A stretch of DNA of 64,000 bases from Ancylomarina sp. DW003 (lineage in GTDB: Bacteria > Bacteroidota > Bacteroidia > Bacteroidales > Marinifilaceae): assembly GCF_029029505.1 (NCBI RefSeq), contig NZ_JAKJSD010000007.1, positions 62,001 to 126,000 of the forward strand. Direction: 5' to 3'. Below the pieces are notes generated by a model that was given only the letters and a program-made list of their open reading frames with translations, was not told the origin of the DNA and ran no database searches. Of this stretch, positions 1 to 64,000 are shown in pieces. Made by a program: the position numbers and the translations under genes. How positions within the stretch are numbered: the first letter of the stretch is position 1; each line of letters starts with the position of its first letter.

Positions 1-179
1 TTCAAAATTAATCCATTTGATTATAAACTGTGGGTAGTATCTTTTCTTTCTAGGCATAGATTGGGTTTAGTTATCTAAATATAGAAGAAATATTAATTCA
101 TAAGTTAAGTCAAATTAAAAAAGATAAGGAAATCTTAAATGGGGAAGAGGATGAAATTCGTGATGGCAGAATTATTTAA
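1..179 (+). pseudogene. Possible 3' end of an upstream gene, apparently frameshifted
   Basis: Frame 1 is open from the window edge to a TAA at 76-78 and reads like coding sequence (ends ...SRHRLGLVI). Frame 3 is open from about 60 to a TAA at 177-179 and also reads like protein (LNIEEILIHKLSQIKKDKE, then an acidic tail). A single frameshift near 60-75 would join them into one continuous C-terminus. Nothing is recognised by family. It could equally be non-coding DNA that happens to be open, so confidence is low. Confidence 0.2.
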
Positions 180-225
180 TACCAGTAGTTTTTAATATCT
201 TGTTTTTGAAAACAAAACAAACTCT

Positions 226-738
226 ATGCAAATTATTAATGCTTCTAAGGAAATATGCAATCAGCTATTTCAACTGTGTGATAAATTAGAAAATAAAGAA
301 TATGCCCATTGTTCTTCTCTTTTATTGGGAAGCTCTATAGGTAAACATATGCGCCATATTATAGAATTCTATGATATATTAAGAGAAGGCTTTGAAGTTG
401 GAGAAATTAACTATGATACGCGTACCAGAAGTAATCAGATTGAAAATGAAACTGAGTTTGCAAGTTTAAGGTTAGCTTCAATTTTGTCGTGGTTAGAAGG
501 CTTGAAAGAGAATAAAAACCTGAGCTTGTGCTTTAGTTTTAATAAAGAGAAGAATGATGTAAAGAAAGTTGAATCAAATTTAATGCGTGAGCTGGCCTAT
601 AATATGGAGCATGCCATTCATCATATGGCCTTGATGCGTATTGCTCTCGATCAACAATTCCCTCATATCAATATTGATTCAAATTTTGGCTTGGCTTATT
701 CCACAATTCGTTATAATAAAGACCAATGTGCACGTTAA
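226..738 (+). CDS. DinB-like (DinB/YfiT superfamily) protein
   Basis: A 170-residue, probably all-helical cytoplasmic protein. The histidines expected of the DinB/YfiT metal-binding four-helix bundle are visible: GKHMRHIIEF near residue 40 and EHAIHHMALMR near residue 128. Members bind a divalent metal, and some are thiol-dependent transferases (bacillithiol or mycothiol S-transferases), but the substrate cannot be read from the sequence. The gene overlaps the start of the next gene by 13 bases, so the two are almost certainly translationally coupled. The start ATG at 226 follows an A-rich stretch typical of translation starts in this phylum. Confidence 0.8.
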   Translation: MQIINASKEICNQLFQLCDKLENKEYAHCSSLLLGSSIGKHMRHIIEFYDILREGFEVGEINYDTRTRSNQIENETEFASLRLASILSWLEGLKENKNLSLCFSFNKEKNDVKKVESNLMRELAYNMEHAIHHMALMRIALDQQFPHINIDSNFGLAYSTIRYNKDQCAR

Positions 739-1442
739 GTTTTATTCCTGTTTCAGATACTGATTTCATTTTTACAACCAATAGAGATGAAGATCCTAAT
801 CGTGTTGCTTTAAAACCTCAAAGGTATAATCACCAAGGGCATAATCTTTATTATCCCAAGGACTCTAAAGCAAATGGAAGTTGGATAATTAGTAATTCTG
901 TAGACACGACACTTTGTTTGTTGAATGGTGCTTTCGAGAAGCATCAACGTCAATCGAGTTACCGACAAAGTAGGGGGGTGATGTTGCTTGAGTTCTTTGA
1001 ATACTCAAACTTTAAGGATTTTATTGACTATTATCAGTTTGAAGGAATTGAAGCATTTACTTTGGTTGTTGTAGAAAGTAAATCTGAAATATTGATATGG
1101 GAGCTTGTTTGGGACGAACAGGAGCTACATGTTAAAGAATTGCCTGGTTCTGAACCTCATATTTGGTCATCAACCACTTTATATACCAAACCCATGAAAT
1201 ATGAAAGGGAGCAATGGTTTTGGGATTGGTTGAGAAATGAAGAGCAGATTAATCCAGCCTCAATACTAAATTTTCATAAAACAGGCGGGGAAGGTAACCT
1301 GGAGTATGGCTTGTATATGAACAGAAGAAATCTGGTAAGAACGGTTAGTATTACTCAGGTATGTGGAAGTAGAAATAAGCATGACATGACATATTACAAT
1401 TTGTTAGAAAATGAAATAACTTCCGGTAATCAAGCTTATTGA
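726..1442 (+). CDS. NRDE family protein (TANGO2-like)
   Basis: The protein starts MCTLSF and has the name-giving motif TNRDE at residues 18-22. Cys2 becomes N-terminal once the initiator Met is removed, which fits the Ntn-hydrolase-like fold proposed for this family. The length of 238 residues is normal. Eukaryotic TANGO2 relatives are linked to haem or lipid handling, but the bacterial role is not established. It overlaps the DinB-like gene by 13 bases, so these two form one transcription unit, perhaps with the DUF2007 gene 38 bases downstream. Confidence 0.85.
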   Translation: MCTLSFIPVSDTDFIFTTNRDEDPNRVALKPQRYNHQGHNLYYPKDSKANGSWIISNSVDTTLCLLNGAFEKHQRQSSYRQSRGVMLLEFFEYSNFKDFIDYYQFEGIEAFTLVVVESKSEILIWELVWDEQELHVKELPGSEPHIWSSTTLYTKPMKYEREQWFWDWLRNEEQINPASILNFHKTGGEGNLEYGLYMNRRNLVRTVSITQVCGSRNKHDMTYYNLLENEITSGNQAY

Positions 1443-1480
1443 TTATCATTGTAATCAGATATTAATAAATCTATTTTGAG

Positions 1481-1918
1481 ATGAGTAACTGGCAAATAAT
1501 TTCAACTTTTACATACCCACATGAAGCCCATATGGCAAAAAACTATCTTGAATCTGAAGGTGTTGATGTTGTCATTCAAGATGAATTAACCGCTCAGGTT
1601 AATAATTTTTATTCCAATGCTATTGGAGGTGTTAAATTACTAATAAGAGAGTCCGATTTTAAATCTGCACAGGAATTGCTTCAAAAAGGAGGATATATTC
1701 AGGTAGATTCTAAGAATGAAATTGAGCTTATAGTTATTGATGAGAAAACCGATTATAATACCTGCCCTTTTTGCAAGTCAAAACATATTGGAGTGAAGAA
1801 ACACCCTAATGTTTTGTCAATAATTCTATGTTTTATTTTTGGAGCTTTGTTTCCAATATATAAAAAGACGAATATCTGTTTTGATTGTGATAAACAATGG
1901 AAATACACTAAAGACTGA
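1481..1918 (+). CDS. DUF2007 protein with C-terminal zinc ribbon and membrane segment
   Basis: Residues 1-70 match the DUF2007 pattern (putative signal-transducing domain): WQIISTFTYPHEAHMAKNYLESEG, then the LLIRESDFKSAQELL segment. The C-terminal half has a split zinc ribbon, CPFC near residue 92 and CFDC near residue 133, separated by one hydrophobic segment (about residues 110-124) that would place the ribbon against the membrane. DUF2007 resembles a PII-like ferredoxin-fold domain, but its ligand is unknown. It is the last gene of the cluster and is followed directly by a strong terminator. Confidence 0.75.
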   Translation: MSNWQIISTFTYPHEAHMAKNYLESEGVDVVIQDELTAQVNNFYSNAIGGVKLLIRESDFKSAQELLQKGGYIQVDSKNEIELIVIDEKTDYNTCPFCKSKHIGVKKHPNVLSIILCFIFGALFPIYKKTNICFDCDKQWKYTKD

Positions 1919-1930
1919 AATAAAAAGGAA

Positions 1931-1960
1931 AGGCTATCGATTTATTTCGATAGCCTTTTT
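1931..1960. terminator. Bidirectional intrinsic terminator
   Basis: A perfect 10-bp stem (1931-1940 with 1947-1956) with a 6-base loop is followed by T5 on the + strand and preceded by an A-rich run, which gives T on the - strand. It lies between the convergent DUF2007 gene and pckA and can serve both. Confidence 0.85.
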
Positions 1961-1991
1961 CCATTCCAAGTCTTAAATTTTCAAATATGTT

Positions 1992-3653
1992 TTATTTCCC
2001 AGGACATTGTGCAATAATGTTAGCATCAATATCTTGTTTGCTGTATGCTTTATTGTAATTCTCAGAAAATTTTCTGGCTAAGTTCTCGGCTGTTACTTTA
2101 TAGGCCGCTTTATCTTCCCAGGTATTAACAGGAACCAACATTTCTGTAGGAACGTTAGGGCAAGTCGTTGGAACATTCACGTGGAATAACTCGTCTTTAA
2201 CATACTCTACTTTGTCAAGCTCACCATTAAGTGCAGCATCAACCATAGCTCTGGTGTATTTCAACTTAATACGAGATCCAGTTCCGTATGAACCACCGCT
2301 CCATCCCGTGTTGATCAGGAATACGTTAGTGTTATGCTCATCCATTTTTTCACCTAGCATATCAGCATAAATATTTGGATTACATGGCATAAATGGCTGA
2401 CCGAAGAAACGTGAGAAAGTAGCTTGAGGTTCAGTTACTCCGGTTTCAGTACCAGCTAACTTAGAGGTATAACCCATCAGGAACCAAAGCATGGCCTGTT
2501 CTTTAGTTAGTTTAGATACCGGAGGTAATACACCATAGGCATCAGCAGTCAGGAACAAGATTGTGTTAGGGTGACCAGCTGTAGATTCAGGTTTAATATT
2601 ACTTAAGAACTCAAGAGGATAAGATGCACGTGAGTTTGGCGTATATCTGGTATCAAAGAAATCGATATTTCCATCAGGGTACATCATAGCATTCTCGATA
2701 ATAGCACCGTGCTTTTTGTAATCATCCTTGTGCATAACAGCATCCCAAATTTCTGGCTCGTTCTTACGTTCCATGTCAATCATTTTAGCGTAGCAACCAT
2801 TTTCAAAATTGAAAATACCATTATCGCTCCACCCATGTTCATCGTCACCTAAAAGAGCACGATTAGGATCTGCAGAAAGAGTTGTTTTTCCTGTACCGGA
2901 AAGACCTAGTAATAAAGCTGAATCTTTTCCTTTGCCTTCATTTGCTGAACAGTGCAATGGTAAAACACCATTAAAAGGAAGCAGGTAGTTCATTACGGTA
3001 AACATCAATTTCTTCATGCTTCCCTGATACTGCGATCCGTATACAATACCAATTCTTTTGTCTACATCAACAACAACGCAAAGTCCTGATGTATCACCAT
3101 TAGGTAAATTACGAACCAAGCCTTTATAACGATCCTTATCAAGTTCATCATTAGGAAGCGCAATTAGTTGGAACTCCTGATCAGCAAAAACTGAGTTCTG
3201 AATGTCTTCAGGAACTGGTCGAAACATATTGTCAATGAAAACCTGGTTCAATGCTTTATCAGAAGTCGTTCTTACAGGAAGTGCATATTTAGTATCAGCA
3301 CCAATAACACGTGTTGTTGTAAATACGGTTTCTTTCTCCTGAATTGTCTTTAAAGCGTCAGCATAAATAAGCGCAAACGTTTGCGGATCCAAGCCGATAT
3401 TATTAGGCGATGTCCAGTCGATATTGGCTTCACTTTCCGGATTTCTAACAATATATGTATCTTTTGGGCTACGGCCCGTTGAATTAGATGGTGTCCAGGT
3501 TGCAAGAGCTCCATTGGGTGTTACTATGGCATCTTTGTTGTCAACAGCCTTTATAATTAAATCTTCTCTGGAAAGATTTTCTCTAACATCTTGATGCGCT
3601 TCTAAAACTTTTTTTAGTTCTTCAATCATGCTAATTTCAATTGTACTCATCAT
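1992..3653 (-). CDS. pckA: Phosphoenolpyruvate carboxykinase (ATP)
   Basis: The enzyme converts oxaloacetate plus ATP to phosphoenolpyruvate, CO2 and ADP in the cytoplasm. It is the first committed step of gluconeogenesis and, in many anaerobic Bacteroidota, runs in the CO2-fixing direction. The kinase-1a P-loop GLSGTGKT lies at residues 250-257. The metal-binding kinase-2 region LLGDDEHGWSD is at 268-278, and the substrate loop RSPKDTYIV is at 61-69. The length of 553 is slightly above the usual 530-540 because of a short N-terminal extension. Translation may begin at either of two adjacent ATGs (MMST). The gene is single, with its own promoter upstream and a shared terminator downstream. 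Confidence 0.97.
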   Translation of the reverse strand: MMSTIEISMIEELKKVLEAHQDVRENLSREDLIIKAVDNKDAIVTPNGALATWTPSNSTGRSPKDTYIVRNPESEANIDWTSPNNIGLDPQTFALIYADALKTIQEKETVFTTTRVIGADTKYALPVRTTSDKALNQVFIDNMFRPVPEDIQNSVFADQEFQLIALPNDELDKDRYKGLVRNLPNGDTSGLCVVVDVDKRIGIVYGSQYQGSMKKLMFTVMNYLLPFNGVLPLHCSANEGKGKDSALLLGLSGTGKTTLSADPNRALLGDDEHGWSDNGIFNFENGCYAKMIDMERKNEPEIWDAVMHKDDYKKHGAIIENAMMYPDGNIDFFDTRYTPNSRASYPLEFLSNIKPESTAGHPNTILFLTADAYGVLPPVSKLTKEQAMLWFLMGYTSKLAGTETGVTEPQATFSRFFGQPFMPCNPNIYADMLGEKMDEHNTNVFLINTGWSGGSYGTGSRIKLKYTRAMVDAALNGELDKVEYVKDELFHVNVPTTCPNVPTEMLVPVNTWEDKAAYKVTAENLARKFSENYNKAYSKQDIDANIIAQCPGK

Positions 3654-3675
3654 ATTTTTTTTAGGTTTGGAACTT

Positions 3676-3707
3676 CAAAACTATGATGAGATATTTAACT
3701 ATCCTAA
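3676..3707 (-). promoter_or_regulatory. Predicted promoter of pckA
   Basis: On the - strand a perfect Bacteroidota -7 element (TAGTTTTG, 3683-3676) is preceded after exactly 20 bases by TTAG (3707-3704), one base away from the -33 consensus TTTG. Transcription would start about 15-20 bases before the pckA start codon, giving a short leader. Confidence 0.6.
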
Positions 3708-4193
3708 TATGTAAATCTATTTTTTCTATTTATTTTTTATCTATTCTCATTGATATTTTGTAGGTTTAGCGTGGGAAAGAAGTTGTATATCTCCCTGATA
3801 TATCAGTATTTCCATATTTTTCTATTTTACAATCCTTCCTTAGGTCTTTATTCTCAACTGTTTCGGACCATTTTGTCTTTTAATATAAGCATATTAAAGA
3901 AAAAAAGAGTTAATTATATTTTACGCAAACGATTCCGTTGAATTGATGTTTTAAGTGAAAAATGAAGATCAATTTTAAATGTGTTTTGAAAAAAATAAAA
4001 AAAAGTATTCGAAAATTGAGAGTCATATTTATTGATTATTCGAATACATAATTTACTTAAAACCGGGGAGCAATCCAAAAAGTAAAATAGCTGGTCGTAA
4101 TATGCTGTTGTTTTATACTTACGATATAGTTTTTTCGAGAAATTTCGTGCTTTAAAATACTTAGAAAAGAAAGTGCATTTAAAAGATGAGGTG

Positions 4194-4320
4194 AAAAAAA
4201 AATGCCCATGTCTTAGGGAGAACATGGGCAAATGATTTTCTAAAGGACTAATTAACCTACTAACCAAGCTTTCGCTTGTAATCATTTAGTTTGCAAATCC
4301 TATACTTCTGTAGTAGAATT
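4194..4320 (-). ncRNA. Candidate structured small RNA with intrinsic terminator
   Basis: On the - strand there is an 8-bp closing helix (4287-4280 with 4237-4230). It encloses a CAAGC-GAAA-GCTTG hairpin with a GNRA tetraloop (4278-4265). A 9-bp terminator stem (4230-4222 with 4211-4203) and a run of nine T follow it. A -7-like element (TATCTTTA, 4335-4328) sits just upstream, predicting an RNA of about 125 nt. No convincing ORF exists in the 869-bp gap between pckA and the DUF6155 gene; the open frame at 3914-4285 only reads through this structure. The family is not recognised. The rest of the gap (3708-4193 and 4336-4522) is AT-rich with nothing further seen. Confidence 0.5.
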
Positions 4321-4522
4321 TCCGAATTAAAGATAGAAATATAATTGAATAATAATACTGATTTTGATCTTGTTTTTCTTGTTTATAACGATTTTATGAA
4401 AGACATAAGAAGTTTATTACTCATTTTTAATCGTAAAAAATGACAGTTTTGTCGCGTGTAATTTCTAGTTAATCTGCTGATGTTTAGTTGTAAAAATGTG
4501 TGTTCAGTATTTGTTAATTTAA

Positions 4523-5044
4523 TTATTGTTCACTATGGAATCGATTCAATAGCCGTTCAAATAAATGTTGATTAAACCAATTTTGATCTGAGCACTCATC
4601 TGCAATTTTTTCAAAACGATCTGAAAATTCACTTGTTAGACCATTTTCTTCACTATAATTAATAGCTTCCTCGAATGATTTTAACATGCTTTTACAAAAA
4701 GCTTCCTTGACAAGCTCTTTCTCTTCAGAATATGTTTGAGCTATTTCGATATTAAAAAGCATAATATCAGCTATAAGAGATGGCTCAACTCCTAATCGTT
4801 TAAAGTGGCGAATGTAGTTCTGAGCAACCGATCGACGGCATTTAGCTCTACGTTTTGTATTTGGAAAGTATTCTTTTGAAATTTTGAACTTACACTCTTC
4901 AATTAATTTATTCTCGTTGGGTTTAAATGCAAAATCGTAATATTCTTTTACGTCTTTAAATCGGGTGTATAAATCTGATATTTGATCTTGTAATTGTTCT
5001 TTACTAAGATCTTGCATGTATAGTTTTAAATCGCGTTTGCTCAT
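4523..5044 (-). CDS. DUF6155 family protein
   Basis: A soluble, highly charged helical protein of 173 residues. The N-terminus MSKRDLKLYMQDLSKEQL and the segment EYYDFAFKPNENKLIEECKFKI fit the DUF6155 family, which is common in Bacteroidota and has no known function. The open frame extends 13 codons further upstream, but the ATG at 5044 is preferred because it begins the conserved MSKRDLK start and follows an AAAAAGA-type ribosome-binding region. It is a single gene, divergent from the next one, with no functional hint from neighbours. Confidence 0.7.
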   Translation of the reverse strand: MSKRDLKLYMQDLSKEQLQDQISDLYTRFKDVKEYYDFAFKPNENKLIEECKFKISKEYFPNTKRRAKCRRSVAQNYIRHFKRLGVEPSLIADIMLFNIEIAQTYSEEKELVKEAFCKSMLKSFEEAINYSEENGLTSEFSDRFEKIADECSDQNWFNQHLFERLLNRFHSEQ

Positions 5045-5153
5045 TATCTTTTTCTTTTTGACAATTGTCAACCTAATTAACACTTAACAATTGATTATTC
5101 ATCTTTCAAAAATAAGTATTATTGTATTAGTAATATAAAGCATATATAAGATA

Positions 5154-5660
5154 ATGGAGAAGGACTCAGTTTCTCGTTTGGAGATTTTAGAAAATATATT
5201 GGATTTTTACAAGGTGCAACCAGGAATGAATAAGGATGGTAAAATAGAAAAGGTTGAAGAGTATCTATTGTTGATGCATGCTTTGTATAGCGATTACGCT
5301 AGTGAATTGGATGAATTAGATATTAGAGATATAGATTTTCTTGAAAATGTATTTGATTGCTTTAACGGTTATATAAATGCTGTAGGAGAGGAGATGGGGA
5401 AAATTTTTGAGAAAAGTATTTTAGATTTAAATCCTATTCCGATTTATGGCTTTTCCATAGTGTTACCAATACATTGTGTAGAGATGATGAGAAATTGGAA
5501 TAAGGGAGATCAAGATTATTGGGAAGTTAATAATGGTCTTTTGCAGCTTGATGAATTGGTGGAGTCGGATTCCTTTTTTGAATATTTTATAGCTCTAATA
5601 GAAAAACTCATGTTGCGTATAAATTCAAAATTTATAGTAGCTATTGAAGATTTAATATAG
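5154..5660 (+). CDS. Hypothetical acidic helical protein
   Basis: This gene is not recognised. It encodes 168 residues, strongly acidic and rich in Leu, Ile, Asp and Glu, without signal peptide, membrane segment or Cys motif. The N-terminal part (residues 1-60) looks like a helical bundle, and a proline-containing segment (NPIPIYGFSIVLPIHCVEMMRNW) lies in the middle. Codon use and the ATG with an upstream A-rich tract support a real gene. It is divergent from the DUF6155 gene and followed by a separate marC promoter. Confidence 0.5.
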   Translation: MEKDSVSRLEILENILDFYKVQPGMNKDGKIEKVEEYLLLMHALYSDYASELDELDIRDIDFLENVFDCFNGYINAVGEEMGKIFEKSILDLNPIPIYGFSIVLPIHCVEMMRNWNKGDQDYWEVNNGLLQLDELVESDSFFEYFIALIEKLMLRINSKFIVAIEDLI

Positions 5661-5708
5661 TCGATGTTATAAGTGTTGAGTTTTTAACGAAATATCGATA
5701 ATCTGTGT

Positions 5709-5716
5709 TATATTTG
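5709..5716 (+). promoter_or_regulatory. Perfect -7 promoter element upstream of the MarC-family gene
   Basis: TATATTTG matches TAnnTTTG exactly. No clear -33 TTTG is found at the right distance. The predicted leader to the start codon at 5838 is about 115 nt. Confidence 0.45.
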
Positions 5717-5837
5717 CGCGATTTTTGAATTTGAAAAGTTTTTTCAACAATATTCACATAGGGAGAATTAATTGGTTTGAGAAGAAATTTCAAATATTGT
5801 TTCACCCTAATATTGCTTAGGACTAAAAAATAATGAT

Positions 5838-6443
5838 ATGCATTTTAGTTTTATTGAGATTGTTTCTGCCTTTATGGTTTTGTTTGCTGTAATTGATATT
5901 ATTGGAACTATTCCAATTCTTGTTGATCTTAAGAAAAAGGGTGGTGAAATAAAAGCTCTAAAAGCAAGTGTTGTAGCTCTTGTTGTATTAATTGGTTTTA
6001 CTTTCCTGGGAGAGAAATTATTAGGTTTATTTGGTGTTGATATTTCTAGCTTTGCTATAGCAGGTTCTTTTATTCTGTTTATAATGGGGGTGGAGATGGC
6101 TCTTGGACTTGAGATTATTAAGTATGATGGTCCTTCAGGAGTTTCGATTGTCCCAATTGCATTTCCATTAGTTGCAGGAGCAGGATCTTTTACTTCAGTT
6201 GTAGCACTTCGGGCAGAATATGCACTTGAAAATATAATTGTGGCTTTAGTGTTGAATTTATTTATCGTTTATATGGTATTGAGATCAACATCAATTGTTG
6301 AGAAATTCTTAGGTGAAGGAGGTATTCATATCCTTAGAAAAGTATTCGGAATCATATTGTTGGCTATCTCTGTAAAGCTCTTTATGACCAATGTTGCAGT
6401 GTCAATTAAGACATTAATTCCTGTAATTAAGGATGCACTTTAG
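5838..6443 (+). CDS. MarC family integral membrane protein
   Basis: A 201-residue polytopic inner-membrane protein with about six hydrophobic segments. Family hallmarks are the N-terminal AVIDIIGTIPIL motif (residues 18-29), the GSFILFIMGVEMALG segment (residues 76-90) and IVPIAFPLVAGAGSFTSVV (residues 104-122). MarC (UPF0056) proteins were once linked to multidrug resistance, a link since withdrawn for the E. coli member, and their transport substrate is unknown. The gene is monocistronic with its own -7 element and lies upstream of the ribosomal protein operon. Confidence 0.88.
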   Translation: MHFSFIEIVSAFMVLFAVIDIIGTIPILVDLKKKGGEIKALKASVVALVVLIGFTFLGEKLLGLFGVDISSFAIAGSFILFIMGVEMALGLEIIKYDGPSGVSIVPIAFPLVAGAGSFTSVVALRAEYALENIIVALVLNLFIVYMVLRSTSIVEKFLGEGGIHILRKVFGIILLAISVKLFMTNVAVSIKTLIPVIKDAL

Positions 6444-6493
6444 AAAAAAGCTTGAAATAATTTCGAATTTAGGCTAGAAAATAGGTATTTATG

Positions 6494-6501
6494 CTAACTT
6501 T
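6494..6501 (+). promoter_or_regulatory. Distal promoter element of the rpmB operon
   Basis: TAACTTTG is a perfect TAnnTTTG -7 element. Transcription from it would give a leader of about 190 nt before rpmB. The best -33 candidate is TTTA at a slightly long spacing. Confidence 0.4.
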
Positions 6502-6620
6502 GCGTGATCAAATTTTTTGAAGAAAAAAGCTGTGTGCTACTTTATTATTGGGCTTTCTCGATGCTACATGTCAGTCGTAAAATAAAAATTGCTATTTCAC
6601 TGAAAAAACTTACAAATAGA

Positions 6621-6652
6621 TTTGAATAATTCGAAAATTATTGCGTATTTTG
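6621..6652 (+). promoter_or_regulatory. Proximal promoter of the rpmB operon
   Basis: A -33 TTTG (6621-6624) is followed after 21 bases by TATTTTG (6646-6652), one base short of the TAnnTTTG consensus. The start of transcription would lie about 35 bases before rpmB. Confidence 0.5.
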
Positions 6653-6696
6653 CGCACTGTTTGAAAAGCATTTAAGGAAAAAAAATAATCTGGACT

Positions 6697-6939
6697 ATGT
6701 CAAGAGTTTGTCAAATTACTGGAAAGAGCGTGATGGTGGGAAATAACGTTTCTCACTCTAAAAGAAGAACTAAAAGAAGATTTTATCCAAATCTATTCGA
6801 TAAGAAGTTCTATCTTCCTGAGGAAGATCGCTGGATTGAATTAAGAATTTCTGCTGCCGGTGTACGTCTAATTAACAAATTAGGTGTTCAGGGTGCTTTG
6901 AAAAAAGCTCAAGAAAAAGGATTTATTAAAAAATATTAA
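6697..6939 (+). CDS. rpmB: 50S ribosomal protein L28
   Basis: An 80-residue large-subunit ribosomal protein. The typical opening [10 protein letters not shown] is followed by the basic block [18 protein letters not shown] (residues 17-34) and the C-terminal [14 protein letters not shown] segment. It is the first gene of a three-gene operon (rpmB, rpmG, DUF4295) with 12- and 8-base spacers, an arrangement characteristic of Bacteroidota, usually followed by ftsY as here. Confidence 0.98.
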
Positions 6940-6951
6940 AAGGCATATAAA

Positions 6952-7134
6952 ATGGCTAAAAAAGGTAATAGAGTACAAGTGATTCTTGAGTGTACTGAGC
7001 ATAAAGATAGTGGAATGCCTGGAACTTCAAGATACATTACTACTAAGAACAAGAAAAATACTCCTGATCGTATGGAGTTGAAGAAGTATAATAGAATTTT
7101 GAAAAAAGTTACTCTTCACAGAGAAATTAAATAA
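6952..7134 (+). CDS. rpmG: 50S ribosomal protein L33
   Basis: A 60-residue protein with the L33 pattern [37 protein letters not shown] split across its length. It has only one of the Cys residues of the zinc-binding L33 form, so it is the C-minus (zinc-independent) type. The Bacteroidota-specific insertion KDSGMPGTS is present. It is co-transcribed with rpmB. Confidence 0.97.
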
Positions 7135-7142
7135 TATAAGTT

Positions 7143-7298
7143 ATGGCTAAGAAAGTAGTAGCATCCTTACAAAAAGGTGAAGGTCGTGGTTACGCTAAAG
7201 TAATCAAGATGGTTAAGTCGCCTAAAACTGGATCATATTCTTTTAAAGAAGAAATTGTTCCTAACGCTGACGTAAAAGATTTCTTTGCTAAAAAGTAA
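7143..7298 (+). CDS. DUF4295 domain protein, likely ribosome-associated
   Basis: A 51-residue basic protein starting MAKKVVASLQKGEGRGYAK, with the conserved VKSPKTGSYSFKEEIV segment. The DUF4295 family is found in Bacteroidota almost always directly behind rpmB and rpmG, so a ribosomal role is likely but is inferred from context. The spacing to rpmG is 8 bases, and a strong terminator follows within 23 bases. Confidence 0.9.
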   Translation: MAKKVVASLQKGEGRGYAKVIKMVKSPKTGSYSFKEEIVPNADVKDFFAKK

Positions 7299-7320
7299 AG
7301 TTTATCTAATATGATATTAA

Positions 7321-7352
7321 AAGCTCTTCATTTATTTGAGGAGCTTTTTTTG
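7321..7352 (+). terminator. Intrinsic terminator of the rpmB operon
   Basis: A 10-bp stem with one G-T pair (7321-7330 with 7337-7346) and a 6-base loop, followed by a T run. Confidence 0.85.
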
Positions 7353-7489
7353 TGATCATTTTTTATGAAATTATTGTATTATATGATTTAAATTAAGTTT
7401 ACTTATGAACAGTTAAATAAAAAATAACTTATAAATCGCTGGCAGTATATTTTTTTGTAATTTAGCGGACCTAAACTGTATAATGTACT

Positions 7490-8440
7490 ATGGGATTATT
7501 TGGCATTTTTTCGAAATCGAAAAAAGAAAATCTAGATAAAGGACTTGCAAAAACTAAGGATAGCGTATTTAAAAAGTTGTCGCGAGCTGTTGTAGGTAAA
7601 TCGAAAGTTGACGAAGAAGTTTTAGATGAGTTGGAAGAGATCTTGATCTCATCTGATGTGGGGGTTGATACAACTGTTCGAATTATTGAAAGAATTGAAA
7701 AACGTGTTGAAGAAGATAAATTTCTTGGAACATCAGAGTTGAATCGTATTCTTAAAGAAGAGATTTCTGGCTTGTTGCAAGAGAACAACAAAGGCGAATA
7801 TGATGCTTGGGAATTACCAAAATCTGATAACCCATATGTAATAATGGTTGTTGGTGTAAATGGTGTTGGGAAAACAACAACCATTGGTAAGTTGGCTCAT
7901 CAATTTAAACAGTCGGGACGTAAGGTGATGTTAGGTGCAGCAGATACTTTCCGTGCGGCAGCTGTTGACCAGTTACATATTTGGGCAGATAGAGTACAGG
8001 TTCCTGTTGTAGATCAGGGAATGGGAGCAGATCCTGCCTCTGTAGCTTTCGAAACATTAACTCAAGCAAAAAAAGATGGTGTAGATGTGGTAATCATTGA
8101 TACTGCAGGCCGTCTTCACAATAAGATTAACTTGATGAATGAGTTGAGTAAGATCAAACGTGTCATGGATCGTGTTATTCCTGATGCACCTCATGAAATA
8201 CTTTTGGTTTTAGATGGTTCTACGGGACAGAATGCTTTTGAACAAGCTAAACAATTTACTCTGGCTACTGAAGTAAATGCATTGGCTATTACGAAACTTG
8301 ATGGTACTGCCAAAGGTGGTGTTGTTATTGGCGTTTCCGATCAATTTAAGATTCCTGTAAAATACATTGGAATTGGTGAAGCAATGACTGATCTTCAGGT
8401 TTTTAATCGAGATGAATTTGTAGATTCGCTTTTTAATTAA
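7490..8440 (+). CDS. ftsY: Signal recognition particle receptor FtsY
   Basis: A GTPase that docks ribosome-nascent chain-SRP complexes at the membrane by pairing with Ffh. The 316 residues carry a short basic N-terminal segment instead of the long acidic A domain of enterobacteria, then the N and G domains. The motifs are G1 GVNGVGKT (122-129), the DTFRAAA insertion-box motif, G3 DTAGR and G4 TKLDGTAKGG. It is the usual fourth gene after rpmB-rpmG-DUF4295 but lies behind a terminator, so it probably has its own promoter in the 190-bp gap. Its terminator follows. Confidence 0.97.
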   Translation: MGLFGIFSKSKKENLDKGLAKTKDSVFKKLSRAVVGKSKVDEEVLDELEEILISSDVGVDTTVRIIERIEKRVEEDKFLGTSELNRILKEEISGLLQENNKGEYDAWELPKSDNPYVIMVVGVNGVGKTTTIGKLAHQFKQSGRKVMLGAADTFRAAAVDQLHIWADRVQVPVVDQGMGADPASVAFETLTQAKKDGVDVVIIDTAGRLHNKINLMNELSKIKRVMDRVIPDAPHEILLVLDGSTGQNAFEQAKQFTLATEVNALAITKLDGTAKGGVVIGVSDQFKIPVKYIGIGEAMTDLQVFNRDEFVDSLFN

Positions 8441-8460
8441 AGCAAGAAAATATTTTTAGA

Positions 8461-8492
8461 AAGACTCTTACCAATGGTGAGAGTCTTTTTTT
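8461..8492 (+). terminator. Intrinsic terminator of ftsY
   Basis: A 12-bp stem (8461-8472 with 8476-8487, one G-T pair) with a 3-base loop and a T9 run. Confidence 0.88.
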
Positions 8493-8620
8493 TTGAAAAA
8501 CTTTAGAGTAAAGTATAGTCATTAATATAAACAGTACCTATTTGTCTTTAATTCTGAAGTATTTCTCAAATAAGAGAGCTCTAAATGACTTGTAAGAATG
8601 GTAAAGCCCTTTTTTTGTCT

Positions 8621-8628
8621 TATTTTTG
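8621..8628 (+). promoter_or_regulatory. Perfect -7 promoter element upstream of rimO
   Basis: TATTTTTG matches TAnnTTTG, 68 bases before the rimO start codon. No convincing -33 TTTG lies at 19-21 bases spacing. Confidence 0.45.
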
Positions 8629-8695
8629 TGCGCTAAAATAGATCAGGTGTGAAATATGCAATGATCTTTTTATTCAAATCTGATACAAAATAGTC

Positions 8696-9994
8696 ATGAG
8701 TCAAAATAAAATCAACATCGTTAGTTTAGGTTGTTCTAAGAATCTTGTGGATACGGAACTTTTGATGAAGCAGTTGGATGCAAACCAATTTCAGGTGAGC
8801 TGTGATGAAGATAGTAGCGATGCACGCACCATAATTATTAACACTTGTGGCTTTATTGGTGATGCTAAGGAGGAGTCTATCGATATGATTTTGCAATATG
8901 CCGATGCTAAGAAAGCAGGTGTAATTGATACACTTTTTGTGATGGGCTGCTTATCTGAACGTTATCGTGATGACTTAGCAGTAGAGATTCCGGAAGTTGA
9001 TAAGTTTTTTGGAAAGTTCGAGTGGAAGTCAATTGTTAAAGAATTGAATAAGGAGTATAAACCTGACTTCTCTAATATGAGAATGATTACCACACCTAAG
9101 CATTTTGCTTATCTGAAAATTTCTGAGGGCTGTAATCGTTCGTGTTCATATTGTGCGATTCCTATTATTACCGGGAAGCATATTTCTCGTCCTATAGAGG
9201 AAATTGTAGAAGAAGCGAAAAATCTTGCTGCTACTGGCGTGAAAGAATTTTTGGTTATTGCTCAGGATTTATCTTACTATGGTCACGACTTGTATGGCAA
9301 ATCGATGTTAGCTGATCTGGTTGAGAAGCTTTCAGAGCTTGAAGGCTTGGAGTGGATAAAACTACACTACGCATACCCAACACAATTCCCGTACGATATT
9401 TTAAAAGTAATGCGTGAGAATCCAAAGGTATGTCGTTATTTGGATATTGCTCTTCAGCATTCAAGTGATCATATGCTCTCGCTAATGCGTCGTGGAATTA
9501 ATCGTGAAAGAACAGTTGAGTTGATTAATCATATTAGAGAAGAAGTTCCTGGTATTACTTTGCGTACAACCATGTTGGTTGGTCATCCGGGAGAGACAGA
9601 AGCAGATATGGAAGACTTGAAAGATTTTGTGAAAGAAATGAAATTTGAGCGTTTAGGTGTTTTTCCATATTCTGATGAGGATGATACCTATGCAGCTATT
9701 AACTATACCGATGATATTCCTCAGGAGATAAAAGAAGCTCGTAAGGATGAGATTATGGAGCTTCAGATGGAGATATCACGTCAAGCGAATCAAACCAGAA
9801 TTGGTGAGAAAATGAGAGTGATTATCGACCGTAAGGATGATGACTTCTATTACGGGCGTACTGAATTTGATTCTTATGAGGTTGATCCGGAGGTTTTAAT
9901 TTCTAGTCAAAACTTCAATCTAAATATTGGACAAATGTGTGAGGTTGAAATTACCGATGCTGAAGATTACGATTTGTTTGCGATTCTTGTTTGA
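8696..9994 (+). CDS. rimO: Ribosomal protein S12 methylthiotransferase RimO
   Basis: A radical SAM enzyme that methylthiolates the beta-carbon of an aspartate of ribosomal protein S12. The three domains are in the usual order. The N-terminal UPF0004 domain carries cluster ligands Cys13, Cys51 and Cys85. The radical SAM domain has the CxxxCxxC motif at 146-153 (CNRSCSYC). A C-terminal TRAM domain (about 365-430) binds substrate. The length of 432 is normal. The MiaB relative is excluded because of the RimO-typical LGCSKNLVDTE start and ISEGCNRSCSYCAIP. Confidence 0.96.
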   Translation: MSQNKINIVSLGCSKNLVDTELLMKQLDANQFQVSCDEDSSDARTIIINTCGFIGDAKEESIDMILQYADAKKAGVIDTLFVMGCLSERYRDDLAVEIPEVDKFFGKFEWKSIVKELNKEYKPDFSNMRMITTPKHFAYLKISEGCNRSCSYCAIPIITGKHISRPIEEIVEEAKNLAATGVKEFLVIAQDLSYYGHDLYGKSMLADLVEKLSELEGLEWIKLHYAYPTQFPYDILKVMRENPKVCRYLDIALQHSSDHMLSLMRRGINRERTVELINHIREEVPGITLRTTMLVGHPGETEADMEDLKDFVKEMKFERLGVFPYSDEDDTYAAINYTDDIPQEIKEARKDEIMELQMEISRQANQTRIGEKMRVIIDRKDDDFYYGRTEFDSYEVDPEVLISSQNFNLNIGQMCEVEITDAEDYDLFAILV

Positions 9995-10041
9995 TTTTTG
10001 TGAATGAGTAATGTTCTAACCTCTTTGGTTATTTAAAATAT

Positions 10042-10086
10042 AAATCCAATTTATTTTCTATGAGATTATAAATTGGATTTTTTTTT
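10042..10086 (+). terminator. Intrinsic terminator after rimO
   Basis: A perfect 12-bp stem (10042-10053 with 10069-10080) followed by about nine T. Confidence 0.82.
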
Positions 10087-10217
10087 ATGGAGGTAATTGT
10101 TTTAAAATCAGCATTATGTATTGCTTTTAATTTCATTTTGTTTAGGATTTGTGAAAAAATAATGAACAAAATTGATTTCTGTTTGTTTCATATATAAACC
10201 TTTTAAAAAATGATGAT

Positions 10218-11165
10218 ATGAAAACCAGGAATTACAAATTTAGTCTAGGGGTATTTCTCCTAATGTTTGTCTTCGTATTTACTTATGCTTGTAATGACGA
10301 TGATGATAATGATTTACAACCTCTTCCGATAGAAAAAAGTATTGCCGAAATAGCAAGTGGAGATGCTAACTTTTCAATTTTAGTGAAAGCCTTAGCGAAG
10401 GCTGATTTGGTAAATACATTGGATGGAGAAGGTACCTTTACCGTATTTGCACCAACTAATGATGCTTTCGAAGAATTGTTTGATGCCTTAGAAATTTCAG
10501 GTGTTGATGATTTGACAGCTGAAGCTCTGCTGCCAATTTTACTATACCATGTGATAGGAGCTAAGGCGATGTCGACCGATTTAGAAGTTGGCTATTATGA
10601 GACTTTGAGCAAATTTATGCCGGGTAATTATGGTATTAAACTTCTTGTAGATTTGAGCTCGGGAGTGAAGTTGAATAATACCACTAATGTTACAACGCCT
10701 GATATTATGGCTTCGAACGGTGTGATACACGTTATTGATAAAGTATTATTACCACCTGATGTGGTCGATTTAGCTATTGCCAATACGACATTCTCTCATT
10801 TGGTTGCAGCAGTAGTGAAAGCAGATTTGGCAACGACACTTAAAATGGAAGGACCTTACACGATTTTTGCACCAACCGATGCGGCTTTCGAAGCCTTATT
10901 TATGGAGCTTGGTGTTGATGGAATCGAAGATTTGAGTGCTGAGGCACTTACTCCAATACTACTTTATCATGTGGTTATGGGTAATGTGCGTGCAGCCGAT
11001 GTTACTACTGGTATGGTTCCAACACTAAACGAAATGAATAAGTTAGATTTAAACACAAGCTCTGGTGTGGTTATTAATGGAGACAGCAATGTAGTCGCAA
11101 CCGATGTTCAGGGGACCAATGGCGTCATCCATGTAATTGACAAAGTGCTAATCCCTTCAGAATAA
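10218..11165 (+). CDS. Fasciclin (FAS1) domain lipoprotein, two tandem domains
   Basis: A secreted lipoprotein with a signal peptide at residues 1-24 and lipobox FTYAC (Cys25), followed by an acidic linker of consecutive Asp residues. Two FAS1 repeats lie at about 40-175 and 178-313. Both show the family pattern: FTVFAPTNDAFEELF / YTIFAPTDAAFEALF, then LLYHVI or LLYHVV, and end with NGVIHVIDKVLLP / NGVIHVIDKVLIP. FAS1 proteins mediate adhesion to surfaces or other cells. The high similarity of the two repeats suggests a fairly recent internal duplication. It is a single gene followed by its own terminator. Confidence 0.93.
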   Translation: MKTRNYKFSLGVFLLMFVFVFTYACNDDDDNDLQPLPIEKSIAEIASGDANFSILVKALAKADLVNTLDGEGTFTVFAPTNDAFEELFDALEISGVDDLTAEALLPILLYHVIGAKAMSTDLEVGYYETLSKFMPGNYGIKLLVDLSSGVKLNNTTNVTTPDIMASNGVIHVIDKVLLPPDVVDLAIANTTFSHLVAAVVKADLATTLKMEGPYTIFAPTDAAFEALFMELGVDGIEDLSAEALTPILLYHVVMGNVRAADVTTGMVPTLNEMNKLDLNTSSGVVINGDSNVVATDVQGTNGVIHVIDKVLIPSE

Positions 11166-11173
11166 ATTTTTCT

Positions 11174-11204
11174 AAAACCTGCTATTGTTAAGCAGGTTTT
11201 ATTT
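11174..11204 (+). terminator. Intrinsic terminator after the FAS1 lipoprotein gene
   Basis: A perfect 10-bp stem (11174-11183 with 11191-11200) with a 7-base loop and a T-rich tail. Confidence 0.82.
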
Positions 11205-11256
11205 AGTTTTACTTTTTTCGATAAGATAATAAGTTTTAAACTTTTAATGATTTGGT

Positions 11257-12141
11257 ATGGGTAGGTATTCAATAAAAGATCTGGAACAGATTACTGGTAT
11301 AAAGGCTCATACTATTAGAATATGGGAAAAACGTTATGCGATTGTTGAGCCGAAACGTACCGAGACAAACATTCGCTATTATTCCAATGAAGATTTGAAG
11401 AAATTGCTGAATATTTCAATGCTGAATGCTCAAGGAATTAAAATCTCTCATTTGGCTAAACTTGAAGAAGTTGATATAGAGGCGAAGGTTGTGGAGCTCT
11501 CCAGAACAAATAAGTTGGAAGATACCAGCATTGATAAACTCATTTTAGCGACCATTAATTTTGATGAAGAACTTTTTGAATCTATAGTGTCCAAATGTCT
11601 TTATGAAAAAGGTATGGAGGACACGATTATACAAGTTCTGTTTCCGTTTTTTAATCGTGTTGGTGTCTTGTGGCAGGTAGGATCTATAAGTCCGGCACAA
11701 GAGCATTTTATTTCTAATTTGATGCGACAAAAGCTGTTTGCGGCAATTGATTCTGTTTCGGGTTCGGTATTAAAGAATGCAAAAAAACTTGTTTTCTTTC
11801 TGCAAGAAGGGGAATTGCATGAAATGAGCATTTTATTCTATAATTATATAGCGAAGAAGAATGGTTTTAAAACGCTCTATTTGGGACAGAATTTACCTTT
11901 CGAAGATGTTGAAAATGTTATAAGAGATTACCAACCCGATGGGCTTGTTAGTTCATTTACGGGTCCTTTTAGTGTGTCCGAATTAAGTGCATATCTAAAA
12001 AAAATGAATACGACGTTTAAAGGCTTGAAGATTTTTGTAACAGGACTTAAGCTTCAGCAGAAAGAGGTTGTCATCCCTAAACGCTTCGGAGTCATATCTT
12101 CTGCATCAGAATTCAAAAAGTTGATTGCTAAGATTGACTAA
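11257..12141 (+). CDS. MerR-family regulator with cobalamin-binding-like domain (CarH/LitR type)
   Basis: A 294-residue regulator. An N-terminal MerR winged helix (residues 1-70, with IKAHTIRIWEKRY and the RYYSNEDL wing) is followed by a helical cap domain with W-Q-V-G-S-I-S-P-A-Q-E-H-F near 140-152. A Rossmann-type B12-binding domain occupies about 170-290. In CarH and LitR, adenosylcobalamin bound here makes the repressor light-sensitive. The usual D-x-H-x-x-G motif reads E-L-H-E-M-S, keeping the cobalt-ligand His but losing Asp and Gly, so B12 binding is uncertain. Its neighbour is an ECF sigma gene, the partnership known for LitR/CarH photoresponse systems. No carotenoid genes occur in this window. 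Confidence 0.85.
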   Translation: MGRYSIKDLEQITGIKAHTIRIWEKRYAIVEPKRTETNIRYYSNEDLKKLLNISMLNAQGIKISHLAKLEEVDIEAKVVELSRTNKLEDTSIDKLILATINFDEELFESIVSKCLYEKGMEDTIIQVLFPFFNRVGVLWQVGSISPAQEHFISNLMRQKLFAAIDSVSGSVLKNAKKLVFFLQEGELHEMSILFYNYIAKKNGFKTLYLGQNLPFEDVENVIRDYQPDGLVSSFTGPFSVSELSAYLKKMNTTFKGLKIFVTGLKLQQKEVVIPKRFGVISSASEFKKLIAKID

Positions 12142-12165
12142 TTTAGCTTTAGGCTCTTATTTGTA

Positions 12166-12306
12166 TTAAACGTTTTTAAACTCTGTGTTTTGTCTGTAAA
12201 TAGGCAAATACAGGGTTTATTTATTTAGAATGGCAAGTTCCAGTCAAGGATTAAACCATGAGTATATTTTGATTTTGTTTAAGAAATTGGTAAATTTATT
12301 AAACAA
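12166..12306 (+). promoter_or_regulatory. Cluster of TTAAAC half-sites upstream of the ECF sigma gene
   Basis: Five TTAAAC-type hexamers lie in 140 bp: 12166-12171, 12176-12181, 12251-12256, 12277-12282 (inverted) and 12299-12304. The last two form a dyad TTGTTTAA-N16-TTAAACAA (12275-12306) ending just before the ribosome-binding site. One further copy (11236-11241) lies before the MerR gene itself. This is a candidate operator set for the adjacent MerR protein, inferred from position only. Confidence 0.35.
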
Positions 12307-12321
12307 ACAAAAGGGGAAGAT

Positions 12322-12819
12322 ATGAAGAAGATGGAACTTAGTCAACAAATTACGCGTGTAGAAATTCAATTGAAACACTATGCTTACTCATTGACAATGA
12401 ATAAGGAAGATGCTCTTGATCTTTGCCAGGATACGGTATTAAAAGCCATAACATATGCTGCCCATTTTACGGGAACTAGCTTTAAAGCATGGATTTTTAC
12501 CATTATGAAGAATCTTTTTATCAATTCTTACAGGCGAAAGGTAAAGGAGCGTGAGTGGTTACTACAATCGAAAGCTAGCAATGGTGGTATTGGTAATTTG
12601 AGTTTTGATAATCCTTTATCTACTCAAAATTACAAGGATATCATTAAAGAACTGAATCAATTGGATCAATCCATTGGAGTCCCTTTTAAAATGTTTGTTG
12701 AAGGCTATAAATATAAAGAGATAGCTAAGATTATGAATCTACCCATCGGAACTATAAAAAGTCGAATTTTCATGGGACGTCGTATCTTAATGGGAAACCT
12801 AAAGGATTATGTCAGTTGA
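12322..12819 (+). CDS. ECF-type RNA polymerase sigma factor
   Basis: A 165-residue sigma factor with region 2 at about 12-78 (YAYSLTMNKEDALDLCQDTVLKA, then FKAWIFTIMKNLFINSYRR) and region 4 at about 108-160 (FVEGYKYKEIAKIMNLPIGTIKSRIFMGRR). There is no adjacent anti-sigma gene. Regulation probably runs through the upstream MerR/CarH-like protein, as in LitR-controlled ECF factors, and the intergenic region holds repeated TTAAAC sites. A strong AAGGGGAAG ribosome-binding sequence precedes the ATG. Confidence 0.92.
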   Translation: MKKMELSQQITRVEIQLKHYAYSLTMNKEDALDLCQDTVLKAITYAAHFTGTSFKAWIFTIMKNLFINSYRRKVKEREWLLQSKASNGGIGNLSFDNPLSTQNYKDIIKELNQLDQSIGVPFKMFVEGYKYKEIAKIMNLPIGTIKSRIFMGRRILMGNLKDYVS

Positions 12820-12870
12820 ATTATAGTCTATATTAATTTAAAAAATAATATAAAAGGCAATAGATTGAGC

Positions 12871-13173
12871 TTAAAAACTGTAATCAATAGCCTTTTTATC
12901 TACCATTCTTTCCCGAACAACTTTTGCGGCTTTCACATGTTCCGGGTGGTTCATATAGTCGGGTAGGCTATCTAAGTTTTCAAGAACCACATTCACAACA
13001 AAATCGTAAGACGATTCTGCTCCCAATTCATCAAAGCCAATTTGAAGGAATTTTATGGCAGGTACACGTTTATCAAGACCTTCAAAAACATCTTTAATTC
13101 TATTGTAATAATTTTCTTTTTCTTCATCTGTTTCAAAATTATCGAATTTAAAGAGAGCTATATGTTTGATCAT
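12871..13173 (-). CDS. Dabb family protein (stress-responsive alpha/beta barrel)
   Basis: A 100-residue protein with the Dabb pattern MIKHIALFKF at the start, then SSYDFVVNVVLENLDSL and the YMNHPEHVKAAKVV motif with the conserved His pair. Dabb proteins form dimeric ferredoxin-like barrels; some are enzymes acting on small aromatic or polyketide molecules, but most have no known role. It is convergent with the ECF sigma gene, and an imperfect inverted repeat with a T run (about 12852-12897) overlaps its 3' end and may terminate both. Confidence 0.88.
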   Translation of the reverse strand: MIKHIALFKFDNFETDEEKENYYNRIKDVFEGLDKRVPAIKFLQIGFDELGAESSYDFVVNVVLENLDSLPDYMNHPEHVKAAKVVRERMVDKKAIDYSF

Positions 13174-13304
13174 AATTAAGTTGCTTAGGTTTATTATTCT
13201 GCTAAAGTAATGTGTTTAAAAAAATATGACTTATTGAATAGTTAAATTATTCAAACAGGCATTATCCTGATGAAATTCATACCCTACTCAAATTAGATAT
13301 TTCT

Positions 13305-13312
13305 TATATTTG
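13305..13312 (+). promoter_or_regulatory. Perfect -7 promoter element upstream of the M3 peptidase gene
   Basis: TATATTTG matches TAnnTTTG exactly, 62 bases before the start codon at 13375. The -33 element is not clear. Confidence 0.45.
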
Positions 13313-13374
13313 TTAGTCTTTGAAGACAGAGCTCTCTTTTTTCTTCAAGAATCATTTAAAATCAATTCAGGATT

Positions 13375-15411
13375 ATGACTAAAAATACAAACCCATTAAT
13401 GTGCAAGTTTAGCACAATTCACAATACAGCACCATTTAGCACAATTAAAATGGAGCATTATATGCCAGCTTTTATTGAAGGTATTAAAATTGCCAAAGAA
13501 GAGGTTGAGTTAATTGCTAACAATAATGAAGTTGCAGATTTCGAGAATACGATTGAAGCAATGGAATTTATTGGAGAACAGCTCGATCAGGTTTCATCGG
13601 TGTTCTTCAATCTGAATCATGCTGATACCAGCGACGAGATGCAGGCATTGGCGCGTGAAGTATCTCCTTTGTTAAGCGAGTTCTCTAACGATATAGTCAT
13701 GAACGAGGCACTTTGGGAAAGAATCAAGGCTGTGTATGACGATAAGGATAATCTGGACTTAAATGCCGAACAAAGTATGCTTCTGAATAAGCGTTACAAA
13801 TCTTTTGTTCGTTCCGGTGCGAACCTTGAGGGAGAGAAGAAAGAAAGAATTCGAGAAATATCGAAAGAGCTTTCTCAACTGACACTTCAGTTTGGAGAGA
13901 ATGTGTTAGCAGCTACAAATAATTTCGAATTGAATGTTACCAATGAGAAAGATTTGGCAGGTTTACCTGATGGTGTTCTTGAAGCAGCAGCTGCAACAGC
14001 CAAATCGAAGGATAAGCAAGGCTGGGTATTCACGCTTCAATTTCCAAGCTATGTGCCATTTATGCAGTATGCCGATAATCGCGAATTACGTGAAAAGATG
14101 TTCAAAATCTATTCTTCACGTTGTTTTAACGATGAGTTTGATAACCAGGAAATCATAAAAAAAATTGTTGCTCTACGTTTAGAGAAGGTTCAATTGTTCG
14201 ATTATCCTAATTATGCCCAGTTTGTATTAGAAGAACGCATGGCCGAAACACCTGTTAAGGTTGTTGATTTCCTAAATGAACTACTTGAAGCTTCGATGCC
14301 TAAAGCGAAGGAAGAGTTTAAAGAATTGCAAGAATATGCAAAAAAACTTGGAGCCAATTTTGAATTGCAACGTTGGGATTGGGCATATTATGCAGAAAAG
14401 CTAAAGACAGAAAAGTATCAGGTTAATGATGAATTAACCCGTCCGTATTTTGAACTTGAAAAAGTGAAGCAAGGCATCTTCGATTTGGCAACTGATTTAT
14501 ATGGTTTGAGCTTTAAACTAAGTCCTGAAATTGATAAGTATCATAAAGAGGTTGATGTTTATGAAGTATTTGATAAGAAAGGTAATTTCCTTTCGGTTTT
14601 CTATGCCGATTTTCATCCACGCGATAGTAAGCAAGGGGGGGCTTGGATGACTTCTTATGCTGAGCAGTTTGTACAATCGGGAAAAGATCATCGCCCACAT
14701 ATTTCTATCGTGTGTAATTTCACACGTCCAACTGAAACGAAGCCCTCTCTATTGAGTTTTGGTGAAGTAACCACATTCTTGCACGAGTTTGGACATGCCT
14801 TGCATGGTATGCTTTCACAATGTGCGTATCCAAGTTTATCAGGAACTAGTGTTTATCGCGACTTTGTGGAGCTACCTTCTCAGTTTATGGAGAATTACGC
14901 CTTTGAGAAAGAATGGTTAGATAAGGTTGCCAAACATTACAAAACAGGTGAGAAGATTCCTGCCGATTTGGTTCAGAAAATAATTGATAGTGGTAATTTT
15001 CATCAGGGTTATGCCTTTATTCGCCAGATTAGTTTTGGTTTAAATGATATGGCTTGGCATTCGGTAGAAAAACCAATTGAAGCTTCTGTTGCAGAATTTG
15101 AAACTGAAGCCATGCAGGCTACTGAGTTGTTTCCAAGATTAGAAACCTCCTGTATGAGCCCTGCATTTTCACATATTTTTGCTGGAGGGTATGCAGCAGG
15201 TTATTATGGCTACAAATGGGCAGAAGTGTTGGATGCAGACGCTTTTGATGCCTTTAAACAAAATGGAATTTACAATAAAGAAATAGCTGATTCTTTCAGA
15301 GAGAATGTATTGGAAAAAGGGGGGAGTGAACACCCTATGGATCTTTATAAACGATTCAGAGGAGAAGAACCATCTATTGCACCATTATTGAAACGAAGTG
15401 GTTTAAACTAA
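13375..15411 (+). CDS. M3 family metallopeptidase (peptidyl-dipeptidase / oligopeptidase A type)
   Basis: A cytoplasmic zinc oligopeptidase of 678 residues that degrades short peptides. The HExxH zinc site is HEFGH at 470-474, with the third ligand glutamate in the downstream ELPSQFMENY segment. The C-terminal region FAGGYAAGYYGYKWAEVLDADAF is typical of M3A enzymes (Dcp, PrlC). No signal peptide is visible. Dcp and oligopeptidase A cannot be separated from sequence alone. It is monocistronic, with its own -7 element and a terminator. Confidence 0.93.
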   Translation: MTKNTNPLMCKFSTIHNTAPFSTIKMEHYMPAFIEGIKIAKEEVELIANNNEVADFENTIEAMEFIGEQLDQVSSVFFNLNHADTSDEMQALAREVSPLLSEFSNDIVMNEALWERIKAVYDDKDNLDLNAEQSMLLNKRYKSFVRSGANLEGEKKERIREISKELSQLTLQFGENVLAATNNFELNVTNEKDLAGLPDGVLEAAAATAKSKDKQGWVFTLQFPSYVPFMQYADNRELREKMFKIYSSRCFNDEFDNQEIIKKIVALRLEKVQLFDYPNYAQFVLEERMAETPVKVVDFLNELLEASMPKAKEEFKELQEYAKKLGANFELQRWDWAYYAEKLKTEKYQVNDELTRPYFELEKVKQGIFDLATDLYGLSFKLSPEIDKYHKEVDVYEVFDKKGNFLSVFYADFHPRDSKQGGAWMTSYAEQFVQSGKDHRPHISIVCNFTRPTETKPSLLSFGEVTTFLHEFGHALHGMLSQCAYPSLSGTSVYRDFVELPSQFMENYAFEKEWLDKVAKHYKTGEKIPADLVQKIIDSGNFHQGYAFIRQISFGLNDMAWHSVEKPIEASVAEFETEAMQATELFPRLETSCMSPAFSHIFAGGYAAGYYGYKWAEVLDADAFDAFKQNGIYNKEIADSFRENVLEKGGSEHPMDLYKRFRGEEPSIAPLLKRSGLN

Positions 15412-15432
15412 GCCTTTTTTAATGTGATATAC

Positions 15433-15463
15433 GACCTCAGTTTTATGACTGAGGTCTTTTTTT
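15433..15463 (+). terminator. Intrinsic terminator of the M3 peptidase gene
   Basis: A perfect 9-bp stem (15433-15441 with 15448-15456) followed by T7. Confidence 0.85.
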
Positions 15464-15796
15464 GCTTATGATTTTTAGTTTATTCCAGTTTAGCTAAGTT
15501 TTCAATTTAAAATGAAATTCTTTTTTCTTTACCCAATACCATAAACTAGCTATGTGTGAGTATGTATCAAGGAATTCTTATGACGAAATAAAGTTTTCAT
15601 TTTCGCAATAGCTAAAGCTTGATAAATTGCTGTTTTTCGACATGAAATTTTCTTTATTAAAGTCCTTGTTATTGTGATCAAGCCGATTAATTTTGTCGCC
15701 GATTTTAAACATATCTAAACATTTCGATACTATTTGAAAAGACTAAGTGTCTAGTGAACAAGTCGAATATGTTTTAATACTAAACAACAAAATAGA
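15464..15796. other. Intergenic region before the YitT gene
   Basis: There are 333 bp without a supported ORF. It is AT-rich and must contain the promoter of the YitT-type gene, but no good TAnnTTTG match was found. Nothing else was seen. Confidence 0.5.
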
Positions 15797-16711
15797 ATGG
15801 CTTTTATTACTAAAGAGAAATTTTTGTCAAACGAATGGCTTTCTGCTTATGCTTACCTTATCCTAGGTAGTATTATCTTCGCTGTTTCTGACATTTTATT
15901 TGTGGTTCCTTACAAATTGGCACCAGGAGGTGTTTATGGTATCGCTACAGTTCTAAACACAATGTTTAACTGGAAAATTAGTTATTGTACGTTTGCTATG
16001 GAGATTCCATTGGTGATTTTGGGTACAATTATTTTGGGTCCTCGATTCGGAATTAAGACAATTGTAAGTATTGCGATAATTTTGATTACTGTATGGATTA
16101 TGGAAACTTATGTTTCTATTGGTTACCCTAAGGTTATTCTTGATCCAATGTTGAATTCTATCGTTGCTGGTGTATTTTACGGCATTTCTATAGGTCTTAT
16201 CTTTAAATCACGTGCAACATCAGGAGGATCTGATATTATAGCAATGATTTTAGCGAAATTTACTAAGATGTCTCTAGGTAAGTTGGTTATGATTGTTGAT
16301 GGTATCATTGTAATGTTCACACTGATTCAGCCTACAGAAACAGGTGCTATCGGATGGGAATTTGCCATTTATTCATTAATCATTATTTATATTGAAGGTA
16401 AGATTATCGATATGGTAGTAAGTGGTGCTAGTTACCATAAAACTGTTATGATTGTTTCTGACCACTTCGAATCTATTGCTGATAAAATTAAGAATGACCT
16501 TAAACGTGGAGCAACTATTTTTCAGGGAACTGGTGCTTATTCTGGTGAGGATAGAAAAATGGTTTACTCAGTAATGAGTCGTAGAGAATTAGAGATTCTT
16601 AAACTACATATTAAAGAAGTAGATCCGGAAGCTTTTGTAAATGTTACTGAAGCTAATGAGATTATTGGAAAAGGATTTCAATCTTTGAATGAAGAAGAAG
16701 CAGGTCACTAG
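15797..16711 (+). CDS. YitT family membrane protein
   Basis: A 304-residue protein with five or six membrane segments in the first ~200 residues and a soluble C-terminal DUF2179 domain (about 215-295). The signature VPYKLAPGGVYGIATVLN lies near residue 37, and the glycine-rich RATSGGSDIIAMIL near residue 140. The C-terminal VYSVMSRRELEILKLHIKEVDPEAFVNV is the PII-like DUF2179 module, probably a ligand sensor. Function in the family is unresolved. It is monocistronic and followed by a bidirectional terminator. Confidence 0.92.
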   Translation: MAFITKEKFLSNEWLSAYAYLILGSIIFAVSDILFVVPYKLAPGGVYGIATVLNTMFNWKISYCTFAMEIPLVILGTIILGPRFGIKTIVSIAIILITVWIMETYVSIGYPKVILDPMLNSIVAGVFYGISIGLIFKSRATSGGSDIIAMILAKFTKMSLGKLVMIVDGIIVMFTLIQPTETGAIGWEFAIYSLIIIYIEGKIIDMVVSGASYHKTVMIVSDHFESIADKIKNDLKRGATIFQGTGAYSGEDRKMVYSVMSRRELEILKLHIKEVDPEAFVNVTEANEIIGKGFQSLNEEEAGH

Positions 16712-16729
16712 GCTTTTATGATATATTTA

Positions 16730-16758
16730 AAATGGCGGCCCTTGTGGCCGCCATTTTT
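16730..16758. terminator. Bidirectional GC-rich terminator
   Basis: A perfect 11-bp GC-rich stem (16730-16740 with 16746-16756) with a 5-base loop, flanked by A and T runs. It separates the convergent YitT and trpB genes and is unusually GC-rich for this sequence. Confidence 0.88.
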
Positions 16759-16773
16759 GTTTAGGACAAATAT

Positions 16774-17994
16774 TTAAGCTTTTTGATCCTCGGGTAAACC
16801 ATATGTTTCAAGAACATAGTCAAGATCTTTATCTCCACGACCACTAAGGTTAACAAGTATTGATTGCTTAGGCTTAGCTTTGGCTAATTTAATTGCATAA
16901 GCAATAGCATGAGCCGACTCAAGAGCTGGAATGATTCCTTCCAATCTACTTAGTTCGAAAAAGGCATCAATACACTCCTTATCATTAATATGATGATATT
17001 CTGCTCGCTCCAGATCTTTAAGCATTGAATGTTCGGGGCCAACACCTGGATAATCAAGACCACTGGCAACAGAATAGACGGGTGCAGGTTCTCCTTTCTC
17101 ATCTTGCAGTGTATAGCACTTGAAGCCGTGAATAACACCTGGTTTGCCCAATGTTAGTGTTGCAGCATGTTGGCCTTCCTTATCAATACCATGACCAGCC
17201 GGCTCAACACCATGAAGTTTGATATCTGTATCGTCCAGGAAAGCAGAGAAAATACCCATGGCGTTACTACCACCACCAACACAAGCGACTACATTGTCAG
17301 GCTGCTCACCAGTCATCTCTTCAAACTGGTCACGAGCCTCAATACCTACAACACGTTGGAATTCACGAACCATCATCGGAAATGGATGAGGGCCTACAAC
17401 AGAACCAATGCAATAGATTGTATTGATAGGATCTTTTAAATATGCCTGAAAGGCTGAATCTACAGCTTCTTTAAGTGTTTTTAGTCCATGACTAACAGGA
17501 ATAACTGTCGCCCCAAGTATTTTCATTCGCATCACATTGGGATGCTCTTTAGCGATATCCACTTCACCCATATGAATTTCACATTCCAGGCCGAAATAGG
17601 CCGCAGCAGTAGCTAAAGCTACACCATGCTGGCCAGCTCCGGTTTCAGCGATAAGTTTCTTTTTGCCCATGTATTTAGCCAATAAAGCCTCACCCATACA
17701 GTGGTTTAATTTATGGGCTCCAGAGTGGTTTAGATCTTCTCGTTTAAGGTAAATACGTCCACCATACTTTTCTGATAAGCGATTACAGTAGTAAACAGGT
17801 GTTGGACGCCCCTGAAAGTGTTTACGGATACTTCTTAATTCGGAAATAAATTCATGGGATTTACTAATGGAGTAGTAAGCTTCATTAATTCGTTTCATTT
17901 CCTCTTCCAGTGCAGGAGGTAAAAAGCTGCCTCCAAATTCTCCGAAATAACCTTCTTCGTTAGGATAGTTTTTAAAATAATCTTTAAATGTCAT
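16774..17994 (-). CDS. trpB: Tryptophan synthase beta chain, stand-alone divergent copy
   Basis: A pyridoxal-phosphate enzyme joining indole and serine to tryptophan. The PLP lysine is Lys95 in [15 protein letters not shown], the catalytic glutamate is Glu117 in [10 protein letters not shown], and the phosphate loop GGGSNAMG is at 240-247. The length of 406 is normal. It keeps the TrpB1-type GAGQHG motif rather than GAGQWG of TrpB2. Several usually invariant positions are changed, for example [10 protein letters not shown] for NHTGAHKIN and [13 protein letters not shown] for the usual MGA-D segment. No trpA or other trp gene is adjacent, so it may act alone to salvage indole. Expression is probably controlled by the Trp-codon attenuator upstream. 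Confidence 0.93.
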
Positions 17995-18034
17995 GGTATT
18001 TTGATTTTATAATTAGAATTCTACGATTTTGAGC

Positions 18035-18067
18035 AAAAAAAAAGACCTGCGAGAAGCAGGTCTTTTT
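18035..18067 (-). terminator. Attenuator terminator in the trpB leader
   Basis: On the - strand a 12-bp stem (18067-18056 with 18050-18039) with a 5-base loop is followed by nine T (18043-18035). It ends 40 bases before the trpB start codon, so it would stop transcription before the gene. Its loop region contains CTTCTC (18056-18051), which can alternatively pair with GAGAAG at 18103-18098 inside the leader peptide gene, breaking the terminator. Confidence 0.8.
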
Positions 18068-18091
18068 AGTATATGAATTATGTGCATATGG

Positions 18092-18148
18092 CTATCCCTT
18101 CTCTATATAATTTATTGAGAAGTTCCACCAAAAAATATTTTGTGTCAT
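18092..18148 (-). CDS. Trp leader peptide with tandem Trp codons
   Basis: An 18-codon ORF encoding MTQNIFWWNFSINYIEKG. It starts at ATG 18148-18146 behind an A-rich ribosome-binding region and stops at TAG 18094-18092. Codons 7 and 8 (18130-18125) are both TGG. The sequence just after them, CTTCTC (18122-18117), can pair with GAGAAG (18103-18098) at the end of the ORF, and that same GAGAAG can pair with CTTCTC in the terminator loop. A ribosome stalled at the Trp codons covers the first segment, frees the second to form the antiterminator and lets trpB be transcribed. This is the classical attenuation layout; leader RNAs of this kind (Bacteroid-trp) are known in the phylum. Confidence 0.82.
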   Translation of the reverse strand: MTQNIFWWNFSINYIEKG

Positions 18149-18359
18149 ATTTGTTTTCATGTCACAATGTTAGAGCTAATTTCTGTCTAAAACAAATTTC
18201 GGTTTAAAAAAAGTGGAGAGAGGATTGACTCTTTAAAGATTGATTCGTACCTTATACGGTTGTGGTTTAATAAGATTAAGTTGATTTTAAAGATCTGTAT
18301 GTGAAATAGTAAGGTCGGTAAATAGTCATATTGTTTAGAAGTTACAGAGGGGTGTGAAA

Positions 18360-18788
18360 ATGATAAGAAAATATTTAGAAAGCGATATTGAAGAAATTTT
18401 GGATGTCTGGTATCAGGCTTCCAGGATGGCCCATCCTTTTTTAGATGCCGATTTTATGGGTATGGAAAAAAGGAATATTCGCGATGTTTATATTCCTAAT
18501 ACGTCCACTTGGGTGTTCGAAAAAGAAGGCTTAGTACTTGGTTTTATATCAATGATGGGTAATGAAGTTGGAGCTATATTTGTTCGTCCCGATCATCATG
18601 GGAAAGGAATTGGGAGAGAGTTGATGGATTTTGTAGCAGACTTCCATGATGAATTGGAGGTAGAGGTTTTCGAAAGAAATCGTGTTGGAAGAATTTTTTA
18701 CGACAAATATGGTTTTAAGCAACTTGAAGAACTTGTGCATAAAGAAACAAACAATAAAATCTTACGCCTAAGGTTTAAAAAGGAATAA
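18360..18788 (+). CDS. GNAT family N-acetyltransferase
   Basis: A 142-residue single-domain GNAT enzyme that would transfer an acetyl group from acetyl-CoA to an unknown amine. The acetyl-CoA loop is in VRPDHHGKGIGRELMDF (near residue 80), followed by the typical C-terminal NRVGRIFYDKYGFKQLEE. It resembles the YjaB type. The frame is open from a GTG at 18354, but the ATG at 18360 behind a GAGGGG Shine-Dalgarno sequence is the likelier start. It stands alone, divergent from the trpB leader. Confidence 0.9.
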   Translation: MIRKYLESDIEEILDVWYQASRMAHPFLDADFMGMEKRNIRDVYIPNTSTWVFEKEGLVLGFISMMGNEVGAIFVRPDHHGKGIGRELMDFVADFHDELEVEVFERNRVGRIFYDKYGFKQLEELVHKETNNKILRLRFKKE

Positions 18789-18947
18789 AATATTTTTTCT
18801 GAGTTTATTTAAATGGAGGTTTAATTAGATTTGATAAAAATAGTGTTATTCAATAATAATTATTATTTTTATATGTTAGATACTTGTAAACAGCATTAGT
18901 ATCTGAGATGAATTGTTATTGCGAAATATAAAATTAAATAATAAACT

Positions 18948-19625
18948 ATGAAAAAATTAAAATCATTTTTATGTATAATTCTTGGGCTTGTTGTTATGAG
19001 TTGTTCGGATAGTGATGGGCCTATTGAGACGGGAATAGAAAGTGATGCTACCTATACAGTAACATTTACAATGCACTGGAATAGTACCAATTTTCCTACA
19101 GACTATCCCACAGGTGCACATTTTTCCCCTTTAATTGGATGGAGTCATAAAGCATCAAGTACTTTCTTTAAAGTGGGAACCGAAGCTTCAGCTGGTATTA
19201 AAAGTATGGCTGAAACTGGTGCAACAGGAACTTTAAAAACAGAACTGGAAGAAAAGATAACTGCCGGAGAAGGGTTAGATTTTGTATTAGGAAGTGGATT
19301 AAGTAGCGGAACTGGTGAAATTACCGTTGATGTAGAGGTTAATGCTGATAACCCGGCAATTACATTGGTTACAATGGTTGCACCAAGTCCGGATTGGTAT
19401 GTAGCAGCTCTAAATGTAAACTTATATGATGGGAGTAATTTTGTTGTATCTAAAACGATTACTGCGGCGGTTTATGATGCTGGGACTGACAGTGGATCAA
19501 CATTTGCATCTGCAGATGTCGTTACTGACCCTAAAGGTAAAATTTCAGAATTTCTAGATGCACCTCTTGGAGATGGAACAGAGTTACCTACTGCTTTCGC
19601 TACAGTAACATTTACAAAGAAATAA
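18948..19625 (+). CDS. Spondin-domain lipoprotein
   Basis: A signal peptide (about residues 1-18) with lipobox VVMSC (Cys19) precedes a spondin_N domain (about 35-225). Diagnostic pieces are the FTMHWNSTNFPTDYP segment, HFSPLIGWSHK near residue 63, and APSPDWYVAALNVNLYDG near residue 147. This domain is known from eukaryotic F-spondin and bacterial surface proteins, where it is thought to bind extracellular partners. The bacterial role is unknown. It is monocistronic with a strong terminator directly after. Confidence 0.9.
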   Translation: MKKLKSFLCIILGLVVMSCSDSDGPIETGIESDATYTVTFTMHWNSTNFPTDYPTGAHFSPLIGWSHKASSTFFKVGTEASAGIKSMAETGATGTLKTELEEKITAGEGLDFVLGSGLSSGTGEITVDVEVNADNPAITLVTMVAPSPDWYVAALNVNLYDGSNFVVSKTITAAVYDAGTDSGSTFASADVVTDPKGKISEFLDAPLGDGTELPTAFATVTFTKK

Positions 19626-19645
19626 TTTTGAATATTTGAGTTTTG

Positions 19646-19679
19646 AAGGTCTCTGGTTAATTATCAGAGACCTTTTTTC
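19646..19679 (+). terminator. Intrinsic terminator after the spondin lipoprotein gene
   Basis: A perfect 10-bp stem (19646-19655 with 19665-19674) with a T6 tail. Confidence 0.87.
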
Positions 19680-19769
19680 TTGGAAGATTATTCGTTAAAT
19701 TAGTGAGACGTAAAAATATAATTTCAGCTTTATAGATATTCGAATTAATAATAATTTAAGATTCAGATT

Positions 19770-20162
19770 ATGAGTTACTATTTTAATAAAATCTTAAGAA
19801 CGAAGAGTTTTGATGAAGCCATTGAGTTAATAACTACTGAATTGCAGAAGGAAGGTTTTGGTGTCTTAACTCAAATAGACGTTAAAGCGACTTTGAAGAA
19901 GAAAATCGATGTTGATTTTAAGAAATATGTCATTTTAGGCGCCTGTAACCCGCAATATGCATACAAAGCTTTACAGCGTGAAGATAAAATAGGCGTTTTT
20001 CTGCCTTGTAATGTAATTGTAGAAGAAAACAATAACGGCGATATTGAAGTATCAGCAGTTGATCCAATCGCATCTATGGCTAAAGTTGAAAATGATTCTT
20101 TAGGCGAAATTGCTGTAGAGATTCAGAATAAACTTAAAATTGTAATCCGCAATTTGAATTAA
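19770..20162 (+). CDS. DUF302 domain protein
   Basis: A 130-residue soluble protein with the DUF302 pattern: KSFDEAIELITTELQKEGFGVLTQIDV near residue 11, then YVILGACNPQYAYKALQ near 52 and IGVFLPCNVIVEE near 73. The conserved Cys residues in GACNP and LPCNV are present. The fold is known but no activity is established. It is a single gene, and a long palindromic terminator separates it from the convergent VTT-domain gene. Confidence 0.92.
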   Translation: MSYYFNKILRTKSFDEAIELITTELQKEGFGVLTQIDVKATLKKKIDVDFKKYVILGACNPQYAYKALQREDKIGVFLPCNVIVEENNNGDIEVSAVDPIASMAKVENDSLGEIAVEIQNKLKIVIRNLN

Positions 20163-20180
20163 TTTCAGTTTTGCTATAAA

Positions 20181-20216
20181 AAATAAATCCCGGTCAATTG
20201 ACCGGGATTTATTTTT
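20181..20216. terminator. 34-bp perfect palindrome, bidirectional terminator
   Basis: Positions 20181-20197 are the exact reverse complement of 20198-20214, with no spacer. The A-rich outer ends give T tails on both strands. It lies between convergent genes, so terminator function is the simplest reading. Confidence 0.82.
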
Positions 20217-20224
20217 GTATGACT

Positions 20225-20848
20225 TTAGGCCATTAATGAAAATATGGCTATTGCATATAAATAAAAGCGTAAGAATCTAAAAAGGCCAAACATTAGATAC
20301 CTTCTAAAACTAAAGTTAATAATACCAGAGGCTATACTAACCATTGAGAATGGAATAGGTAGTAAGGCTCCTACTATAATTAAAAAACCACCCCATTTGC
20401 GAATGTTTATAATGTGCTTTTCCATTTTGGATTCAACAGTATGCTTCACTCTGGGAATAGTTAGTATAGCTTTCCCAATAAAGTATGATACGACACCGCC
20501 AAGGTAAGATAGTAGAGCCAACAGGGACAGGTTTACGATAGGACTAGGCATGGTTTTAACCCAAGCTATAAATAGTTCTGGTGGAATTAGCCCAAGGAAT
20601 GATTCTGAAGCAAAAAAGAGTGAATAAACACTTGTTGCTGAGAAGTTTTTAGTAATATATTCAAAGAAAGTATTGAAATCGATAACAAACTTATCGAGTA
20701 AAATAACACCACCTACAATTAGTATAAATGGTAAAATAGCTTTCTTAATATTACTCCATATAAATGTATAAAACCCTGTATACGAGTAGTATTGGTGAGT
20801 TAGCTGTAGCTTTGTTTTACGATTTTTTTGTGCTGATTGTGATCTCAT
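20225..20848 (-). CDS. VTT-domain (DedA/YqaA-like) membrane protein
   Basis: A 207-residue inner-membrane protein with about five hydrophobic segments. VTT/SNARE-associated hallmarks are FASESFLGLIPPELFIAW (near residue 79), the YLGGVVSYFIGKAI segment and the amphipathic RKWGGFLIIVGALLPIPFSMVS (near residue 150). DedA-type proteins support lipid-carrier flipping and membrane homeostasis. The YqaA subgroup, to which this looks closest, has no defined substrate. It is a single gene. Confidence 0.85.
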   Translation of the reverse strand: MRSQSAQKNRKTKLQLTHQYYSYTGFYTFIWSNIKKAILPFILIVGGVILLDKFVIDFNTFFEYITKNFSATSVYSLFFASESFLGLIPPELFIAWVKTMPSPIVNLSLLALLSYLGGVVSYFIGKAILTIPRVKHTVESKMEKHIINIRKWGGFLIIVGALLPIPFSMVSIASGIINFSFRRYLMFGLFRFLRFYLYAIAIFSLMA

Positions 20849-21082
20849 TATTTTCTCTTCAGTGTAATTGGTGATTTAAACAATAGAATTCCCAAGAGAC
20901 AGGGAAGAACCGTTGTGTTCTGCAGTGTAAATGTATAGAAAAAATGCATGGCTGAGACTCGCTTTTTTAGAGGGAACGAAGCATTTTCAATAATTCGGAC
21001 AAGAATATCTTTTTACTTGTTGTATAAGAGCGTTTTAGGACTATGTATTGTAATTGTTAAATTTTTATAAGAGTATAAAATA
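20849..21082. other. Intergenic region between the VTT and Usp-type genes
   Basis: About 230 bp hold the divergent promoters of the VTT gene and the stress operon. No ORF is supported. The regulatory motif at 21083 follows. Confidence 0.4.
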
Positions 21083-21127
21083 TAGGGATTTCCCCCATAC
21101 GATTTAGGACTTGTCCTGTTTCCTTTA
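21083..21127 (+). promoter_or_regulatory. Shared TAGGGATTTCCCCC motif and weak promoter before the Usp-type operon
   Basis: The 14-mer at 21083-21096, with an internal GGGA-TT-TCCC dyad, is identical to one before nhaA (25119-25132). A second dyad GGAC-TT-GTCC lies at 21107-21116. A poor -7 match (TTCCTTTA, 21120-21127) sits at exactly the same distance from the 14-mer as the perfect -7 of nhaA, which suggests activator dependence. Confidence 0.5.
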
Positions 21128-21167
21128 CCAGCAGTTGCTCATACATTTGTTTAATAAAAATTGAGAT

Positions 21168-21989
21168 ATGCAGACAGTAGGAATTGAAAAATCAATAGAG
21201 GATAAATCGAACATTCTAATTTTAGCAGATTACTCTGAAGGAAATAGAGAGGCCATTCATTTTGCCATGCGATATTTATATCGTCCGGGTTCAGTTATTC
21301 ACCTTATACAAACATGGCAAAAACCAAATATTGGTTTATCAATGGTACGAGATTTATCTCCTATTTTAGAGAATATTGCAACTAGAGAATTGAATAATCT
21401 TAAAAAATATTTGCAAGGTCGTTATTCCATGCCAGATGATCAGGTTAAGTTGATATCCTTCGAAGGTGGCTTAATGACTTTTTTTAAAACTGAAGCATAT
21501 AAATCTCAGGATTGGCAAGTTGTGTTGGGGGCACCAAATTATGAAGATTTTTTCTCAAGTGAGAATCGAATGAATGAGCTCGTTAATAATGTTTCTGAAG
21601 ATCTATTTATTTTGACAGGATTGGATAATAGTATATCAGAAGTTCTTATGCTTGCAGATACACTCAAGACAAGTTCGTCAAATTTATCAGTTCTAAAAAA
21701 AATAGCTATTAGTGAAAAACCCAATATTAACGTTTGTTTGTCAAGCTTCTTTGAATCGTCTGATGACAGAGAAAGGAGAGTGCTACCTCTAATAGAAAAC
21801 TGTAAGGGAGCAAAATTAAATTTTTCTCAGATTGAAAAGGGTGAAGGACAAAAAGAAATACAAGAGTTCTCGAGAAGTGAAAAAAGCAAACTGATTATGT
21901 TTGAAAAAAACTTGAGTCGAAAATTTCAGAACGGTATAAAAGCCTGTTTGGATTCCTGGTTGTTAAAAAGTAGAGGTATTCGTGTTTAA
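21168..21989 (+). CDS. Universal stress-type protein (UspA-like)
   Basis: A 273-residue protein. The N-terminal strand-helix unit NILILADYSEGNREAIHFAMRYL (residues 15-37), followed by the strand SVIHLIQTW, is the opening of an HUP-fold Usp domain. The second half is degenerate. The nucleotide-binding G-x2-G-x9-G(S/T) motif is not seen, so ATP binding is doubtful. It is the first gene of a unit with a tandem Usp gene 18 bases downstream, and is preceded by the motif shared with nhaA. Confidence 0.72.
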   Translation: MQTVGIEKSIEDKSNILILADYSEGNREAIHFAMRYLYRPGSVIHLIQTWQKPNIGLSMVRDLSPILENIATRELNNLKKYLQGRYSMPDDQVKLISFEGGLMTFFKTEAYKSQDWQVVLGAPNYEDFFSSENRMNELVNNVSEDLFILTGLDNSISEVLMLADTLKTSSSNLSVLKKIAISEKPNINVCLSSFFESSDDRERRVLPLIENCKGAKLNFSQIEKGEGQKEIQEFSRSEKSKLIMFEKNLSRKFQNGIKACLDSWLLKSRGIRV

Positions 21990-22007
21990 TTTAGAAGAGA
22001 GATTGAT

Positions 22008-22949
22008 ATGACAGATATTAAACTGGAACGTATTCTGGTTCCTGTCAGCCTAAATGGTGACGGGGAAGATGCTTTGAAGCAAGCTATCTTTTTCAGGAAG
22101 AAAATGAATTCCAAAATAACATTAATTCATGTGACCCCAGCTGCTTCAAACCTCAAGAATTTGGTACAAGCAGAATTGAATAAGAGATTGCAAGCAAGAG
22201 CTATGGTTAGGCTCATTCGATTTGCTAAAATTCAATTTAAAGGGAGAATTCCTGAATATGTTAAATTAAGAGTTGAAATTGGCCAACATGTACCAGTTAT
22301 TATTGAGGTGGCTAATAAGGAAAGTTTTAATCTGGTTATCATTCGTAAGAATGAAAGAATTGAAAGTTTGGTTGGCAGGTTGAAAAAGCATAGCACAGAT
22401 AAAATTGTTCAGGAAATCAATTGCCCTGTTCTTTCTGTAAAAGATAGATGGACTTACAGAGGTGTTCGAAATATCCTGGTTCCTGTTGATATTAGACAGC
22501 AGTCAAGGGATTTATTGAACTGGTCTATTTACTTAGGGAAGAAGTTAAATTCACGTATTACTTTAATTTCAGTTTTAAACTTAAAAATAGAATTGGAACA
22601 AAGCTTAGCCTATAAAAAAGCAAAGTTGTTAGAACGTTCTATTTGCGATGAAGGGATACAGTGTGAAGCTCGAATAATTGAGAATGAAGATAACGATAAG
22701 GTTGAGAGTTTATTACAATGTATTAAACAGGAGAAAGCCGATTTAATTTTGGCTCAAGGCGCTCAAGATATTTTATTGGGAGATGTGAAATCTGAGAATT
22801 TTACTTCTAGATTATTGCACGACTCGGTAAAACCAATATTAAGATTAGAATCAACAAAAGTTAGTTTTCTGAAAGATATATTGGGGGTGAATATTCCAGC
22901 CAATATAAAAATTGATAAGCCCGGAGTAGAAAGAATTTTAGTTCAATAA
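22008..22949 (+). CDS. Tandem-domain universal stress protein
   Basis: Two Usp domains lie in 313 residues: residues 4-140, starting LERILVPVSLNGDGEDALKQA, and 150-285, starting VRNILVPVDIRQQSRDLLNWS. Each ends with the typical NCPVLSV or VKPILRL strand. Neither domain has an intact G-x2-G-x9-G(S/T) nucleotide motif, placing it with non-ATP-binding Usp proteins. It is co-transcribed with the preceding Usp-type gene. The neighbouring sensor kinase and regulator probably control both, as Usp genes often respond to energy or redox stress. Confidence 0.88.
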   Translation: MTDIKLERILVPVSLNGDGEDALKQAIFFRKKMNSKITLIHVTPAASNLKNLVQAELNKRLQARAMVRLIRFAKIQFKGRIPEYVKLRVEIGQHVPVIIEVANKESFNLVIIRKNERIESLVGRLKKHSTDKIVQEINCPVLSVKDRWTYRGVRNILVPVDIRQQSRDLLNWSIYLGKKLNSRITLISVLNLKIELEQSLAYKKAKLLERSICDEGIQCEARIIENEDNDKVESLLQCIKQEKADLILAQGAQDILLGDVKSENFTSRLLHDSVKPILRLESTKVSFLKDILGVNIPANIKIDKPGVERILVQ

Positions 22950-22987
22950 AAAAGACAACAACAATCGTAAAAAGTCAATTAACCGTA

Positions 22988-23076
22988 TACTACACTTGAT
23001 GCTGCTTGGGGGTTAATCAGTGTAGTAAGGTTTAGGAAAGTTTCCTCAAACTTGTGGAAGGAAGCTTTCCTTTTTT
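22988..23076 (+). terminator. Double-hairpin structured element / terminator after the Usp genes
   Basis: A perfect 8-bp helix (22988-22995 with 23020-23027) is followed by a second, longer imperfect hairpin (23034-23040 with 23065-23071, plus inner pairs) and a T6 run. The second hairpin alone would terminate transcription. The first is extra and unexplained. Confidence 0.6.
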
Positions 23077-23163
23077 GTATTAAAATATATTAAATATGTT
23101 TTGAAATCATTTTTAATTGTAAATTTGTCAGACTCCTGTGAAAACAGATTAAGATCTTAAAAA

Positions 23164-24426
23164 ATGTTTACAAAAAAGAGTTTTCTTATTAAGCAAAAAG
23201 TAATTTCTGTTTTGCTTCTATTTAGTATTTTTGCTTTTGGTGGAATCATATATACTTTCCGAGCTAGTTCAATAATTGATGCTAGACATATAAAACTTGT
23301 AGAGTATTCAGAGAAAGTAGAAATTGAAGTTTTTAATGGCAGAATTGAAATGGATAACTTTCTTATGCAAAGAGATAGTTTGTCTTTCAATGGGATTTCT
23401 AAAAGCTTTAATGAGGCAGATTCTTATCTGATTAAATTGGCAGGCATTGCAGAAGAAACAAAATATACTATACCCGAGAGTAACCAGATGTTTGGACAGA
23501 AACTGATGGAAACTAAGGCTTCGGTAAAGCGTTTAGATCAGCTAATTAAATCAGGACGATACTTAAAGGAGCAGCGAGTAGACAGCACAATGTTGCGAGC
23601 CTATCTAAATTTCAATAAGATCTTTACTGAGTACGAAAATGCCTTACAAATTTACATTAATGAAAGTAACTCGAGATTAAAAAAGAATATCTTCTTTTTG
23701 CTTGTAGCCATCTTTGTAATTCTTCTACTAAGTTTGATTCTGATAGCTAGGTTAATGGATTCTCTAGTTAAAGCTGAACGTCAGATTTTAAGTAATACGA
23801 TGGATGTGGAGCAAAGAGAAAGGAAAAGAATTGCAATGGATCTGCATGATGGATTGGGAGCAATCCTCTCTAGTGTAGGCATGTATAGTAAAATTCTGGA
23901 AAAAGAACTTATTGAAAATAAACCCGCTAGTGAAAAATTAAAACATATCACAAATTTATCAAATCAAGCTTTGTTGGTTGTTGGTGAAGTTATTAATAAT
24001 TTGAATCCATCAATTCTGAATCGCTATAATATCGTAGAATCATTAGAGAAACTATGTGTTAAGATTAATAGTATTGGTGAGATGAATATTGAATTCGATA
24101 GTAGTAAATTCATTGGGGAAATGACTAAGAGTACTGAGGTAATGCTCTATCGAATTTCAGGAGAACTTCTGAATAACAGTTTAAAACATGCAAACGCTAA
24201 TAAAGCCAGTATTCACTTGTCCCGACAAAAAGGACGTGTAATTCTTTCTTATAAAGATAATGGTATTGGTTTTGATATGAGTAAATTGAGTATACATGGA
24301 AATGATAAGATGGGGCTTTCGAATATTGTAGAAAGAGTTGAATCTATTGGGGGACAATGTATTTTACAAACTTCGCCAGGAGAAGGGTTTAGGATGAATA
24401 TTGAATTTAACAAGTTAAATAGATAA
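23164..24426 (+). CDS. Sensor histidine kinase, NarX/DegS-type (HisKA_3)
   Basis: A 420-residue membrane kinase. TM1 at 12-33 and TM2 at 175-197 flank an extracytoplasmic helical sensor of about 140 residues that resembles a four-helix-bundle input domain. The HisKA_3 motif RKRIAMDLHDGLGAILSS carries the phospho-accepting His228. The HATPase domain (about 310-418) has ELLNNSLKHA and DNGIGFD. The response regulator gene follows after 11 bases, so the two form a matched pair. Genes sharing the upstream DNA motif (Usp operon and nhaA) are likely targets. Confidence 0.93.
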   Translation: MFTKKSFLIKQKVISVLLLFSIFAFGGIIYTFRASSIIDARHIKLVEYSEKVEIEVFNGRIEMDNFLMQRDSLSFNGISKSFNEADSYLIKLAGIAEETKYTIPESNQMFGQKLMETKASVKRLDQLIKSGRYLKEQRVDSTMLRAYLNFNKIFTEYENALQIYINESNSRLKKNIFFLLVAIFVILLLSLILIARLMDSLVKAERQILSNTMDVEQRERKRIAMDLHDGLGAILSSVGMYSKILEKELIENKPASEKLKHITNLSNQALLVVGEVINNLNPSILNRYNIVESLEKLCVKINSIGEMNIEFDSSKFIGEMTKSTEVMLYRISGELLNNSLKHANANKASIHLSRQKGRVILSYKDNGIGFDMSKLSIHGNDKMGLSNIVERVESIGGQCILQTSPGEGFRMNIEFNKLNR

Positions 24427-24437
24427 GAAGCAAGTTG

Positions 24438-25091
24438 ATGGAAAAGATAAAGATAGTTTTGGTAGACGATCATAAAATTTTTAGAGATGGCTTTCGTCTT
24501 TTGTTACAGAGTTTTTCCTATGTCGAAATTATTGGAGAAGCATCAAATGGACAAGAGTTTCTGGATTTGCTTAAGACCAAGGTTCCTGAAATTGTTTTTA
24601 TGGATATCAATATGCCACAAGTAGATGGTGTTGAGGCAAGTCGACGTGCAGTTGAGCAGTTTCCTGATATCAAAATTATTGCTTTAACAACTTTTCTTGA
24701 TGAGGATTATTTAGAGAAGATGCTTATGGCTGGTGTAGAGGCTTATATGTTGAAGAATTCAGAATTAGATGAATTTGAGAAAGCAATTATGAAAGTTTAC
24801 AATGGAGGAAATTATTTTTCTGATGAAATAGTGAGCCTACTTTCTGATAAACTTCATCGTTTTAGAAAGCGCAAAAAAGAGCAAGCTGTTTTACCTGTAT
24901 TCACTGAAAGGGAAAAGGAAATCATAGCTCTTATATGTAAGGGGTATGGGAATAAAGAAATTGCTGAGAAAACCTTTCTAAGTCCTAAAACAGTAGAAAA
25001 ACATAAAAGTAATCTCTTTCAAAAGACGAACACATTCAATACCGTTAACCTAGTAATTTATGCCTTTAAAAATCAGTTAGCAAATTTATAA
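24438..25091 (+). CDS. NarL/FixJ-family response regulator
   Basis: The receiver domain (residues 3-120) has the acidic pair DD near residue 10 and phospho-acceptor Asp56 in IVFMDINMP. A LuxR-type helix-turn-helix (about 150-215) follows, with FTEREKEIIALICKGYGNKEIAEKTFLSPKTVEKHK in pieces. The frame is open from a TTG at 24435, but the ATG at 24438 is the natural start. It is the partner of the kinase gene immediately upstream. A DNA site with dyad symmetry occurs upstream of the Usp operon and of nhaA, the two flanking units, and is a candidate target. Confidence 0.94.
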   Translation: MEKIKIVLVDDHKIFRDGFRLLLQSFSYVEIIGEASNGQEFLDLLKTKVPEIVFMDINMPQVDGVEASRRAVEQFPDIKIIALTTFLDEDYLEKMLMAGVEAYMLKNSELDEFEKAIMKVYNGGNYFSDEIVSLLSDKLHRFRKRKKEQAVLPVFTEREKEIIALICKGYGNKEIAEKTFLSPKTVEKHKSNLFQKTNTFNTVNLVIYAFKNQLANL

Positions 25092-25118
25092 TTATGGTTG
25101 TTTTTTTTCGAATGAAAG

Positions 25119-25163
25119 TAGGGATTTCCCCCTTTCGGAAGCATTAGTAGCCTGCTATTTTTG
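25119..25163 (+). promoter_or_regulatory. nhaA promoter with TAGGGATTTCCCCC activator-type site
   Basis: The 14-mer shared with the Usp operon (25119-25132) abuts a -33-like TTTC (25133-25136). A perfect -7 element TATTTTTG (25156-25163) follows after 19 bases. A regulator bound here would touch polymerase directly, as a class II activator does. Confidence 0.55.
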
Positions 25164-25265
25164 CAATATTAAGAAGGGATAGAAATAACTAATAATCTTA
25201 ATTCATATAGTTGCTTTTATACCAAATAATCTATTTATACGATTGACTACACAAAAAAATAAAGA

Positions 25266-26597
25266 ATGATTCAATTTTTAAAAAGAAAAAGACTATTTCA
25301 CCGTATCAAAGATCCATTAGTAGACTTTGTGAGACTAGAGGCATTTGGAGGTATTGTTCTTATGTCATTTGCCGTGTTAGCATTAGCGATTGCTAATTCC
25401 TATATGGGAGAAGAGTTTCTCGCACATTGGGAGAAATATTTTGGGTTGCACTTTGGAGATTGGAAACTGAGCAAAACTCTGGTCCATTGGATTAATGATG
25501 GTTTAATGGCAATCTTCTTCTTTGTAGTTGGCCTCGAAATTAAGAGGGAGATGCTTACTGGAGGATTATCTTCCTTAAAAAATGCAAGCTTGCCAATTTT
25601 CTCAGCCGTAGGCGGTATGCTGATTCCAGCTTTAGTTTATGTCTATTTTAATCAGACAGGAGCGGGAGCGCATGGTTGGGGAGTACCAATGGCAACAGAT
25701 ATTGCATTTGCTCTTGGTATTTTAATCTTGCTTGGAAAGCAGATTCCTGTTTCATTAAAGTTATTGCTAACCTCAATTGCTATTGTAGATGATATTGGAG
25801 CTGTAATTGTAATTGCTCTTTTTTATACTTCTGAGATTGATTGGATGTATTTGATTTATGGCGGTGGTATATATGCTTTACTTTGGTGTTTGAATTTGTT
25901 GAAACTAAGGATCATTCCAGTTTATATATTTTTAGGAATTATTCTATGGTATGTTCTACTAAAATCGGGTGTACATGCTACATTAGCAGGTATTCTTTTA
26001 GCCTTAACCATTCCAGCACGAGCTAATCGTGAGGTCTTCGAATTTATAAAATCGGGAACCTCTTTATTAGGTCAAATGGAAAAAATACCTGCCACATCAT
26101 CAGTTGCTGAGACTGACAAACACATACAGTCATCAGTAGAAACGATTGAGGCAAATTGCCAAGAGGTTATTTCTCCTTTACAGAGGCTCGAACATTCATT
26201 ACATCCTTGGGTTGCCTATTTAATTGTGCCATTGTTCGCTTTTTCAAACGCAGGTGTTATAATCGATCATCAACTGCTTGGAGAGGTTTTCGAACCCATA
26301 TCAATTGGAATTATATTAGGGCTTTTCTTAGGTAAGCCTTTAGGAATATATCTTTTCGCATTAGCAGGTGTTCGGCTTGGCTTTGCACGAAAACCAGTCG
26401 ATGTGTACTGGTCACAAATATTAGGAATTGGATTTTTAGGAGGTATCGGTTTTACGATGTCTTTCTTTGTATCACAGCTAGCATTTACAGATCCTGCCGT
26501 ATTAAGTTTGGCGAAGTTTGCAGTTCTTATTGCATCCACCCTTTCTGGTTTGATAGGCTTTTTGATTTTAAAATTCTTCTGCCAGTATCCTAAATAA
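25266..26597 (+). CDS. nhaA: Na+/H+ antiporter NhaA
   Basis: A 443-residue inner-membrane antiporter exporting Na+ in exchange for protons. Family hallmarks are VHWINDGLMAIFFFVVGLEIKRE split near residue 75, PMATDIAFALGIL with the transport-region Asp, and the AIVDDIGAVIVIALFYT segment with the two adjacent aspartates of the ion-binding site. A hydrophilic loop of about 50 residues (near 265-315) is longer than in the E. coli protein and typical of Bacteroidota members. It is transcribed from its own promoter with the site shared with the Usp operon and ends at a terminator. Confidence 0.96.
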   Translation: MIQFLKRKRLFHRIKDPLVDFVRLEAFGGIVLMSFAVLALAIANSYMGEEFLAHWEKYFGLHFGDWKLSKTLVHWINDGLMAIFFFVVGLEIKREMLTGGLSSLKNASLPIFSAVGGMLIPALVYVYFNQTGAGAHGWGVPMATDIAFALGILILLGKQIPVSLKLLLTSIAIVDDIGAVIVIALFYTSEIDWMYLIYGGGIYALLWCLNLLKLRIIPVYIFLGIILWYVLLKSGVHATLAGILLALTIPARANREVFEFIKSGTSLLGQMEKIPATSSVAETDKHIQSSVETIEANCQEVISPLQRLEHSLHPWVAYLIVPLFAFSNAGVIIDHQLLGEVFEPISIGIILGLFLGKPLGIYLFALAGVRLGFARKPVDVYWSQILGIGFLGGIGFTMSFFVSQLAFTDPAVLSLAKFAVLIASTLSGLIGFLILKFFCQYPK

Positions 26598-26624
26598 TTT
26601 ATTTCAGATCAAGTTTAGTTTGTG

Positions 26625-26652
26625 GGTCGGAACCTTAGTTCCGGCCTTTTTT
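26625..26652 (+). terminator. Intrinsic terminator of nhaA
   Basis: A 9-bp GC-rich stem with one G-T pair (26625-26633 with 26638-26646) and a T6 tail. Confidence 0.86.
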
Positions 26653-26685
26653 ATCTGCTTAAATTATAGTGAAGTTTGTTTTTGA

Positions 26686-28809
26686 TTAAGCCCTAACAGT
26701 ATCGAGAGAAAATTTAAATGTAGAACCAAACTCTTCAGTACTTTCTGCCCAAATTTCTCCATTATTGAGTTGAATAAACTCCTGGCACAAAATAAGACCT
26801 AGTCCGGTTCCTGTTTCATTATTAGTTCCGGTAGTTGACATATTTTGATCTATTCTGAAAAGTTGATCAATTTGCTCCTGCTTCATACCTATTCCATTAT
26901 CTGAAATAGAAACTACAGTTTTGGGCCCCATATCTTCGGTGGATAATTTAATGGTACCTCCTATATGCGTGAATTTAATGGCATTATTGATTAAATTTAG
27001 AATAACAGTCCTGATTGAAAAAATATCAATGTCGACAATAGGCCTTGTTGTTTCGGAATATTCAATAGAAATACTCTTAAGTTTTGCTGTTGCTTGAAGT
27101 GGAAGAATACATGTTTGAATTAATTCAGAGAGATCTTCTTCATTTTTTTGCACGACAATGCTTCCCTGTTGAATTCTGGACCAGGTTAATAAGTTATCTA
27201 GTAGTCCATATGCGCTTTCAGAAGCCATATTTATATCCTTAATGAAGTTTTTCTTTTCTTCATCATCAAGATTATCATATGAGGTATTTAGTAGTTGACT
27301 CAGACCAACCAGTGTATTGAAAGGTGATCTTAAATCGTGCGCAATAATTGAAAAGAACTTATCCTTAGTTTTATTTAGAACTTCTAATTCTGATTTTTGA
27401 TTTTGAATGATCTGATGCGATTTCTTCTTTAATCTGGCTCTGTTTAATAAGATGAAGATTAGAATAATAACGATGAATGAAACAAGAATCAAGAAATGAT
27501 TGTTTTGACTTTGTTTGTCTAATTGCAATTCTTTTAATGTTATATCTTTTCGAAGAGATTCATTCTCGGCTCGTTTTTTCTGTGTTTCAAATTTGGTTTG
27601 TAATTCAGATATCTGTTGTTGGCGAGTGACATTGAAAATACTGTCCTTTAGATTTAATTCTTTTTGTTTGAACTCTAAGGCTTTTTGGTATTGTTTTTTT
27701 TGGTTATAGTAATGACTATAGATTTTGTATAAATCGGTTTTGTTGTAGTTAATATTTAATTCATTTGCCAGTTGTAATGCTTCATCTAAGTGATATTTGG
27801 CTTGGATAAACTTTTTCTGAGAAATACTTAGTCTGGCAATAAGTAGTAAATTAACGATAAGCTGATTTTGTGATTGATTCAGTCTATTAAGGTTGATAGC
27901 ACTTTGTAGATACTCAGAAGCAAGTTCTTTGTTTTTTAAAAAGAAATGAGCTTGCCCTAAGTTTGTATATACCTGAGCAACTTGCAATTTATTGTTGATT
28001 TTTTTGTAAGCTGGTAAAGCTTTTTCAAAATATTCAAGTGCTTTTTTGTGTTTAGCCATTCGACTGTAACAGGCTCCCATATTGTTTAATGCCGAAGCAT
28101 AAGCCAATGTTATATTTGTAGTATCGGATGTTGTGATTACTTTTTCAAAATAAACAATGGCTTTATCCAACTCTTCGTTGTATAAAAAGGTTGTGCCAAT
28201 ATTTAATGAGAGATTTGTAAGTTTATCGTAGAGTTTAAGACTATCTGCGATTTGATAGGCTATTGTGAATCTAGATAAAGCTTCTTTGTATTTACTTTGT
28301 GTGAGGTAATTGGCTGCAATTGTATTGAGACACTGCAACTGTATTTTTAATTCGTTGATTTGAGTAGCTTGATGATAAGCTTTATTTAAAACATTTATTG
28401 AACTGTCGGTTTGTCCTGTTGCATATAGAAGGAAGCCTTTGAAAAATTGAGATGAAATATTTTCTTTTTTGAGTTGTTTTAGCTCTGAAATTTCTAAAGC
28501 CTTTTTATTGTAAGCAAGTGCATCATCAAGTTTTCCTGTTTGTATCGAAGCGTATGACAAAAAGTTGAGGGCATTGACCTTGATGCTGTCAAGCTGGTGT
28601 TTTTCGGCCAGCGAATCTGCTTTTTGGGAATAGGACAGAAGTTGATAAGCGTTTTTATAAAAGACCTCCTTAGCAAGCAAAAAGTAATTGTAAGCATTTT
28701 CCTTTTCTTCAGCCTTGATTAAAATCTTCTTAAGACTATCAATTTTACTTTGCCCAAAGCAAAGTTGTGAGAATAGTATGGCTATTATTAGAATCGAAGT
28801 TTGTCTCAT
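26686..28809 (-). CDS. TPR-repeat sensor histidine kinase
   Basis: A 707-residue two-domain sensor. A signal peptide (1-19, cleaved after FGQ) leads into an extracytoplasmic array of about eight TPR repeats (to ~390), with repeats such as NNMGACYSRMAKHKKALEYFEKA. A coiled coil, one TM segment (about 430-452), a HisKA domain with IAHDLRSPFNTLVG and a HATPase domain (about 595-700; NLINNAIKFTHIGG, SDNGIGM, GTGLGL) follow. TPR sensor kinases are common in Bacteroidota, and their ligand is presumed to be a protein or peptide. No response regulator gene is adjacent. Confidence 0.93.
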   Translation of the reverse strand: MRQTSILIIAILFSQLCFGQSKIDSLKKILIKAEEKENAYNYFLLAKEVFYKNAYQLLSYSQKADSLAEKHQLDSIKVNALNFLSYASIQTGKLDDALAYNKKALEISELKQLKKENISSQFFKGFLLYATGQTDSSINVLNKAYHQATQINELKIQLQCLNTIAANYLTQSKYKEALSRFTIAYQIADSLKLYDKLTNLSLNIGTTFLYNEELDKAIVYFEKVITTSDTTNITLAYASALNNMGACYSRMAKHKKALEYFEKALPAYKKINNKLQVAQVYTNLGQAHFFLKNKELASEYLQSAINLNRLNQSQNQLIVNLLLIARLSISQKKFIQAKYHLDEALQLANELNINYNKTDLYKIYSHYYNQKKQYQKALEFKQKELNLKDSIFNVTRQQQISELQTKFETQKKRAENESLRKDITLKELQLDKQSQNNHFLILVSFIVIILIFILLNRARLKKKSHQIIQNQKSELEVLNKTKDKFFSIIAHDLRSPFNTLVGLSQLLNTSYDNLDDEEKKNFIKDINMASESAYGLLDNLLTWSRIQQGSIVVQKNEEDLSELIQTCILPLQATAKLKSISIEYSETTRPIVDIDIFSIRTVILNLINNAIKFTHIGGTIKLSTEDMGPKTVVSISDNGIGMKQEQIDQLFRIDQNMSTTGTNNETGTGLGLILCQEFIQLNNGEIWAESTEEFGSTFKFSLDTVRA

Positions 28810-29146
28810 AGGTATCTTTTTGATAAAGATGAATATCGTGATTGTATAGTCAAAATACTAAAAAAGAGTATAAACTTATGGTGTGAAAAGATAAAATTTT
28901 ATTCCTATTTCTATTACGAATACTTCCTAATTATCTATATAATAATTGCTTTTATGCTTTACTTCTGTCTTTATATATCTTGAGGGCAATAAACAAGATA
29001 AATACTTATTTGCTATTAGATAAATTGTATAACTACTCAACTTATCCGATAGCTAACTGATATTTTGTTGTATTGTAACAACCGTGAAACAGACCAATAA
29101 TAGAACACCATATAAGCAGATTGAACCAAAATTTTGCAATTAGGTT
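28810..29146. other. Intergenic region upstream of the TPR kinase gene
   Basis: There are 337 bp of AT-rich DNA between two - strand kinase genes. It should hold the promoter of the TPR kinase and the 3' end of the PAS kinase transcript. No supported ORF, repeat or strong hairpin was seen. Confidence 0.4.
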
Positions 29147-31603
29147 TTAATGTGTTTTTTCTAATTGCAAGTTTGGGTGTGTGAAATAAAAAGTAGAACC
29201 TTCGTTCTGTTTTGATTCTATAAATATATTGCCTCCAAGGAGTTCTATCAATTTTTTGGAAATAGATAAGCCTATACCAATACCTTCATACATTCGAGAA
29301 CTTTTTTCATCAACTTGTCTAAATAAATCAAAGATGTTTTTCTGCATATCATCTGAAATTCCTATTCCACTATCTTTAACAAAAAAATGGAATGATTTTT
29401 CTGAAGTATTCATTGCTTCTTTAAGGCCAAATTCAACATATCCTTTCTCTGTAAATTTTAAAGCATTTTTTAATAGATTTAGAAAAACTTGCTTAAAGCG
29501 TTTGGGATCAGTATAAATAACATATTTAGACATTTCGGGAGGAAGTGTTAGTTTTAATTCAATATGCTTTTTATTAATGGCATTCTGTTCCGTTCTAATA
29601 ATATCTTCAATTTCATATAAAATGGAAGATATAGAGCATTTTGTACAATCAATGTTTATATTGCTGGATTCAATTGATGATATGTCAAATAGATCTTCAA
29701 CAATACCAAGAAGCTGACAGCCACTCTCGTTGATAGTTTTACAAAAATCGACGGCTGTTTCAATTGGTGTGTTAAGGTCTATTAAATTTGAAAATCCTAA
29801 AACAGCATTTAAAGGCGTTCTTAGTTCATGAGACATAGATGCTAAAAATGCAGACTTTAACCGATCTGATTCTTTTGCCTGATGAAGCGCTTTTCTTAGG
29901 TCATCTTCGTTTTTCTTTTTTTGGATAGAAATGCTTACTTGATGTGAAACTAATTCAAGGATTTCCTTATCTTTTTCAGTAACAATGTTTTCATCTTCAT
30001 AGGATTGAATAACTAGCACACCAATAATATCTTCATCGCCTTTTAAGGGCATGCCAAGCCATATCTTTGAAGCTGCACCGTGTAATTTAATTTCACCTTT
30101 TGATTCCATTTCATCTAGCAGTCTAGAGTTTGCTAGTAATGTTTTTTTATTATCGATGACCCAACCTGATATGGTTCCTGCTTTCGGGAAGCTTTCTAGA
30201 GAATCGAACTTATCTTTATGATAGGGTAAATGAAATGTTTCATTTTTACTATTGTATAAGGCAACAAAAAAGTTAGTTGTATTTATTAATTTACCTAATT
30301 CGGAGCGTATAAATTCAATAAATTCGAACAAAGTATTGTGAGTAAATACAGCATTTGAAATATTGAGGATTATTTGCTGAATTGTTTCCTGGCGCTTCTT
30401 GTCTGTGATATCTTCCTTAACTGCTATAAAATGTGTTATTTCACCACTTTTGCTTTTTAAGGCTGATATGTTTGCGAATTCCCAAAACGATTCACCATTC
30501 TTTTTTTTATTTTGCAGTTCACCATGCCATTCTTTTCCCGATTTAATTGTTTGCCATAAGGTTTTATACGTGTTTGTCGAATTATTGCCGGAACTGAGGA
30601 TTCTTGGATTTTGCCCCTTCACTTCGTGGGCTTGATAACCTGTTAGTTCAATGAATTTAGGATTGACGAATTCGATTTTACCATCATAATCTGTTACAAC
30701 TACAGAAACAGGACTTTGTATCACTGACTGAGAGAGGATTTTTAGATCAGTTTCGGTTTGTTTTAAACGTGTAATATCATTAATCGAAACGAGTGTAACT
30801 GTTTTACCATTAAATACGGATTTTTTTACATTGACAGTTATATTTATCTCGGAACCATCATTTTTTATACCGACGGTCTCAAAGTGATATTTAGATTTAT
30901 TGTTATTATTTGGATTCCAGTTTTCTTTAGGGATGAAATCATAAATAGACATTTGACCTAGCTCGGTATTTGAATAGCCCGTGAGTCGTGAAGTTCTTCT
31001 ATTGGTTTCTATAATTTGATTTCCATCGAGAATACAAACCGCTTCATAACTAGCATCGGCCAAAGCTTTAAATTTCTTTTCACTATCTTCTAATCGACTG
31101 ATCATTCTACAGCGATCAAGAACAGTTGCGGTTAAATCAGCTAAGTTGGAAATTAAATCCAGATCTGAAATAGTGGGGGAGTGAACAGATCTTTGGTAGA
31201 TGGCAAATGTGCCTAGAATTTTCCCCGATGGATCCATTATAGGTTCAGACCAACAAGAGGCTAGATTTGCTTTTTGTGCTAATCCTTTTATATTTTCCCA
31301 ATACGGATGAGTGCTTACATCTTCGACAATAACTCTTTTTCCGGTATATGCTGCCGTACCACATGATCCATTACCAAAACTAATTTTGAATCCATGTATT
31401 GCCTTATTGTAAAAATCAGGAAGGCTGGGAGCAGCCCCATGCAATAAGTGTTTTCCTTCTTCATCAATACATAAAATAGAACATAGAGATTCAGGAGAAT
31501 ATTTTTCAACGTTTACTGCAATTTTATTCAGAATAATTGCTTCAGGTGTACCTTTATAGAGTAGTTCAAGTATGTTAGACCTTAGAGTAGAGAGTTCCTT
31601 CAT
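29147..31603 (-). CDS. Soluble GAF-PAS-PAS-GAF hybrid sensor histidine kinase
   Basis: An 818-residue cytoplasmic kinase without membrane segments. The order is GAF (about 15-155; FGNGSCGTAAYTGKR), PAS (about 165-285), PAS-PAC (about 287-405; VVVTDYDGKIEFVNPKF and ENISA-type PAC), a second GAF (about 410-555), HisKA with SMSHELRTPLNAVLGFS, and HATPase (KNALKFTEKG, KDSGIGIS, GIGIGLSIS). The first GAF with its GTAA and SHPYWE segment resembles those of Bacteroidota signalling proteins that sense small molecules or redox state. No receiver domain or adjacent regulator gene is present, so its output partner is elsewhere. Confidence 0.93.
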   Translation of the reverse strand: MKELSTLRSNILELLYKGTPEAIILNKIAVNVEKYSPESLCSILCIDEEGKHLLHGAAPSLPDFYNKAIHGFKISFGNGSCGTAAYTGKRVIVEDVSTHPYWENIKGLAQKANLASCWSEPIMDPSGKILGTFAIYQRSVHSPTISDLDLISNLADLTATVLDRCRMISRLEDSEKKFKALADASYEAVCILDGNQIIETNRRTSRLTGYSNTELGQMSIYDFIPKENWNPNNNNKSKYHFETVGIKNDGSEINITVNVKKSVFNGKTVTLVSINDITRLKQTETDLKILSQSVIQSPVSVVVTDYDGKIEFVNPKFIELTGYQAHEVKGQNPRILSSGNNSTNTYKTLWQTIKSGKEWHGELQNKKKNGESFWEFANISALKSKSGEITHFIAVKEDITDKKRQETIQQIILNISNAVFTHNTLFEFIEFIRSELGKLINTTNFFVALYNSKNETFHLPYHKDKFDSLESFPKAGTISGWVIDNKKTLLANSRLLDEMESKGEIKLHGAASKIWLGMPLKGDEDIIGVLVIQSYEDENIVTEKDKEILELVSHQVSISIQKKKNEDDLRKALHQAKESDRLKSAFLASMSHELRTPLNAVLGFSNLIDLNTPIETAVDFCKTINESGCQLLGIVEDLFDISSIESSNINIDCTKCSISSILYEIEDIIRTEQNAINKKHIELKLTLPPEMSKYVIYTDPKRFKQVFLNLLKNALKFTEKGYVEFGLKEAMNTSEKSFHFFVKDSGIGISDDMQKNIFDLFRQVDEKSSRMYEGIGIGLSISKKLIELLGGNIFIESKQNEGSTFYFTHPNLQLEKTH

Positions 31604-31723
31604 CTACCTAAAATATATATATATTTTATTACAGACATGAGTTTTGACTAATTAAGAAAGAATCTAATTTTATAATGATTTGATTAACTTTATTGTATCA
31701 AAAATTATTGACAAATAGAATTA

Positions 31724-32368
31724 ATGAAAAAATTAGAAACAAAAACATATTCACCTCTTGAAGAGAAAGTAAATATTTATTCTCACAGCTTAGGTTTTAT
31801 TATTGCTTCTGTTGGTTTAATTTTTTTGCTTAGACTGGCTTTTTTCCGTGAAAATCTGAGCCAAATATTTAGTTTCACTGTGTTTGGTTTAAGCATGATG
31901 ATTTTGTTTGCAGCTTCTACATTATATCACCGAGCAGTTAATCCTGTCAAAAGGGCTCGTTTACGAATTTTCGATCATGCTGCTATATACGTTTTGATTG
32001 CCGGTACTTATACACCTTTTTGTTTGGTAACTCTACCAGATAGGTTAGGGCTTATTTTGTTTGTGGTAGTTTGGGTATTTGCTATAATTGGAATCAGTAT
32101 AAAACTTTTTTTTACCGGGCGATTCTCCGTTTTTTCAACCTTGATGTACCTGTTTATGGGCTGGATGATTGTGTTTTTAATTAAACCCTTAAATCAGAAT
32201 TTAGCTGCCGAAGGTATACAGTGGATTTTTGCAGGAGGTTTGGCTTATACGCTTGGTGCCATTTTGTACAGTATTAAGCGCATTCCATTCAACCATGCAA
32301 GTTTTCATATTTTAGTCCTAATAGGAAGTTTTTGTCACTATATGGCAATATATCTTTATGTCGGATAA
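31724..32368 (+). CDS. Hemolysin III / PAQR family membrane protein (YqfA-like)
   Basis: A 214-residue seven-TM protein. Family motifs are the N-terminal EEKVNIYSHSLGF, the central STLYHRAVNPVKRARLRIFDHAAIYVLIAGTYTPF in pieces, with the conserved HxxxH-type metal ligands (His in LYHR and DHAA), and the C-terminal HILVLIGSFCHYMAIY. The PAQR fold includes metal-dependent ceramidase-like enzymes. For bacterial YqfA types a role in membrane lipid composition is suggested, and haemolysis is not supported. It is divergent from the PAS kinase across a 120-bp gap with an AT palindrome near 31610-31627, and its stop lies 7 bases from the convergent helicase stop. Confidence 0.9.
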   Translation: MKKLETKTYSPLEEKVNIYSHSLGFIIASVGLIFLLRLAFFRENLSQIFSFTVFGLSMMILFAASTLYHRAVNPVKRARLRIFDHAAIYVLIAGTYTPFCLVTLPDRLGLILFVVVWVFAIIGISIKLFFTGRFSVFSTLMYLFMGWMIVFLIKPLNQNLAAEGIQWIFAGGLAYTLGAILYSIKRIPFNHASFHILVLIGSFCHYMAIYLYVG

Positions 32369-32375
32369 AGGAGAA

Positions 32376-34835
32376 CTACTTTTCTTCCTTCACATTTTCC
32401 CAATGAGCTAAAACAAAGCGTAAATCACTCATACTAATATCGCTGCCTAAATCACGTTTTGCATCATTAAGCGCTTCTATTTTGTTATTGTCAAAATACG
32501 CTATGATTTTGTCCAGTTTTTCACCATCAACAAAACGATTGATAGGAAGCTGGTTTAAGCCCACATAATAACAAAGGTGTTCTTCAACGGCAGATCGGGT
32601 CAAATCGCGAATAGCAGTAATAACAGGAATGCTTTTACCTTCTTTAAACATCTGAAGACTTTTTTCTTTACTGCTCAGTTTTTTTTGCTCATGACTTTTT
32701 GCTGTTGAAAAGATATCGGGAGTTTGCGAAAGTTCATTATCTTTTTTAAAAGCATCTACCAATTTTAGAAGCTCTAAACCAAATTGATCGATCTTTTTAG
32801 GTCCCATGCCTTTAATCTTCTTTAAGGCCATTTTGTTTTGAGGTAAGCTATTGCAAACTTGAACAATCACCTTAAGACTGATAATAGAAGCTACTGTTGT
32901 ATTCAGTGTATCTGCTTTGGCATATCGCCAATCCTTTAGTTGTTTGAAGAGTTCCGGATAATCAACAATAGTTGAGTAATCTTCAGTCTTTGGCATACGC
33001 TTAAACTTCACCGTTTTCAGATGTTCCTTAGCTTTCAACTCAAGAAAATCTTTCAAGATAAAACCATGATTACAATGAAGCATACAAGCTAGTTTCACTT
33101 GGGTGAGTTCCACTATACGAGTACGTAGATCTTTAACTGTTTTGGCAAGAGATTGATTATCAGTGTCGAAATAGCCCTGATGTACAGTCTCCATAATGTA
33201 GAGTTCCAACTTGGGAATAAAGTACTGACAAGCCTTATGCAACCTTTCCTGAAAAAGCTTATCATTTTGTAAATTAGGCGAATTTCCGAATAGCTGATAC
33301 AGTTGATTTGCAAATTTAGGACCTACACCTGCTAATTCTGATTTAATATTATCTATTACTGCCTTAAGCTTATCCTTGCAATCACCTTGAGATGTCGTTG
33401 GATAAGCTTCGAATACTTTATTTAATCTATAGCAATAATGATAAAGCAAATCCATATCGAAAAGCTCCTTTAGAAGGGAGAGTTGATAGTCACGCTTAGC
33501 TTTGTAAAGATCTTCCTGCTTGGGAGGATTATCTTTCATGGCTTGATTGAAACTGGCCACCGAACTGTCACAAATAATACCCTGTGGGTTGATTCTGGTT
33601 TTCAGAACCATACCTTCCAACGACTTGCAACGCGAAAGGGCTACATAAACCTGTCCGTGAGCAAAGGCTGATGCAGCATCGATAATAGCTTTGTCGAAAG
33701 TTAGGCCTTGAGATTTGTGAATGGTTATAGCCCAGGCTAGTTTCAACGGAAATTGTGTGAAAGAGCCAATGACTTCTTCTTCAATTTCTTTGGTTTTTTC
33801 GTTGATAGAAAATTTAATGTTTTGCCAGGTTTCTTTTTCAACCTCAATCACATCTTCGTCACCCTCACATTTTACACTTATACTATCTGTATCAATAAAG
33901 GTGATTGTCCCAATTTTTCCATTATAGAAACGCTTAATTTGTTGTGAATCATTTTTCACAAACATAACCTGAGCCCCTTTCTTTAATTCAAGTTCTTCGG
34001 GAGTTGGAAAAGCGTATTCCGGGAATTGGCCATCGATACTGGCAGTGAAACTTTTTTTGTCAGCTTCAAGTTTCTTCAACTTGATTTCATTAATCTCTTC
34101 AGCCTTTCTGTTGTGAGTACTCAGTGTAATATAGGCATCTTTATCATCCGGGTCAAAATCGGGTTTGTAGTTGGCATTCAGCCTTCTTCGCGATTGATCA
34201 GAAAGCTGATTGTTACGAATTTCATTCAGAATTTGTATAAATCCTTCATCCTTCTGACGATAGATATGTTTAAGCTCAATACAGATGTGAGGAGATTTCT
34301 GAAGAGCACGAGAACTAAAAAAGAATTCTGTGGCGTAAAAACGCTTCAGAATAATCCACTCTTCTTGCTTTACCACAGGAGGCAATTGTTGCAAATCACC
34401 AATCATTAGTAGTTGGACACCACCAAATGGAAGTTTGGATTTACGATAGTGGCGTAGAACCGCATCTATACCATCCAATAAGTCAGCACGCACCATCGAA
34501 ATTTCATCAATTACCAGTAAATCTAATGATTTAATGATATCGATTTTATCCTTTCTGAAACGATTTTCAGGTGATTCTAAATCCTTATTTCGGTATTCAT
34601 CATTAGGAAGAATGGGACTGAATCCCAATTGAAAAAAAGAATGTATGGTTACACCACCAGCGTTAATAGCTGCCACACCAGTAGGTGCAACTACAATCAA
34701 CCTTTTTAGTGATTCATGACGCAACCGACGAAGAAAGGTGGTTTTTCCAGTACCGGCTTTTCCTGTGAGAAAAATATTAGTATTGGTATTCTCTATATAG
34801 TCGTAAGCCAGCCTTAGTTCTTTATTTTCTTCCAT
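32376..34835 (-). CDS. Pif1/RecD2-like helicase with HRDC and C-terminal HTH domains
   Basis: An 819-residue SF1B helicase. Walker A is GKAGTGKT at 25-32 and Walker B LLVIDEISM near 110, followed by GDLQQLPPV and the UvrD-C2-like SQGLTFDKAIIDAASAFAHGQVYVALSRC. An HRDC-type domain lies near 625-700 and a helix-turn-helix HTH_40-type domain near 720-805. This layout is widespread in Bacteroidota and is expected to unwind DNA 5' to 3' and resolve hard-to-replicate structures. It is monocistronic. Confidence 0.92.
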   Translation of the reverse strand: MEENKELRLAYDYIENTNTNIFLTGKAGTGKTTFLRRLRHESLKRLIVVAPTGVAAINAGGVTIHSFFQLGFSPILPNDEYRNKDLESPENRFRKDKIDIIKSLDLLVIDEISMVRADLLDGIDAVLRHYRKSKLPFGGVQLLMIGDLQQLPPVVKQEEWIILKRFYATEFFFSSRALQKSPHICIELKHIYRQKDEGFIQILNEIRNNQLSDQSRRRLNANYKPDFDPDDKDAYITLSTHNRKAEEINEIKLKKLEADKKSFTASIDGQFPEYAFPTPEELELKKGAQVMFVKNDSQQIKRFYNGKIGTITFIDTDSISVKCEGDEDVIEVEKETWQNIKFSINEKTKEIEEEVIGSFTQFPLKLAWAITIHKSQGLTFDKAIIDAASAFAHGQVYVALSRCKSLEGMVLKTRINPQGIICDSSVASFNQAMKDNPPKQEDLYKAKRDYQLSLLKELFDMDLLYHYCYRLNKVFEAYPTTSQGDCKDKLKAVIDNIKSELAGVGPKFANQLYQLFGNSPNLQNDKLFQERLHKACQYFIPKLELYIMETVHQGYFDTDNQSLAKTVKDLRTRIVELTQVKLACMLHCNHGFILKDFLELKAKEHLKTVKFKRMPKTEDYSTIVDYPELFKQLKDWRYAKADTLNTTVASIISLKVIVQVCNSLPQNKMALKKIKGMGPKKIDQFGLELLKLVDAFKKDNELSQTPDIFSTAKSHEQKKLSSKEKSLQMFKEGKSIPVITAIRDLTRSAVEEHLCYYVGLNQLPINRFVDGEKLDKIIAYFDNNKIEALNDAKRDLGSDISMSDLRFVLAHWENVKEEK

Positions 34836-34919
34836 TGTCTCCTTTGATGTAATAATCAGTAAAATTAATATTTTCGATGGAGAAAGGGAGAGATCGCTAA
34901 AGGAAATTAAAGATTAATC

Positions 34920-35537
34920 TTATTCGTGCTTAGCAATTAATACACAAATATAATGTGTGTAAGTTGAGCTGGGTTTCTTATAAAAACCAATACCACAATA
35001 TTCAGCACTAGCCCAAAAATCAGTCATACCCAATAAGTGCTTTCTGTGCCCCAAACTAGGAACACCTTTGTCAATAATCAATTGCTGAATCATTATTTTA
35101 CCTGTGTTGCGGTTTGTTCCGGCAGCTATTGACTCAAAATTATTGGAGGTTTTCGATTTCATTAAATAATCAGCTAGAGTAAAGCCAGCCTCGTTTATTT
35201 TATAATTCATGCCATAGCCATCCGGATCTACGTGGGCAAAATAATTGCGCTCAGCCATATCTTTGGCTTTGTTATAGGCTGCCTTCGCTAGCTCGGGGCT
35301 CCAAATAAGATTATTTCGCTTCTCTACAGCAGATAAATCTATCCCTAGTTCATCATTATAGGCCGTAGGGTTTTCTCGTACTGCATTCAGGTAATCAAAG
35401 GCGTCTTTGCGGTTCGTTTCATTTAGACTTTTAGCTTCTGATGATTCTTCAACAATAAGATCGCTATCCTTATTATCACTGCACGAAATACAAATTGATG
35501 ATAAAGAAATAAGAGAAAGGAGGAATAATTTATGCAT
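34920..35537 (-). CDS. CAP (SCP/PR1) domain lipoprotein
   Basis: A signal peptide with lipobox CISC (Cys19) precedes a CAP domain (about 48-200). Family features are FDYLNAVRENPTAYNDELG, WSPELAKAAYNKAKDMAERNYFAHVDPDG with the first conserved His, and GHRKHLLG with the second. Prokaryotic CAP proteins are secreted and some act in adhesion or lipid binding, but no general activity is known. It ends 84 bases upstream of the helicase start on the same strand and could be co-transcribed. Confidence 0.9.
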   Translation of the reverse strand: MHKLFLLSLISLSSICISCSDNKDSDLIVEESSEAKSLNETNRKDAFDYLNAVRENPTAYNDELGIDLSAVEKRNNLIWSPELAKAAYNKAKDMAERNYFAHVDPDGYGMNYKINEAGFTLADYLMKSKTSNNFESIAAGTNRNTGKIMIQQLIIDKGVPSLGHRKHLLGMTDFWASAEYCGIGFYKKPSSTYTHYICVLIAKHE

Positions 35538-35747
35538 TTGAGATTATCTGTTTTTAGAATGAATTTTAATCTAGAACGTAAAACAAATGAAAAACGTATG
35601 AAAAGGAAATATTATTTTTGAACTAAATACGCTTTATTATCTGCAAGGCTGCTTTAATCGGCTTGTGATTTAGATATTCATTATTTGATATTCCACAAAC
35701 TAGATTCTTTCTATTTAATTTACATTTATTGCTTTACAATAGCTTAC

Positions 35748-35940
35748 TTTATTGTTTGCTTATGAAAATGTGTATTTTCGATAGAATTCTATATTATAAA
35801 GTATTTTGTGAGAATATGTTTTGCAAATAATTTATATAAATTACATAGATTTTTATTAGGTAAAGTCAATGTTTATGGGATGTTATGAATAAAGATAGAT
35901 GAGTGATATGAAGTACATTGCACTTTACACATACGTTAGC
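35748..35940 (+). repeat. Copy A of a diverged ~190-bp intergenic repeat
   Basis: It aligns end to end with 45003-45195. An identical 13-mer (TTTATTGTTTGCT) is followed after 10 bases by an identical 10-mer (TGTATTTTCG). A TGCAAAYAATTTA block, TAGGTAA and a 3' end with GAAGT, CACTTT and CATAC follow at nearly the same offsets (the CACTTT block is 173 bases in for both). It lies immediately before the first gene of the accessory block. The preceding 35538-35747 holds nothing recognised. Confidence 0.55.
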
Positions 35941-35947
35941 AACAATT

Positions 35948-36451
35948 ATGAAAAGAACTTCAGTTATATTATTTCTTATATTTTTTTTGATAGAATTTGT
36001 ATCAGCTCAGAAAAGCTATAATATAGACCTAAAGGACACTAATTGGTTTGTTAATAATAAGAATGAGAGCTTTTATAAATCTGATACAATCTCATTTATT
36101 AGAATTGAAAAATACGATACGTATCAAGATGAAATAAATAGCAAGTACATAAAGATTGATTACAATGAGGGGAATGATACTAGTCTAATAGAATTGCAGA
36201 AAAATGGAGAAGCTAATATCGTAGATTTATCTGTTGAAAGATGGACTAATTCTAGATTTAATGATAAATGGACTTGGAATCATGAAAGAGAGAAAAATGA
36301 AGTTAGTTTCTATTTAAAAGGAGAGCTTTACCTGAAATTTGAAATTTATTCAATTGGAAGAGATACAATTATATCAGAATATGGATATAGTGGAGACGGT
36401 ACAAAATCAAAACTAAATTTGATAAAATTAGAATTGAAAAGAAAAAAATAA
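35948..36451 (+). CDS. Hypothetical secreted protein
   Basis: This gene is not recognised. The 167-residue product has a clear signal peptide (1-20, cleaved near FVSAQ) and a beta-rich mature part with FYKSDTISFIRIEKYD, KWTWNHEREKNEVSFYLKGELYLKFEIYS and a lysine-rich end. The pattern of short strands fits a small lipocalin-like or lipoprotein-like barrel, but this is speculation. The frame is open ten codons upstream, but ATG 35948 starts the signal peptide. The first gene after repeat copy A. Confidence 0.6.
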   Translation: MKRTSVILFLIFFLIEFVSAQKSYNIDLKDTNWFVNNKNESFYKSDTISFIRIEKYDTYQDEINSKYIKIDYNEGNDTSLIELQKNGEANIVDLSVERWTNSRFNDKWTWNHEREKNEVSFYLKGELYLKFEIYSIGRDTIISEYGYSGDGTKSKLNLIKLELKRKK

Positions 36452-36680
36452 TAGCCACAAAAGCTAAATTATCATGGGTTTTGACGAGTACTTTAAAAGT
36501 TTTTTAAAATTACCATGCGACTTAGTAAGATTGTTTGTGGAATCGCCTACTACAAAATGATGTTGAATGTTTTAGCTAGCATATTGGAAAATATGAATTG
36601 TGATGGATGAAATAATAAAGTTATCTTTTTAGACAGTAGTTCTAATTGTATATTCTACTTGGACACATAATACTAATACT

Positions 36681-37214
36681 ATGTACTTAGATGGATCAGA
36701 AACAAAAAGATTGTTAATACGAAAACTTGAAGTTTCGGATATTCCTATTTGGGAATCTTTTTTTGAAAATAATCCTTTCTTACCATTTCTCGGCTTAGAT
36801 TTAAGTCTGGATATAAAAGCTCAGTCAAAAGATTGGATTGAAAGACAATTGTGGAGGTATGAGAATAATAAGTATGGACACCATGCACTTATTGATAAAC
36901 AAACTAACAAATTCATTGGTCAATGTGGTTTGCTTACCCAGGAAATAGACAATAAAATAGAAACTGAAATTGGATATCATATTATTCCTGAATATTGGGG
37001 TAAAGGATACGCAACGGAGGCAGCCAGAAAATTCCGTGATTATGCTTTTGAAAATAACTTATGTAATTCATTAGTATCAATTATTGATGTCAGAAATATT
37101 GTATCACAAAAAGTTGCAGAAAAAAATGGCATGAAAAGAACCAAGCAGTTAAAGTATTTTAATTTGGATGTTTATATTTATAGAATTGAGAGAGAAGAAT
37201 ATGAAAGCATATAA
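36681..37214 (+). CDS. GNAT family N-acetyltransferase (RimJ/RimL-like)
   Basis: A 177-residue protein of the RimJ/RimL branch: ETKRLLIRKLEVSDIPIWESFF near the N-terminus, ETEIGYHIIPEYWGKGYATEAAR with the acetyl-CoA loop near residue 100, and NIVSQKVAEKNGMKRTKQ at the C-terminal helix. The substrate is unknown; relatives acetylate ribosomal proteins or antibiotics. It stands alone between 230- and 260-bp gaps. A 16-mer (ACAAAAGCTAAATTAT) occurs shortly after the stops of the preceding gene (36457-36472) and of this gene (37243-37258). Confidence 0.88.
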   Translation: MYLDGSETKRLLIRKLEVSDIPIWESFFENNPFLPFLGLDLSLDIKAQSKDWIERQLWRYENNKYGHHALIDKQTNKFIGQCGLLTQEIDNKIETEIGYHIIPEYWGKGYATEAARKFRDYAFENNLCNSLVSIIDVRNIVSQKVAEKNGMKRTKQLKYFNLDVYIYRIEREEYESI

Positions 37215-37308
37215 CATTGTGCAGAAAGCATACGAAAGTACAACAAAAGCTAAATTATTAGGAGTATGCCCATCCATTTTGAAAATTTACACAAGAATAA
37301 AAACGACT

Positions 37309-37340
37309 AAGTCAAAGCATTTTTTAAGCTTTGACTTTTC
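37309..37340 (+). terminator. Intrinsic terminator after the RimJ-like gene
   Basis: A perfect 10-bp stem (37309-37318 with 37328-37337) and a short T tail. Confidence 0.75.
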
Positions 37341-37473
37341 TAATTATTGTTTTGTACTTTCAAACTCGAAACATAATAGCGTCTTGTAAGCCTTCCATAT
37401 AATCGGCATTGGGATAAATGAGCACTATGGAATACGATATAAATAAACAGTAGAAATATACCTAAAAAAATAG

Positions 37474-38199
37474 ATGACTTATACTGAAATTATAGAACAT
37501 CTTTATGACTTGAAAAATATTGAAAAGGTTATTTTCAAAGAGAAAAAATTTGGAATAGTTTCAAATAATTCTTTGGGAATCTACCATAAAGACTTGAAGT
37601 TGATAGCCAAGGATATTGGACAGGACAATGAGCTTGCCTTGCAACTTTTTGATAGCGGAATTTACGAAGGTCGACTTTTGTGTAGCAAAATGTTCAAGCC
37701 TAAAGATGTTACTGAACCATTAATGGAAAAGTGGGTTAAAACCTTTGAGAATTGGGAAATTTGCGACAGCTTCAGTATGGGACTCTTTTCTAAAAACAAA
37801 TTTGCATTTACCAAAATATTGGAATGGACTGAAAGGCTATCTGAATTTGAAAAAAGAGCAGGTTTTGCAATTATGGCTTCATATTGTATGGCAGATAAAA
37901 CATCGGAAAATGAACTATTCGAACAATTCTTTCCAATAATAAAACGTGAAGCAAGTGATGAAAGATTGTATGTTAAAAAAGCTGTTAATTGGGCTTTACG
38001 TAATATTGGAAAACGGAATATAGACCTTAATAGAGAAGCTATAAAAGTTGCTTACGAAATATTAGAACTTGAGAACAAATCAGCGAAATGGATTGCAAAA
38101 AATGCTTTAACAGAATTGCAAAAAGAAAACATAAGAATGTCAGATTATCCGCGAGCTGTATATAGAAATCCAATTGCCAACAATAGATGTAAAAAATAG
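37474..38199 (+). CDS. DNA alkylation repair protein (AlkD-like)
   Basis: A 241-residue all-helical HEAT-like-repeat protein. The family pattern is visible as LALQLFDSGIYEGRLLCSKMF, WVKTFENWEICDSFSMGLF and VKKAVNWALRNIGKRN, the last being the DNA-backbone-binding region. AlkD excises positively charged alkylated bases such as 3-methyladenine and 7-methylguanine without base flipping. Some family members have lost activity, and the catalytic Trp/Asp set is only partly recognisable here. It lies 55 bases before a methyltransferase gene and could share its transcript. Confidence 0.85.
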   Translation: MTYTEIIEHLYDLKNIEKVIFKEKKFGIVSNNSLGIYHKDLKLIAKDIGQDNELALQLFDSGIYEGRLLCSKMFKPKDVTEPLMEKWVKTFENWEICDSFSMGLFSKNKFAFTKILEWTERLSEFEKRAGFAIMASYCMADKTSENELFEQFFPIIKREASDERLYVKKAVNWALRNIGKRNIDLNREAIKVAYEILELENKSAKWIAKNALTELQKENIRMSDYPRAVYRNPIANNRCKK

Positions 38200-38254
38200 C
38201 GGAGTAAGTAATATTACTAAAACCTCACCGGAAGAAGAGTGTAAAGGACAAAAG

Positions 38255-39217
38255 ATGCAAAGAAATAATTATATATATACTTTTATTTATGACAATACTC
38301 AACGCGAGTTATGCAAGCTTGAATCGAGATGTATTTTTGATAAAGAAGAAAAGAATAAATTGCTTTTCTCTGATAAAAAAGTAGAACCTTCAAGTAGTGC
38401 TTTTATAAGAAAAAGACTTGAAATTAGTTTATTCTCTGAAGATTATTCTTCGCTAATAAAAGAAATTAAGAACAAAAATATACGCATTGATGGTTTCAAA
38501 GTTGAATATTTGATTTTGGATGGTGATACAACTAAATATGCTGAGCGACTTGAAAAGTTGAGAGAAATAGGTTACAGTATTGATGGAGATCCTGAATATT
38601 ATAAGCCAATAATAACTTATGCATTATGCTATTACCAAAGCACTTGGTTTTTTGGCACTCTGGTAAAAAATAGTTTTGATTGGGAAAAACACAAAACAAA
38701 ACCCTACTCATACAGCAATTCAATTAATATAGATATTGCTAAAGCACTTGTGAATATTGCGGCAAAGGCAAATAAAGAAACAAAACTACTAGATGCATGT
38801 TGTGGTGTTGGCACAATAATGTTAGAAGCCTGTTTTGCAGGAAATAAGATTGAGGGCTGCGACATTAACTGGAAGGTATGTAGGCAAGCACGAGAAAACC
38901 TTTCTCATTTCAACTATACGACCAATGTGTATCGTTCCGATATAAAAGACATTAGTGATAAGTATGATGCCGCTATTATTGATTTGCCATACAATTTGTT
39001 TAGCTGTGCAGATGATGATACAACCTCACACATTATTGAGTCGACAGGAGAAATCGCAGATCGACTGATTGTTGTATCTATTTCAGATATAGCAAGCTTA
39101 ATTAGCAAGGCAGAACTGAAAATATTGGATTCTTGTAGCGTGAGTAAAAAAGGAAAGACAAATTTTGCCAGAAGAATATGGGTTTGCGAGAAGAATGGAT
39201 CTGTAGTAAACGATTAA
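38255..39217 (+). CDS. Predicted SAM-dependent RNA methyltransferase (TRMT11/UPF0020-like)
   Basis: 320 residues from the ATG at 38255, which follows an AAGGAC-type ribosome-binding site; the open frame extends 27 codons upstream but those overlap the AlkD gene. The N-terminal half looks like a degenerate THUMP-type substrate domain. The C-terminal Rossmann domain has motif I DACCGVGTIMLEACFAG (near residue 180) and the catalytic-loop motif DLPYNLF, close to the DPPY/NPPY of N2-guanosine or N6-adenine RNA methyltransferases. The likely target is tRNA or rRNA, which is an inference. Confidence 0.78.
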   Translation: MQRNNYIYTFIYDNTQRELCKLESRCIFDKEEKNKLLFSDKKVEPSSSAFIRKRLEISLFSEDYSSLIKEIKNKNIRIDGFKVEYLILDGDTTKYAERLEKLREIGYSIDGDPEYYKPIITYALCYYQSTWFFGTLVKNSFDWEKHKTKPYSYSNSINIDIAKALVNIAAKANKETKLLDACCGVGTIMLEACFAGNKIEGCDINWKVCRQARENLSHFNYTTNVYRSDIKDISDKYDAAIIDLPYNLFSCADDDTTSHIIESTGEIADRLIVVSISDIASLISKAELKILDSCSVSKKGKTNFARRIWVCEKNGSVVND

Positions 39218-39283
39218 TGGTTCAAAAAAGAAGCAAATGGTAAAGCTATATAGCAATTGACCCCGATAAATTGGGATGAACCA
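39218..39283 (+). repeat. 7-bp inverted repeat framing a 66-bp intercistronic segment
   Basis: TGGTTCA (39218-39224) and TGAACCA (39277-39283) can form a stem directly after the methyltransferase stop codon. It could be a weak transcript-end structure. There is no T run, so terminator function is doubtful. Confidence 0.3.
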
Positions 39284-39373
39284 GAAAGACAAAGTATAGA
39301 GTTTTTTTTAATATATAGAAATTCCCTGTACATACATTTGAAACAGGCGTTGAAAAGCATAAATTTTTATCCT

Positions 39374-40459
39374 ATGAATAAAATCATTCAAATATTGATT
39401 TGCACTTTACTGTTATCGTGTTCAAGCGATTTCAATAAAAACTTTGATGGTTCAGTTGAAAAATCAAGATCATATGTTAAAACCTATATGGAATCTAATA
39501 AAGTACCTGGAATGCAAGTCGCAGTTTCATACGGAGGAGATATAATATGGTCTAAGGGCTTTGGTTATTCAAATTTGGAATTTTCTATTCCTGTAAACCC
39601 CAAAGCAAAATTTAGAATTGCTAGTGTTTCCAAACCCCTTACTGCAGTTTTAACTGCCCGACTTTATCAAAGCAAAGTTTTAAATATTGATAAGCCTGTT
39701 AGCAGTAAGCTTTCTGAATTCTCAAATGAAAAGAGATTTACCTTAAGACAGTTATTCTCTCACGCTGCTGGAATTCGACATTATTTGCCCAAAGACACTT
39801 CTACCACAATATATCACAATGATATCCAGGCAGGACTAAACATTGTAAAAGATGATACGCTTTTGTATACACCCGGATACAGATTCAGCTATTCAAGTTA
39901 TGGCTACAATATTGCTGGAGCTTATGTTGAGAAGGCGCTAAATCAAGAATTTGAAGATTTATTGAATGACTCACTATTCATGCCTCTTCAAATGAATAAT
40001 TCGACAATTGATAATCCGTTTGACCTTATTCCTAATCGTGTTTCTGGTTATGAGCTGAATGAGGAAAGTGAAATTATTAATGCTCGTTTTTTTGACAATC
40101 GTTACAAGATTCCTGCTGGAGGAATGCTTTCAACTGCTGAGGATTTGGTTAAACTCGGTGATGAACTTTTATATGGGCAATACCTTAATGACAGCAGCAA
40201 AAAGTTATTATTTACACCTTTTAAATACAGTGGTGAAAAAGAAAGTGATTTGGGATTCGGATGGCTTGTTTTAAAAGATGAATTTGGTAATAAATTTTAC
40301 GCGCATCTTGGCGGAAATACAGGCGGTTGTTCTATAATTTTGATTTATCCTGAGCTGGAATTAATTGTAGCCTGGCTAGGGAATCGCGATGTTCACTGGT
40401 CGCCTGAGCCGGCATTGACAATTGCTGAATTTTTTATAGACAAAATTGAAAATAAATAA
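39374..40459 (+). CDS. Beta-lactamase-fold serine hydrolase lipoprotein (class C / PBP-like)
   Basis: 361 residues from ATG 39374, with a signal peptide and lipobox LLLSC (Cys16), so it is probably anchored to a membrane. The S-x-x-K catalytic motif is SVSK (in RIASVSKPLTAVL), the second motif region is RFSYSSYGYNIAGAY (family YxN position), and HLGGNTGG takes the place of the KTG/HTG motif. These proteins act as esterases, D-aminopeptidases or peptidoglycan-modifying enzymes; antibiotic resistance should not be assumed. The frame is open 39 codons further upstream, but those codons precede the signal peptide. Confidence 0.9.
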   Translation: MNKIIQILICTLLLSCSSDFNKNFDGSVEKSRSYVKTYMESNKVPGMQVAVSYGGDIIWSKGFGYSNLEFSIPVNPKAKFRIASVSKPLTAVLTARLYQSKVLNIDKPVSSKLSEFSNEKRFTLRQLFSHAAGIRHYLPKDTSTTIYHNDIQAGLNIVKDDTLLYTPGYRFSYSSYGYNIAGAYVEKALNQEFEDLLNDSLFMPLQMNNSTIDNPFDLIPNRVSGYELNEESEIINARFFDNRYKIPAGGMLSTAEDLVKLGDELLYGQYLNDSSKKLLFTPFKYSGEKESDLGFGWLVLKDEFGNKFYAHLGGNTGGCSIILIYPELELIVAWLGNRDVHWSPEPALTIAEFFIDKIENK

Positions 40460-40654
40460 ATCATATTTTATAAACACGACTATGTTTAATATGGTGATTG
40501 TCATGAATTTGTATTATCTGGGGGTGGAATAAAATGCCACAAACTTGGTTGCTAACTCATATCGTATTGCCCTTGTAGTACATTTAAGCAAAACTCGCCA
40601 TTACACTATGTTGTGTGAGTGAGAGGATAAGCAGATATCTAATAAAGAATAAGC

Positions 40655-40684
40655 AAGCCAAAGCCTTAAAAGCTTTGGCTTTTT
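40655..40684 (+). terminator. Intrinsic terminator in the long gap after the serine hydrolase
   Basis: A perfect 10-bp stem (40655-40664 with 40672-40681) with T4. It lies 195 bases after the hydrolase stop. The interval 40460-40654 holds no supported ORF. Confidence 0.75.
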
Positions 40685-41341
40685 CATACCCCTTATTTTT
40701 TTGATATAAGTATGAATAAAATAACGAATTCCCCCGATGGATAATTACGGTGAAACTGATATGCTGGCTATCCTTTCAGAATCTGCAATAACTAATGAAA
40801 GTTTCTTTTGTCAATAAAAAAACGAAGTTAATCATCAAAAAATGAATGTTGAAAAGGTGATTTGTAAAAAAATCAAAAAAAAATTAAACGACTAAAATAA
40901 GCTAAGCTAGCCTATGTGATTCAAAAGAACCCTTATAACAAGTGACTTCTGAAGTTTTTATATCTCGATGAAAACAAAATCTTATGATTAAGTAAAAGTA
41001 CTTGATTTTATCATGTAGGTAATTATACTCTAAAACAATTTGAATATTTTGATAACCTTTGATAGTGTGAATTTGAAATGAGAAATAATAATAATGAAAA
41101 ATAGAGAGGGGTTATCATTTTAATTTTTAGTTCATTATCACACTATTAACCTTAGTCGGTTACAGAAGAGAACTTTTTCTGTTTTTCTAATTAGAAACTA
41201 TTATGAAAGGAGGTTTTGTGACTGAAGCATAAACATAAGCGAAAAGCTATTTGAAAGAATTAGGTACGAACTAGAACAGTCAAATAAGTCCTTAACGCTT
41301 ATGCTTAATCAAATTAAAAAACAAAATTAAAAAACAAAATT
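40685..41341 (+). other. 657-bp non-coding leader region before the radical SAM cluster
   Basis: No long ORF. A 26-codon ORF (40737-40817) ends FFCQ and is not supported by a ribosome-binding site. A perfect inverted repeat CATAAGCG / CGCTTATG (41234-41241 with 41296-41303) lies just before the 157-aa gene. A 9-codon ORF with an embedded AAAGGAGGT lies at 41202-41231. A tandem repeat of AAATTAAAAAACA sits directly before the start codon. Together these suggest a long, structured 5' leader. Confidence 0.4.
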
Positions 41342-41815
41342 ATGAAAATTGCAGATTTATTAGGAAAAGCTCAAGAAAACACGGGTGCTAATTTTATTGG
41401 TTTATTAAGAAAAGAAGCACGTATCAAGCATGGTATAGGGTCTCAGTTAAGTGATATTTTAGGTTGGGACAATATTGTGAAGGCTGAAGATGGTAATTGT
41501 TATGAGTATTATTCGGCTCAGGCTCCTTTAATCGGAACAACTATGCCAATACCTGTTCCTTGTCCACTTGGAATTGTAGCTTTTGATGATTGCAAAATTG
41601 ATATTGAGGAAGCTATAAAGATTTTTCATACTCAAAATGGGGGGGATCATTTTACTAAGATTTCTTTGAGCTGGCCTTTGGTGCATCCTGCAGCAGTGGA
41701 GCCTCATTGGCATTTCAGAACCAATTTGGGTAACGATGTTACAATTGGTGCTAATTCGGGACAGATTAGTGGTATGCCACCTATGGTCGTTCTTTATATG
41801 GGGAGACCACAGTAA
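41342..41815 (+). CDS. Unknown 157-aa protein, first gene of the radical SAM cluster
   Basis: This gene is not recognised. The product is soluble with no signal peptide. The N-terminus is helical (MKIADLLGKAQENTGANFIGLL), followed by a proline-rich centre GTTMPIPVPCPLG. The C-terminal part, with EPHWHFRTNLGNDVTIGANSGQISG, weakly recalls PepSY-type strand-hairpin modules, and the protein ends VVLYMGRPQ. Three Cys occur (GNCYEY, PVPCPL, DDCKID). It is followed by a strong hairpin and then the radical SAM gene, the position normally taken by a RiPP precursor, but it is larger than most precursors. It could be a substrate, a carrier or a chaperone for the enzyme. Confidence 0.6.
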   Translation: MKIADLLGKAQENTGANFIGLLRKEARIKHGIGSQLSDILGWDNIVKAEDGNCYEYYSAQAPLIGTTMPIPVPCPLGIVAFDDCKIDIEEAIKIFHTQNGGDHFTKISLSWPLVHPAAVEPHWHFRTNLGNDVTIGANSGQISGMPPMVVLYMGRPQ

Positions 41816-41824
41816 TTTAAACTC

Positions 41825-41849
41825 GAACCTGAGTTATACACTCAGGTTC
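41825..41849 (+). terminator. Intercistronic hairpin between the 157-aa gene and the radical SAM gene
   Basis: A perfect 10-bp stem (41825-41834 with 41840-41849) with a 5-base loop and a weak pyrimidine tail (TCATCTTCTCTTTTC). It probably gives partial termination or protects the upstream message, yielding more of the first product than of the enzyme. Confidence 0.6.
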
Positions 41850-41883
41850 TCATCTTCTCTTTTCTAAGATTAAATCGACTATT

Positions 41884-42915
41884 ATGAATCAGAAAACATA
41901 CACACCTGCCTATTGCGTGTGGGAATTAACCCTAAAATGTAATATGAATTGTCTGCATTGCGGTTCGCGAGCAGGCCAGGCAAGAGATAATGAATTGCCT
42001 TTGGATGAGGCCTTGCAGGTGGCCGATAATCTCATAGAGCTTGGCTGCCAACAACTTTCGCTAATAGGCGGTGAAGTGTTTTTATATAAAGGTTGGGAGA
42101 AAATTGCCCGTCGACTTACTGATAATAAAATACTGGTTAATATTATCACCAATGGTTTCCTTATGGGTGATAAGCAAATTGAGGAAATCAAGTATTCAAA
42201 CATTTCTAATGTGATTATTTCTATAGATGGAATGGCTGAGAATCATAACCGAATTCGAAACAATGAAAAATCCTTTTCACATATAGAAAAAACAATTGCC
42301 CGATTAAATCAAGAGAATATACCCATTGGTGTTAACACAACGCTACTTGATACCAACTTTTCAGATCTGGATGAGCTTAATAAATTTCTCATTGCGAATA
42401 ATGTGAAAATTTGGCAGCTACAATTAGCTAATCCTATGGGAAATATGAGTGACAGACGAGAACAGCTAATTAGTATCGAAAACATCAAAAAGCTAACAGC
42501 ATTTATTCGTCAAAGGCGTCGAGATAACCGCATGTCGGTTTACACGGGCGACAATGTGGGTTATTACGATGAACATGAAAAATATATTAGAGGTAATCCG
42601 GGTAATATCAATTATTGGGCGGGATGCCAGGCGGGTTTACATGTAGTAGGTATCGATAGTATAGGAAATGTAAAAGGTTGTGAATCGTTATACGACGATA
42701 CTTTTATCGAAGGTAACCTTAGAAACGAAAGCCTGTCGGAAATCTGGTTTAAGGAAGGCAATTTTGCTTATAACCGAAACTTCGATCCATCTATGTTAAC
42801 AGGTAAATGCAAAGATTGTGATAAAGGCGCCTTTTGCCGAGCTGGCTGCCGCGGTGCTTGCTTCTTCACTCAAGGTGAATATTTCGAAAATGCTTACTGC
42901 GTATACAAGGAGTGA
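41884..42915 (+). CDS. Radical SAM/SPASM domain enzyme
   Basis: A 343-residue radical SAM enzyme with twitch-type C-terminus. The CxxxCxxC cluster site is Cys19-Cys23-Cys26 (LKCNMNCLHCG). The SAM-binding GGE motif is LIGGEVFLYKGW, followed by SNVIISIDGM. The C-terminal region fits the SPASM consensus: Cys, 17 residues including G-x4-Cys (GNVKGC), then C-x2-C-x5-C-x3-C (CKDCDKGAFCRAGC) and two further Cys, for two auxiliary 4Fe-4S clusters. SPASM enzymes mainly modify peptides or proteins (crosslinks, thioethers, decarboxylation). Its neighbours are an unknown 157-aa protein and an AidA/PixA-type protein, the likely substrates. No peptidase, transporter or PqqD-like gene is nearby. Confidence 0.9.
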   Translation: MNQKTYTPAYCVWELTLKCNMNCLHCGSRAGQARDNELPLDEALQVADNLIELGCQQLSLIGGEVFLYKGWEKIARRLTDNKILVNIITNGFLMGDKQIEEIKYSNISNVIISIDGMAENHNRIRNNEKSFSHIEKTIARLNQENIPIGVNTTLLDTNFSDLDELNKFLIANNVKIWQLQLANPMGNMSDRREQLISIENIKKLTAFIRQRRRDNRMSVYTGDNVGYYDEHEKYIRGNPGNINYWAGCQAGLHVVGIDSIGNVKGCESLYDDTFIEGNLRNESLSEIWFKEGNFAYNRNFDPSMLTGKCKDCDKGAFCRAGCRGACFFTQGEYFENAYCVYKE

Positions 42916-42975
42916 TTTTTGTATAAACAGATAAGAGTTTGTTTTAAGTAATTATAATTATAAAAAATAATTGTT

Positions 42976-43680
42976 ATGAAAAAGGTAAATATTTTTGCTT
43001 CAATTGATATTGAAGGTATTTTGGCACATAAAAAGTATGATACAGGTTTAACTGTAAAAGAACAAATAGTAAAAGAATATGGTTTTGATCCAACTGTTGG
43101 TCCAATTACTAAACCTTCAGATATTCAAAAATTAAAAGACTATGCAACTCATCCTTTACGATTTGGATGGACAGATTATAAGCAGATTCCTGATTATGTG
43201 AGATTAATTTCGTCAAAAGAGAGTTCGGAAGGTTATAAAATCTCTGATCAAGATATAGAGAAAGGACGTGTTACAAGTATTTATGAACTTCAAATAAGTG
43301 CTGATGTTGGTGATACTGTTAAATGGTGGGGACATAGCATTAATCCGATGACTACAACACAGTGTATCATCTCTCATATTTCACATATACAGAAGAAAAG
43401 TGGTAGTGGTGGAATTACAGTTCCAAATATTTCTAGTAGTGATATTAGTTTTTATTATGCCAGTAGAGGTGCAGGAACTATTCCTTCTCAGGGAATTCGT
43501 GTTGAAACGAGCAGTGCGTATACTACCCAGTTAGTGATACCTAATGACTGGAACAATAAGGTAGTTAGTTATGATATAGAGATATTGCTTTTATCAGCTC
43601 AGGTTCTTACATCCGATTCGGGGCTTGTATCTTTCCCTATAGCTAAACTGGTTGTTGATCCAACAATAAATTTACAATAA
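42976..43680 (+). CDS. AidA/PixA-type inclusion body family protein
   Basis: A 234-residue soluble beta-sandwich-type protein. The opening KVNIFASIDIEGILA and the central DVGDTVKWWGHSINP followed by CIISHISHI match the general pattern of AidA/PixA inclusion body proteins, including the D-x-V-x-W-x-x-x-S-I-N segment. Members form cytoplasmic crystalline inclusions in Xenorhabdus (PixA) or are quorum-controlled proteins (AidA) that affect host interaction and have unclear biochemistry. It lies 60 bases after the radical SAM gene on the same strand. Association with a radical SAM/SPASM enzyme is not one I know, so modification of this protein is possible but unproven. Confidence 0.72.
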   Translation: MKKVNIFASIDIEGILAHKKYDTGLTVKEQIVKEYGFDPTVGPITKPSDIQKLKDYATHPLRFGWTDYKQIPDYVRLISSKESSEGYKISDQDIEKGRVTSIYELQISADVGDTVKWWGHSINPMTTTQCIISHISHIQKKSGSGGITVPNISSSDISFYYASRGAGTIPSQGIRVETSSAYTTQLVIPNDWNNKVVSYDIEILLLSAQVLTSDSGLVSFPIAKLVVDPTINLQ

Positions 43681-43703
43681 TTAATAGTTCAGTAGATGTT
43701 AGC

Positions 43704-43741
43704 ATACATATAATGCTCTTTGAGTTGAGCATTATATGTAT
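43704..43741 (+). terminator. 15-bp perfect hairpin between the PixA-type and phosphorylase-like genes
   Basis: Positions 43704-43718 pair perfectly with 43727-43741 around an 8-base loop. There is no T run, so simple termination is unlikely. The 3' arm contains the most upstream in-frame ATG (43736) of the next gene, hiding it. The structure may set the mRNA ratio by processing or control translation. Confidence 0.6.
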
Positions 43742-43756
43742 TCCAAAAATGGTAAA

Positions 43757-44761
43757 ATGTGTGAAAAATCAAGAGTAGTTATTGTCGTAAATAAGTATTG
43801 GGAATGTGATCCTGTATGCTGGGTGTTAACTAACAAGTACATTAAAGAGCAATGTTGTATCGATTTTGATTGCGACATTACCTGTTTAACCTATCCATCC
43901 TATGGACCAGTAAAGAATGAAAATCCAAAGGATACGATTCCTCGATTATTATTCGAAACCGATACCAGAAGCATAGAAGTTTGGTGTATCTCCGATTTAA
44001 TGAATGGCTGTGCACCTGATCTGCAATCCAGCTCCGAGGAGAAAATGAAGTATTTACCAATAATTTATAATTACGACAAAGAAAAGGAAATTGAATTAGT
44101 TATAGCAGTTGGAACCGCTTCGTCAGGTCCAGCTATTACAGCAGATTCTCAGTTCAAAACTGATAACATTAATGGTTCTGTTGTAGTGGGATCTAAGGTG
44201 TTTATGCACAATGGAGGTGATGAGGACTCCAAAAGTAAGTACCAGTGTGATTGTTGGGACGAGATTCTAATATCGAGTAAAACTGATTTTATAGATGAAT
44301 TGAAGAATATCGATTTTAATGTTTACAACCAGTTGATGCTATGTCCTCCAACAAATCCAGCACCTAATGGTCAAAAGGTCTATATCGATAAAGATTTCAT
44401 CGCTCTGGGTGATGTTAACGTAACGGACTATGCTAAATATGCCGAGAAGGATAAACAAACTGGTGCAGCATTCACAGTCAGTTACCCAACTAATCAGAAT
44501 GCCGTATCTCTGGAAACAACCCATTGCTTAATCTATAAAGCGGCAAAAGATCATCTCAATGGTCAAAACCCACCTTTTATGTTTGTGAGTGGTGAGGTTG
44601 ATCGATTCACGCAGTTTGCTATAGATGTCGACCCTAAAGCTTATGCACAAAACGTATCGGGAGCCCACAATGCAGGTGTGGTTATCGCCAAAATCATTTC
44701 TGTGCTTAGTAAAAAAGATAAGCATAAAACAAAAAGAGAACGGGTAGCAGATCATGTTTGA
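43757..44761 (+). CDS. Nucleoside phosphorylase-like (PNP/MTAN fold) protein
   Basis: 334 residues from ATG 43757; an earlier in-frame ATG (43736) lies inside a hairpin and is less likely. The segment IELVIAVGTASSGPAI followed by NGSVVVGSKVFMHN resembles the GTAG and product-site strands of the purine phosphorylase/MTAN fold. The C-terminal PFMFVSGEVDRF, followed by YAQNVSGAHNAGVVIAKII, resembles the substrate-loop and final helix. Whether it cleaves a nucleoside is unknown; related folds serve in nucleotide-derived signalling and conflict systems. One possible link is removal of methylthioadenosine or 5'-deoxyadenosine, the latter a by-product of radical SAM chemistry. It is the last gene before a terminator. 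Confidence 0.55.
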   Translation: MCEKSRVVIVVNKYWECDPVCWVLTNKYIKEQCCIDFDCDITCLTYPSYGPVKNENPKDTIPRLLFETDTRSIEVWCISDLMNGCAPDLQSSSEEKMKYLPIIYNYDKEKEIELVIAVGTASSGPAITADSQFKTDNINGSVVVGSKVFMHNGGDEDSKSKYQCDCWDEILISSKTDFIDELKNIDFNVYNQLMLCPPTNPAPNGQKVYIDKDFIALGDVNVTDYAKYAEKDKQTGAAFTVSYPTNQNAVSLETTHCLIYKAAKDHLNGQNPPFMFVSGEVDRFTQFAIDVDPKAYAQNVSGAHNAGVVIAKIISVLSKKDKHKTKRERVADHV

Positions 44762-44897
44762 TGCTATTAACTTAAGATAAAATGGGTGTTCTGGTAAATA
44801 TAAATAACAGATAAATTTTCAATATTAAGCATGCGGTATCTGGAATGACTCAGATGAGGATTAGTGGTTTCAATACGCTGTGTGTTGATATGTGAGC

Positions 44898-44926
44898 AAG
44901 GTGTGGACAATCGTTCACACCTTTTT
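44898..44926 (+). terminator. Intrinsic terminator of the radical SAM cluster
   Basis: An 8-bp perfect stem (44898-44905 with 44916-44923) followed by T5 (44922-44926), 137 bases after the last stop codon. Confidence 0.78.
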
Positions 44927-45002
44927 CACATCCGTATTTGTTGTTCATAATTATATAGATGCATTCTATTTTAATTCTTATTGAAGTTTTACATTAAACG
45001 AA

Positions 45003-45195
45003 TTTATTGTTTGCTATCTTATTTTTGTATTTTCGGTAGCATTCTATTTAATAGGAAGATTAGCATGCCTAATAGCTTCTGCAAACAATTTAAGCTGATT
45101 ATATACTATTAAAATAGGTAAGTTTAATACTATGCGCTTATAATAATAAACAGATCAGTGGAGTGAAGTGCTATACACTTTGCCATACATTGGGC
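45003..45195 (+). repeat. Copy B of the diverged ~190-bp intergenic repeat
   Basis: It matches copy A (35748-35940) along its length with conserved block order and spacing, at an estimated two-thirds identity. It ends just before the YoaP-type gene, as copy A ends just before another accessory gene. A perfect -7 element TATTTTTG occurs at 45020-45027 within this copy. Confidence 0.55.
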
Positions 45196-45216
45196 TTCAT
45201 CGAGAAAAAGGATAAA

Positions 45217-45990
45217 ATGGAACAGTTAATTGATTTAAACACGAAAAATATATCGGAAGAACATATTTGCTGTGCAATATCTGATAAGAAATGTTCTGAT
45301 AGTTATCAAGCGAAAAAAGATTGGTTGGCTGAGGAATTCAATAATGGCTATGTATTTAAACGCCTTAATGAAAGAGCAAAGGTATTTATAGAGTATGGTC
45401 CTGCTGAAAATGCTTGGATTCCGATTACAGCACCCAATTACCTAAATATTAATTGTTTTTGGGTGTCTGGTAAATACAAAAAGAATGGGTACGGAAAAGA
45501 ACTTCTGAGAATAGCGACTGAAGATGCTAGAAGTCAAGGAAAAGAAGGTTTAATAACAGTTGTAGGAACTAAGAAGTTTCATTTTATGAGCGATACGAAA
45601 TGGCTTGTAAAACAAGGCTTTGAGGAAGTTGAAAGAATTTCAAGTGGGTTTAGTCTTTTAGTCAAAAAAATAAAGCCCAAAGCGGAATTGCCAAAATTTA
45701 ATGAATCGGTGAAAAGTGGAGAATGTTCTGAAAAAAATGGAATTGTAGTTTATTATTCTAACCGTTGCCCATTTGCAGAATTTCATGCAAAAAACTCTTT
45801 GGTTGAAACGGCTAAGAACAGAAAGCTTCCACTAAAAATAATTAAACTGGAAACCATGGAAAAAGCTCAATCTGCCCCAAGTCCGGCAACTATTTTTAGT
45901 CTCTTTTACAACGGGAGGTTTATAACAACAGATATTAGTGTTTGTATGGACACGAGATATGATAAGATAATGAGCAAAATTTTAAAATAA
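45217..45990 (+). CDS. GNAT acetyltransferase with C-terminal YoaP domain
   Basis: 257 residues from ATG 45217, which begins MEQLIDLNTKNISEEHICC, the normal family start; 18 extra upstream codons are open but overlap repeat B. The GNAT domain (to ~150) has FWVSGKYKKNGYGKELLR as acetyl-CoA site. The YoaP domain (about 180-257) has VVYYSNRCPFAEFHAKNSL and PSPATIFSLFYNGRF. YoaP-type proteins are thought to acetylate small molecules; the substrate is unknown. It is a single gene. Confidence 0.88.
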   Translation: MEQLIDLNTKNISEEHICCAISDKKCSDSYQAKKDWLAEEFNNGYVFKRLNERAKVFIEYGPAENAWIPITAPNYLNINCFWVSGKYKKNGYGKELLRIATEDARSQGKEGLITVVGTKKFHFMSDTKWLVKQGFEEVERISSGFSLLVKKIKPKAELPKFNESVKSGECSEKNGIVVYYSNRCPFAEFHAKNSLVETAKNRKLPLKIIKLETMEKAQSAPSPATIFSLFYNGRFITTDISVCMDTRYDKIMSKILK

Positions 45991-46084
45991 AAAATGAAAG
46001 TCTAACAATGGCTGTACCTAATGCAAGTTTTCTGCTGTATGAAAAACTAGTTCATTTGGTAACATTCGCCAGTACTTTGATATA

Positions 46085-46699
46085 ATGAAGAGAGAAGGAA
46101 GTAGGTTTACAATTGATGAGGTAAATAAAGTTGTAGCGAATTGGGAACAAATTGCAAAAGAGAAGGGTGGGGAATTTGAGCTCAGAAAAAGAACCTATTC
46201 AGATAGAGATGTTCTGGAACAAATAACAAATTATAAACGAAAAGATGTTGTTTACAACTGTCTTCTATTTTTTGATATTTATATCCCCCACAAACAGAAT
46301 AGAATCAAAATAGCCTCTAGTGAAGTGAAAATGCCAATCTTGAGTTGTAAATTTAATAGTTTCAAACAGTTTAATTTTTCTATTCGCAACGAAGATTTTA
46401 TAGATAAAGTATCAAAGTGTTTTGGTCAGGATGAGGTGCAAGTGAATAATAGAAAGTTTGATTCTAAATTCTTCATTGAAACAAATGAACCGAAATTATT
46501 GAAGGCGTTTCTTAATCTGAAAATTACAGATTGGTTGGAAAAAACTAAGATTGCATATTTTGATTATAACTCACAAAAATCAAAAAATACATTAAGCATC
46601 TATTGCTCCATAAATGAAATGGATAAAAGGAAGATTAAACAAACAATAGATATGTTTAAATACTGCCTGACCAGATTAAATGATCTGGCACTGAAATAA
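46085..46699 (+). CDS. Hypothetical protein
   Basis: This gene is not recognised. The 204-residue product is soluble, basic and without Cys motif or membrane segment. The N-terminal helix FTIDEVNKVVANWEQIAKEKGGEFELR leads to a mixed alpha/beta centre (FFDIYIPHKQNRIKIASSEVKMP) and to SKFFIETNEPKLLKAFLNLKITDWL. The last shape recalls phenotype-neutral families that compare two states of a ligand, but no named domain can be claimed. It lies 30 bases before the methyltransferase gene and could be co-transcribed. Confidence 0.55.
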   Translation: MKREGSRFTIDEVNKVVANWEQIAKEKGGEFELRKRTYSDRDVLEQITNYKRKDVVYNCLLFFDIYIPHKQNRIKIASSEVKMPILSCKFNSFKQFNFSIRNEDFIDKVSKCFGQDEVQVNNRKFDSKFFIETNEPKLLKAFLNLKITDWLEKTKIAYFDYNSQKSKNTLSIYCSINEMDKRKIKQTIDMFKYCLTRLNDLALK

Positions 46700-46728
46700 A
46701 GAATAAAAGCTGATAAAAAATTCTAAAA

Positions 46729-47535
46729 ATGGATAGTTTCGAACACAATAGAGAGAGTTGGAATGAATTGACAACTCTACATGCAGATTCTGATTTTTAT
46801 GATATAAATAGTTTTAAGCAGGGAAAATCTTCGTTAAATCATATCGAAATTGAAGAATTGGGAGATATAAAAGGGAAAAGGCTTCTTCATCTTCAGTGTC
46901 ATTTCGGTATGGATAGCCTATCACTAGCCAGACAGGGAGCTGAGGTCACTGGTGTTGATATATCTGATACTTCAATACAAAAAGCAAAAGAGCTAGCAAA
47001 TGAATTAGAAATTCCAGCAAGATTTCTTCGTTCAAATATATACGATGTCGAGAATGTTTTGGATGAAACTTTCGATATTGTTTATACATCTTATGGGGCA
47101 ATTAATTGGTTAGATGATCTCGATAAATGGGCGAAGATCATTAAGCGTTACCTGAAACCTGGTGGAATAATGTATATGGTAGAATTTCATCCTTTCATTT
47201 ACACAATTGATGATAATTTAGAAATTTCAGATTCTTATTTTAAATCACAAGCCCTGGAAACAGTTGTTGAAAGTTCTTATACAGATAAGTCTGAAGTCTC
47301 CAATAAAAACCTGAAACATATAGAATGGCATCATAGTTTGAGTGAAGTGCTTAATAGCCTAGTAAAAAGCGGATTAGGAATAGAGTTTCTTAATGAATTT
47401 CCTTATCAGGTTTACAACTGTTTCCCCAATCTGATTGAGTATGGAAAAGGGAAGTGGGTTTTCAACAAGTATGGAGATAAAATCCCGTATATGTATTCTA
47501 TTAAAGCTAAAAAGCCTGAAAATTACAATTTATAA
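46729..47535 (+). CDS. Class I SAM-dependent methyltransferase
   Basis: A 268-residue Rossmann-fold methyltransferase. Motif I is LLHLQCHFGMDSLSLARQGAEVTGVDISD (glycines partly replaced: C-H-F-G instead of G-x-G-x-G), motif II ends GVDIS and motif IV is FDIVYTSYGAINWLDDLDKW. The N-terminal SFEHNRESWNEL start is typical of a group of small-molecule methyltransferases. The substrate is unknown. It is followed after 22 bases by a small membrane protein gene on the same strand. Confidence 0.88.
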   Translation: MDSFEHNRESWNELTTLHADSDFYDINSFKQGKSSLNHIEIEELGDIKGKRLLHLQCHFGMDSLSLARQGAEVTGVDISDTSIQKAKELANELEIPARFLRSNIYDVENVLDETFDIVYTSYGAINWLDDLDKWAKIIKRYLKPGGIMYMVEFHPFIYTIDDNLEISDSYFKSQALETVVESSYTDKSEVSNKNLKHIEWHHSLSEVLNSLVKSGLGIEFLNEFPYQVYNCFPNLIEYGKGKWVFNKYGDKIPYMYSIKAKKPENYNL

Positions 47536-47557
47536 TATTGAATGAAAAGAATAAGAA

Positions 47558-47974
47558 ATGGAATTAAGTCTAGAATATTGGAATAGCTTGGCTAATCAGT
47601 TTATTCTGATAAGTGCACTACTAAGTGGTTTTTCTATTGCAGTGCTGGCAAATTTAATCGTTCACGAAAAAAATGATAAAATATCGAATTGGATACTAAA
47701 AGTAGCTTCAATCTCCACGGGTGGCTTTCTCGTTACATTATTTGCGATGACAAAAATTCTAATGATGACAACTCCAGGAGGCTATTTAGAGAATGTTGTT
47801 GAAAGAGACTTTTTAATTCCCCGTTTAATAGGTATGTTGGGTTTTTTCTTAGGACTTATCTCTATATCATCAATCATCTCTCTGTCTGGCTGGACAAAAT
47901 CAAAGAAGATAGGGAGGTTTACAACTGCTATTGGATGTTTGACATTTCTAGCCATATTAATTTTAATAAGCTGA
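47558..47974 (+). CDS. Small four-helix membrane protein
   Basis: This gene is not recognised. The product has 138 residues with four hydrophobic segments (about 14-34, 48-68, 88-110 and 117-136). A short charged loop lies between the first two (VHEKNDKISNW) and a Glu/Arg loop in the middle (YLENVVERDFLIPR). No conserved catalytic motif is visible. It probably shares a transcript with the preceding methyltransferase. Confidence 0.55.
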   Translation: MELSLEYWNSLANQFILISALLSGFSIAVLANLIVHEKNDKISNWILKVASISTGGFLVTLFAMTKILMMTTPGGYLENVVERDFLIPRLIGMLGFFLGLISISSIISLSGWTKSKKIGRFTTAIGCLTFLAILILIS

Positions 47975-48092
47975 TGTTATTGAAGTATTAAAACATAATT
48001 AGCGCGAATAAGTCGAACCTGGAATTACTCACAATCTGAAGTTTTAAAATTGAAGCCAAACCTAACGAATCATTTAATAAACCAAACTTAAT

Positions 48093-49223
48093 ATGAAATA
48101 TTTTTTAACGATAGTAAGTCTTTTCTTAGTTCTTCAACTACAGGCTCAGAAACAATTTAATGCTAGTATTACTTATGCTCGAAAAACAGTTTTTGAAAAC
48201 AAAGCTGATAGTATCAAGTATGTTAAGATGAATTATGGAACAGATATTATGGATATGATTATGCAGCCCGTGAAGGAAAAGTATTTGGTAAAAGATGATT
48301 CTGTCCTGATTAATTATTACTACAGATCTAAAGAGATTTTAAAAGAGATGCGTTTGTCTACAAAAGGGAGATTACAAATTATAGATATGGTTTCTGGCTC
48401 AACATACGATTCTAAGGATTGGTCTTACAATAAATATAAAAGATTTAAATCGTATAAACGGATTGAAAGTGAGGATGAAACTATTCTTGGACGTAAATGC
48501 ACAGCTTGGGTATCGAAAAGAAAAAAAGGTTGGAGAAAGGTTTGGTTGACAGATGTGGATGGTGTGCTGCCAAAAACTAAAGACGCTGAGATCTTTATAA
48601 ATAATCAACTTGTTTTGAAGCAAGTGACTTTTATAAATAATTATCAACAGAGGGAAAAATTAGCTGTTGCAATTGAAGTTTTGCCTGAGGTTAATTTTGC
48701 CGAAATGATTAAGAAAAATACCGAAGCTGATATTAAATGGAAATATGAACCCATTACTGAAAATAATGAATTGAATGATAATAAAATAAAGGTAGGCGAA
48801 ACAGCTCCTGATGTTTATTATCGTGAAGTGTTGGAAAATGGAACTAAGCATTTGTACGAAAGCACTCAAAAAAGTAAGTATACCATGTTAGAGTTTTGGG
48901 GTACCTGGTGTATGCCATGTCTGGCAGCAACGCCCAAAATTAAAGCCTTACGCGATAAGTTTGATATAGATCAACTGTCTATCATTTCTTTGAATTCTCG
49001 AGATAAAATTGAAGCAAAGGTTAAAAAGGTGATTAAGAGGAAAGAAATGAATTGGCAACATGGCTATGCGACTGATAAGCTGATTTCTATTTTCAACGAC
49101 AATCGCACTTTTCCGAGAGTTATTTTAATTGATCAAAACAATAAGGTACTTCTTATTGGCAACCCTCATAAGGAGATAGAAAAGATAGAGCAAATAATTA
49201 ATGGTGAACTTGGTAAGTTGTAA
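48093..49223 (+). CDS. TlpA-like thioredoxin-fold protein with N-terminal GLPGLI-like domain
   Basis: A 376-residue exported protein: a signal peptide at 1-18 (cleaved after LQAQ) and a beta-rich region (about 20-215; IESEDETILGRKCTAWVSKRKKGWRKVWLTDVDGVLP in pieces) like the GLPGLI or DUF-type domains of Bacteroidota surface proteins. A TlpA-type thioredoxin domain (about 235-370) follows, with active site WGTWCMPC. Such proteins reduce disulfides in the periplasm. It stands alone. Confidence 0.85.
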   Translation: MKYFLTIVSLFLVLQLQAQKQFNASITYARKTVFENKADSIKYVKMNYGTDIMDMIMQPVKEKYLVKDDSVLINYYYRSKEILKEMRLSTKGRLQIIDMVSGSTYDSKDWSYNKYKRFKSYKRIESEDETILGRKCTAWVSKRKKGWRKVWLTDVDGVLPKTKDAEIFINNQLVLKQVTFINNYQQREKLAVAIEVLPEVNFAEMIKKNTEADIKWKYEPITENNELNDNKIKVGETAPDVYYREVLENGTKHLYESTQKSKYTMLEFWGTWCMPCLAATPKIKALRDKFDIDQLSIISLNSRDKIEAKVKKVIKRKEMNWQHGYATDKLISIFNDNRTFPRVILIDQNNKVLLIGNPHKEIEKIEQIINGELGKL

Positions 49224-49363
49224 AAACTATTTTCATTTAGTGGATATTTAATCGCACACCTTAGGGTTTTGGCAAGGAAATTGCCATGTCAAAATACCAT
49301 AAGAAATATAGATCTTTGTGATTTATAAAGTGGAGTACTGGTAATAAAATAAAATTCTAGAAG

Positions 49364-49906
49364 ATGAAAAAACTTATGCTTGAAAGTAATTTTAGAAAGA
49401 AGTTTCAAACTCTTACCTTTCTGGTTATTGTGCTAGTCGCATTTATTCCAAACTTATATTCTCAATCCTTAATTGAAAACTTAGGTGGTGTGAAAACGAA
49501 TTTTATTATTACGACGGACTCTGTTGAGATGACAGTTCTTGAACAAGCAATTATTAAACGAGGCGTCAGGGATTATAAGGCTGGAACATTTGGAGATGGT
49601 GGTTATGGTTATGGGTATGGTTTGCAAACGTTTCATCTTGAGTTGATAACAAAAGCAGAATTTGTAGAAAAGTATAGAAGAGAGAAAAGATCTTATCAAA
49701 AATATTATACCATCAAATTATTTGATGAGAAAGATACGCTGCTATTAAATACAGAGATAAAATTAAGTGAATTAAAAAAGTTTTCTAATGGTGATGACTT
49801 GTTTATTTATTCTCTAGATCTTAGAAGAATTCCAATTATTCTACTAGATAAGACTACGACAATTAATATTGACAAAATTAAAAAAGGGAAGAAACAAGAT
49901 AAGTAA
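49364..49906 (+). CDS. Hypothetical secreted protein
   Basis: This gene is not recognised. The 180-residue product has a long signal peptide (about 1-33, ending YSQ). The mature part begins with a TTDSVEMTVLEQAIIKRGVRDY segment, has a short Gly/Tyr-rich patch (DGGYGYGYGLQTF) near residue 80 and ends in lysines. The glycine-tyrosine patch is probably a loop. It is convergent with the STN gene, with a bidirectional terminator between them. Confidence 0.5.
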   Translation: MKKLMLESNFRKKFQTLTFLVIVLVAFIPNLYSQSLIENLGGVKTNFIITTDSVEMTVLEQAIIKRGVRDYKAGTFGDGGYGYGYGLQTFHLELITKAEFVEKYRREKRSYQKYYTIKLFDEKDTLLLNTEIKLSELKKFSNGDDLFIYSLDLRRIPIILLDKTTTINIDKIKKGKKQDK

Positions 49907-50006
49907 CTTTGTGTCACAGTTGAGTAAGTTAAAATGATTTTGAATTAGCCGTTTATTCTATTTCACAATAGATATTGGAAGCTAATTAATCGTTTTTATT
50001 ATATTT

Positions 50007-50045
50007 AAACACCCCAACTTGTTAGACATGTTGGGGTGTTTTGTT
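50007..50045. terminator. Bidirectional intrinsic terminator
   Basis: A perfect 12-bp stem (50007-50018 with 50030-50041) with an 11-base loop, a T-rich tail on the + strand and an A-rich left flank. Confidence 0.85.
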
Positions 50046-50061
50046 TAATTCTTAAATTCGT

Positions 50062-51912
50062 TTAGAACCTAAGACCCAACTGCCAACCAAACCAATATTG
50101 ATTCTTGAGAGAACTGACAGCTTTATCTAGATAATAATTGCCATAGTAGACTGTGTTTCTATCGGATAAGTTTTGATTAAGAACTTTATCTTGTTTTTTA
50201 TCGGGGCTACAGAAATTAAAAGAAGGACCTGTACTTAGTCTCAAGTGTTGATTGAGCTTGAAGTTAAAACCCAATTGAGCTCTATAAAGATCACCCGCAA
50301 AAAGATCGTAATCAGAATCGGTATTGAATAGGGCAGAGCCTGATAAATCCAGATTGATTGAGAATTTACGATCAGGTTTGGTGGTGAAACCAATACCGTA
50401 GGCAGCATTTAGGTATTTACCTGCGCCAAGCTTTAAAAAACTGTAAAGACTTTTGCCTCCGGTTTTGTATGCGGCATTAATATAGAAGCTTTCGTCGGTT
50501 GAGAATTCAAATTTCTGATAACCATTCCTAATAATATTGACCAGTCCGATAGGAAAGCCTGTTTCTATGGTGTCAGCATAGTTGATAAGTCCGACCTGAA
50601 CACCTCTTAGCTTGTGTGTGTGATTGTAAAGGCCTGACATTTGCAAGCCATTGGTTGTACCTCTAACGTAATTCACAGCCCCTGAAAGTTGGATGCCATC
50701 TACCGAGTTGGCCTGATTGTAGGCTCCACTAACTTGCAGGTTGATTCGTTCACCTCCATGCAAGTTAATACCACCACTAATTTGTCCATTCCAGCCACGA
50801 TAGTGTAAACTATCGGTAATTTTTGCGGCAGCTGTATTTATGGCTCCAGCTATTTGTAATCCTTTAATTTCGCCCTTAACTCGATTTATGGCACCAGCGA
50901 CTTGAACACCATCCATATCGCCAAGGTTTGTATTAACAGCACCAGCAACTTGAACACCTTTTACATCTTCGCCTACAACATTTAAAGCACCTGCTATTTG
51001 TATACCATTCATTTCTTGTCGGATAATGTTGGCTACAGCTCCAATTTCGACTCCATTAATATTGGCAGAGTAGCCTGCAATAATATTCAAGGAAATCTTA
51101 TTGCTAACCAGTCCGTTGGTTAAGCTGTTGGTACCCCAGGATGGAATAAAAGATACCTGAGCAAAACGAACCTCCTGTACGTTTAAGTTATTCGAAACAT
51201 AAAGCAATTTATTGGAGACCATCAGATTAACCATACCAATATCTTGTAATTCCTTGTAAGTATAGGCCCAATCAATCGATTTGCCACTGGCCTGAATACC
51301 TTCTGTATATAGCGAGCCATCCTTAAAAACAGTTTGAATCTCCCAGGGCTTAAGTGTGATGTTAAGCTGTTGCTGCTTATTTAAATTGACATAAGCAATA
51401 GTATCTTTATATCCTTTACAACTGTAATTGATACTTAAATTTTGATCACCTTCCAGGCTTAACTTATACCTGCCATCGGGATTGGTAATGAAAGAAGCTT
51501 GACGGTTAACCTCATAGACAATGGCATTTTCCAAAGGGTTACCATCCGTATCGGTAATGATACCCGATAAAATCCACATATTGTCATTCAAAGTATGTTT
51601 CTGCTTAGCTCTTAGAATCACATGAGAGCCCACAACCTTATAGGTAAACCTTCCCTGAAATAATTCGTTAAGAATGTCTTCCAGGTTTTTTTGTTTCCCT
51701 CTTATTGAAATCATTTTAGTCGGATCGAGTTGCAGGGCATCGTATGAAAAGTTGAAGCCACCCAATTTCTCAAGAATAAACATCGTCGTTTCGGTACTTT
51801 GCTTGTGAACATCCAGAGTAATCTTTTTTTCCAGATAGTTTTGAGCCTGTACTTTCCCGTTAAGGAAAATGCAGGCTAGAAGTATTGATATAATGAGTTT
51901 TAATTTATTCAT
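50062..51912 (-). CDS. STN and carboxypeptidase-like domain protein with surface repeats
   Basis: 616 residues from ATG 51912; the start overlaps the fecR stop by 8 bases (ATGAATAA), so translation is coupled. A signal peptide is followed by an STN domain (about 35-95; ILEKLGGFNFSYDALQL) and a CarboxypepD_reg domain (about 115-185). About ten ~20-residue repeats with consensus G-v-Q-v-a-G-a-i-N (about 275-445) resemble LA_2272-type surface repeats, and a beta-barrel-like C-terminus ends LGLRF. In TonB receptors the STN domain contacts FecR; here it is fused to repeats instead of a receptor barrel. The role is probably surface sensing or display linked to the sigma/anti-sigma pair. Confidence 0.8.
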   Translation of the reverse strand: MNKLKLIISILLACIFLNGKVQAQNYLEKKITLDVHKQSTETTMFILEKLGGFNFSYDALQLDPTKMISIRGKQKNLEDILNELFQGRFTYKVVGSHVILRAKQKHTLNDNMWILSGIITDTDGNPLENAIVYEVNRQASFITNPDGRYKLSLEGDQNLSINYSCKGYKDTIAYVNLNKQQQLNITLKPWEIQTVFKDGSLYTEGIQASGKSIDWAYTYKELQDIGMVNLMVSNKLLYVSNNLNVQEVRFAQVSFIPSWGTNSLTNGLVSNKISLNIIAGYSANINGVEIGAVANIIRQEMNGIQIAGALNVVGEDVKGVQVAGAVNTNLGDMDGVQVAGAINRVKGEIKGLQIAGAINTAAAKITDSLHYRGWNGQISGGINLHGGERINLQVSGAYNQANSVDGIQLSGAVNYVRGTTNGLQMSGLYNHTHKLRGVQVGLINYADTIETGFPIGLVNIIRNGYQKFEFSTDESFYINAAYKTGGKSLYSFLKLGAGKYLNAAYGIGFTTKPDRKFSINLDLSGSALFNTDSDYDLFAGDLYRAQLGFNFKLNQHLRLSTGPSFNFCSPDKKQDKVLNQNLSDRNTVYYGNYYLDKAVSSLKNQYWFGWQLGLRF

Positions 51913-52930
51913 CGGTTTTTGCATCATATAAGGTAAATGTATCACCTTCTTTGGTGTAAGTTAAGTTGTAGGTTTGCGAAATAACTTGAATTATCTTCTC
52001 TGCTTTTTCATCTATAAATGATGAGGAATAGTATAGGGTGTTAATTATTGGATTGTCCACTTTTATGCGGATACCATAACAAGCTTCCAGAACCTCGAAG
52101 ACTTCCTTTAATGGTTTATTTCGGAAGGATAAGCGCTTGTCTACCCAAAAGAAGGCCGAGGAATTACTGCTTAATGGTCGAATGGTATCCTGTTGAGCAG
52201 AAATTAATGCTGCTTCGTCTTTGTTTAATACCAAATGTATGGTATCACTTTTTGTTTTGTTGGGACGGAAAAGTTCAACACGTCCCGAGCTAACATCAAC
52301 AGCAATATCGCCATTAGCTTCCACTTTTACCTTAAAACTGGTTCCCAATACCTTGACACCACCTATGCCTGCATGGATGATAAAGGGACGGAGAGTGTCT
52401 CGTTTAACCTTAAAGAAAGCCTCACCCTTTAAATGAACAATACGTTGCTTGTCATTGGTTGTCTGATAGCTCACTTCAGTAAGCTGATTCAGATAGATTT
52501 TAGAACCATCGGGTAACGTATCCTGTAAAGTAGATTGATTTTGGTTTGCCAGAAAGAAATCTGCCGGCTGTACCGTATCGTTTACATACCAATTGAAAAG
52601 GCCAATAAGTGCAAGAACAGATGCCGCTATCGATGTGATTAATCCAATTCTAAATCTCTTGTTGCTTTTAACAGAAGAAGTGGTAATTTTCTCGTATTGT
52701 TTGATTCGGTAGGAAAGGTTTGCCCAGGCCAGTTTTTTGTTGACAAAAATAGGACGTGGTTTCAGTTTACCACTTTCTAACCAAAGCTTTTCCAATTGAT
52801 CCAGATGCTTACGGTTTTCGTTCTTGTCTTCCAGCCAACTGATAATTCTTTTTTGCTCTTCCTTAGTGGTTTCGCCCACCAGGAATCTAGCAAGAAAGTC
52901 ATCATTTATATGTTGGTTATTCTTTTTCAT
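51905..52930 (-). CDS. FecR-type anti-sigma factor
   Basis: A 341-residue inner-membrane anti-sigma factor. The cytoplasmic N-terminus (INDDFLARFLVGETTKEEQKRI) would hold the sigma factor. One TM segment (about 91-108) follows, then a periplasmic FecR domain (about 118-215; FFLANQNQSTLQDTLPDGSKIYLN, LGTSFKVKV) and a C-terminal DUF4974 (about 255-330) that contacts STN domains. The sigma gene lies 81 bases upstream and the STN gene overlaps downstream, the standard cell-surface signalling order in Bacteroidota. Confidence 0.94.
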   Translation of the reverse strand: MKKNNQHINDDFLARFLVGETTKEEQKRIISWLEDKNENRKHLDQLEKLWLESGKLKPRPIFVNKKLAWANLSYRIKQYEKITTSSVKSNKRFRIGLITSIAASVLALIGLFNWYVNDTVQPADFFLANQNQSTLQDTLPDGSKIYLNQLTEVSYQTTNDKQRIVHLKGEAFFKVKRDTLRPFIIHAGIGGVKVLGTSFKVKVEANGDIAVDVSSGRVELFRPNKTKSDTIHLVLNKDEAALISAQQDTIRPLSSNSSAFFWVDKRLSFRNKPLKEVFEVLEACYGIRIKVDNPIINTLYYSSSFIDEKAEKIIQVISQTYNLTYTKEGDTFTLYDAKTDE

Positions 52931-53011
52931 GTATAATTAATTTCTCTCAGTGCTTATGTGTATGGATCTGTGTTTTCTTCAATAGTAAGACAATCAAATT
53001 TGCTTTTAACC

Positions 53012-53608
53012 CTATTCGCCTTTGAAAAAATGATTGAAAAAGAGAAAGATAAGGGGTAAGTAATCGACCAATTCATTTCTCAGAAACTGAAGCGCTTTCC
53101 CCATTTGATTTTCTACGGTTTTCACCGATATGCCAAGTTGTTCGGCAATCTCCTTGTATTTGAGTTGCTCATATCGGCTGAGTAAGAATATTTTTCTTCT
53201 TTGTTCGGGAAGTAAATCGATGCTGGCTCTAATTTTTAGTTCCAATTCGGATGCATTCATCGGATCTTTGTCAATATTTTCGGCATATTCAATCTCCTTT
53301 TGATTGTGTTCCTTATATTTCTCCCGAATACTGATATGCTTAATCAGGTTGAGGCTGGCATTTCGAACCGAGCGATAAAGATACGATTCCATGGAGCTCT
53401 GTATTTGTATATCAGTTCGGTTGATCCAGAGTTTAAAAAAAACTTCCTGTACAACTTCTTCGGAGTCTTCCTCTTCCTTTAAAAAGTTATAGGCATAAGA
53501 GCACAAGCGACTGTAATGATCGTTAAATAAAGTTTCGAATTCACTTCGATTAAGGCATTCCGTTTGTGTGCTTTCTATTGTGGTCAATGTAAGTTTTGTT
53601 ATGAGCAA
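53012..53608 (-). CDS. FecI-type ECF sigma factor
   Basis: A 198-residue sigma factor with region 2 (FETLFNDHYSRLCSYAYNFLKEEEDSEEVVQEVFFKLW, about 23-60) and region 4 (LPEQRRKIFLLSRYEQLKYKEIAEQLGISVKTVENQ, about 133-168). It ends with a hydrophobic tail (LPLIFLFFNHFF). No ATG begins the frame: the first usable start is TTG at 53608, with a second TTG seven codons on. An in-frame stop lies just upstream. FecR is encoded next, and the TonB receptor gene lies upstream on the same strand. It probably activates its own locus or a distant target. Confidence 0.9.
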   Translation of the reverse strand: MLITKLTLTTIESTQTECLNRSEFETLFNDHYSRLCSYAYNFLKEEEDSEEVVQEVFFKLWINRTDIQIQSSMESYLYRSVRNASLNLIKHISIREKYKEHNQKEIEYAENIDKDPMNASELELKIRASIDLLPEQRRKIFLLSRYEQLKYKEIAEQLGISVKTVENQMGKALQFLRNELVDYLPLIFLFFNHFFKGE

Positions 53609-53673
53609 TAAAGATAAATTATTTCTTTACGATAATAAAGTGAAACGAAGAGGCCCTTTAATTAAATAGGAAG

Positions 53674-53714
53674 CCACGCAAGGAGCAGGGCTTGGTATGC
53701 ATACTCTTGCGTGG
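53674..53714 (-). terminator. Hairpin between the TonB receptor and sigma genes
   Basis: A perfect 9-bp stem (53674-53682 with 53706-53714) with a long loop and no clear T run on the - strand. It could reduce read-through from the receptor gene into the sigma-FecR-STN genes rather than fully terminate. Confidence 0.4.
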
Positions 53715-53740
53715 GTTAGGCTTAGATCTTCCAACTTATC

Positions 53741-56101
53741 TTAGAAATACAAGATATACTGCAAACTTGGTAAAATGGATAACTGTTCCCCATTTTCAAT
53801 TTTACGGGTTGCCTTATTGTATCTCTCTAATATTTTAGCCTGATTGTTCGTTGCGTTTTTAATATCTATTTTGAATTCATGTTGTGTCTTTTTTCTATTG
53901 ACTTTATAAGAAAATGAGAGATTGAGAATGAACAGATCATCAGCTTGCTTGCTAAAATCACTATTAGCTACATAAATCGTTTCTCCTGCATTTCTACTTT
54001 CTCCTAAATCAACAGGTGTGTAATACTGACCACCTCGGTAAGTGACTTTTGCATTCAAGCCAATTCTGTTTTTATCATTTAGCCCAAGTTTGTACTCTTT
54101 ACCGATAATCAGATTGGCAACATAGTTCCCATTGTATCTCGAATTTCGTTCAACACCATCAAGAGCCGTGAATTTGGATTCATACAACGATCCCGTTAGT
54201 AAATAATAGAAGTTGTTATGGAAGAATCGTTCCAGGCTCAACTCAATACCATAGTTTTTTCCTGTCCCTTTATTTACAAAATCATAATCGGCCAGTCCTT
54301 CTTTTATATCCTGAAGAACAATTTTACTTTTGGGGTCATTTTCAACAGCAAGATCGTATAAATCCTGATAATAAGTTTCGAGCTTAAAATGTAGGTGACG
54401 ATTCAACTGATTGTTGTAGCCTAGTACATAATGTCTGGCTTTGCTCATTTTCAAATCAGTATTGGGTGTATAGGCCATATTCGCCTGATCTTGTAACTGA
54501 ACAAAATAGGTTGACAGATTTTCCAACTTACTATGAACACCAAAACCAAAGGATAAAGACTGGGTCGATAGAAACTGATACTTTAAACCCAATCGGGGCT
54601 CAATGCTGTAATCCTCATTTAATTCAAAATAGCTGGTATGAATACCCGTAACCAAGTCCAGTTTAGATGAAATTCTGTACTTCCAGTTGATAAAGGATTG
54701 AAAGAGCTGTGAATTACCATCTGATTTAAGATCAGTGGTATAGGTGCCTGTATTTTTAAAATCATTTACACTGTTGATGTCGAAACCTAAACCGGTATAT
54801 TCAATACCTGCCTTAAGGCTATGTCTGGCACTTAGCTTTGTATTGAATGTCGATTGGAATTTAAAATAATCCTGCTGGTACTTGTCTTTTGATGCCACAA
54901 ACATATTATCATCATCTCCTAATATTCTGGATGTATATTGACTGTTCGTAGCAGAGAAGGCGATCGTATTTTTTAGGTAAGATTTCTTGCCTATTGACAA
55001 TAGATTGGATATGCCCAGAACCGTAAGATCTGAATCAAAATCACTTTCTCCCAGGGTAATTGTCTCTTCATCATTTTCTTCTTTCACCAGCATATTGCTT
55101 TTACCCAGTAGGCAGAAAAGTGTATATTGCCCGGCTTTTTTAGTTGGTAATACAATTTTAAAAGAACCATCCTGAAATTTAGGGATCCCATCGAAATCCA
55201 CAATTCCTGCTTCATTAAGAAGTTCTAAGGACGAATAACGATAGTTGGCTAAATAGGAACCAGAATAGCCCTTTTTAATTGGACCTTCAGCAGTAAAGTC
55301 TATTCCCAAAGTACTAAAACCAAAAGCCTGCTCATGCTTGGTATCATTTCCCTTACGGAGATTAATATCAAAAATACCTGAATAGGCATTACCATACTCA
55401 GCGGCAAAAGCACCTGTAAAGAAATCAGAATTCCGCAACATATTGCTGTTTAAAGCATTCATAGCCCCACCTGTTGAGCCTTCATCAGCAAAATGGTTAG
55501 GATTTGGAATTTCGATGCCTTCCATACGCCATTGAATACCCTTAGGCGAGTTCCCCCTTACAATTATTTCATTTGAACCTTCTCCATCTCCCGAAACACC
55601 AGCATAGGCTGACACCATTCGGGCAGGATCGTTTAAAGATCCTGAGTAGCGGCTGGTTTCTTCTATGGTAAAAGCTTGCCCGCTAACAGTAGCCATTTTG
55701 TTTAAGGTTTCGTGCTTCGCGCTTTTAGGATAAACCTTTATCTCATTTATTTGTGTTAAGGACTCAAGCAATTCTATTTCCAGTACGACCTCTTTGGCAG
55801 AGCCGACTTCGATGTTCGAAATGGTTTTGGCTTCGTAGCCCAAACAACTGATATGTAGAGAGAGTCGGCCAATTGGAATTTGATTTAAGACAAAACGACC
55901 GTCCATATCACTGGCAGTTCCCTTAAAAGGATTTGATTTAACGATGACGATATTAGCCCCAATGAGTGCTTGTTTGCTTTCATGGTCGATAACACGACCG
56001 CGTATGGTTTGGAAATATTGACTCTTATTGGATTGAGCTTGGGCTTGTGCCATCCAAAAGAACAATAAGATTAAAATAAACATGTTGTTTTTTATTTTCA
56101 T
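53741..56101 (-). CDS. TonB-dependent outer-membrane receptor, carboxypeptidase-like type
   Basis: A 786-residue outer-membrane receptor. A signal peptide (1-22) is followed by a CarboxypepD_reg_2 domain (about 32-115; TIRGRVIDHESKQALIGANIVI), a plug domain (about 145-235; AGVSGDGEGSNEIIVRGNSPKGIQWRMEGIEIPNPNHF in pieces) and a 22-strand barrel ending with aromatic YILYF. There is no N-terminal STN domain and no SusD partner. The STN module instead sits on a separate protein of the same locus. The substrate is unknown; the locus type (FecI/FecR) is typical for siderophore or glycan uptake. Confidence 0.92.
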   Translation of the reverse strand: MKIKNNMFILILLFFWMAQAQAQSNKSQYFQTIRGRVIDHESKQALIGANIVIVKSNPFKGTASDMDGRFVLNQIPIGRLSLHISCLGYEAKTISNIEVGSAKEVVLEIELLESLTQINEIKVYPKSAKHETLNKMATVSGQAFTIEETSRYSGSLNDPARMVSAYAGVSGDGEGSNEIIVRGNSPKGIQWRMEGIEIPNPNHFADEGSTGGAMNALNSNMLRNSDFFTGAFAAEYGNAYSGIFDINLRKGNDTKHEQAFGFSTLGIDFTAEGPIKKGYSGSYLANYRYSSLELLNEAGIVDFDGIPKFQDGSFKIVLPTKKAGQYTLFCLLGKSNMLVKEENDEETITLGESDFDSDLTVLGISNLLSIGKKSYLKNTIAFSATNSQYTSRILGDDDNMFVASKDKYQQDYFKFQSTFNTKLSARHSLKAGIEYTGLGFDINSVNDFKNTGTYTTDLKSDGNSQLFQSFINWKYRISSKLDLVTGIHTSYFELNEDYSIEPRLGLKYQFLSTQSLSFGFGVHSKLENLSTYFVQLQDQANMAYTPNTDLKMSKARHYVLGYNNQLNRHLHFKLETYYQDLYDLAVENDPKSKIVLQDIKEGLADYDFVNKGTGKNYGIELSLERFFHNNFYYLLTGSLYESKFTALDGVERNSRYNGNYVANLIIGKEYKLGLNDKNRIGLNAKVTYRGGQYYTPVDLGESRNAGETIYVANSDFSKQADDLFILNLSFSYKVNRKKTQHEFKIDIKNATNNQAKILERYNKATRKIENGEQLSILPSLQYILYF

Positions 56102-56312
56102 GATGATGCTGATGGTTTAGAGTTGTTTAAAATCATCAGGAAGACAATCGAAAAAGAAGATACCCCTATTGTCATGATAAAATATTTTTTACCGTTCGTT
56201 TACTTGGAAATAACCTATTTTATATGAACATGTGTTAATTTATCTTTTGTATGTATTGTAGACTCTATTCTTTTTATAATTTTGGTGGAATCTTAATTGC
56301 TTAAACCTGAAA

Positions 56313-57026
56313 ATGAATAAGCCAAAGTCTCTAATCATTGTTTTAATCTTATTATCTGCTTGTTCTGTTACACACAGGAGTATTTGCTTTACGAAGTTGA
56401 AGCCATTTTCAGTTGAGGAGATTTATACACTTAATCAGGATACCATAAGCTTAGATCTTTCGTTTGAAGGCTTAAATCACAATTGTTTAGCTATTGGGTT
56501 GGAAATGATAAACAAAACAAACCGTCCAATTTCTGTTGTGCCAGCTTTGTTTTATTATAAAGCCTCGGGAAGAATAAAGCCTGATTCAATAGGGGCAGAC
56601 TGTAAATACTACAGTCTCGACTATCAAAAAGAAAGAGATAGTTTGATCCTTCTTAAGGATAGTTTAAGTCAAGCAAAAAATCCTTATTTTAAAAAGAGGC
56701 AATCGACGTGTGAAGAAATGAAAATGGGCTTGATAAATGGTACCGTAGAATTGGTATTGGGCTTACCGCTGGGAAGTATTGAGGAGAATAGAGAAGAGGA
56801 TGAAGAGAATTGGAAGGAGAGTTGTGTTATCAATTTGAATGATATAGAATTACAACTTACATTTTGGAGACATTCAGCATTAAAAGAAGCAATTTTGGCT
56901 CCAAAAGATACGGTAGAAGGCAGTTTGCTTTTCCCAATTGATACTACATTGAACCAGATTGTTTTTGAACTACCTATTAACAATCGAATTCATAGCTTTC
57001 CTTTTAAGCAGACATTCAGAAGGTAA
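56313..57026 (+). CDS. Hypothetical lipoprotein
   Basis: This gene is not recognised. The 237-residue product has a signal peptide and lipobox LLSAC (Cys16). The mature domain begins with KLKPFSVEEIYTLNQDTISLDLSFEGLNHNCLAIGLEM, a beta-rich start that recalls small immunoglobulin-like surface domains. A strongly acidic stretch (IEENREEDEENWKESC) lies near residue 152. It is divergent from the TonB receptor gene across a 211-bp gap. Confidence 0.55.
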   Translation: MNKPKSLIIVLILLSACSVTHRSICFTKLKPFSVEEIYTLNQDTISLDLSFEGLNHNCLAIGLEMINKTNRPISVVPALFYYKASGRIKPDSIGADCKYYSLDYQKERDSLILLKDSLSQAKNPYFKKRQSTCEEMKMGLINGTVELVLGLPLGSIEENREEDEENWKESCVINLNDIELQLTFWRHSALKEAILAPKDTVEGSLLFPIDTTLNQIVFELPINNRIHSFPFKQTFRR

Positions 57027-57122
57027 TCGACTTCGTTCAATACCCGTATTTCTTTAGCTGCCGAACATTGAACTATCCAATAATCAGTATTATATTCAAT
57101 TTTTTATTGAAACCTTAGCTTG

Positions 57123-57590
57123 TTATGGTGAATTTGTCAGAATGAGTAAAGAATCATTAGCATGGATGATATAGTTATGTATATCATTTGATTGTATAAT
57201 TTCATTTATTTTAACATTATATATATTGGCGATGGAATATATTGTTTCTCCTTGTTGTACAATATGAAATAGTTTTGTTTTAGGGTGATCAGTATTTTTA
57301 ATTGTTTTTGAAGGACTTTTGTAACTGGGTGATAAATTGGTTGTACTGCTATATGGTATTTTGTTTTGGCTGTTCTGCGATTGACTTTGATTGTTAGGTA
57401 AAGTAATATTATTATAAGTAGAATTCGTTTTTTTAGTGTTGAAAATAATTTTGTTATTATATAGTTCTAAAATAATTATTAAAGTTAGTGCTATACAAGT
57501 AGCAGACATGATAATTGTTGCATGTTTGTATCTTTTTAGTAAAACCAGATCTTTCTTTTTGTAGAATTTAATTTTAATATTATTAGGCAT
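57123..57590 (-). CDS. LysM-domain membrane-anchored protein
   Basis: A 155-residue protein. The lysine-rich N-terminus and a TM segment (about 26-46) give an anchor with the C-terminus outside. A Ser/Thr/Asn-rich linker (about 50-105) leads to one LysM domain (about 109-152; HIVQQGETIYSIANIYNVKINEIIQSN), which binds peptidoglycan or chitin-type glycans. No catalytic domain is attached. It lies divergent from the DUF2589 operon 215 bases away, which suggests no direct link. Confidence 0.85.
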   Translation of the reverse strand: MPNNIKIKFYKKKDLVLLKRYKHATIIMSATCIALTLIIILELYNNKIIFNTKKTNSTYNNITLPNNQSQSQNSQNKIPYSSTTNLSPSYKSPSKTIKNTDHPKTKLFHIVQQGETIYSIANIYNVKINEIIQSNDIHNYIIHANDSLLILTNSP

Positions 57591-57805
57591 ATAATGAAAT
57601 ATGATATTGTTTATAGTGTATTTTAAGTGAAAATAACAAAAATATTTAGGAGTAGGTGTAAGTTTTAGATGTTGTATATGATTTTAATCTTTGGATTAGA
57701 GATTTTTTAGATAACATAACAATTTGCAATCAATATATACATAATGTTTTTATTTGTTGAATTATGTGTGTATCTTGTAGTTAATATAAACTAAAAAATA
57801 AAATT

Positions 57806-58591
57806 ATGCCTGGATTAGGACAAAGCGAATTATTATCGATGAGCCAACAATTTTCTGGCTTACCAATGGACTCATTAATAGGAGGGCCATTAAATGCAGC
57901 AGCTAATGCAAATGGAAATATGGCTGTTACTCAAGTAAAATTTATGCTAGATACGTGTTTTACGAAAGTAATTACACCAGCAGATGATAATGCTAAGCCT
58001 CCAACAGCAGAGGTTACTAACTACAACCCGATTCTGATTAATATGTCTTTAACAAGGCAAATAATTACACCAGTCGGAGCTTCTGCAGCTAAGGCTTATG
58101 CTGATTCAATATCGGTAATAACTAATGATCCCGCTAATGCAGGTAAACCAGATGTAATAGCAGAAGCTATAGCGAAAATACCAAAACCAGAGGCTCAGAT
58201 TGAAGATAAGACCACAGCCTTTAATTTACCATTACTTACCATTATCCCACTAAACTCATTGGCTGTAAAAACCGTTGATATTGGGTTCGAAATGGAAGTT
58301 AAATCCAGTTATGGTGAAGACCATTCAAATGAATCTTCAAAATCGTTAGCTACCGAGGCTAGTTTTGAAGCTAAAGTGGGTTATGGAATTTTTTCCGCAT
58401 CGGTAAAAGGTTCGGCTAGTTATAAATCAGATGAGAAATCTACAGAAAGCTCTCATTACGAGAAATCTAATTCTGCCAAATACACCGTTAATGTAACAGC
58501 AGGGCAATTACCTTTACCTGATGGTGTGAAAACGATTATTGAAGCTTTTGCAGGAGCTATTCAACCGGTTACTTTGCCAGTTCCGGCATAG
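57806..58591 (+). CDS. DUF2589 domain protein (paralogue 1)
   Basis: A 261-residue soluble protein without a signal peptide. DUF2589 hallmarks are the N-terminal LPMDSLIGGPLNAAANANGNMAVTQV helix, the core strand set FNLPLLTIIPLNSLAVKTVDIGFEMEV (about 152-178) and the C-terminal YTVNVTAGQLPLPDGVKTIIEAF helix. A Ser/Glu/Lys-rich segment (about 180-230) separates core and tail. The family function is unknown. It is the first gene of an operon with two paralogues; a 14-bp hairpin follows its stop, so it may be made in excess. Confidence 0.82.
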   Translation: MPGLGQSELLSMSQQFSGLPMDSLIGGPLNAAANANGNMAVTQVKFMLDTCFTKVITPADDNAKPPTAEVTNYNPILINMSLTRQIITPVGASAAKAYADSISVITNDPANAGKPDVIAEAIAKIPKPEAQIEDKTTAFNLPLLTIIPLNSLAVKTVDIGFEMEVKSSYGEDHSNESSKSLATEASFEAKVGYGIFSASVKGSASYKSDEKSTESSHYEKSNSAKYTVNVTAGQLPLPDGVKTIIEAFAGAIQPVTLPVPA

Positions 58592-58623
58592 GCAATTAGA
58601 CATCAAAATTAAAATATCTCTTT

Positions 58624-58658
58624 ATCTGCAAGTTGGCTTCTTACGCCAGCTTGTAGAT
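58624..58658 (+). terminator. Intercistronic hairpin after DUF2589 paralogue 1
   Basis: A 14-bp stem with two G-T pairs (58624-58637 with 58645-58658) with a 7-base loop and a TTAATAA tail. It is probably a partial terminator or 3' stabiliser. Confidence 0.6.
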
Positions 58659-58677
58659 TTAATAACGAATTATTCTC

Positions 58678-59304
58678 ATGGCAGATTTAGCGGATAGAAA
58701 CCAAAAATTGAAACCACAGACAAATTCCGAACTCTCGATAGATTCGTTGATTAGTGCTCCCTTAGTGGCTGCATCTAAGGCTAATGCAGAGATGATGCTT
58801 GGTCAAACGCATTTTGTATTGAGGAATTGTTTCAGTAAAAGGAAAGATGAAACAAACAGTTATGATCCTGTAATGATACAGATGTCATTAACTCAAAGCG
58901 TTATCAATAATGATAAAAATCCTTCAGAAGACGATTACATGACAATAAGAAAAATCAATTTTGAGGTGCCTTTGTTTTGTTTGATTCCCATGAATTCCTT
59001 AGCGATTGATAAAATTACAGTTGATTTTGATATGGAAGTAACTTCAACCTCATCGTGGAATATTGGTGATGATGAATCCCAAAAAACAGGGAAAAGAGTA
59101 CTTAAAAAGCAAGCACAATTAAATGGGAAAATAAAAGGTGGATCTAAAGGGGATAGTCAATATACCAAAGACAGCACCAGTAAATTGAAAGTACATATAA
59201 ATGCATCGCCACTTCCATTACCATTAGGTATGCTTACAATATTAGATCTCTATTCTAAGAATATCAATCCAAGTTCCAACTCAAATACTAATAATAATGA
59301 TTAA
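58678..59304 (+). CDS. DUF2589 domain protein (paralogue 2)
   Basis: A 208-residue paralogue of the preceding gene: LSIDSLISAPLVAASKANAEMMLGQTHFVL aligns with the first, then NFEVPLFCLIPMNSLAIDKITVDFDMEV (about 101-128) and LKVHINASPLPLPLGMLTILDLY. It lacks the 50-residue insert near residue 60 of paralogue 1. The stop overlaps the start of the zinc-ribbon gene by 8 bases, so these two are translationally coupled. Confidence 0.8.
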   Translation: MADLADRNQKLKPQTNSELSIDSLISAPLVAASKANAEMMLGQTHFVLRNCFSKRKDETNSYDPVMIQMSLTQSVINNDKNPSEDDYMTIRKINFEVPLFCLIPMNSLAIDKITVDFDMEVTSTSSWNIGDDESQKTGKRVLKKQAQLNGKIKGGSKGDSQYTKDSTSKLKVHINASPLPLPLGMLTILDLYSKNINPSSNSNTNNND

Positions 59305-59494
59305 CCAAGATAATACTATTCCGTGCCCGGTATGCAAAACTCCAATTCCTTTTAATGTCCAAAGTTTAATGGCTGGAGTCAACTTTAGTTGCCCCAAATG
59401 TTTTGCTTCCATTGGGCTATCAAAAGAAAGCGTACCCGTTGTTGAAGATACCATGCAAAAACTTGAAGCTCTAAAAACTAATAAAAACAAATAA
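59297..59494 (+). CDS. Small zinc-ribbon protein of the DUF2589 operon
   Basis: 65 residues. A four-Cys zinc ribbon is visible: CPVC at residues 10-13 and CPKC at 32-35, spaced by 18 residues, followed by a short Lys-rich helix. No DNA- or RNA-binding domain name can be assigned. It overlaps the upstream DUF2589 gene by 8 bases and lies 4 bases before the third, which strongly suggests a shared function. Confidence 0.75.
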   Translation: MINQDNTIPCPVCKTPIPFNVQSLMAGVNFSCPKCFASIGLSKESVPVVEDTMQKLEALKTNKNK

Positions 59495-59498
59495 TGGT

Positions 59499-60014
59499 AT
59501 GCTAAGTTTTAAATCATTTGTCAATGCAATTCACGATGCTATTTTAAAAGCAAATGATGCATTAATGGACAAAAATACCGAATTGCTCGATAAATACTTT
59601 GAGGAAAAAACTGTTGGGATTGTTGACGCAGACAAAAAGCCTGTGTACGATGAAAATGGTGCTCAAAAAGAGAAAAAAATATTGGAACCCATTTCTGTTG
59701 TAATGGATTACCCAATTATTGATGATGATGGTAATCAGCAAAATATTGATGTGCATGTGCCCTTGATTACACTTGTTCCCATATCTACTTCACAAATAGA
59801 AAAAGCAACATTAACAGCCGATTTTGATATGGAAATTGTCGATGGAGATTTACAAATTGATTTTACAGGCAAGCAAAAATCCAGAGGAGTGTTTAAAAAG
59901 ACTAAAAAATCGAAGGGGACTTTAGAAATAATGATTTCTCCACAAGATACATCCGAAGGACTAAAACTTTTAATTGAAGGTTATGAGACTATGATAAAAC
60001 GTCAAATACCTTAG
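59499..60014 (+). CDS. DUF2589 domain protein (paralogue 3)
   Basis: A 171-residue, most divergent paralogue. The core strand set is VHVPLITLVPISTSQIEKATLTADFDMEI (about 86-114), the tail KGTLEIMISPQDTSEGLKLLIEGYE. The N-terminal helix NAIHDAILKANDALMDKNTELLD replaces the glycine-rich start of paralogues 1 and 2. It is the fourth gene of the operon. Confidence 0.78.
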   Translation: MLSFKSFVNAIHDAILKANDALMDKNTELLDKYFEEKTVGIVDADKKPVYDENGAQKEKKILEPISVVMDYPIIDDDGNQQNIDVHVPLITLVPISTSQIEKATLTADFDMEIVDGDLQIDFTGKQKSRGVFKKTKKSKGTLEIMISPQDTSEGLKLLIEGYETMIKRQIP

Positions 60015-60221
60015 CTTATCTTTAATTTTTCCTTGCTAGCGTGAGACTGTGGTTTGTGCTTTAAAAAGCTAGAAGAAATGCTCTTGGAACGGCTAATTGT
60101 TAAGAGCAAGGTAAATAGCCTGATATCGAAAATAATTTTAAAAAGATAAAAGAAGATAAAAAACAGATAACCTGCGAGTAAATATGATACTGATAGCGTT
60201 GATTCACGTATTAAAGATTAG

Positions 60222-60248
60222 TGCCACAACTATTGAGTTGTGGCTTTT
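60222..60248 (+). terminator. Intrinsic terminator of the DUF2589 operon
   Basis: A perfect 9-bp stem (60222-60230 with 60235-60243) and T5. It lies 208 bases after the last stop; a second, weaker hairpin (TGCTCTT / AAGAGCA near 60078-60106) lies before it. Confidence 0.75.
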
Positions 60249-60486
60249 TCTTTTTGGACGTTGAGTTGCCACATTGAACACATTCAACGATCTTTTCGGT
60301 GCGTAGAGGAGAAACCGAAGGGTATTATTTCATAATGAAATACTCATAGTTATATAGATCTGTTCTATTTTTTATGTATGTTATATGTTTTTAATAAATT
60401 TGGTGACGATTAATAAGCTAACAGTTTTAATTTATTAATAAACTTGGAAAGAACGTTAGCTTTCGTGCACGAATACATCGTATTTT
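60249..60486. other. Intergenic region before the LUD gene
   Basis: About 240 bp with a short palindrome (TATTTCATAATGAAATA near 60327) and no supported ORF. The promoter of the LUD gene should be here; no exact TAnnTTTG element was found. Confidence 0.4.
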
Positions 60487-61125
60487 ATGGAAAAAATAAT
60501 AGATATTGATAAAATTATAAAACAGCTTGAAATCAACAACTTTGAAGTGTTTCGGGCTAAAAACATTCAATCAGCGAAACATGTATTTGAAAACGATATA
60601 CTTAAGCATTTGAAATTATCTAGTGTATCTTATGGTGATTCTATAACCATGCATAAGACTGGTATTCTTGATGTATTAAGAAATATCGATTCGATAGAAT
60701 TTATAGACACTTTTGATAAAAACGATAGTTGGAAAGCTCAAATCAACAAAAGAAAAAAGGCACTAACTTCTGATTTATTTTTAACAGGAACAAATGCAAT
60801 TACAGAAAAAGGACAATTAGTCAACCTTGATATGATAGGTAACCGAGTTGCTCCATTAGCTTTTGGTCCTCGGAATGTTGTTTTATTTATTGGGAAAAAT
60901 AAAATCGTAAAAGATCTGGATGAAGCCTTGAAGAGAATTAGAACAATTTCAGCTCCATTAAATGCCAAGCGCCATGATGATTTAAAGACACCATGTCAAA
61001 AGACAGGTGTTTGCAGTGATTGTAAGAGTCCACAAAGAATTTGTAATACTTGGACAATAACTGAAAAATCCTATCCTAAAAATCGAATTAAAATTATATT
61101 AATTGACGAAGAACACGGCTATTAA
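60487..61125 (+). CDS. LUD-domain protein (LutC/YkgG-like)
   Basis: A 212-residue protein of the LUD family: YGDSITMHKTGILDVL near residue 55, the conserved DLFLTGTNAITEKGQLVNLDMIGNRVAPLAFGPRNVVLFIG (about 97-137 in pieces), and a C-terminal Cys-rich end CQKTGVCSDCKSPQRICN (about 176-193) that is additional to LutC. LutC belongs to the lactate utilisation complex, but no lutA or lutB gene is adjacent. In this stand-alone form the function is unknown. Confidence 0.88.
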   Translation: MEKIIDIDKIIKQLEINNFEVFRAKNIQSAKHVFENDILKHLKLSSVSYGDSITMHKTGILDVLRNIDSIEFIDTFDKNDSWKAQINKRKKALTSDLFLTGTNAITEKGQLVNLDMIGNRVAPLAFGPRNVVLFIGKNKIVKDLDEALKRIRTISAPLNAKRHDDLKTPCQKTGVCSDCKSPQRICNTWTITEKSYPKNRIKIILIDEEHGY

Positions 61126-61275
61126 GATTACGAAAGCTTAGTTGTTACGAAAGATTTACTCATTTTCACTAGCTGGGATTTGTAGACCGTAAGAGTAAAA
61201 GGTCTTTAATCTTAATTAAGTTTTGTAATTACATCTTTTATATTAAATTCAACATGGTTAATTCTTAAGCTTTTG

Positions 61276-61962
61276 ATGATGAAAAAAAATAAACTAGTTC
61301 TGTTGCTTTTCTTTCTTACTTTTTCTAGCCTGACGCTATTGGCTCAAAAAATAGAAGTAAAAGGTAAGGTTGTTGTTTTTAATACCCTGCCGGTTGTTAA
61401 TGCTAATGTAAAAGTACCTGGTAGTGAGGTGGTCGTCAAGACAAGTTTGGATGGTAGTTTTACTTGTATGTGTAAGGAAAAAGATAAGCTTGTTATCACA
61501 GCGGCTGGCTTTGATAAATTGATAATTAAAGTAAAAAAGAAGAAAGCTAAAAAGTTGCTTGCCAAAATGAGATTATTGAAATCGTCAGAGGCTTCGAAAA
61601 TGGCCATTGAAAAAGGACATATTCTTAAAGTTGATCAATTTGAAAAATTGGTAAGGGAAAGATCTGGTATCAAAGATTATTCGGTATATTCCAGCGTGAT
61701 GGATATTCTTAGAAATGAATTCTCAGCCTTGCGAATAGTTAATGGAGAAGTGATTATAAGAGGAAAATCTTCTCTTAATGGTTCCAGTGCTGCCAGATTC
61801 GAAGTGGATGGTGTCATGACTGAGCAGTCAATGATAGAAAGTTTATCAACAAGTGATGTTGCGAGTATAAAAGTGGTAAAAGGTAGCGATGCAGCTATTT
61901 ATGGTGTTCGTGGTGGAACGGGAGTAATACAGATTAAAACAAAGAAAGGTAATTCTGAGTAA
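61276..61962 (+). CDS. Plug-only TonB-receptor-like protein
   Basis: 228 residues from ATG 61276 (a second ATG follows immediately). A signal peptide (about 1-23) leads into a carboxypeptidase-like domain (about 25-95; IEVKGKVVVFNTLPVVNANVKVPG) and a plug-like domain (about 125-225; SALRIVNGEVIIRGKSSLNG, RFEVDGVMT, SIKVVKGSDAAIYGVRGGTGVIQI). The outer-membrane barrel is entirely missing. It is too well preserved in frame to be an obvious pseudogene. It may act as a soluble TonB-binding or carrier-like protein. Confidence 0.8.
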   Translation: MMKKNKLVLLLFFLTFSSLTLLAQKIEVKGKVVVFNTLPVVNANVKVPGSEVVVKTSLDGSFTCMCKEKDKLVITAAGFDKLIIKVKKKKAKKLLAKMRLLKSSEASKMAIEKGHILKVDQFEKLVRERSGIKDYSVYSSVMDILRNEFSALRIVNGEVIIRGKSSLNGSSAARFEVDGVMTEQSMIESLSTSDVASIKVVKGSDAAIYGVRGGTGVIQIKTKKGNSE

Positions 61963-62025
61963 GCAATGCTCATTAAAGAAATGTCCAAAAGCATTATATT
62001 CGAATTGTTAAAAAGCTAATAATAT

Positions 62026-62202
62026 ATGAAATATATACCTTACATTTTAGCTCTAATGGGAGCTATCATTTTAATCACCGACATATTTGATTTGTATGTG
62101 CTTAATAAGTGGGTTTCTATTTCTGGCTACATATTCATGTGTGCAGCTATACTGATGTTTAAATACTGTCCGTGTCATAGAAAAGAAGAAATGAGTGAAT
62201 AA
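62026..62202 (+). CDS. Small two-helix membrane protein
   Basis: A 58-residue ORF (MKYIPYILALMGAIIL..., ending HRKEEMSE). Two hydrophobic segments (about 3-20 and 29-45) are joined by a short DIFDLYVLNKW loop, and a CPC motif plus a charged tail follow. It lies 63 bases after the plug-like gene and before a terminator. No family is recognised; the regular hydrophobicity argues that it is real. Confidence 0.55.
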   Translation: MKYIPYILALMGAIILITDIFDLYVLNKWVSISGYIFMCAAILMFKYCPCHRKEEMSE

Positions 62203-62240
62203 GGAGAGTTGCCATAGTGCGAATTAATATAAAAGATCAA

Positions 62241-62266
62241 GAGCCACAATCATAGAATTGTGGCTC
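62241..62266. terminator. Intrinsic terminator
   Basis: A perfect 10-bp stem (62241-62250 with 62257-62266) and a weak T tail (TCGTTCTTT). Confidence 0.7.
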
Positions 62267-62437
62267 TCGTTCTTTGAGGTTTTAATTCGATTTATTTCTT
62301 TTGCGACTCATAAAAATCTCAAGAGAAGTTTCCCCTTCTAGTTTCTGAGCAGAGTCGAAGAGTAGGGAACTTGCGGGTTGGAACAAGTCTTCTCTAGCTG
62401 AGAGTCAGGACAAGAGATTGAAAAAAATAAAGGGATG

Positions 62438-62734
62438 TTAATGATGTGACCATGGCGTTTTAACTTGCCTGATTTTATTATTCTCATCACGAAACTGAGG
62501 AACAGAGCAATGAATATAGCAAGGTAATTGGAAGAGGCTTTTGTAACGAAAGCTACGATCAATAAAACTGTTTATCTCAGCTTCCGAACCATTTTCATAA
62601 ACAAATGTATTCTTTCTGGTATAGCATGCAGATATATGAAGTGTTTGCGAATCTTCTCCAGAAAATTTAATAGCCATAACTTCCCAATTATTAGGTAAGT
62701 CTAAAGCCAAGCGTATTAATTCTATACTATTCAT
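62438..62734 (-). pseudogene. Fragment resembling the N-terminus of an ISL3-type transposase
   Basis: 98 residues. The C-terminal half, with FIDRSFRYKSLFQLPCYIHCSVPQF then IRQVKTPW, matches the typical start of ISL3-family transposases (R-x-W-H-L-x-x-x-x-x-C-Y, then V-R-x-V-x-x-P-W), where a zinc-ribbon would sit. The frame stops just where the DDE catalytic domain should begin, and nothing like it follows downstream. No terminal inverted repeats were found. It therefore looks like a remnant; an intact small regulator is less likely. Confidence 0.45.
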
Positions 62735-62788
62735 ACTAGATTGTGATTTAAATGCAACTTATCTGTTTGCAGTGATATGAAATAAATC

Positions 62789-62813
62789 AGACCCGTTAGA
62801 ACAACGGATCTGT
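62789..62813 (-). terminator. Hairpin after the porin gene
   Basis: On the - strand a 10-bp stem with one mismatch (62813-62804 with 62798-62789) is followed by ATTTATTT, suggesting weak termination of the porin transcript. Confidence 0.55.
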
Positions 62814-62884
62814 TCTTTCTATTTACCTAAAAAAGTTATACATACCGTCTGATAACTCTTGTTTTTAATTTGTAATTCAGATAT

Positions 62885-64000
62885 TTAGAAAGTATATTTT
62901 ACATGTAAAAGTAATCTTGTACTGCTTATAAGGTCGGTATCAGCGACAGTTCCATCGACTTGAGTTGTACCATAAGTCGCTCCTGTATAGATGATTTCAC
63001 CGCCAAACTTCATTTTCCCTGATAAAAATTCAATGCGAGGAGCAATTTGGCAGAGGTGATCAATATTCGATCCTCGACTGTACAATCCTATAAATTTACC
63101 ATCAGATCCTTTAGCTAAATTGTCGTCAGCACCTAAATTTTTAGAGTAACTAAGGTTTAAGCCATAACGAACATTCCCTGTTGTTGTAAACAAATCTGAA
63201 GTCAAATTCATAGTTGAGACATTGGTATATTCGTAATCGCCATTAGCTTTTACATTTTTCACTCCGTAGCCACCAATCATGAAAAAATTAAACATGTTCT
63301 GACCGTAGATACCTTGCAGATTCCATTTCAACTTTTTCCCTGTTACGCCTAACCAAGTGTTAAAGTAGTAACTACCTAGTGTTTCATCCGTTTTAACTCC
63401 ATTCATATTTACGGTAAGTGGTTTAAGCGTTTTATAACCAGCCGTAAATCCAAGTTCCAATCCTTTGGTTAAATTCGTTTTAATTTGAGCTGTGAACTCA
63501 GGAATACTTGATTGTTGAGCATATTTAACACTTGCGCCATCAGGCCCCGAACTTTTAAAATCCATTTCGGATAAAGCTGCAAAACTCAAAGTTGTGTAAC
63601 CATCTAACTTACGAGTATAGCGCAATTGAGGTGCACGATTCAATATACCAAAAGGAATACCTGCTCCCCAGTGTAATACACGAGGAAAAGCTGAAGGCAC
63701 AAACATAGGATGCCAGAATTTACCAGCAAGTAGTTGGTCTTTTTCCCAATCTAACTTGATAAAAGCATGACGTAGACGGAATAGGCCTGTTTTATCGTTC
63801 GAAGTGCCTACAAAATCGCCTTCGATCACAGCAGATCCTTTTGCTCCAAAGGCTTCGAATCCAGAAGCTGTAGCACGCAAACGAGACTGCACGGTTGTCA
63901 TGAAAAAGGCTGATTGATCATTCAGATCATTCCCTTCAGAATCTAATAACTCATTAGCAGGGTACAATAGAATTGCACCATCGCGTGAATTAACCGTTTT
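62885..64000 (-). CDS. Outer-membrane porin, 3' part (5' end beyond the window)
   Basis: At least 371 residues of an outer-membrane beta-barrel protein, ending in the aromatic LHVKYTF typical of strands recognised by the BAM machinery. The frame is open to the right edge, beginning KTVNSRDGAILLYPANELL, so the gene start lies outside. The FRLRHAFIKLDWEKDQLLAGKFWHPMF segment is typical of the long porins of Bacteroidota and gammaproteobacterial DcaP-like proteins. The substrate cannot be inferred. The nominal M before YPAN is an internal TTG, not a true start. Confidence 0.8.
   Translation of the reverse strand, partial: KTVNSRDGAILLYPANELLDSEGNDLNDQSAFFMTTVQSRLRATASGFEAFGAKGSAVIEGDFVGTSNDKTGLFRLRHAFIKLDWEKDQLLAGKFWHPMFVPSAFPRVLHWGAGIPFGILNRAPQLRYTRKLDGYTTLSFAALSEMDFKSSGPDGASVKYAQQSSIPEFTAQIKTNLTKGLELGFTAGYKTLKPLTVNMNGVKTDETLGSYYFNTWLGVTGKKLKWNLQGIYGQNMFNFFMIGGYGVKNVKANGDYEYTNVSTMNLTSDLFTTTGNVRYGLNLSYSKNLGADDNLAKGSDGKFIGLYSRGSNIDHLCQIAPRIEFLSGKMKFGGEIIYTGATYGTTQVDGTVADTDLISSTRLLLHVKYTF

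Follow-up and report, generated by a model that had tools for sequence, protein, structure and literature searches.

A conserved gene pair of Ancylomarina sp. DW003 encodes a 157-residue protein and a radical SAM/SPASM enzyme, the probable modifier of its C-terminal tail

The window analysed here is a stretch of 64,000 nt from Ancylomarina sp. DW003 (NZ_JAKJSD010000007.1, positions 62,001–126,000, forward strand), in which the four + strand open reading frames described in an initial annotation were found again at 41342–41815 (P0001, 157 aa), 41884–42915 (P0002, 343 aa), 42976–43680 (P0003, 234 aa) and 43736–44761 (P0004, 341 aa). The spacers of 60–76 bases reported between them hold as well (68, 60 and 76 nt), provided that the last gene starts at 43757, its probable start by our reading of the alignment, in which its two homologues begin at that position. 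The long structured leader that had been proposed is present on the + strand at 41059–41307, where folding and repeat search revealed two inverted repeats (41059–41088/41120–41149 and 41230–41246/41291–41307); the fold of 41040–41341 beats each of 100 shuffled sequences (z −3.2), and an Rfam search of the leader gave no match. The terminator was likewise recognised after the last gene, as a terminator-like hairpin followed by a T run (44900–44926, +), although a pattern scan did not list it. Promoters of Bacteroidota follow a −33/−7 pattern, which was searched near the cluster and not found. Between the first two genes lies a perfect hairpin (41825–41849, +), with a 10-bp stem and a 5-nt loop, which the initial annotation did not mention.

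The four genes are real, but they do not form one conserved system: the conserved unit consists of P0001 and P0002, and P0003 and P0004 are local neighbours of this pair. P0003 had been described as an AidA/PixA-type protein; the likeness is weak, the match to PF12306 covering 43 residues with an E value of 0.027 and 15.1 bits, below the gathering cut-off of 21. Among 395 genomes of the phylum it occurs only in its own, it has no match at L029 and L038, two of the loci where the pair recurs, nor, within the phylum sample, in the genomes of two others, L060 and L061, and none was found on plasmids; its inclusion among the substrates or members of the system is thus not upheld. P0004 is similarly lacking at these four places and in the other 394 of the 395 genomes sampled, and gave three weak partial matches on plasmids and three in phages. 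Homologues that are 66–67% identical were found at L010 and L011, and P0004 is linked to P0001 in G004 and G002, genomes of the same genus without a comparable radical SAM enzyme. A joint function of P0004 and P0001 is possible, given that their association persists in two genomes devoid of the enzyme.

No family could be assigned to P0004, and the PNP/MTAN-like label that it had received was not borne out. Pfam gave no match, NCBIfam a single one to an unrelated chaperone family (E 0.23), and the PDB sequences none up to E 10. When a three-row profile was compared by hhalign, the E. coli phosphorylase-type proteins scored 19.7 (mtn), 17.4 (deoD) and 13.1 (udp), against 11.3–13.7 for five unrelated E. 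coli proteins, with probabilities not above 1.0 on a scale of 0–100, so that kinship with phosphorylases is weakly favoured and not significant; a role as nucleoside phosphorylase finds no significant support in any of these four comparisons. An AlphaFold prediction of P0004 alone gave no usable model (pLDDT 31). A wider arrangement along the lines of the initial proposal would have P0002 act on P0003, P0004 or both while P0001 serves as an adaptor, the four genes together yielding one modified storage or surface protein; it appears very unlikely to us. Same-strand order, short spacers and the company that P0004 keeps with P0001 in G004 and G002 would suit it, yet neither neighbour accompanies the other pairs, no comparable radical SAM enzyme occurs where P0004 accompanies P0001 outside the window, and neither P0003 nor P0004 has a tyrosine in its last 16 residues.

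Adjacent and in the same order, P0001 and the radical SAM gene occur in five loci, namely the window, L029, L038, L060 and L061, two of which belong to another class of the phylum. The neighbourhood is therefore not unique to this strain as far as the pair is concerned, and the initial proposal, which a lack of conservation outside the strain would have refuted, withstands this check for P0001 and P0002. The enzymes of the other pairs are 70–73% identical to P0002. The P0001 orthologues, directly 5′ of the enzyme gene, are 64–69% identical to P0001 at L029, L038 and L060, and at L061 the body is 64% identical. The distribution is scattered in distant bacteria, and the pair may have spread by gene transfer. 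No third gene common to the five loci was seen in the stretches around them. A strong hairpin separates the two genes in all five pairs, with unrelated sequences and z values from −2.8 to −6.7, none of 300 shuffles being as good in each case; for the window it reaches −16.5 kcal/mol (z −4.4). Among unlinked loci, L011 alone was folded for comparison, with 85 nt taken from its longer gap. The hairpin is a probable attenuator or mRNA 3′ stabiliser, which would allow the cell to make much substrate and little enzyme, and its presence in 5/5 pairs suggests that the product of P0001 is needed in excess.

P0001 matched no family of Pfam, NCBIfam, PHROGs or PADLOC, and an AlphaFold prediction together with L029 gave no usable model (pLDDT 35). 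No homologue was found on plasmids, and phages gave no orthologue of the L060 protein; searches of viral contigs gave no homologues of P0001, the radical SAM enzyme, P0004 or P0003. A search of genome contigs for P0001 also found none, in a scan that we judge insensitive because L029 sits in that collection and was missed. The protein can be divided into a body (residues 1–141) and a tail (residues 142–157; 41765–41812, +). All five copies linked to the enzyme carry LY[MG] in the tail, after a variable linker: four end VVLYMGRPQ, VILYMAKPQ, VILYMAKPK and TVLYMAHSK, and the fifth, from L061, ends RLLYGTPPVPLYQAPSK, with the canonical LYG. In the window the motif is Leu151-Tyr152-Met153 (41792–41800, +), the proposed site of modification.

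By contrast, LY[MG] is missing from all three relatives of P0001 found without the enzyme. The closest relatives of the body are those of G004 and G002 (76 and 74% identical), where the best matches to P0002 have E values of only 1.8e-8 and 9.1e-9, respectively, and where the tails end LTNQMAKQH, with no tyrosine. Their tails are 12% identical to that of the window, against 50, 44, 44 and 31% in the linked copies. A tree of the bodies groups the window protein with G004 and G002 at moderate support (87/88), so that tail and body point to different relationships. The loss of the tail tyrosine together with the enzyme was observed in one lineage, the two bodies being 95% identical, and in a remote relative, L012 (23%), which was included in the tail and body comparison and not in the hhalign profile of P0001. 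The tag pattern TAYATGGSNMRNCC does not cover tails of the L060 and L061 kind. Searched in five genomes, it matched 25 times and its reversed control 24 times; in the genome of the strain itself the counts were 2 and 5, respectively, with the tail of P0001 among the 2. These numbers give no sign of further tagged proteins.

P0002 carries a radical SAM domain (E 1.2e-24) and a SPASM domain (E 7.8e-7). The complete SPASM cysteine pattern reported previously, C-x17-C and C-x2-C-x5-C-x3-C, was verified: the cysteines are C19, C23 and C26 (CxxxCxxC), C248, C266, C309, C312, C318, C322 and C339, and they are invariant in a four-row alignment with the enzymes of L029, L038 and L030, the last from a Clostridia metagenome-assembled genome. 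The best NCBIfam match is TIGR04103, with 244.4 bits against a cut-off of 725 over profile positions 5–344 of 412; this is also the best-scoring model for the enzymes of L029 (248.3 bits), L038 (249.9 bits), L030 and L040. The second is TIGR03913, with 233.5 bits against 591.75, and the next model scores 160 bits. That no described system with this set is known, as had been stated, is too strong, the best-scoring curated families being nif11-class peptide maturase 3 and GDL-peptide maturase, although P0002 stays well below both cut-offs. In a tree that leaves out L031 (broken), L060, L061, and L002 and L004 (no match at 1e-3), it falls on a branch apart from true TIGR04103 members. A defence function was also considered and rejected: viperin models match P0002 at 74.4 bits, far under the 244 of TIGR04103, and therefore indicate radical SAM kinship only.

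Relatives of the enzyme carry a substrate-like gene directly upstream, and at 20 of the 24 relatives' loci inspected the adjacent protein has an X-Tyr motif, which is short, loosely defined and noticed post hoc (absent or unclear at L031, L032, L044 and L073; the weak radical SAM loci L033–L035 are outside this count). This arrangement bears on a different role for P0001, in which it would assist P0002 as an accessory enzyme or a binding protein, with the true substrate elsewhere and the LY tail used for docking. P0001 is indeed larger than usual precursors, its well-conserved body is retained in G004 and G002, where the enzyme is missing, and by hhalign it is dissimilar to the RiPP precursor families compared. 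On the other hand, the excess of product suggested by the hairpins, the want of a third gene common to the five loci and the upstream position of substrate-like genes among the relatives all argue for P0001 itself as the substrate, and we consider the accessory role improbable. Of the two substrates that had been put forward, the 157-aa protein and the PixA-like one, only the former is thus retained, as the probable substrate.

Taken together, we propose that P0001 and P0002 form a two-gene substrate and enzyme module, in which P0002 modifies the tail of P0001 at Leu151-Tyr152-Met153 by radical SAM chemistry, most likely by splicing, and we give this reading a probability of about 55%. In the splicease reaction, a tyramine unit would be removed from the backbone, probably at Tyr152, and an α-keto-β-amino residue would be left from Leu151, with a reactive ketoamide near the C-terminus of P0001. 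According to PMC11002830, PlpX excises tyramine from Xaa-Tyr-Gly. PMC10533398 reports splicing without a RiPP leader and a ten-residue tag that places it at the C-terminus of a protein, and gives about 135.07 Da (C8H9NO) as the mass lost when tyramine is excised; in its table of FtsZ tags most placements stayed unmodified, so an X-Tyr tail alone is no guarantee of splicing. The same enzyme could act on the same tail without splicing, altering Tyr152 or its neighbours, e.g., by oxidative decarboxylation, a tyrosine crosslink or epimerisation. P0002 falls outside the curated spliceotide family, mycofactocin (120.7 bits), PqqE (82.3 bits) and other SPASM models match it as well, and the +1 residue is Met and not Gly in four of the five tails; moreover, the mycofactocin enzyme, as described in PMC8326336, decarboxylates a tyrosine and then forms a C–C bond. 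Nevertheless, the two best models lead clearly over all others and the canonical LYG occurs in one of the orthologous tails, and we regard a modification other than splicing as rather doubtful.

We tentatively extend the splicing reading, with the odds somewhat against this fuller version: P0002 would represent a new radical SAM subfamily and splice a protein of ordinary size at a C-terminal Leu-Tyr-Met tag, outside a recognisable RiPP pathway, since the surroundings contain neither a known leader nor a known transporter, peptidase or recognition partner. The permanent electrophilic ketoamide might then serve for the covalent attachment of a partner, and the substrate, enzyme-free in sister species, would have gained or lost its modification through the 16-residue tail. 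In the portions of the literature available to us, described splicease substrates are RiPP precursors or engineered tags. If the proposal is true, a naturally occurring protein of some 157 residues, present with and without the enzyme in close genomes, would show how splicing is added to an ordinary protein, and a new enzyme of 343 aa, with no recognition partner seen and a different site (LYM), could be useful for genetically encoded tag labelling. Priority is uncertain, as earlier work may already include relatives of the pair.

The nearest known system is that of PlpX (IPR026482), which acts with PlpY and which we take to be the same family as TIGR04103. The likeness lies in the radical SAM/SPASM architecture and cysteines, the substrate-like gene directly upstream and the X-Tyr site; the differences are the low score and separate branch of P0002, a tail mostly with LYM instead of the proven X-Tyr-Gly, and a candidate substrate without any Nif11 or NHLP leader match in NCBIfam or Pfam. 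No RRE-type Pfam or NCBIfam match was found in P0001, P0003 or P0004, and no small PlpY-like gene adjoins P0002 among the + strand ORFs of at least 60 aa, though a divergent RRE protein, or one encoded by a shorter ORF or elsewhere, may exist. A true TIGR04103 member from Nostoc (853 bits) has a Nif11 precursor ending SIALYGLPPELF.

The GDL system of TIGR03913 also has X-Tyr sites in neighbouring peptides: next to a true member from Azospirillum (768 bits), DUF1843-type peptides (PF08898) carry MLYGGA, KPYGVA and PMYMAT, and neighbouring peptides in Aureibacter have VLYA, PMYA and QPYG sites. Since PMYMAT is an X-Tyr-Met site, Met at +1 occurs there too. However, P0002 is shorter than the 477-position model, and the DUF1843 site lies near the N-terminus of a peptide of about 60 aa, whereas that of P0001 lies at its C-terminus; DUF1843 shows no similarity to P0001 (no profile match; hhalign probability 0.2). 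Finally, the enzyme of L030 is the most similar intact one outside the five pairs (52%) and joins the P0002 group with support 97/98, but the genes upstream of it are NHLP-type RiPP precursors (TIGR03793; one above the cut-off at 54.5 bits, three below), two of which end APYQGVEIKF and QPYKGFYVKIDD, and they are not P0001-like (hhalign with seven P0001 sequences, probability 0.1). Relative to these systems, what is new in the pair described here is a protein-sized candidate substrate that lacks any known RiPP leader, together with a site that is mostly LYM instead of XYG.

The four plus-strand genes listed in the initial annotation are present in the window as stated, and P0002 was borne out as a radical SAM/SPASM enzyme (rSAM) with the full set of expected cysteines. 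P0001, the 157-aa protein encoded just ahead of it and proposed as its substrate, had been described as lacking a known family and, in fact, matched nothing in four libraries; the 300-nt leader was confirmed to be structured, with no match to an Rfam family. The AidA/PixA likeness of the 234-aa neighbour P0003 was recovered, but only as a weak one, and firm membership in that family was not. The nucleoside phosphorylase label of the 341-aa P0004 gained no significant support from family searches or from hhalign to E. coli mtn and deoD: the scores (19.7 and 17.4) were slightly higher than those of udp (13.1) and five unrelated controls (11.3–13.7), with probabilities of at most 1.0 of 100 and a three-row profile that makes this a weak test. 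No family was found for P0004 in the family libraries or by PDB-sequence search. On a Bradyrhizobium plasmid (L076:3255-3674), an apparent broken P0004-like remnant precedes a gene for an S8 peptidase, and in the window three DUF2589 genes are found 13 kb past P0004 (window 57806-60014).

A scan with P0002 revealed, at locus L029 of a Paludibacteraceae MAG, an rSAM 73% identical to it and preceded by a P0001 copy (69% identical), in the same gene order as in the window. Of 56 genomes from the window's family, 4 carry P0001 (its own, G004 and G002 of the same genus, and, with a remote copy, G040); in the order it was found in 2 of 295, namely its own and G528, whose locus L038 is a second pair. 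When a four-row rSAM alignment was searched (E up to 1e-50), 5 of 295 order and 11 of 395 phylum genomes responded, with 16 different places altogether. P0001 lies directly upstream in all four places above 600 bits (own, G528, G260 and G280), and other genes take that position at the lower-scoring ones. G260 and G280 are related to the window at phylum level only; in the family of G260, both genomes carrying P0001 (2/86) also have the paired rSAM. Including L029, five pairs are known, so that a conserved neighbourhood outside the strain exists for P0001/P0002. P0003 and P0004 had no match in L029 or L038, nor in any other genome of the phylum sample (395, G260 and G280 among them). The patchy spread of the pair over distant bacteria suggests gene transfer. 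Near these loci, a relative of the window DUF2589 genes (28% identity) is located about 1.6 kb behind the L038 rSAM (L038:8656-9282), and downstream of the L029 pair a gene at L029:7704-8219 encodes 171 aa that match the Phage Tail Collar domain (PF07484) at E 1e-17.

In P0001, residues 1-141 form a well-conserved body that is followed by a short tail. Beyond a linker that varies, each of the five paired tails has Leu-Tyr, with Met as the next residue in four and Gly in one. Both G004 and G002 have P0004 as well as P0001, and in each of them two other genes lie in between, encoding proteins of 472 and 353 aa (L010:7212-9808, L011:10626-13221); no family was found for the L011 copies. The best genome-wide matches to P0002 in G004 and G002 reached E 1.8e-8 and 9.1e-9, respectively. 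There the P0001 tail ends LTNQMAKQH, in which the Met-Ala-Lys of other tails is recognisable and the Tyr is gone. Since the window body groups with the G004/G002 copies (moderate support, 87/88), the tail follows the enzyme and not body ancestry, a difference that counts as a single evolutionary event. At L012, a more distant relative (body 23% identical) has neither adjacent enzyme nor tail.

A strong hairpin separates P0001 from the rSAM in all five pairs (57–68 nt folded in each; z −4.4, −6.7, −4.8, −2.8 and −5.2; 0 of 300 shuffles equally good in each), with sequences unrelated among the pairs. At the unpaired L011, the 85 nt past P0001 folded at chance level (z −1.2, 32 of 300 shuffles). 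A leaky hairpin passing some transcripts is a usual route to much substrate and little enzyme; by analogy, the hairpin here would serve the same output.

As for the enzyme, the top two curated models for P0002, for its L029 and L038 counterparts and for the enzymes of L030 and L040 were TIGR04103 (spliceotide, PlpX-type maturases) and then TIGR03913 (GDL-peptide maturases), with scores far below cut-off. In the rSAM tree, P0002, L029 and L038 form one group (100/99), which joins L030, an enzyme from Clostridia, with support of 97/98. A separate group (100/100) holds the true members of both families and two others; the deeper branching order is not settled.

Beside related enzymes, X-Tyr sites recur in neighbouring proteins. 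In Nostoc, next to an enzyme passing the TIGR04103 cut-off, a Nif11 peptide ends SIALYGLPPELF; in Azospirillum, where the enzyme passes that of TIGR03913, DUF1843-type peptides carry LYG, PYG and MYM, and those of Aureibacter LYA, MYA and PYG, in these 'GDL' peptides near the N-terminus (L042:4162-4875, L043:3049-3764). These sites suggest that the enzymes of TIGR03913, too, may act as spliceases. At L030 the neighbours are NHLP peptides containing PYQG and PYKG, DUF1843-like peptides with PYG and LYG occur at L064 and L066, and MYL, LYL or IYL at L062, L063 and L067-L072. At L068-L072, a family of proteins of about 100 aa with a conserved DPSVVMYLVI segment is encoded directly upstream of the rSAM genes of a second clade, in family f19; the L072 member had no Pfam or NCBIfam match. 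An unannotated 68-aa ORF upstream of the rSAM on an Agathobacter rectalis plasmid (L040:3692-3898) ends GPVMYGTGVRM and is likely an overlooked precursor. Immediately 3' of a related rSAM gene (280 bits), a 214-aa protein with six KYGYPC-type repeats (L065:6415-7059) is a candidate substrate with six X-Tyr-Gly sites. In a Methanosarcina MAG (L031:2067-3150), VAMYGVML stands in frame just ahead of the rSAM start, and the enzyme frame is broken. Altogether, 20 of 24 inspected loci, a count leaving out three weak rSAM loci and most plasmid matches, have an adjacent protein with an X-Tyr site, which is absent at L032, L044 and L073 and ambiguous at L031; as the motif is only a few residues long, has a loose definition and was recognised post hoc, the count describes a pattern and does not amount to a test. 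The argument rests on the Nostoc and Azospirillum members, above curated cut-offs, and on LYG in the P0001 tail of the pair at L061.

We consider the P0001 tail to be the enzyme's substrate with a probability of about 0.75; that it is the substrate and the reaction is also splicing is favoured only slightly over the contrary. The chief counterpoints are that four tails have Met at +1, that the enzyme scores low against the family and that no RRE was found. PlpX is described as cutting tyramine out of Xaa-Tyr-Gly and rejoining the backbone (PMC11002830), and a further report describes the leader as not required and a C-terminal tag fused to a protein as spliced, with the majority of tag placements tried in FtsZ left unmodified (PMC10533398). 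In a search of titles and abstracts, with an incomplete listing, no such P0001/rSAM pair was described, and prior publication is possible. The five pairs resemble a natural protein with a C-terminal splicing tag and its own enzyme encoded next to it; judged from sequence, splicease-like maturation would be chemistry already known, and the enzyme branch, the protein-sized substrate family and the LYM site would be new.
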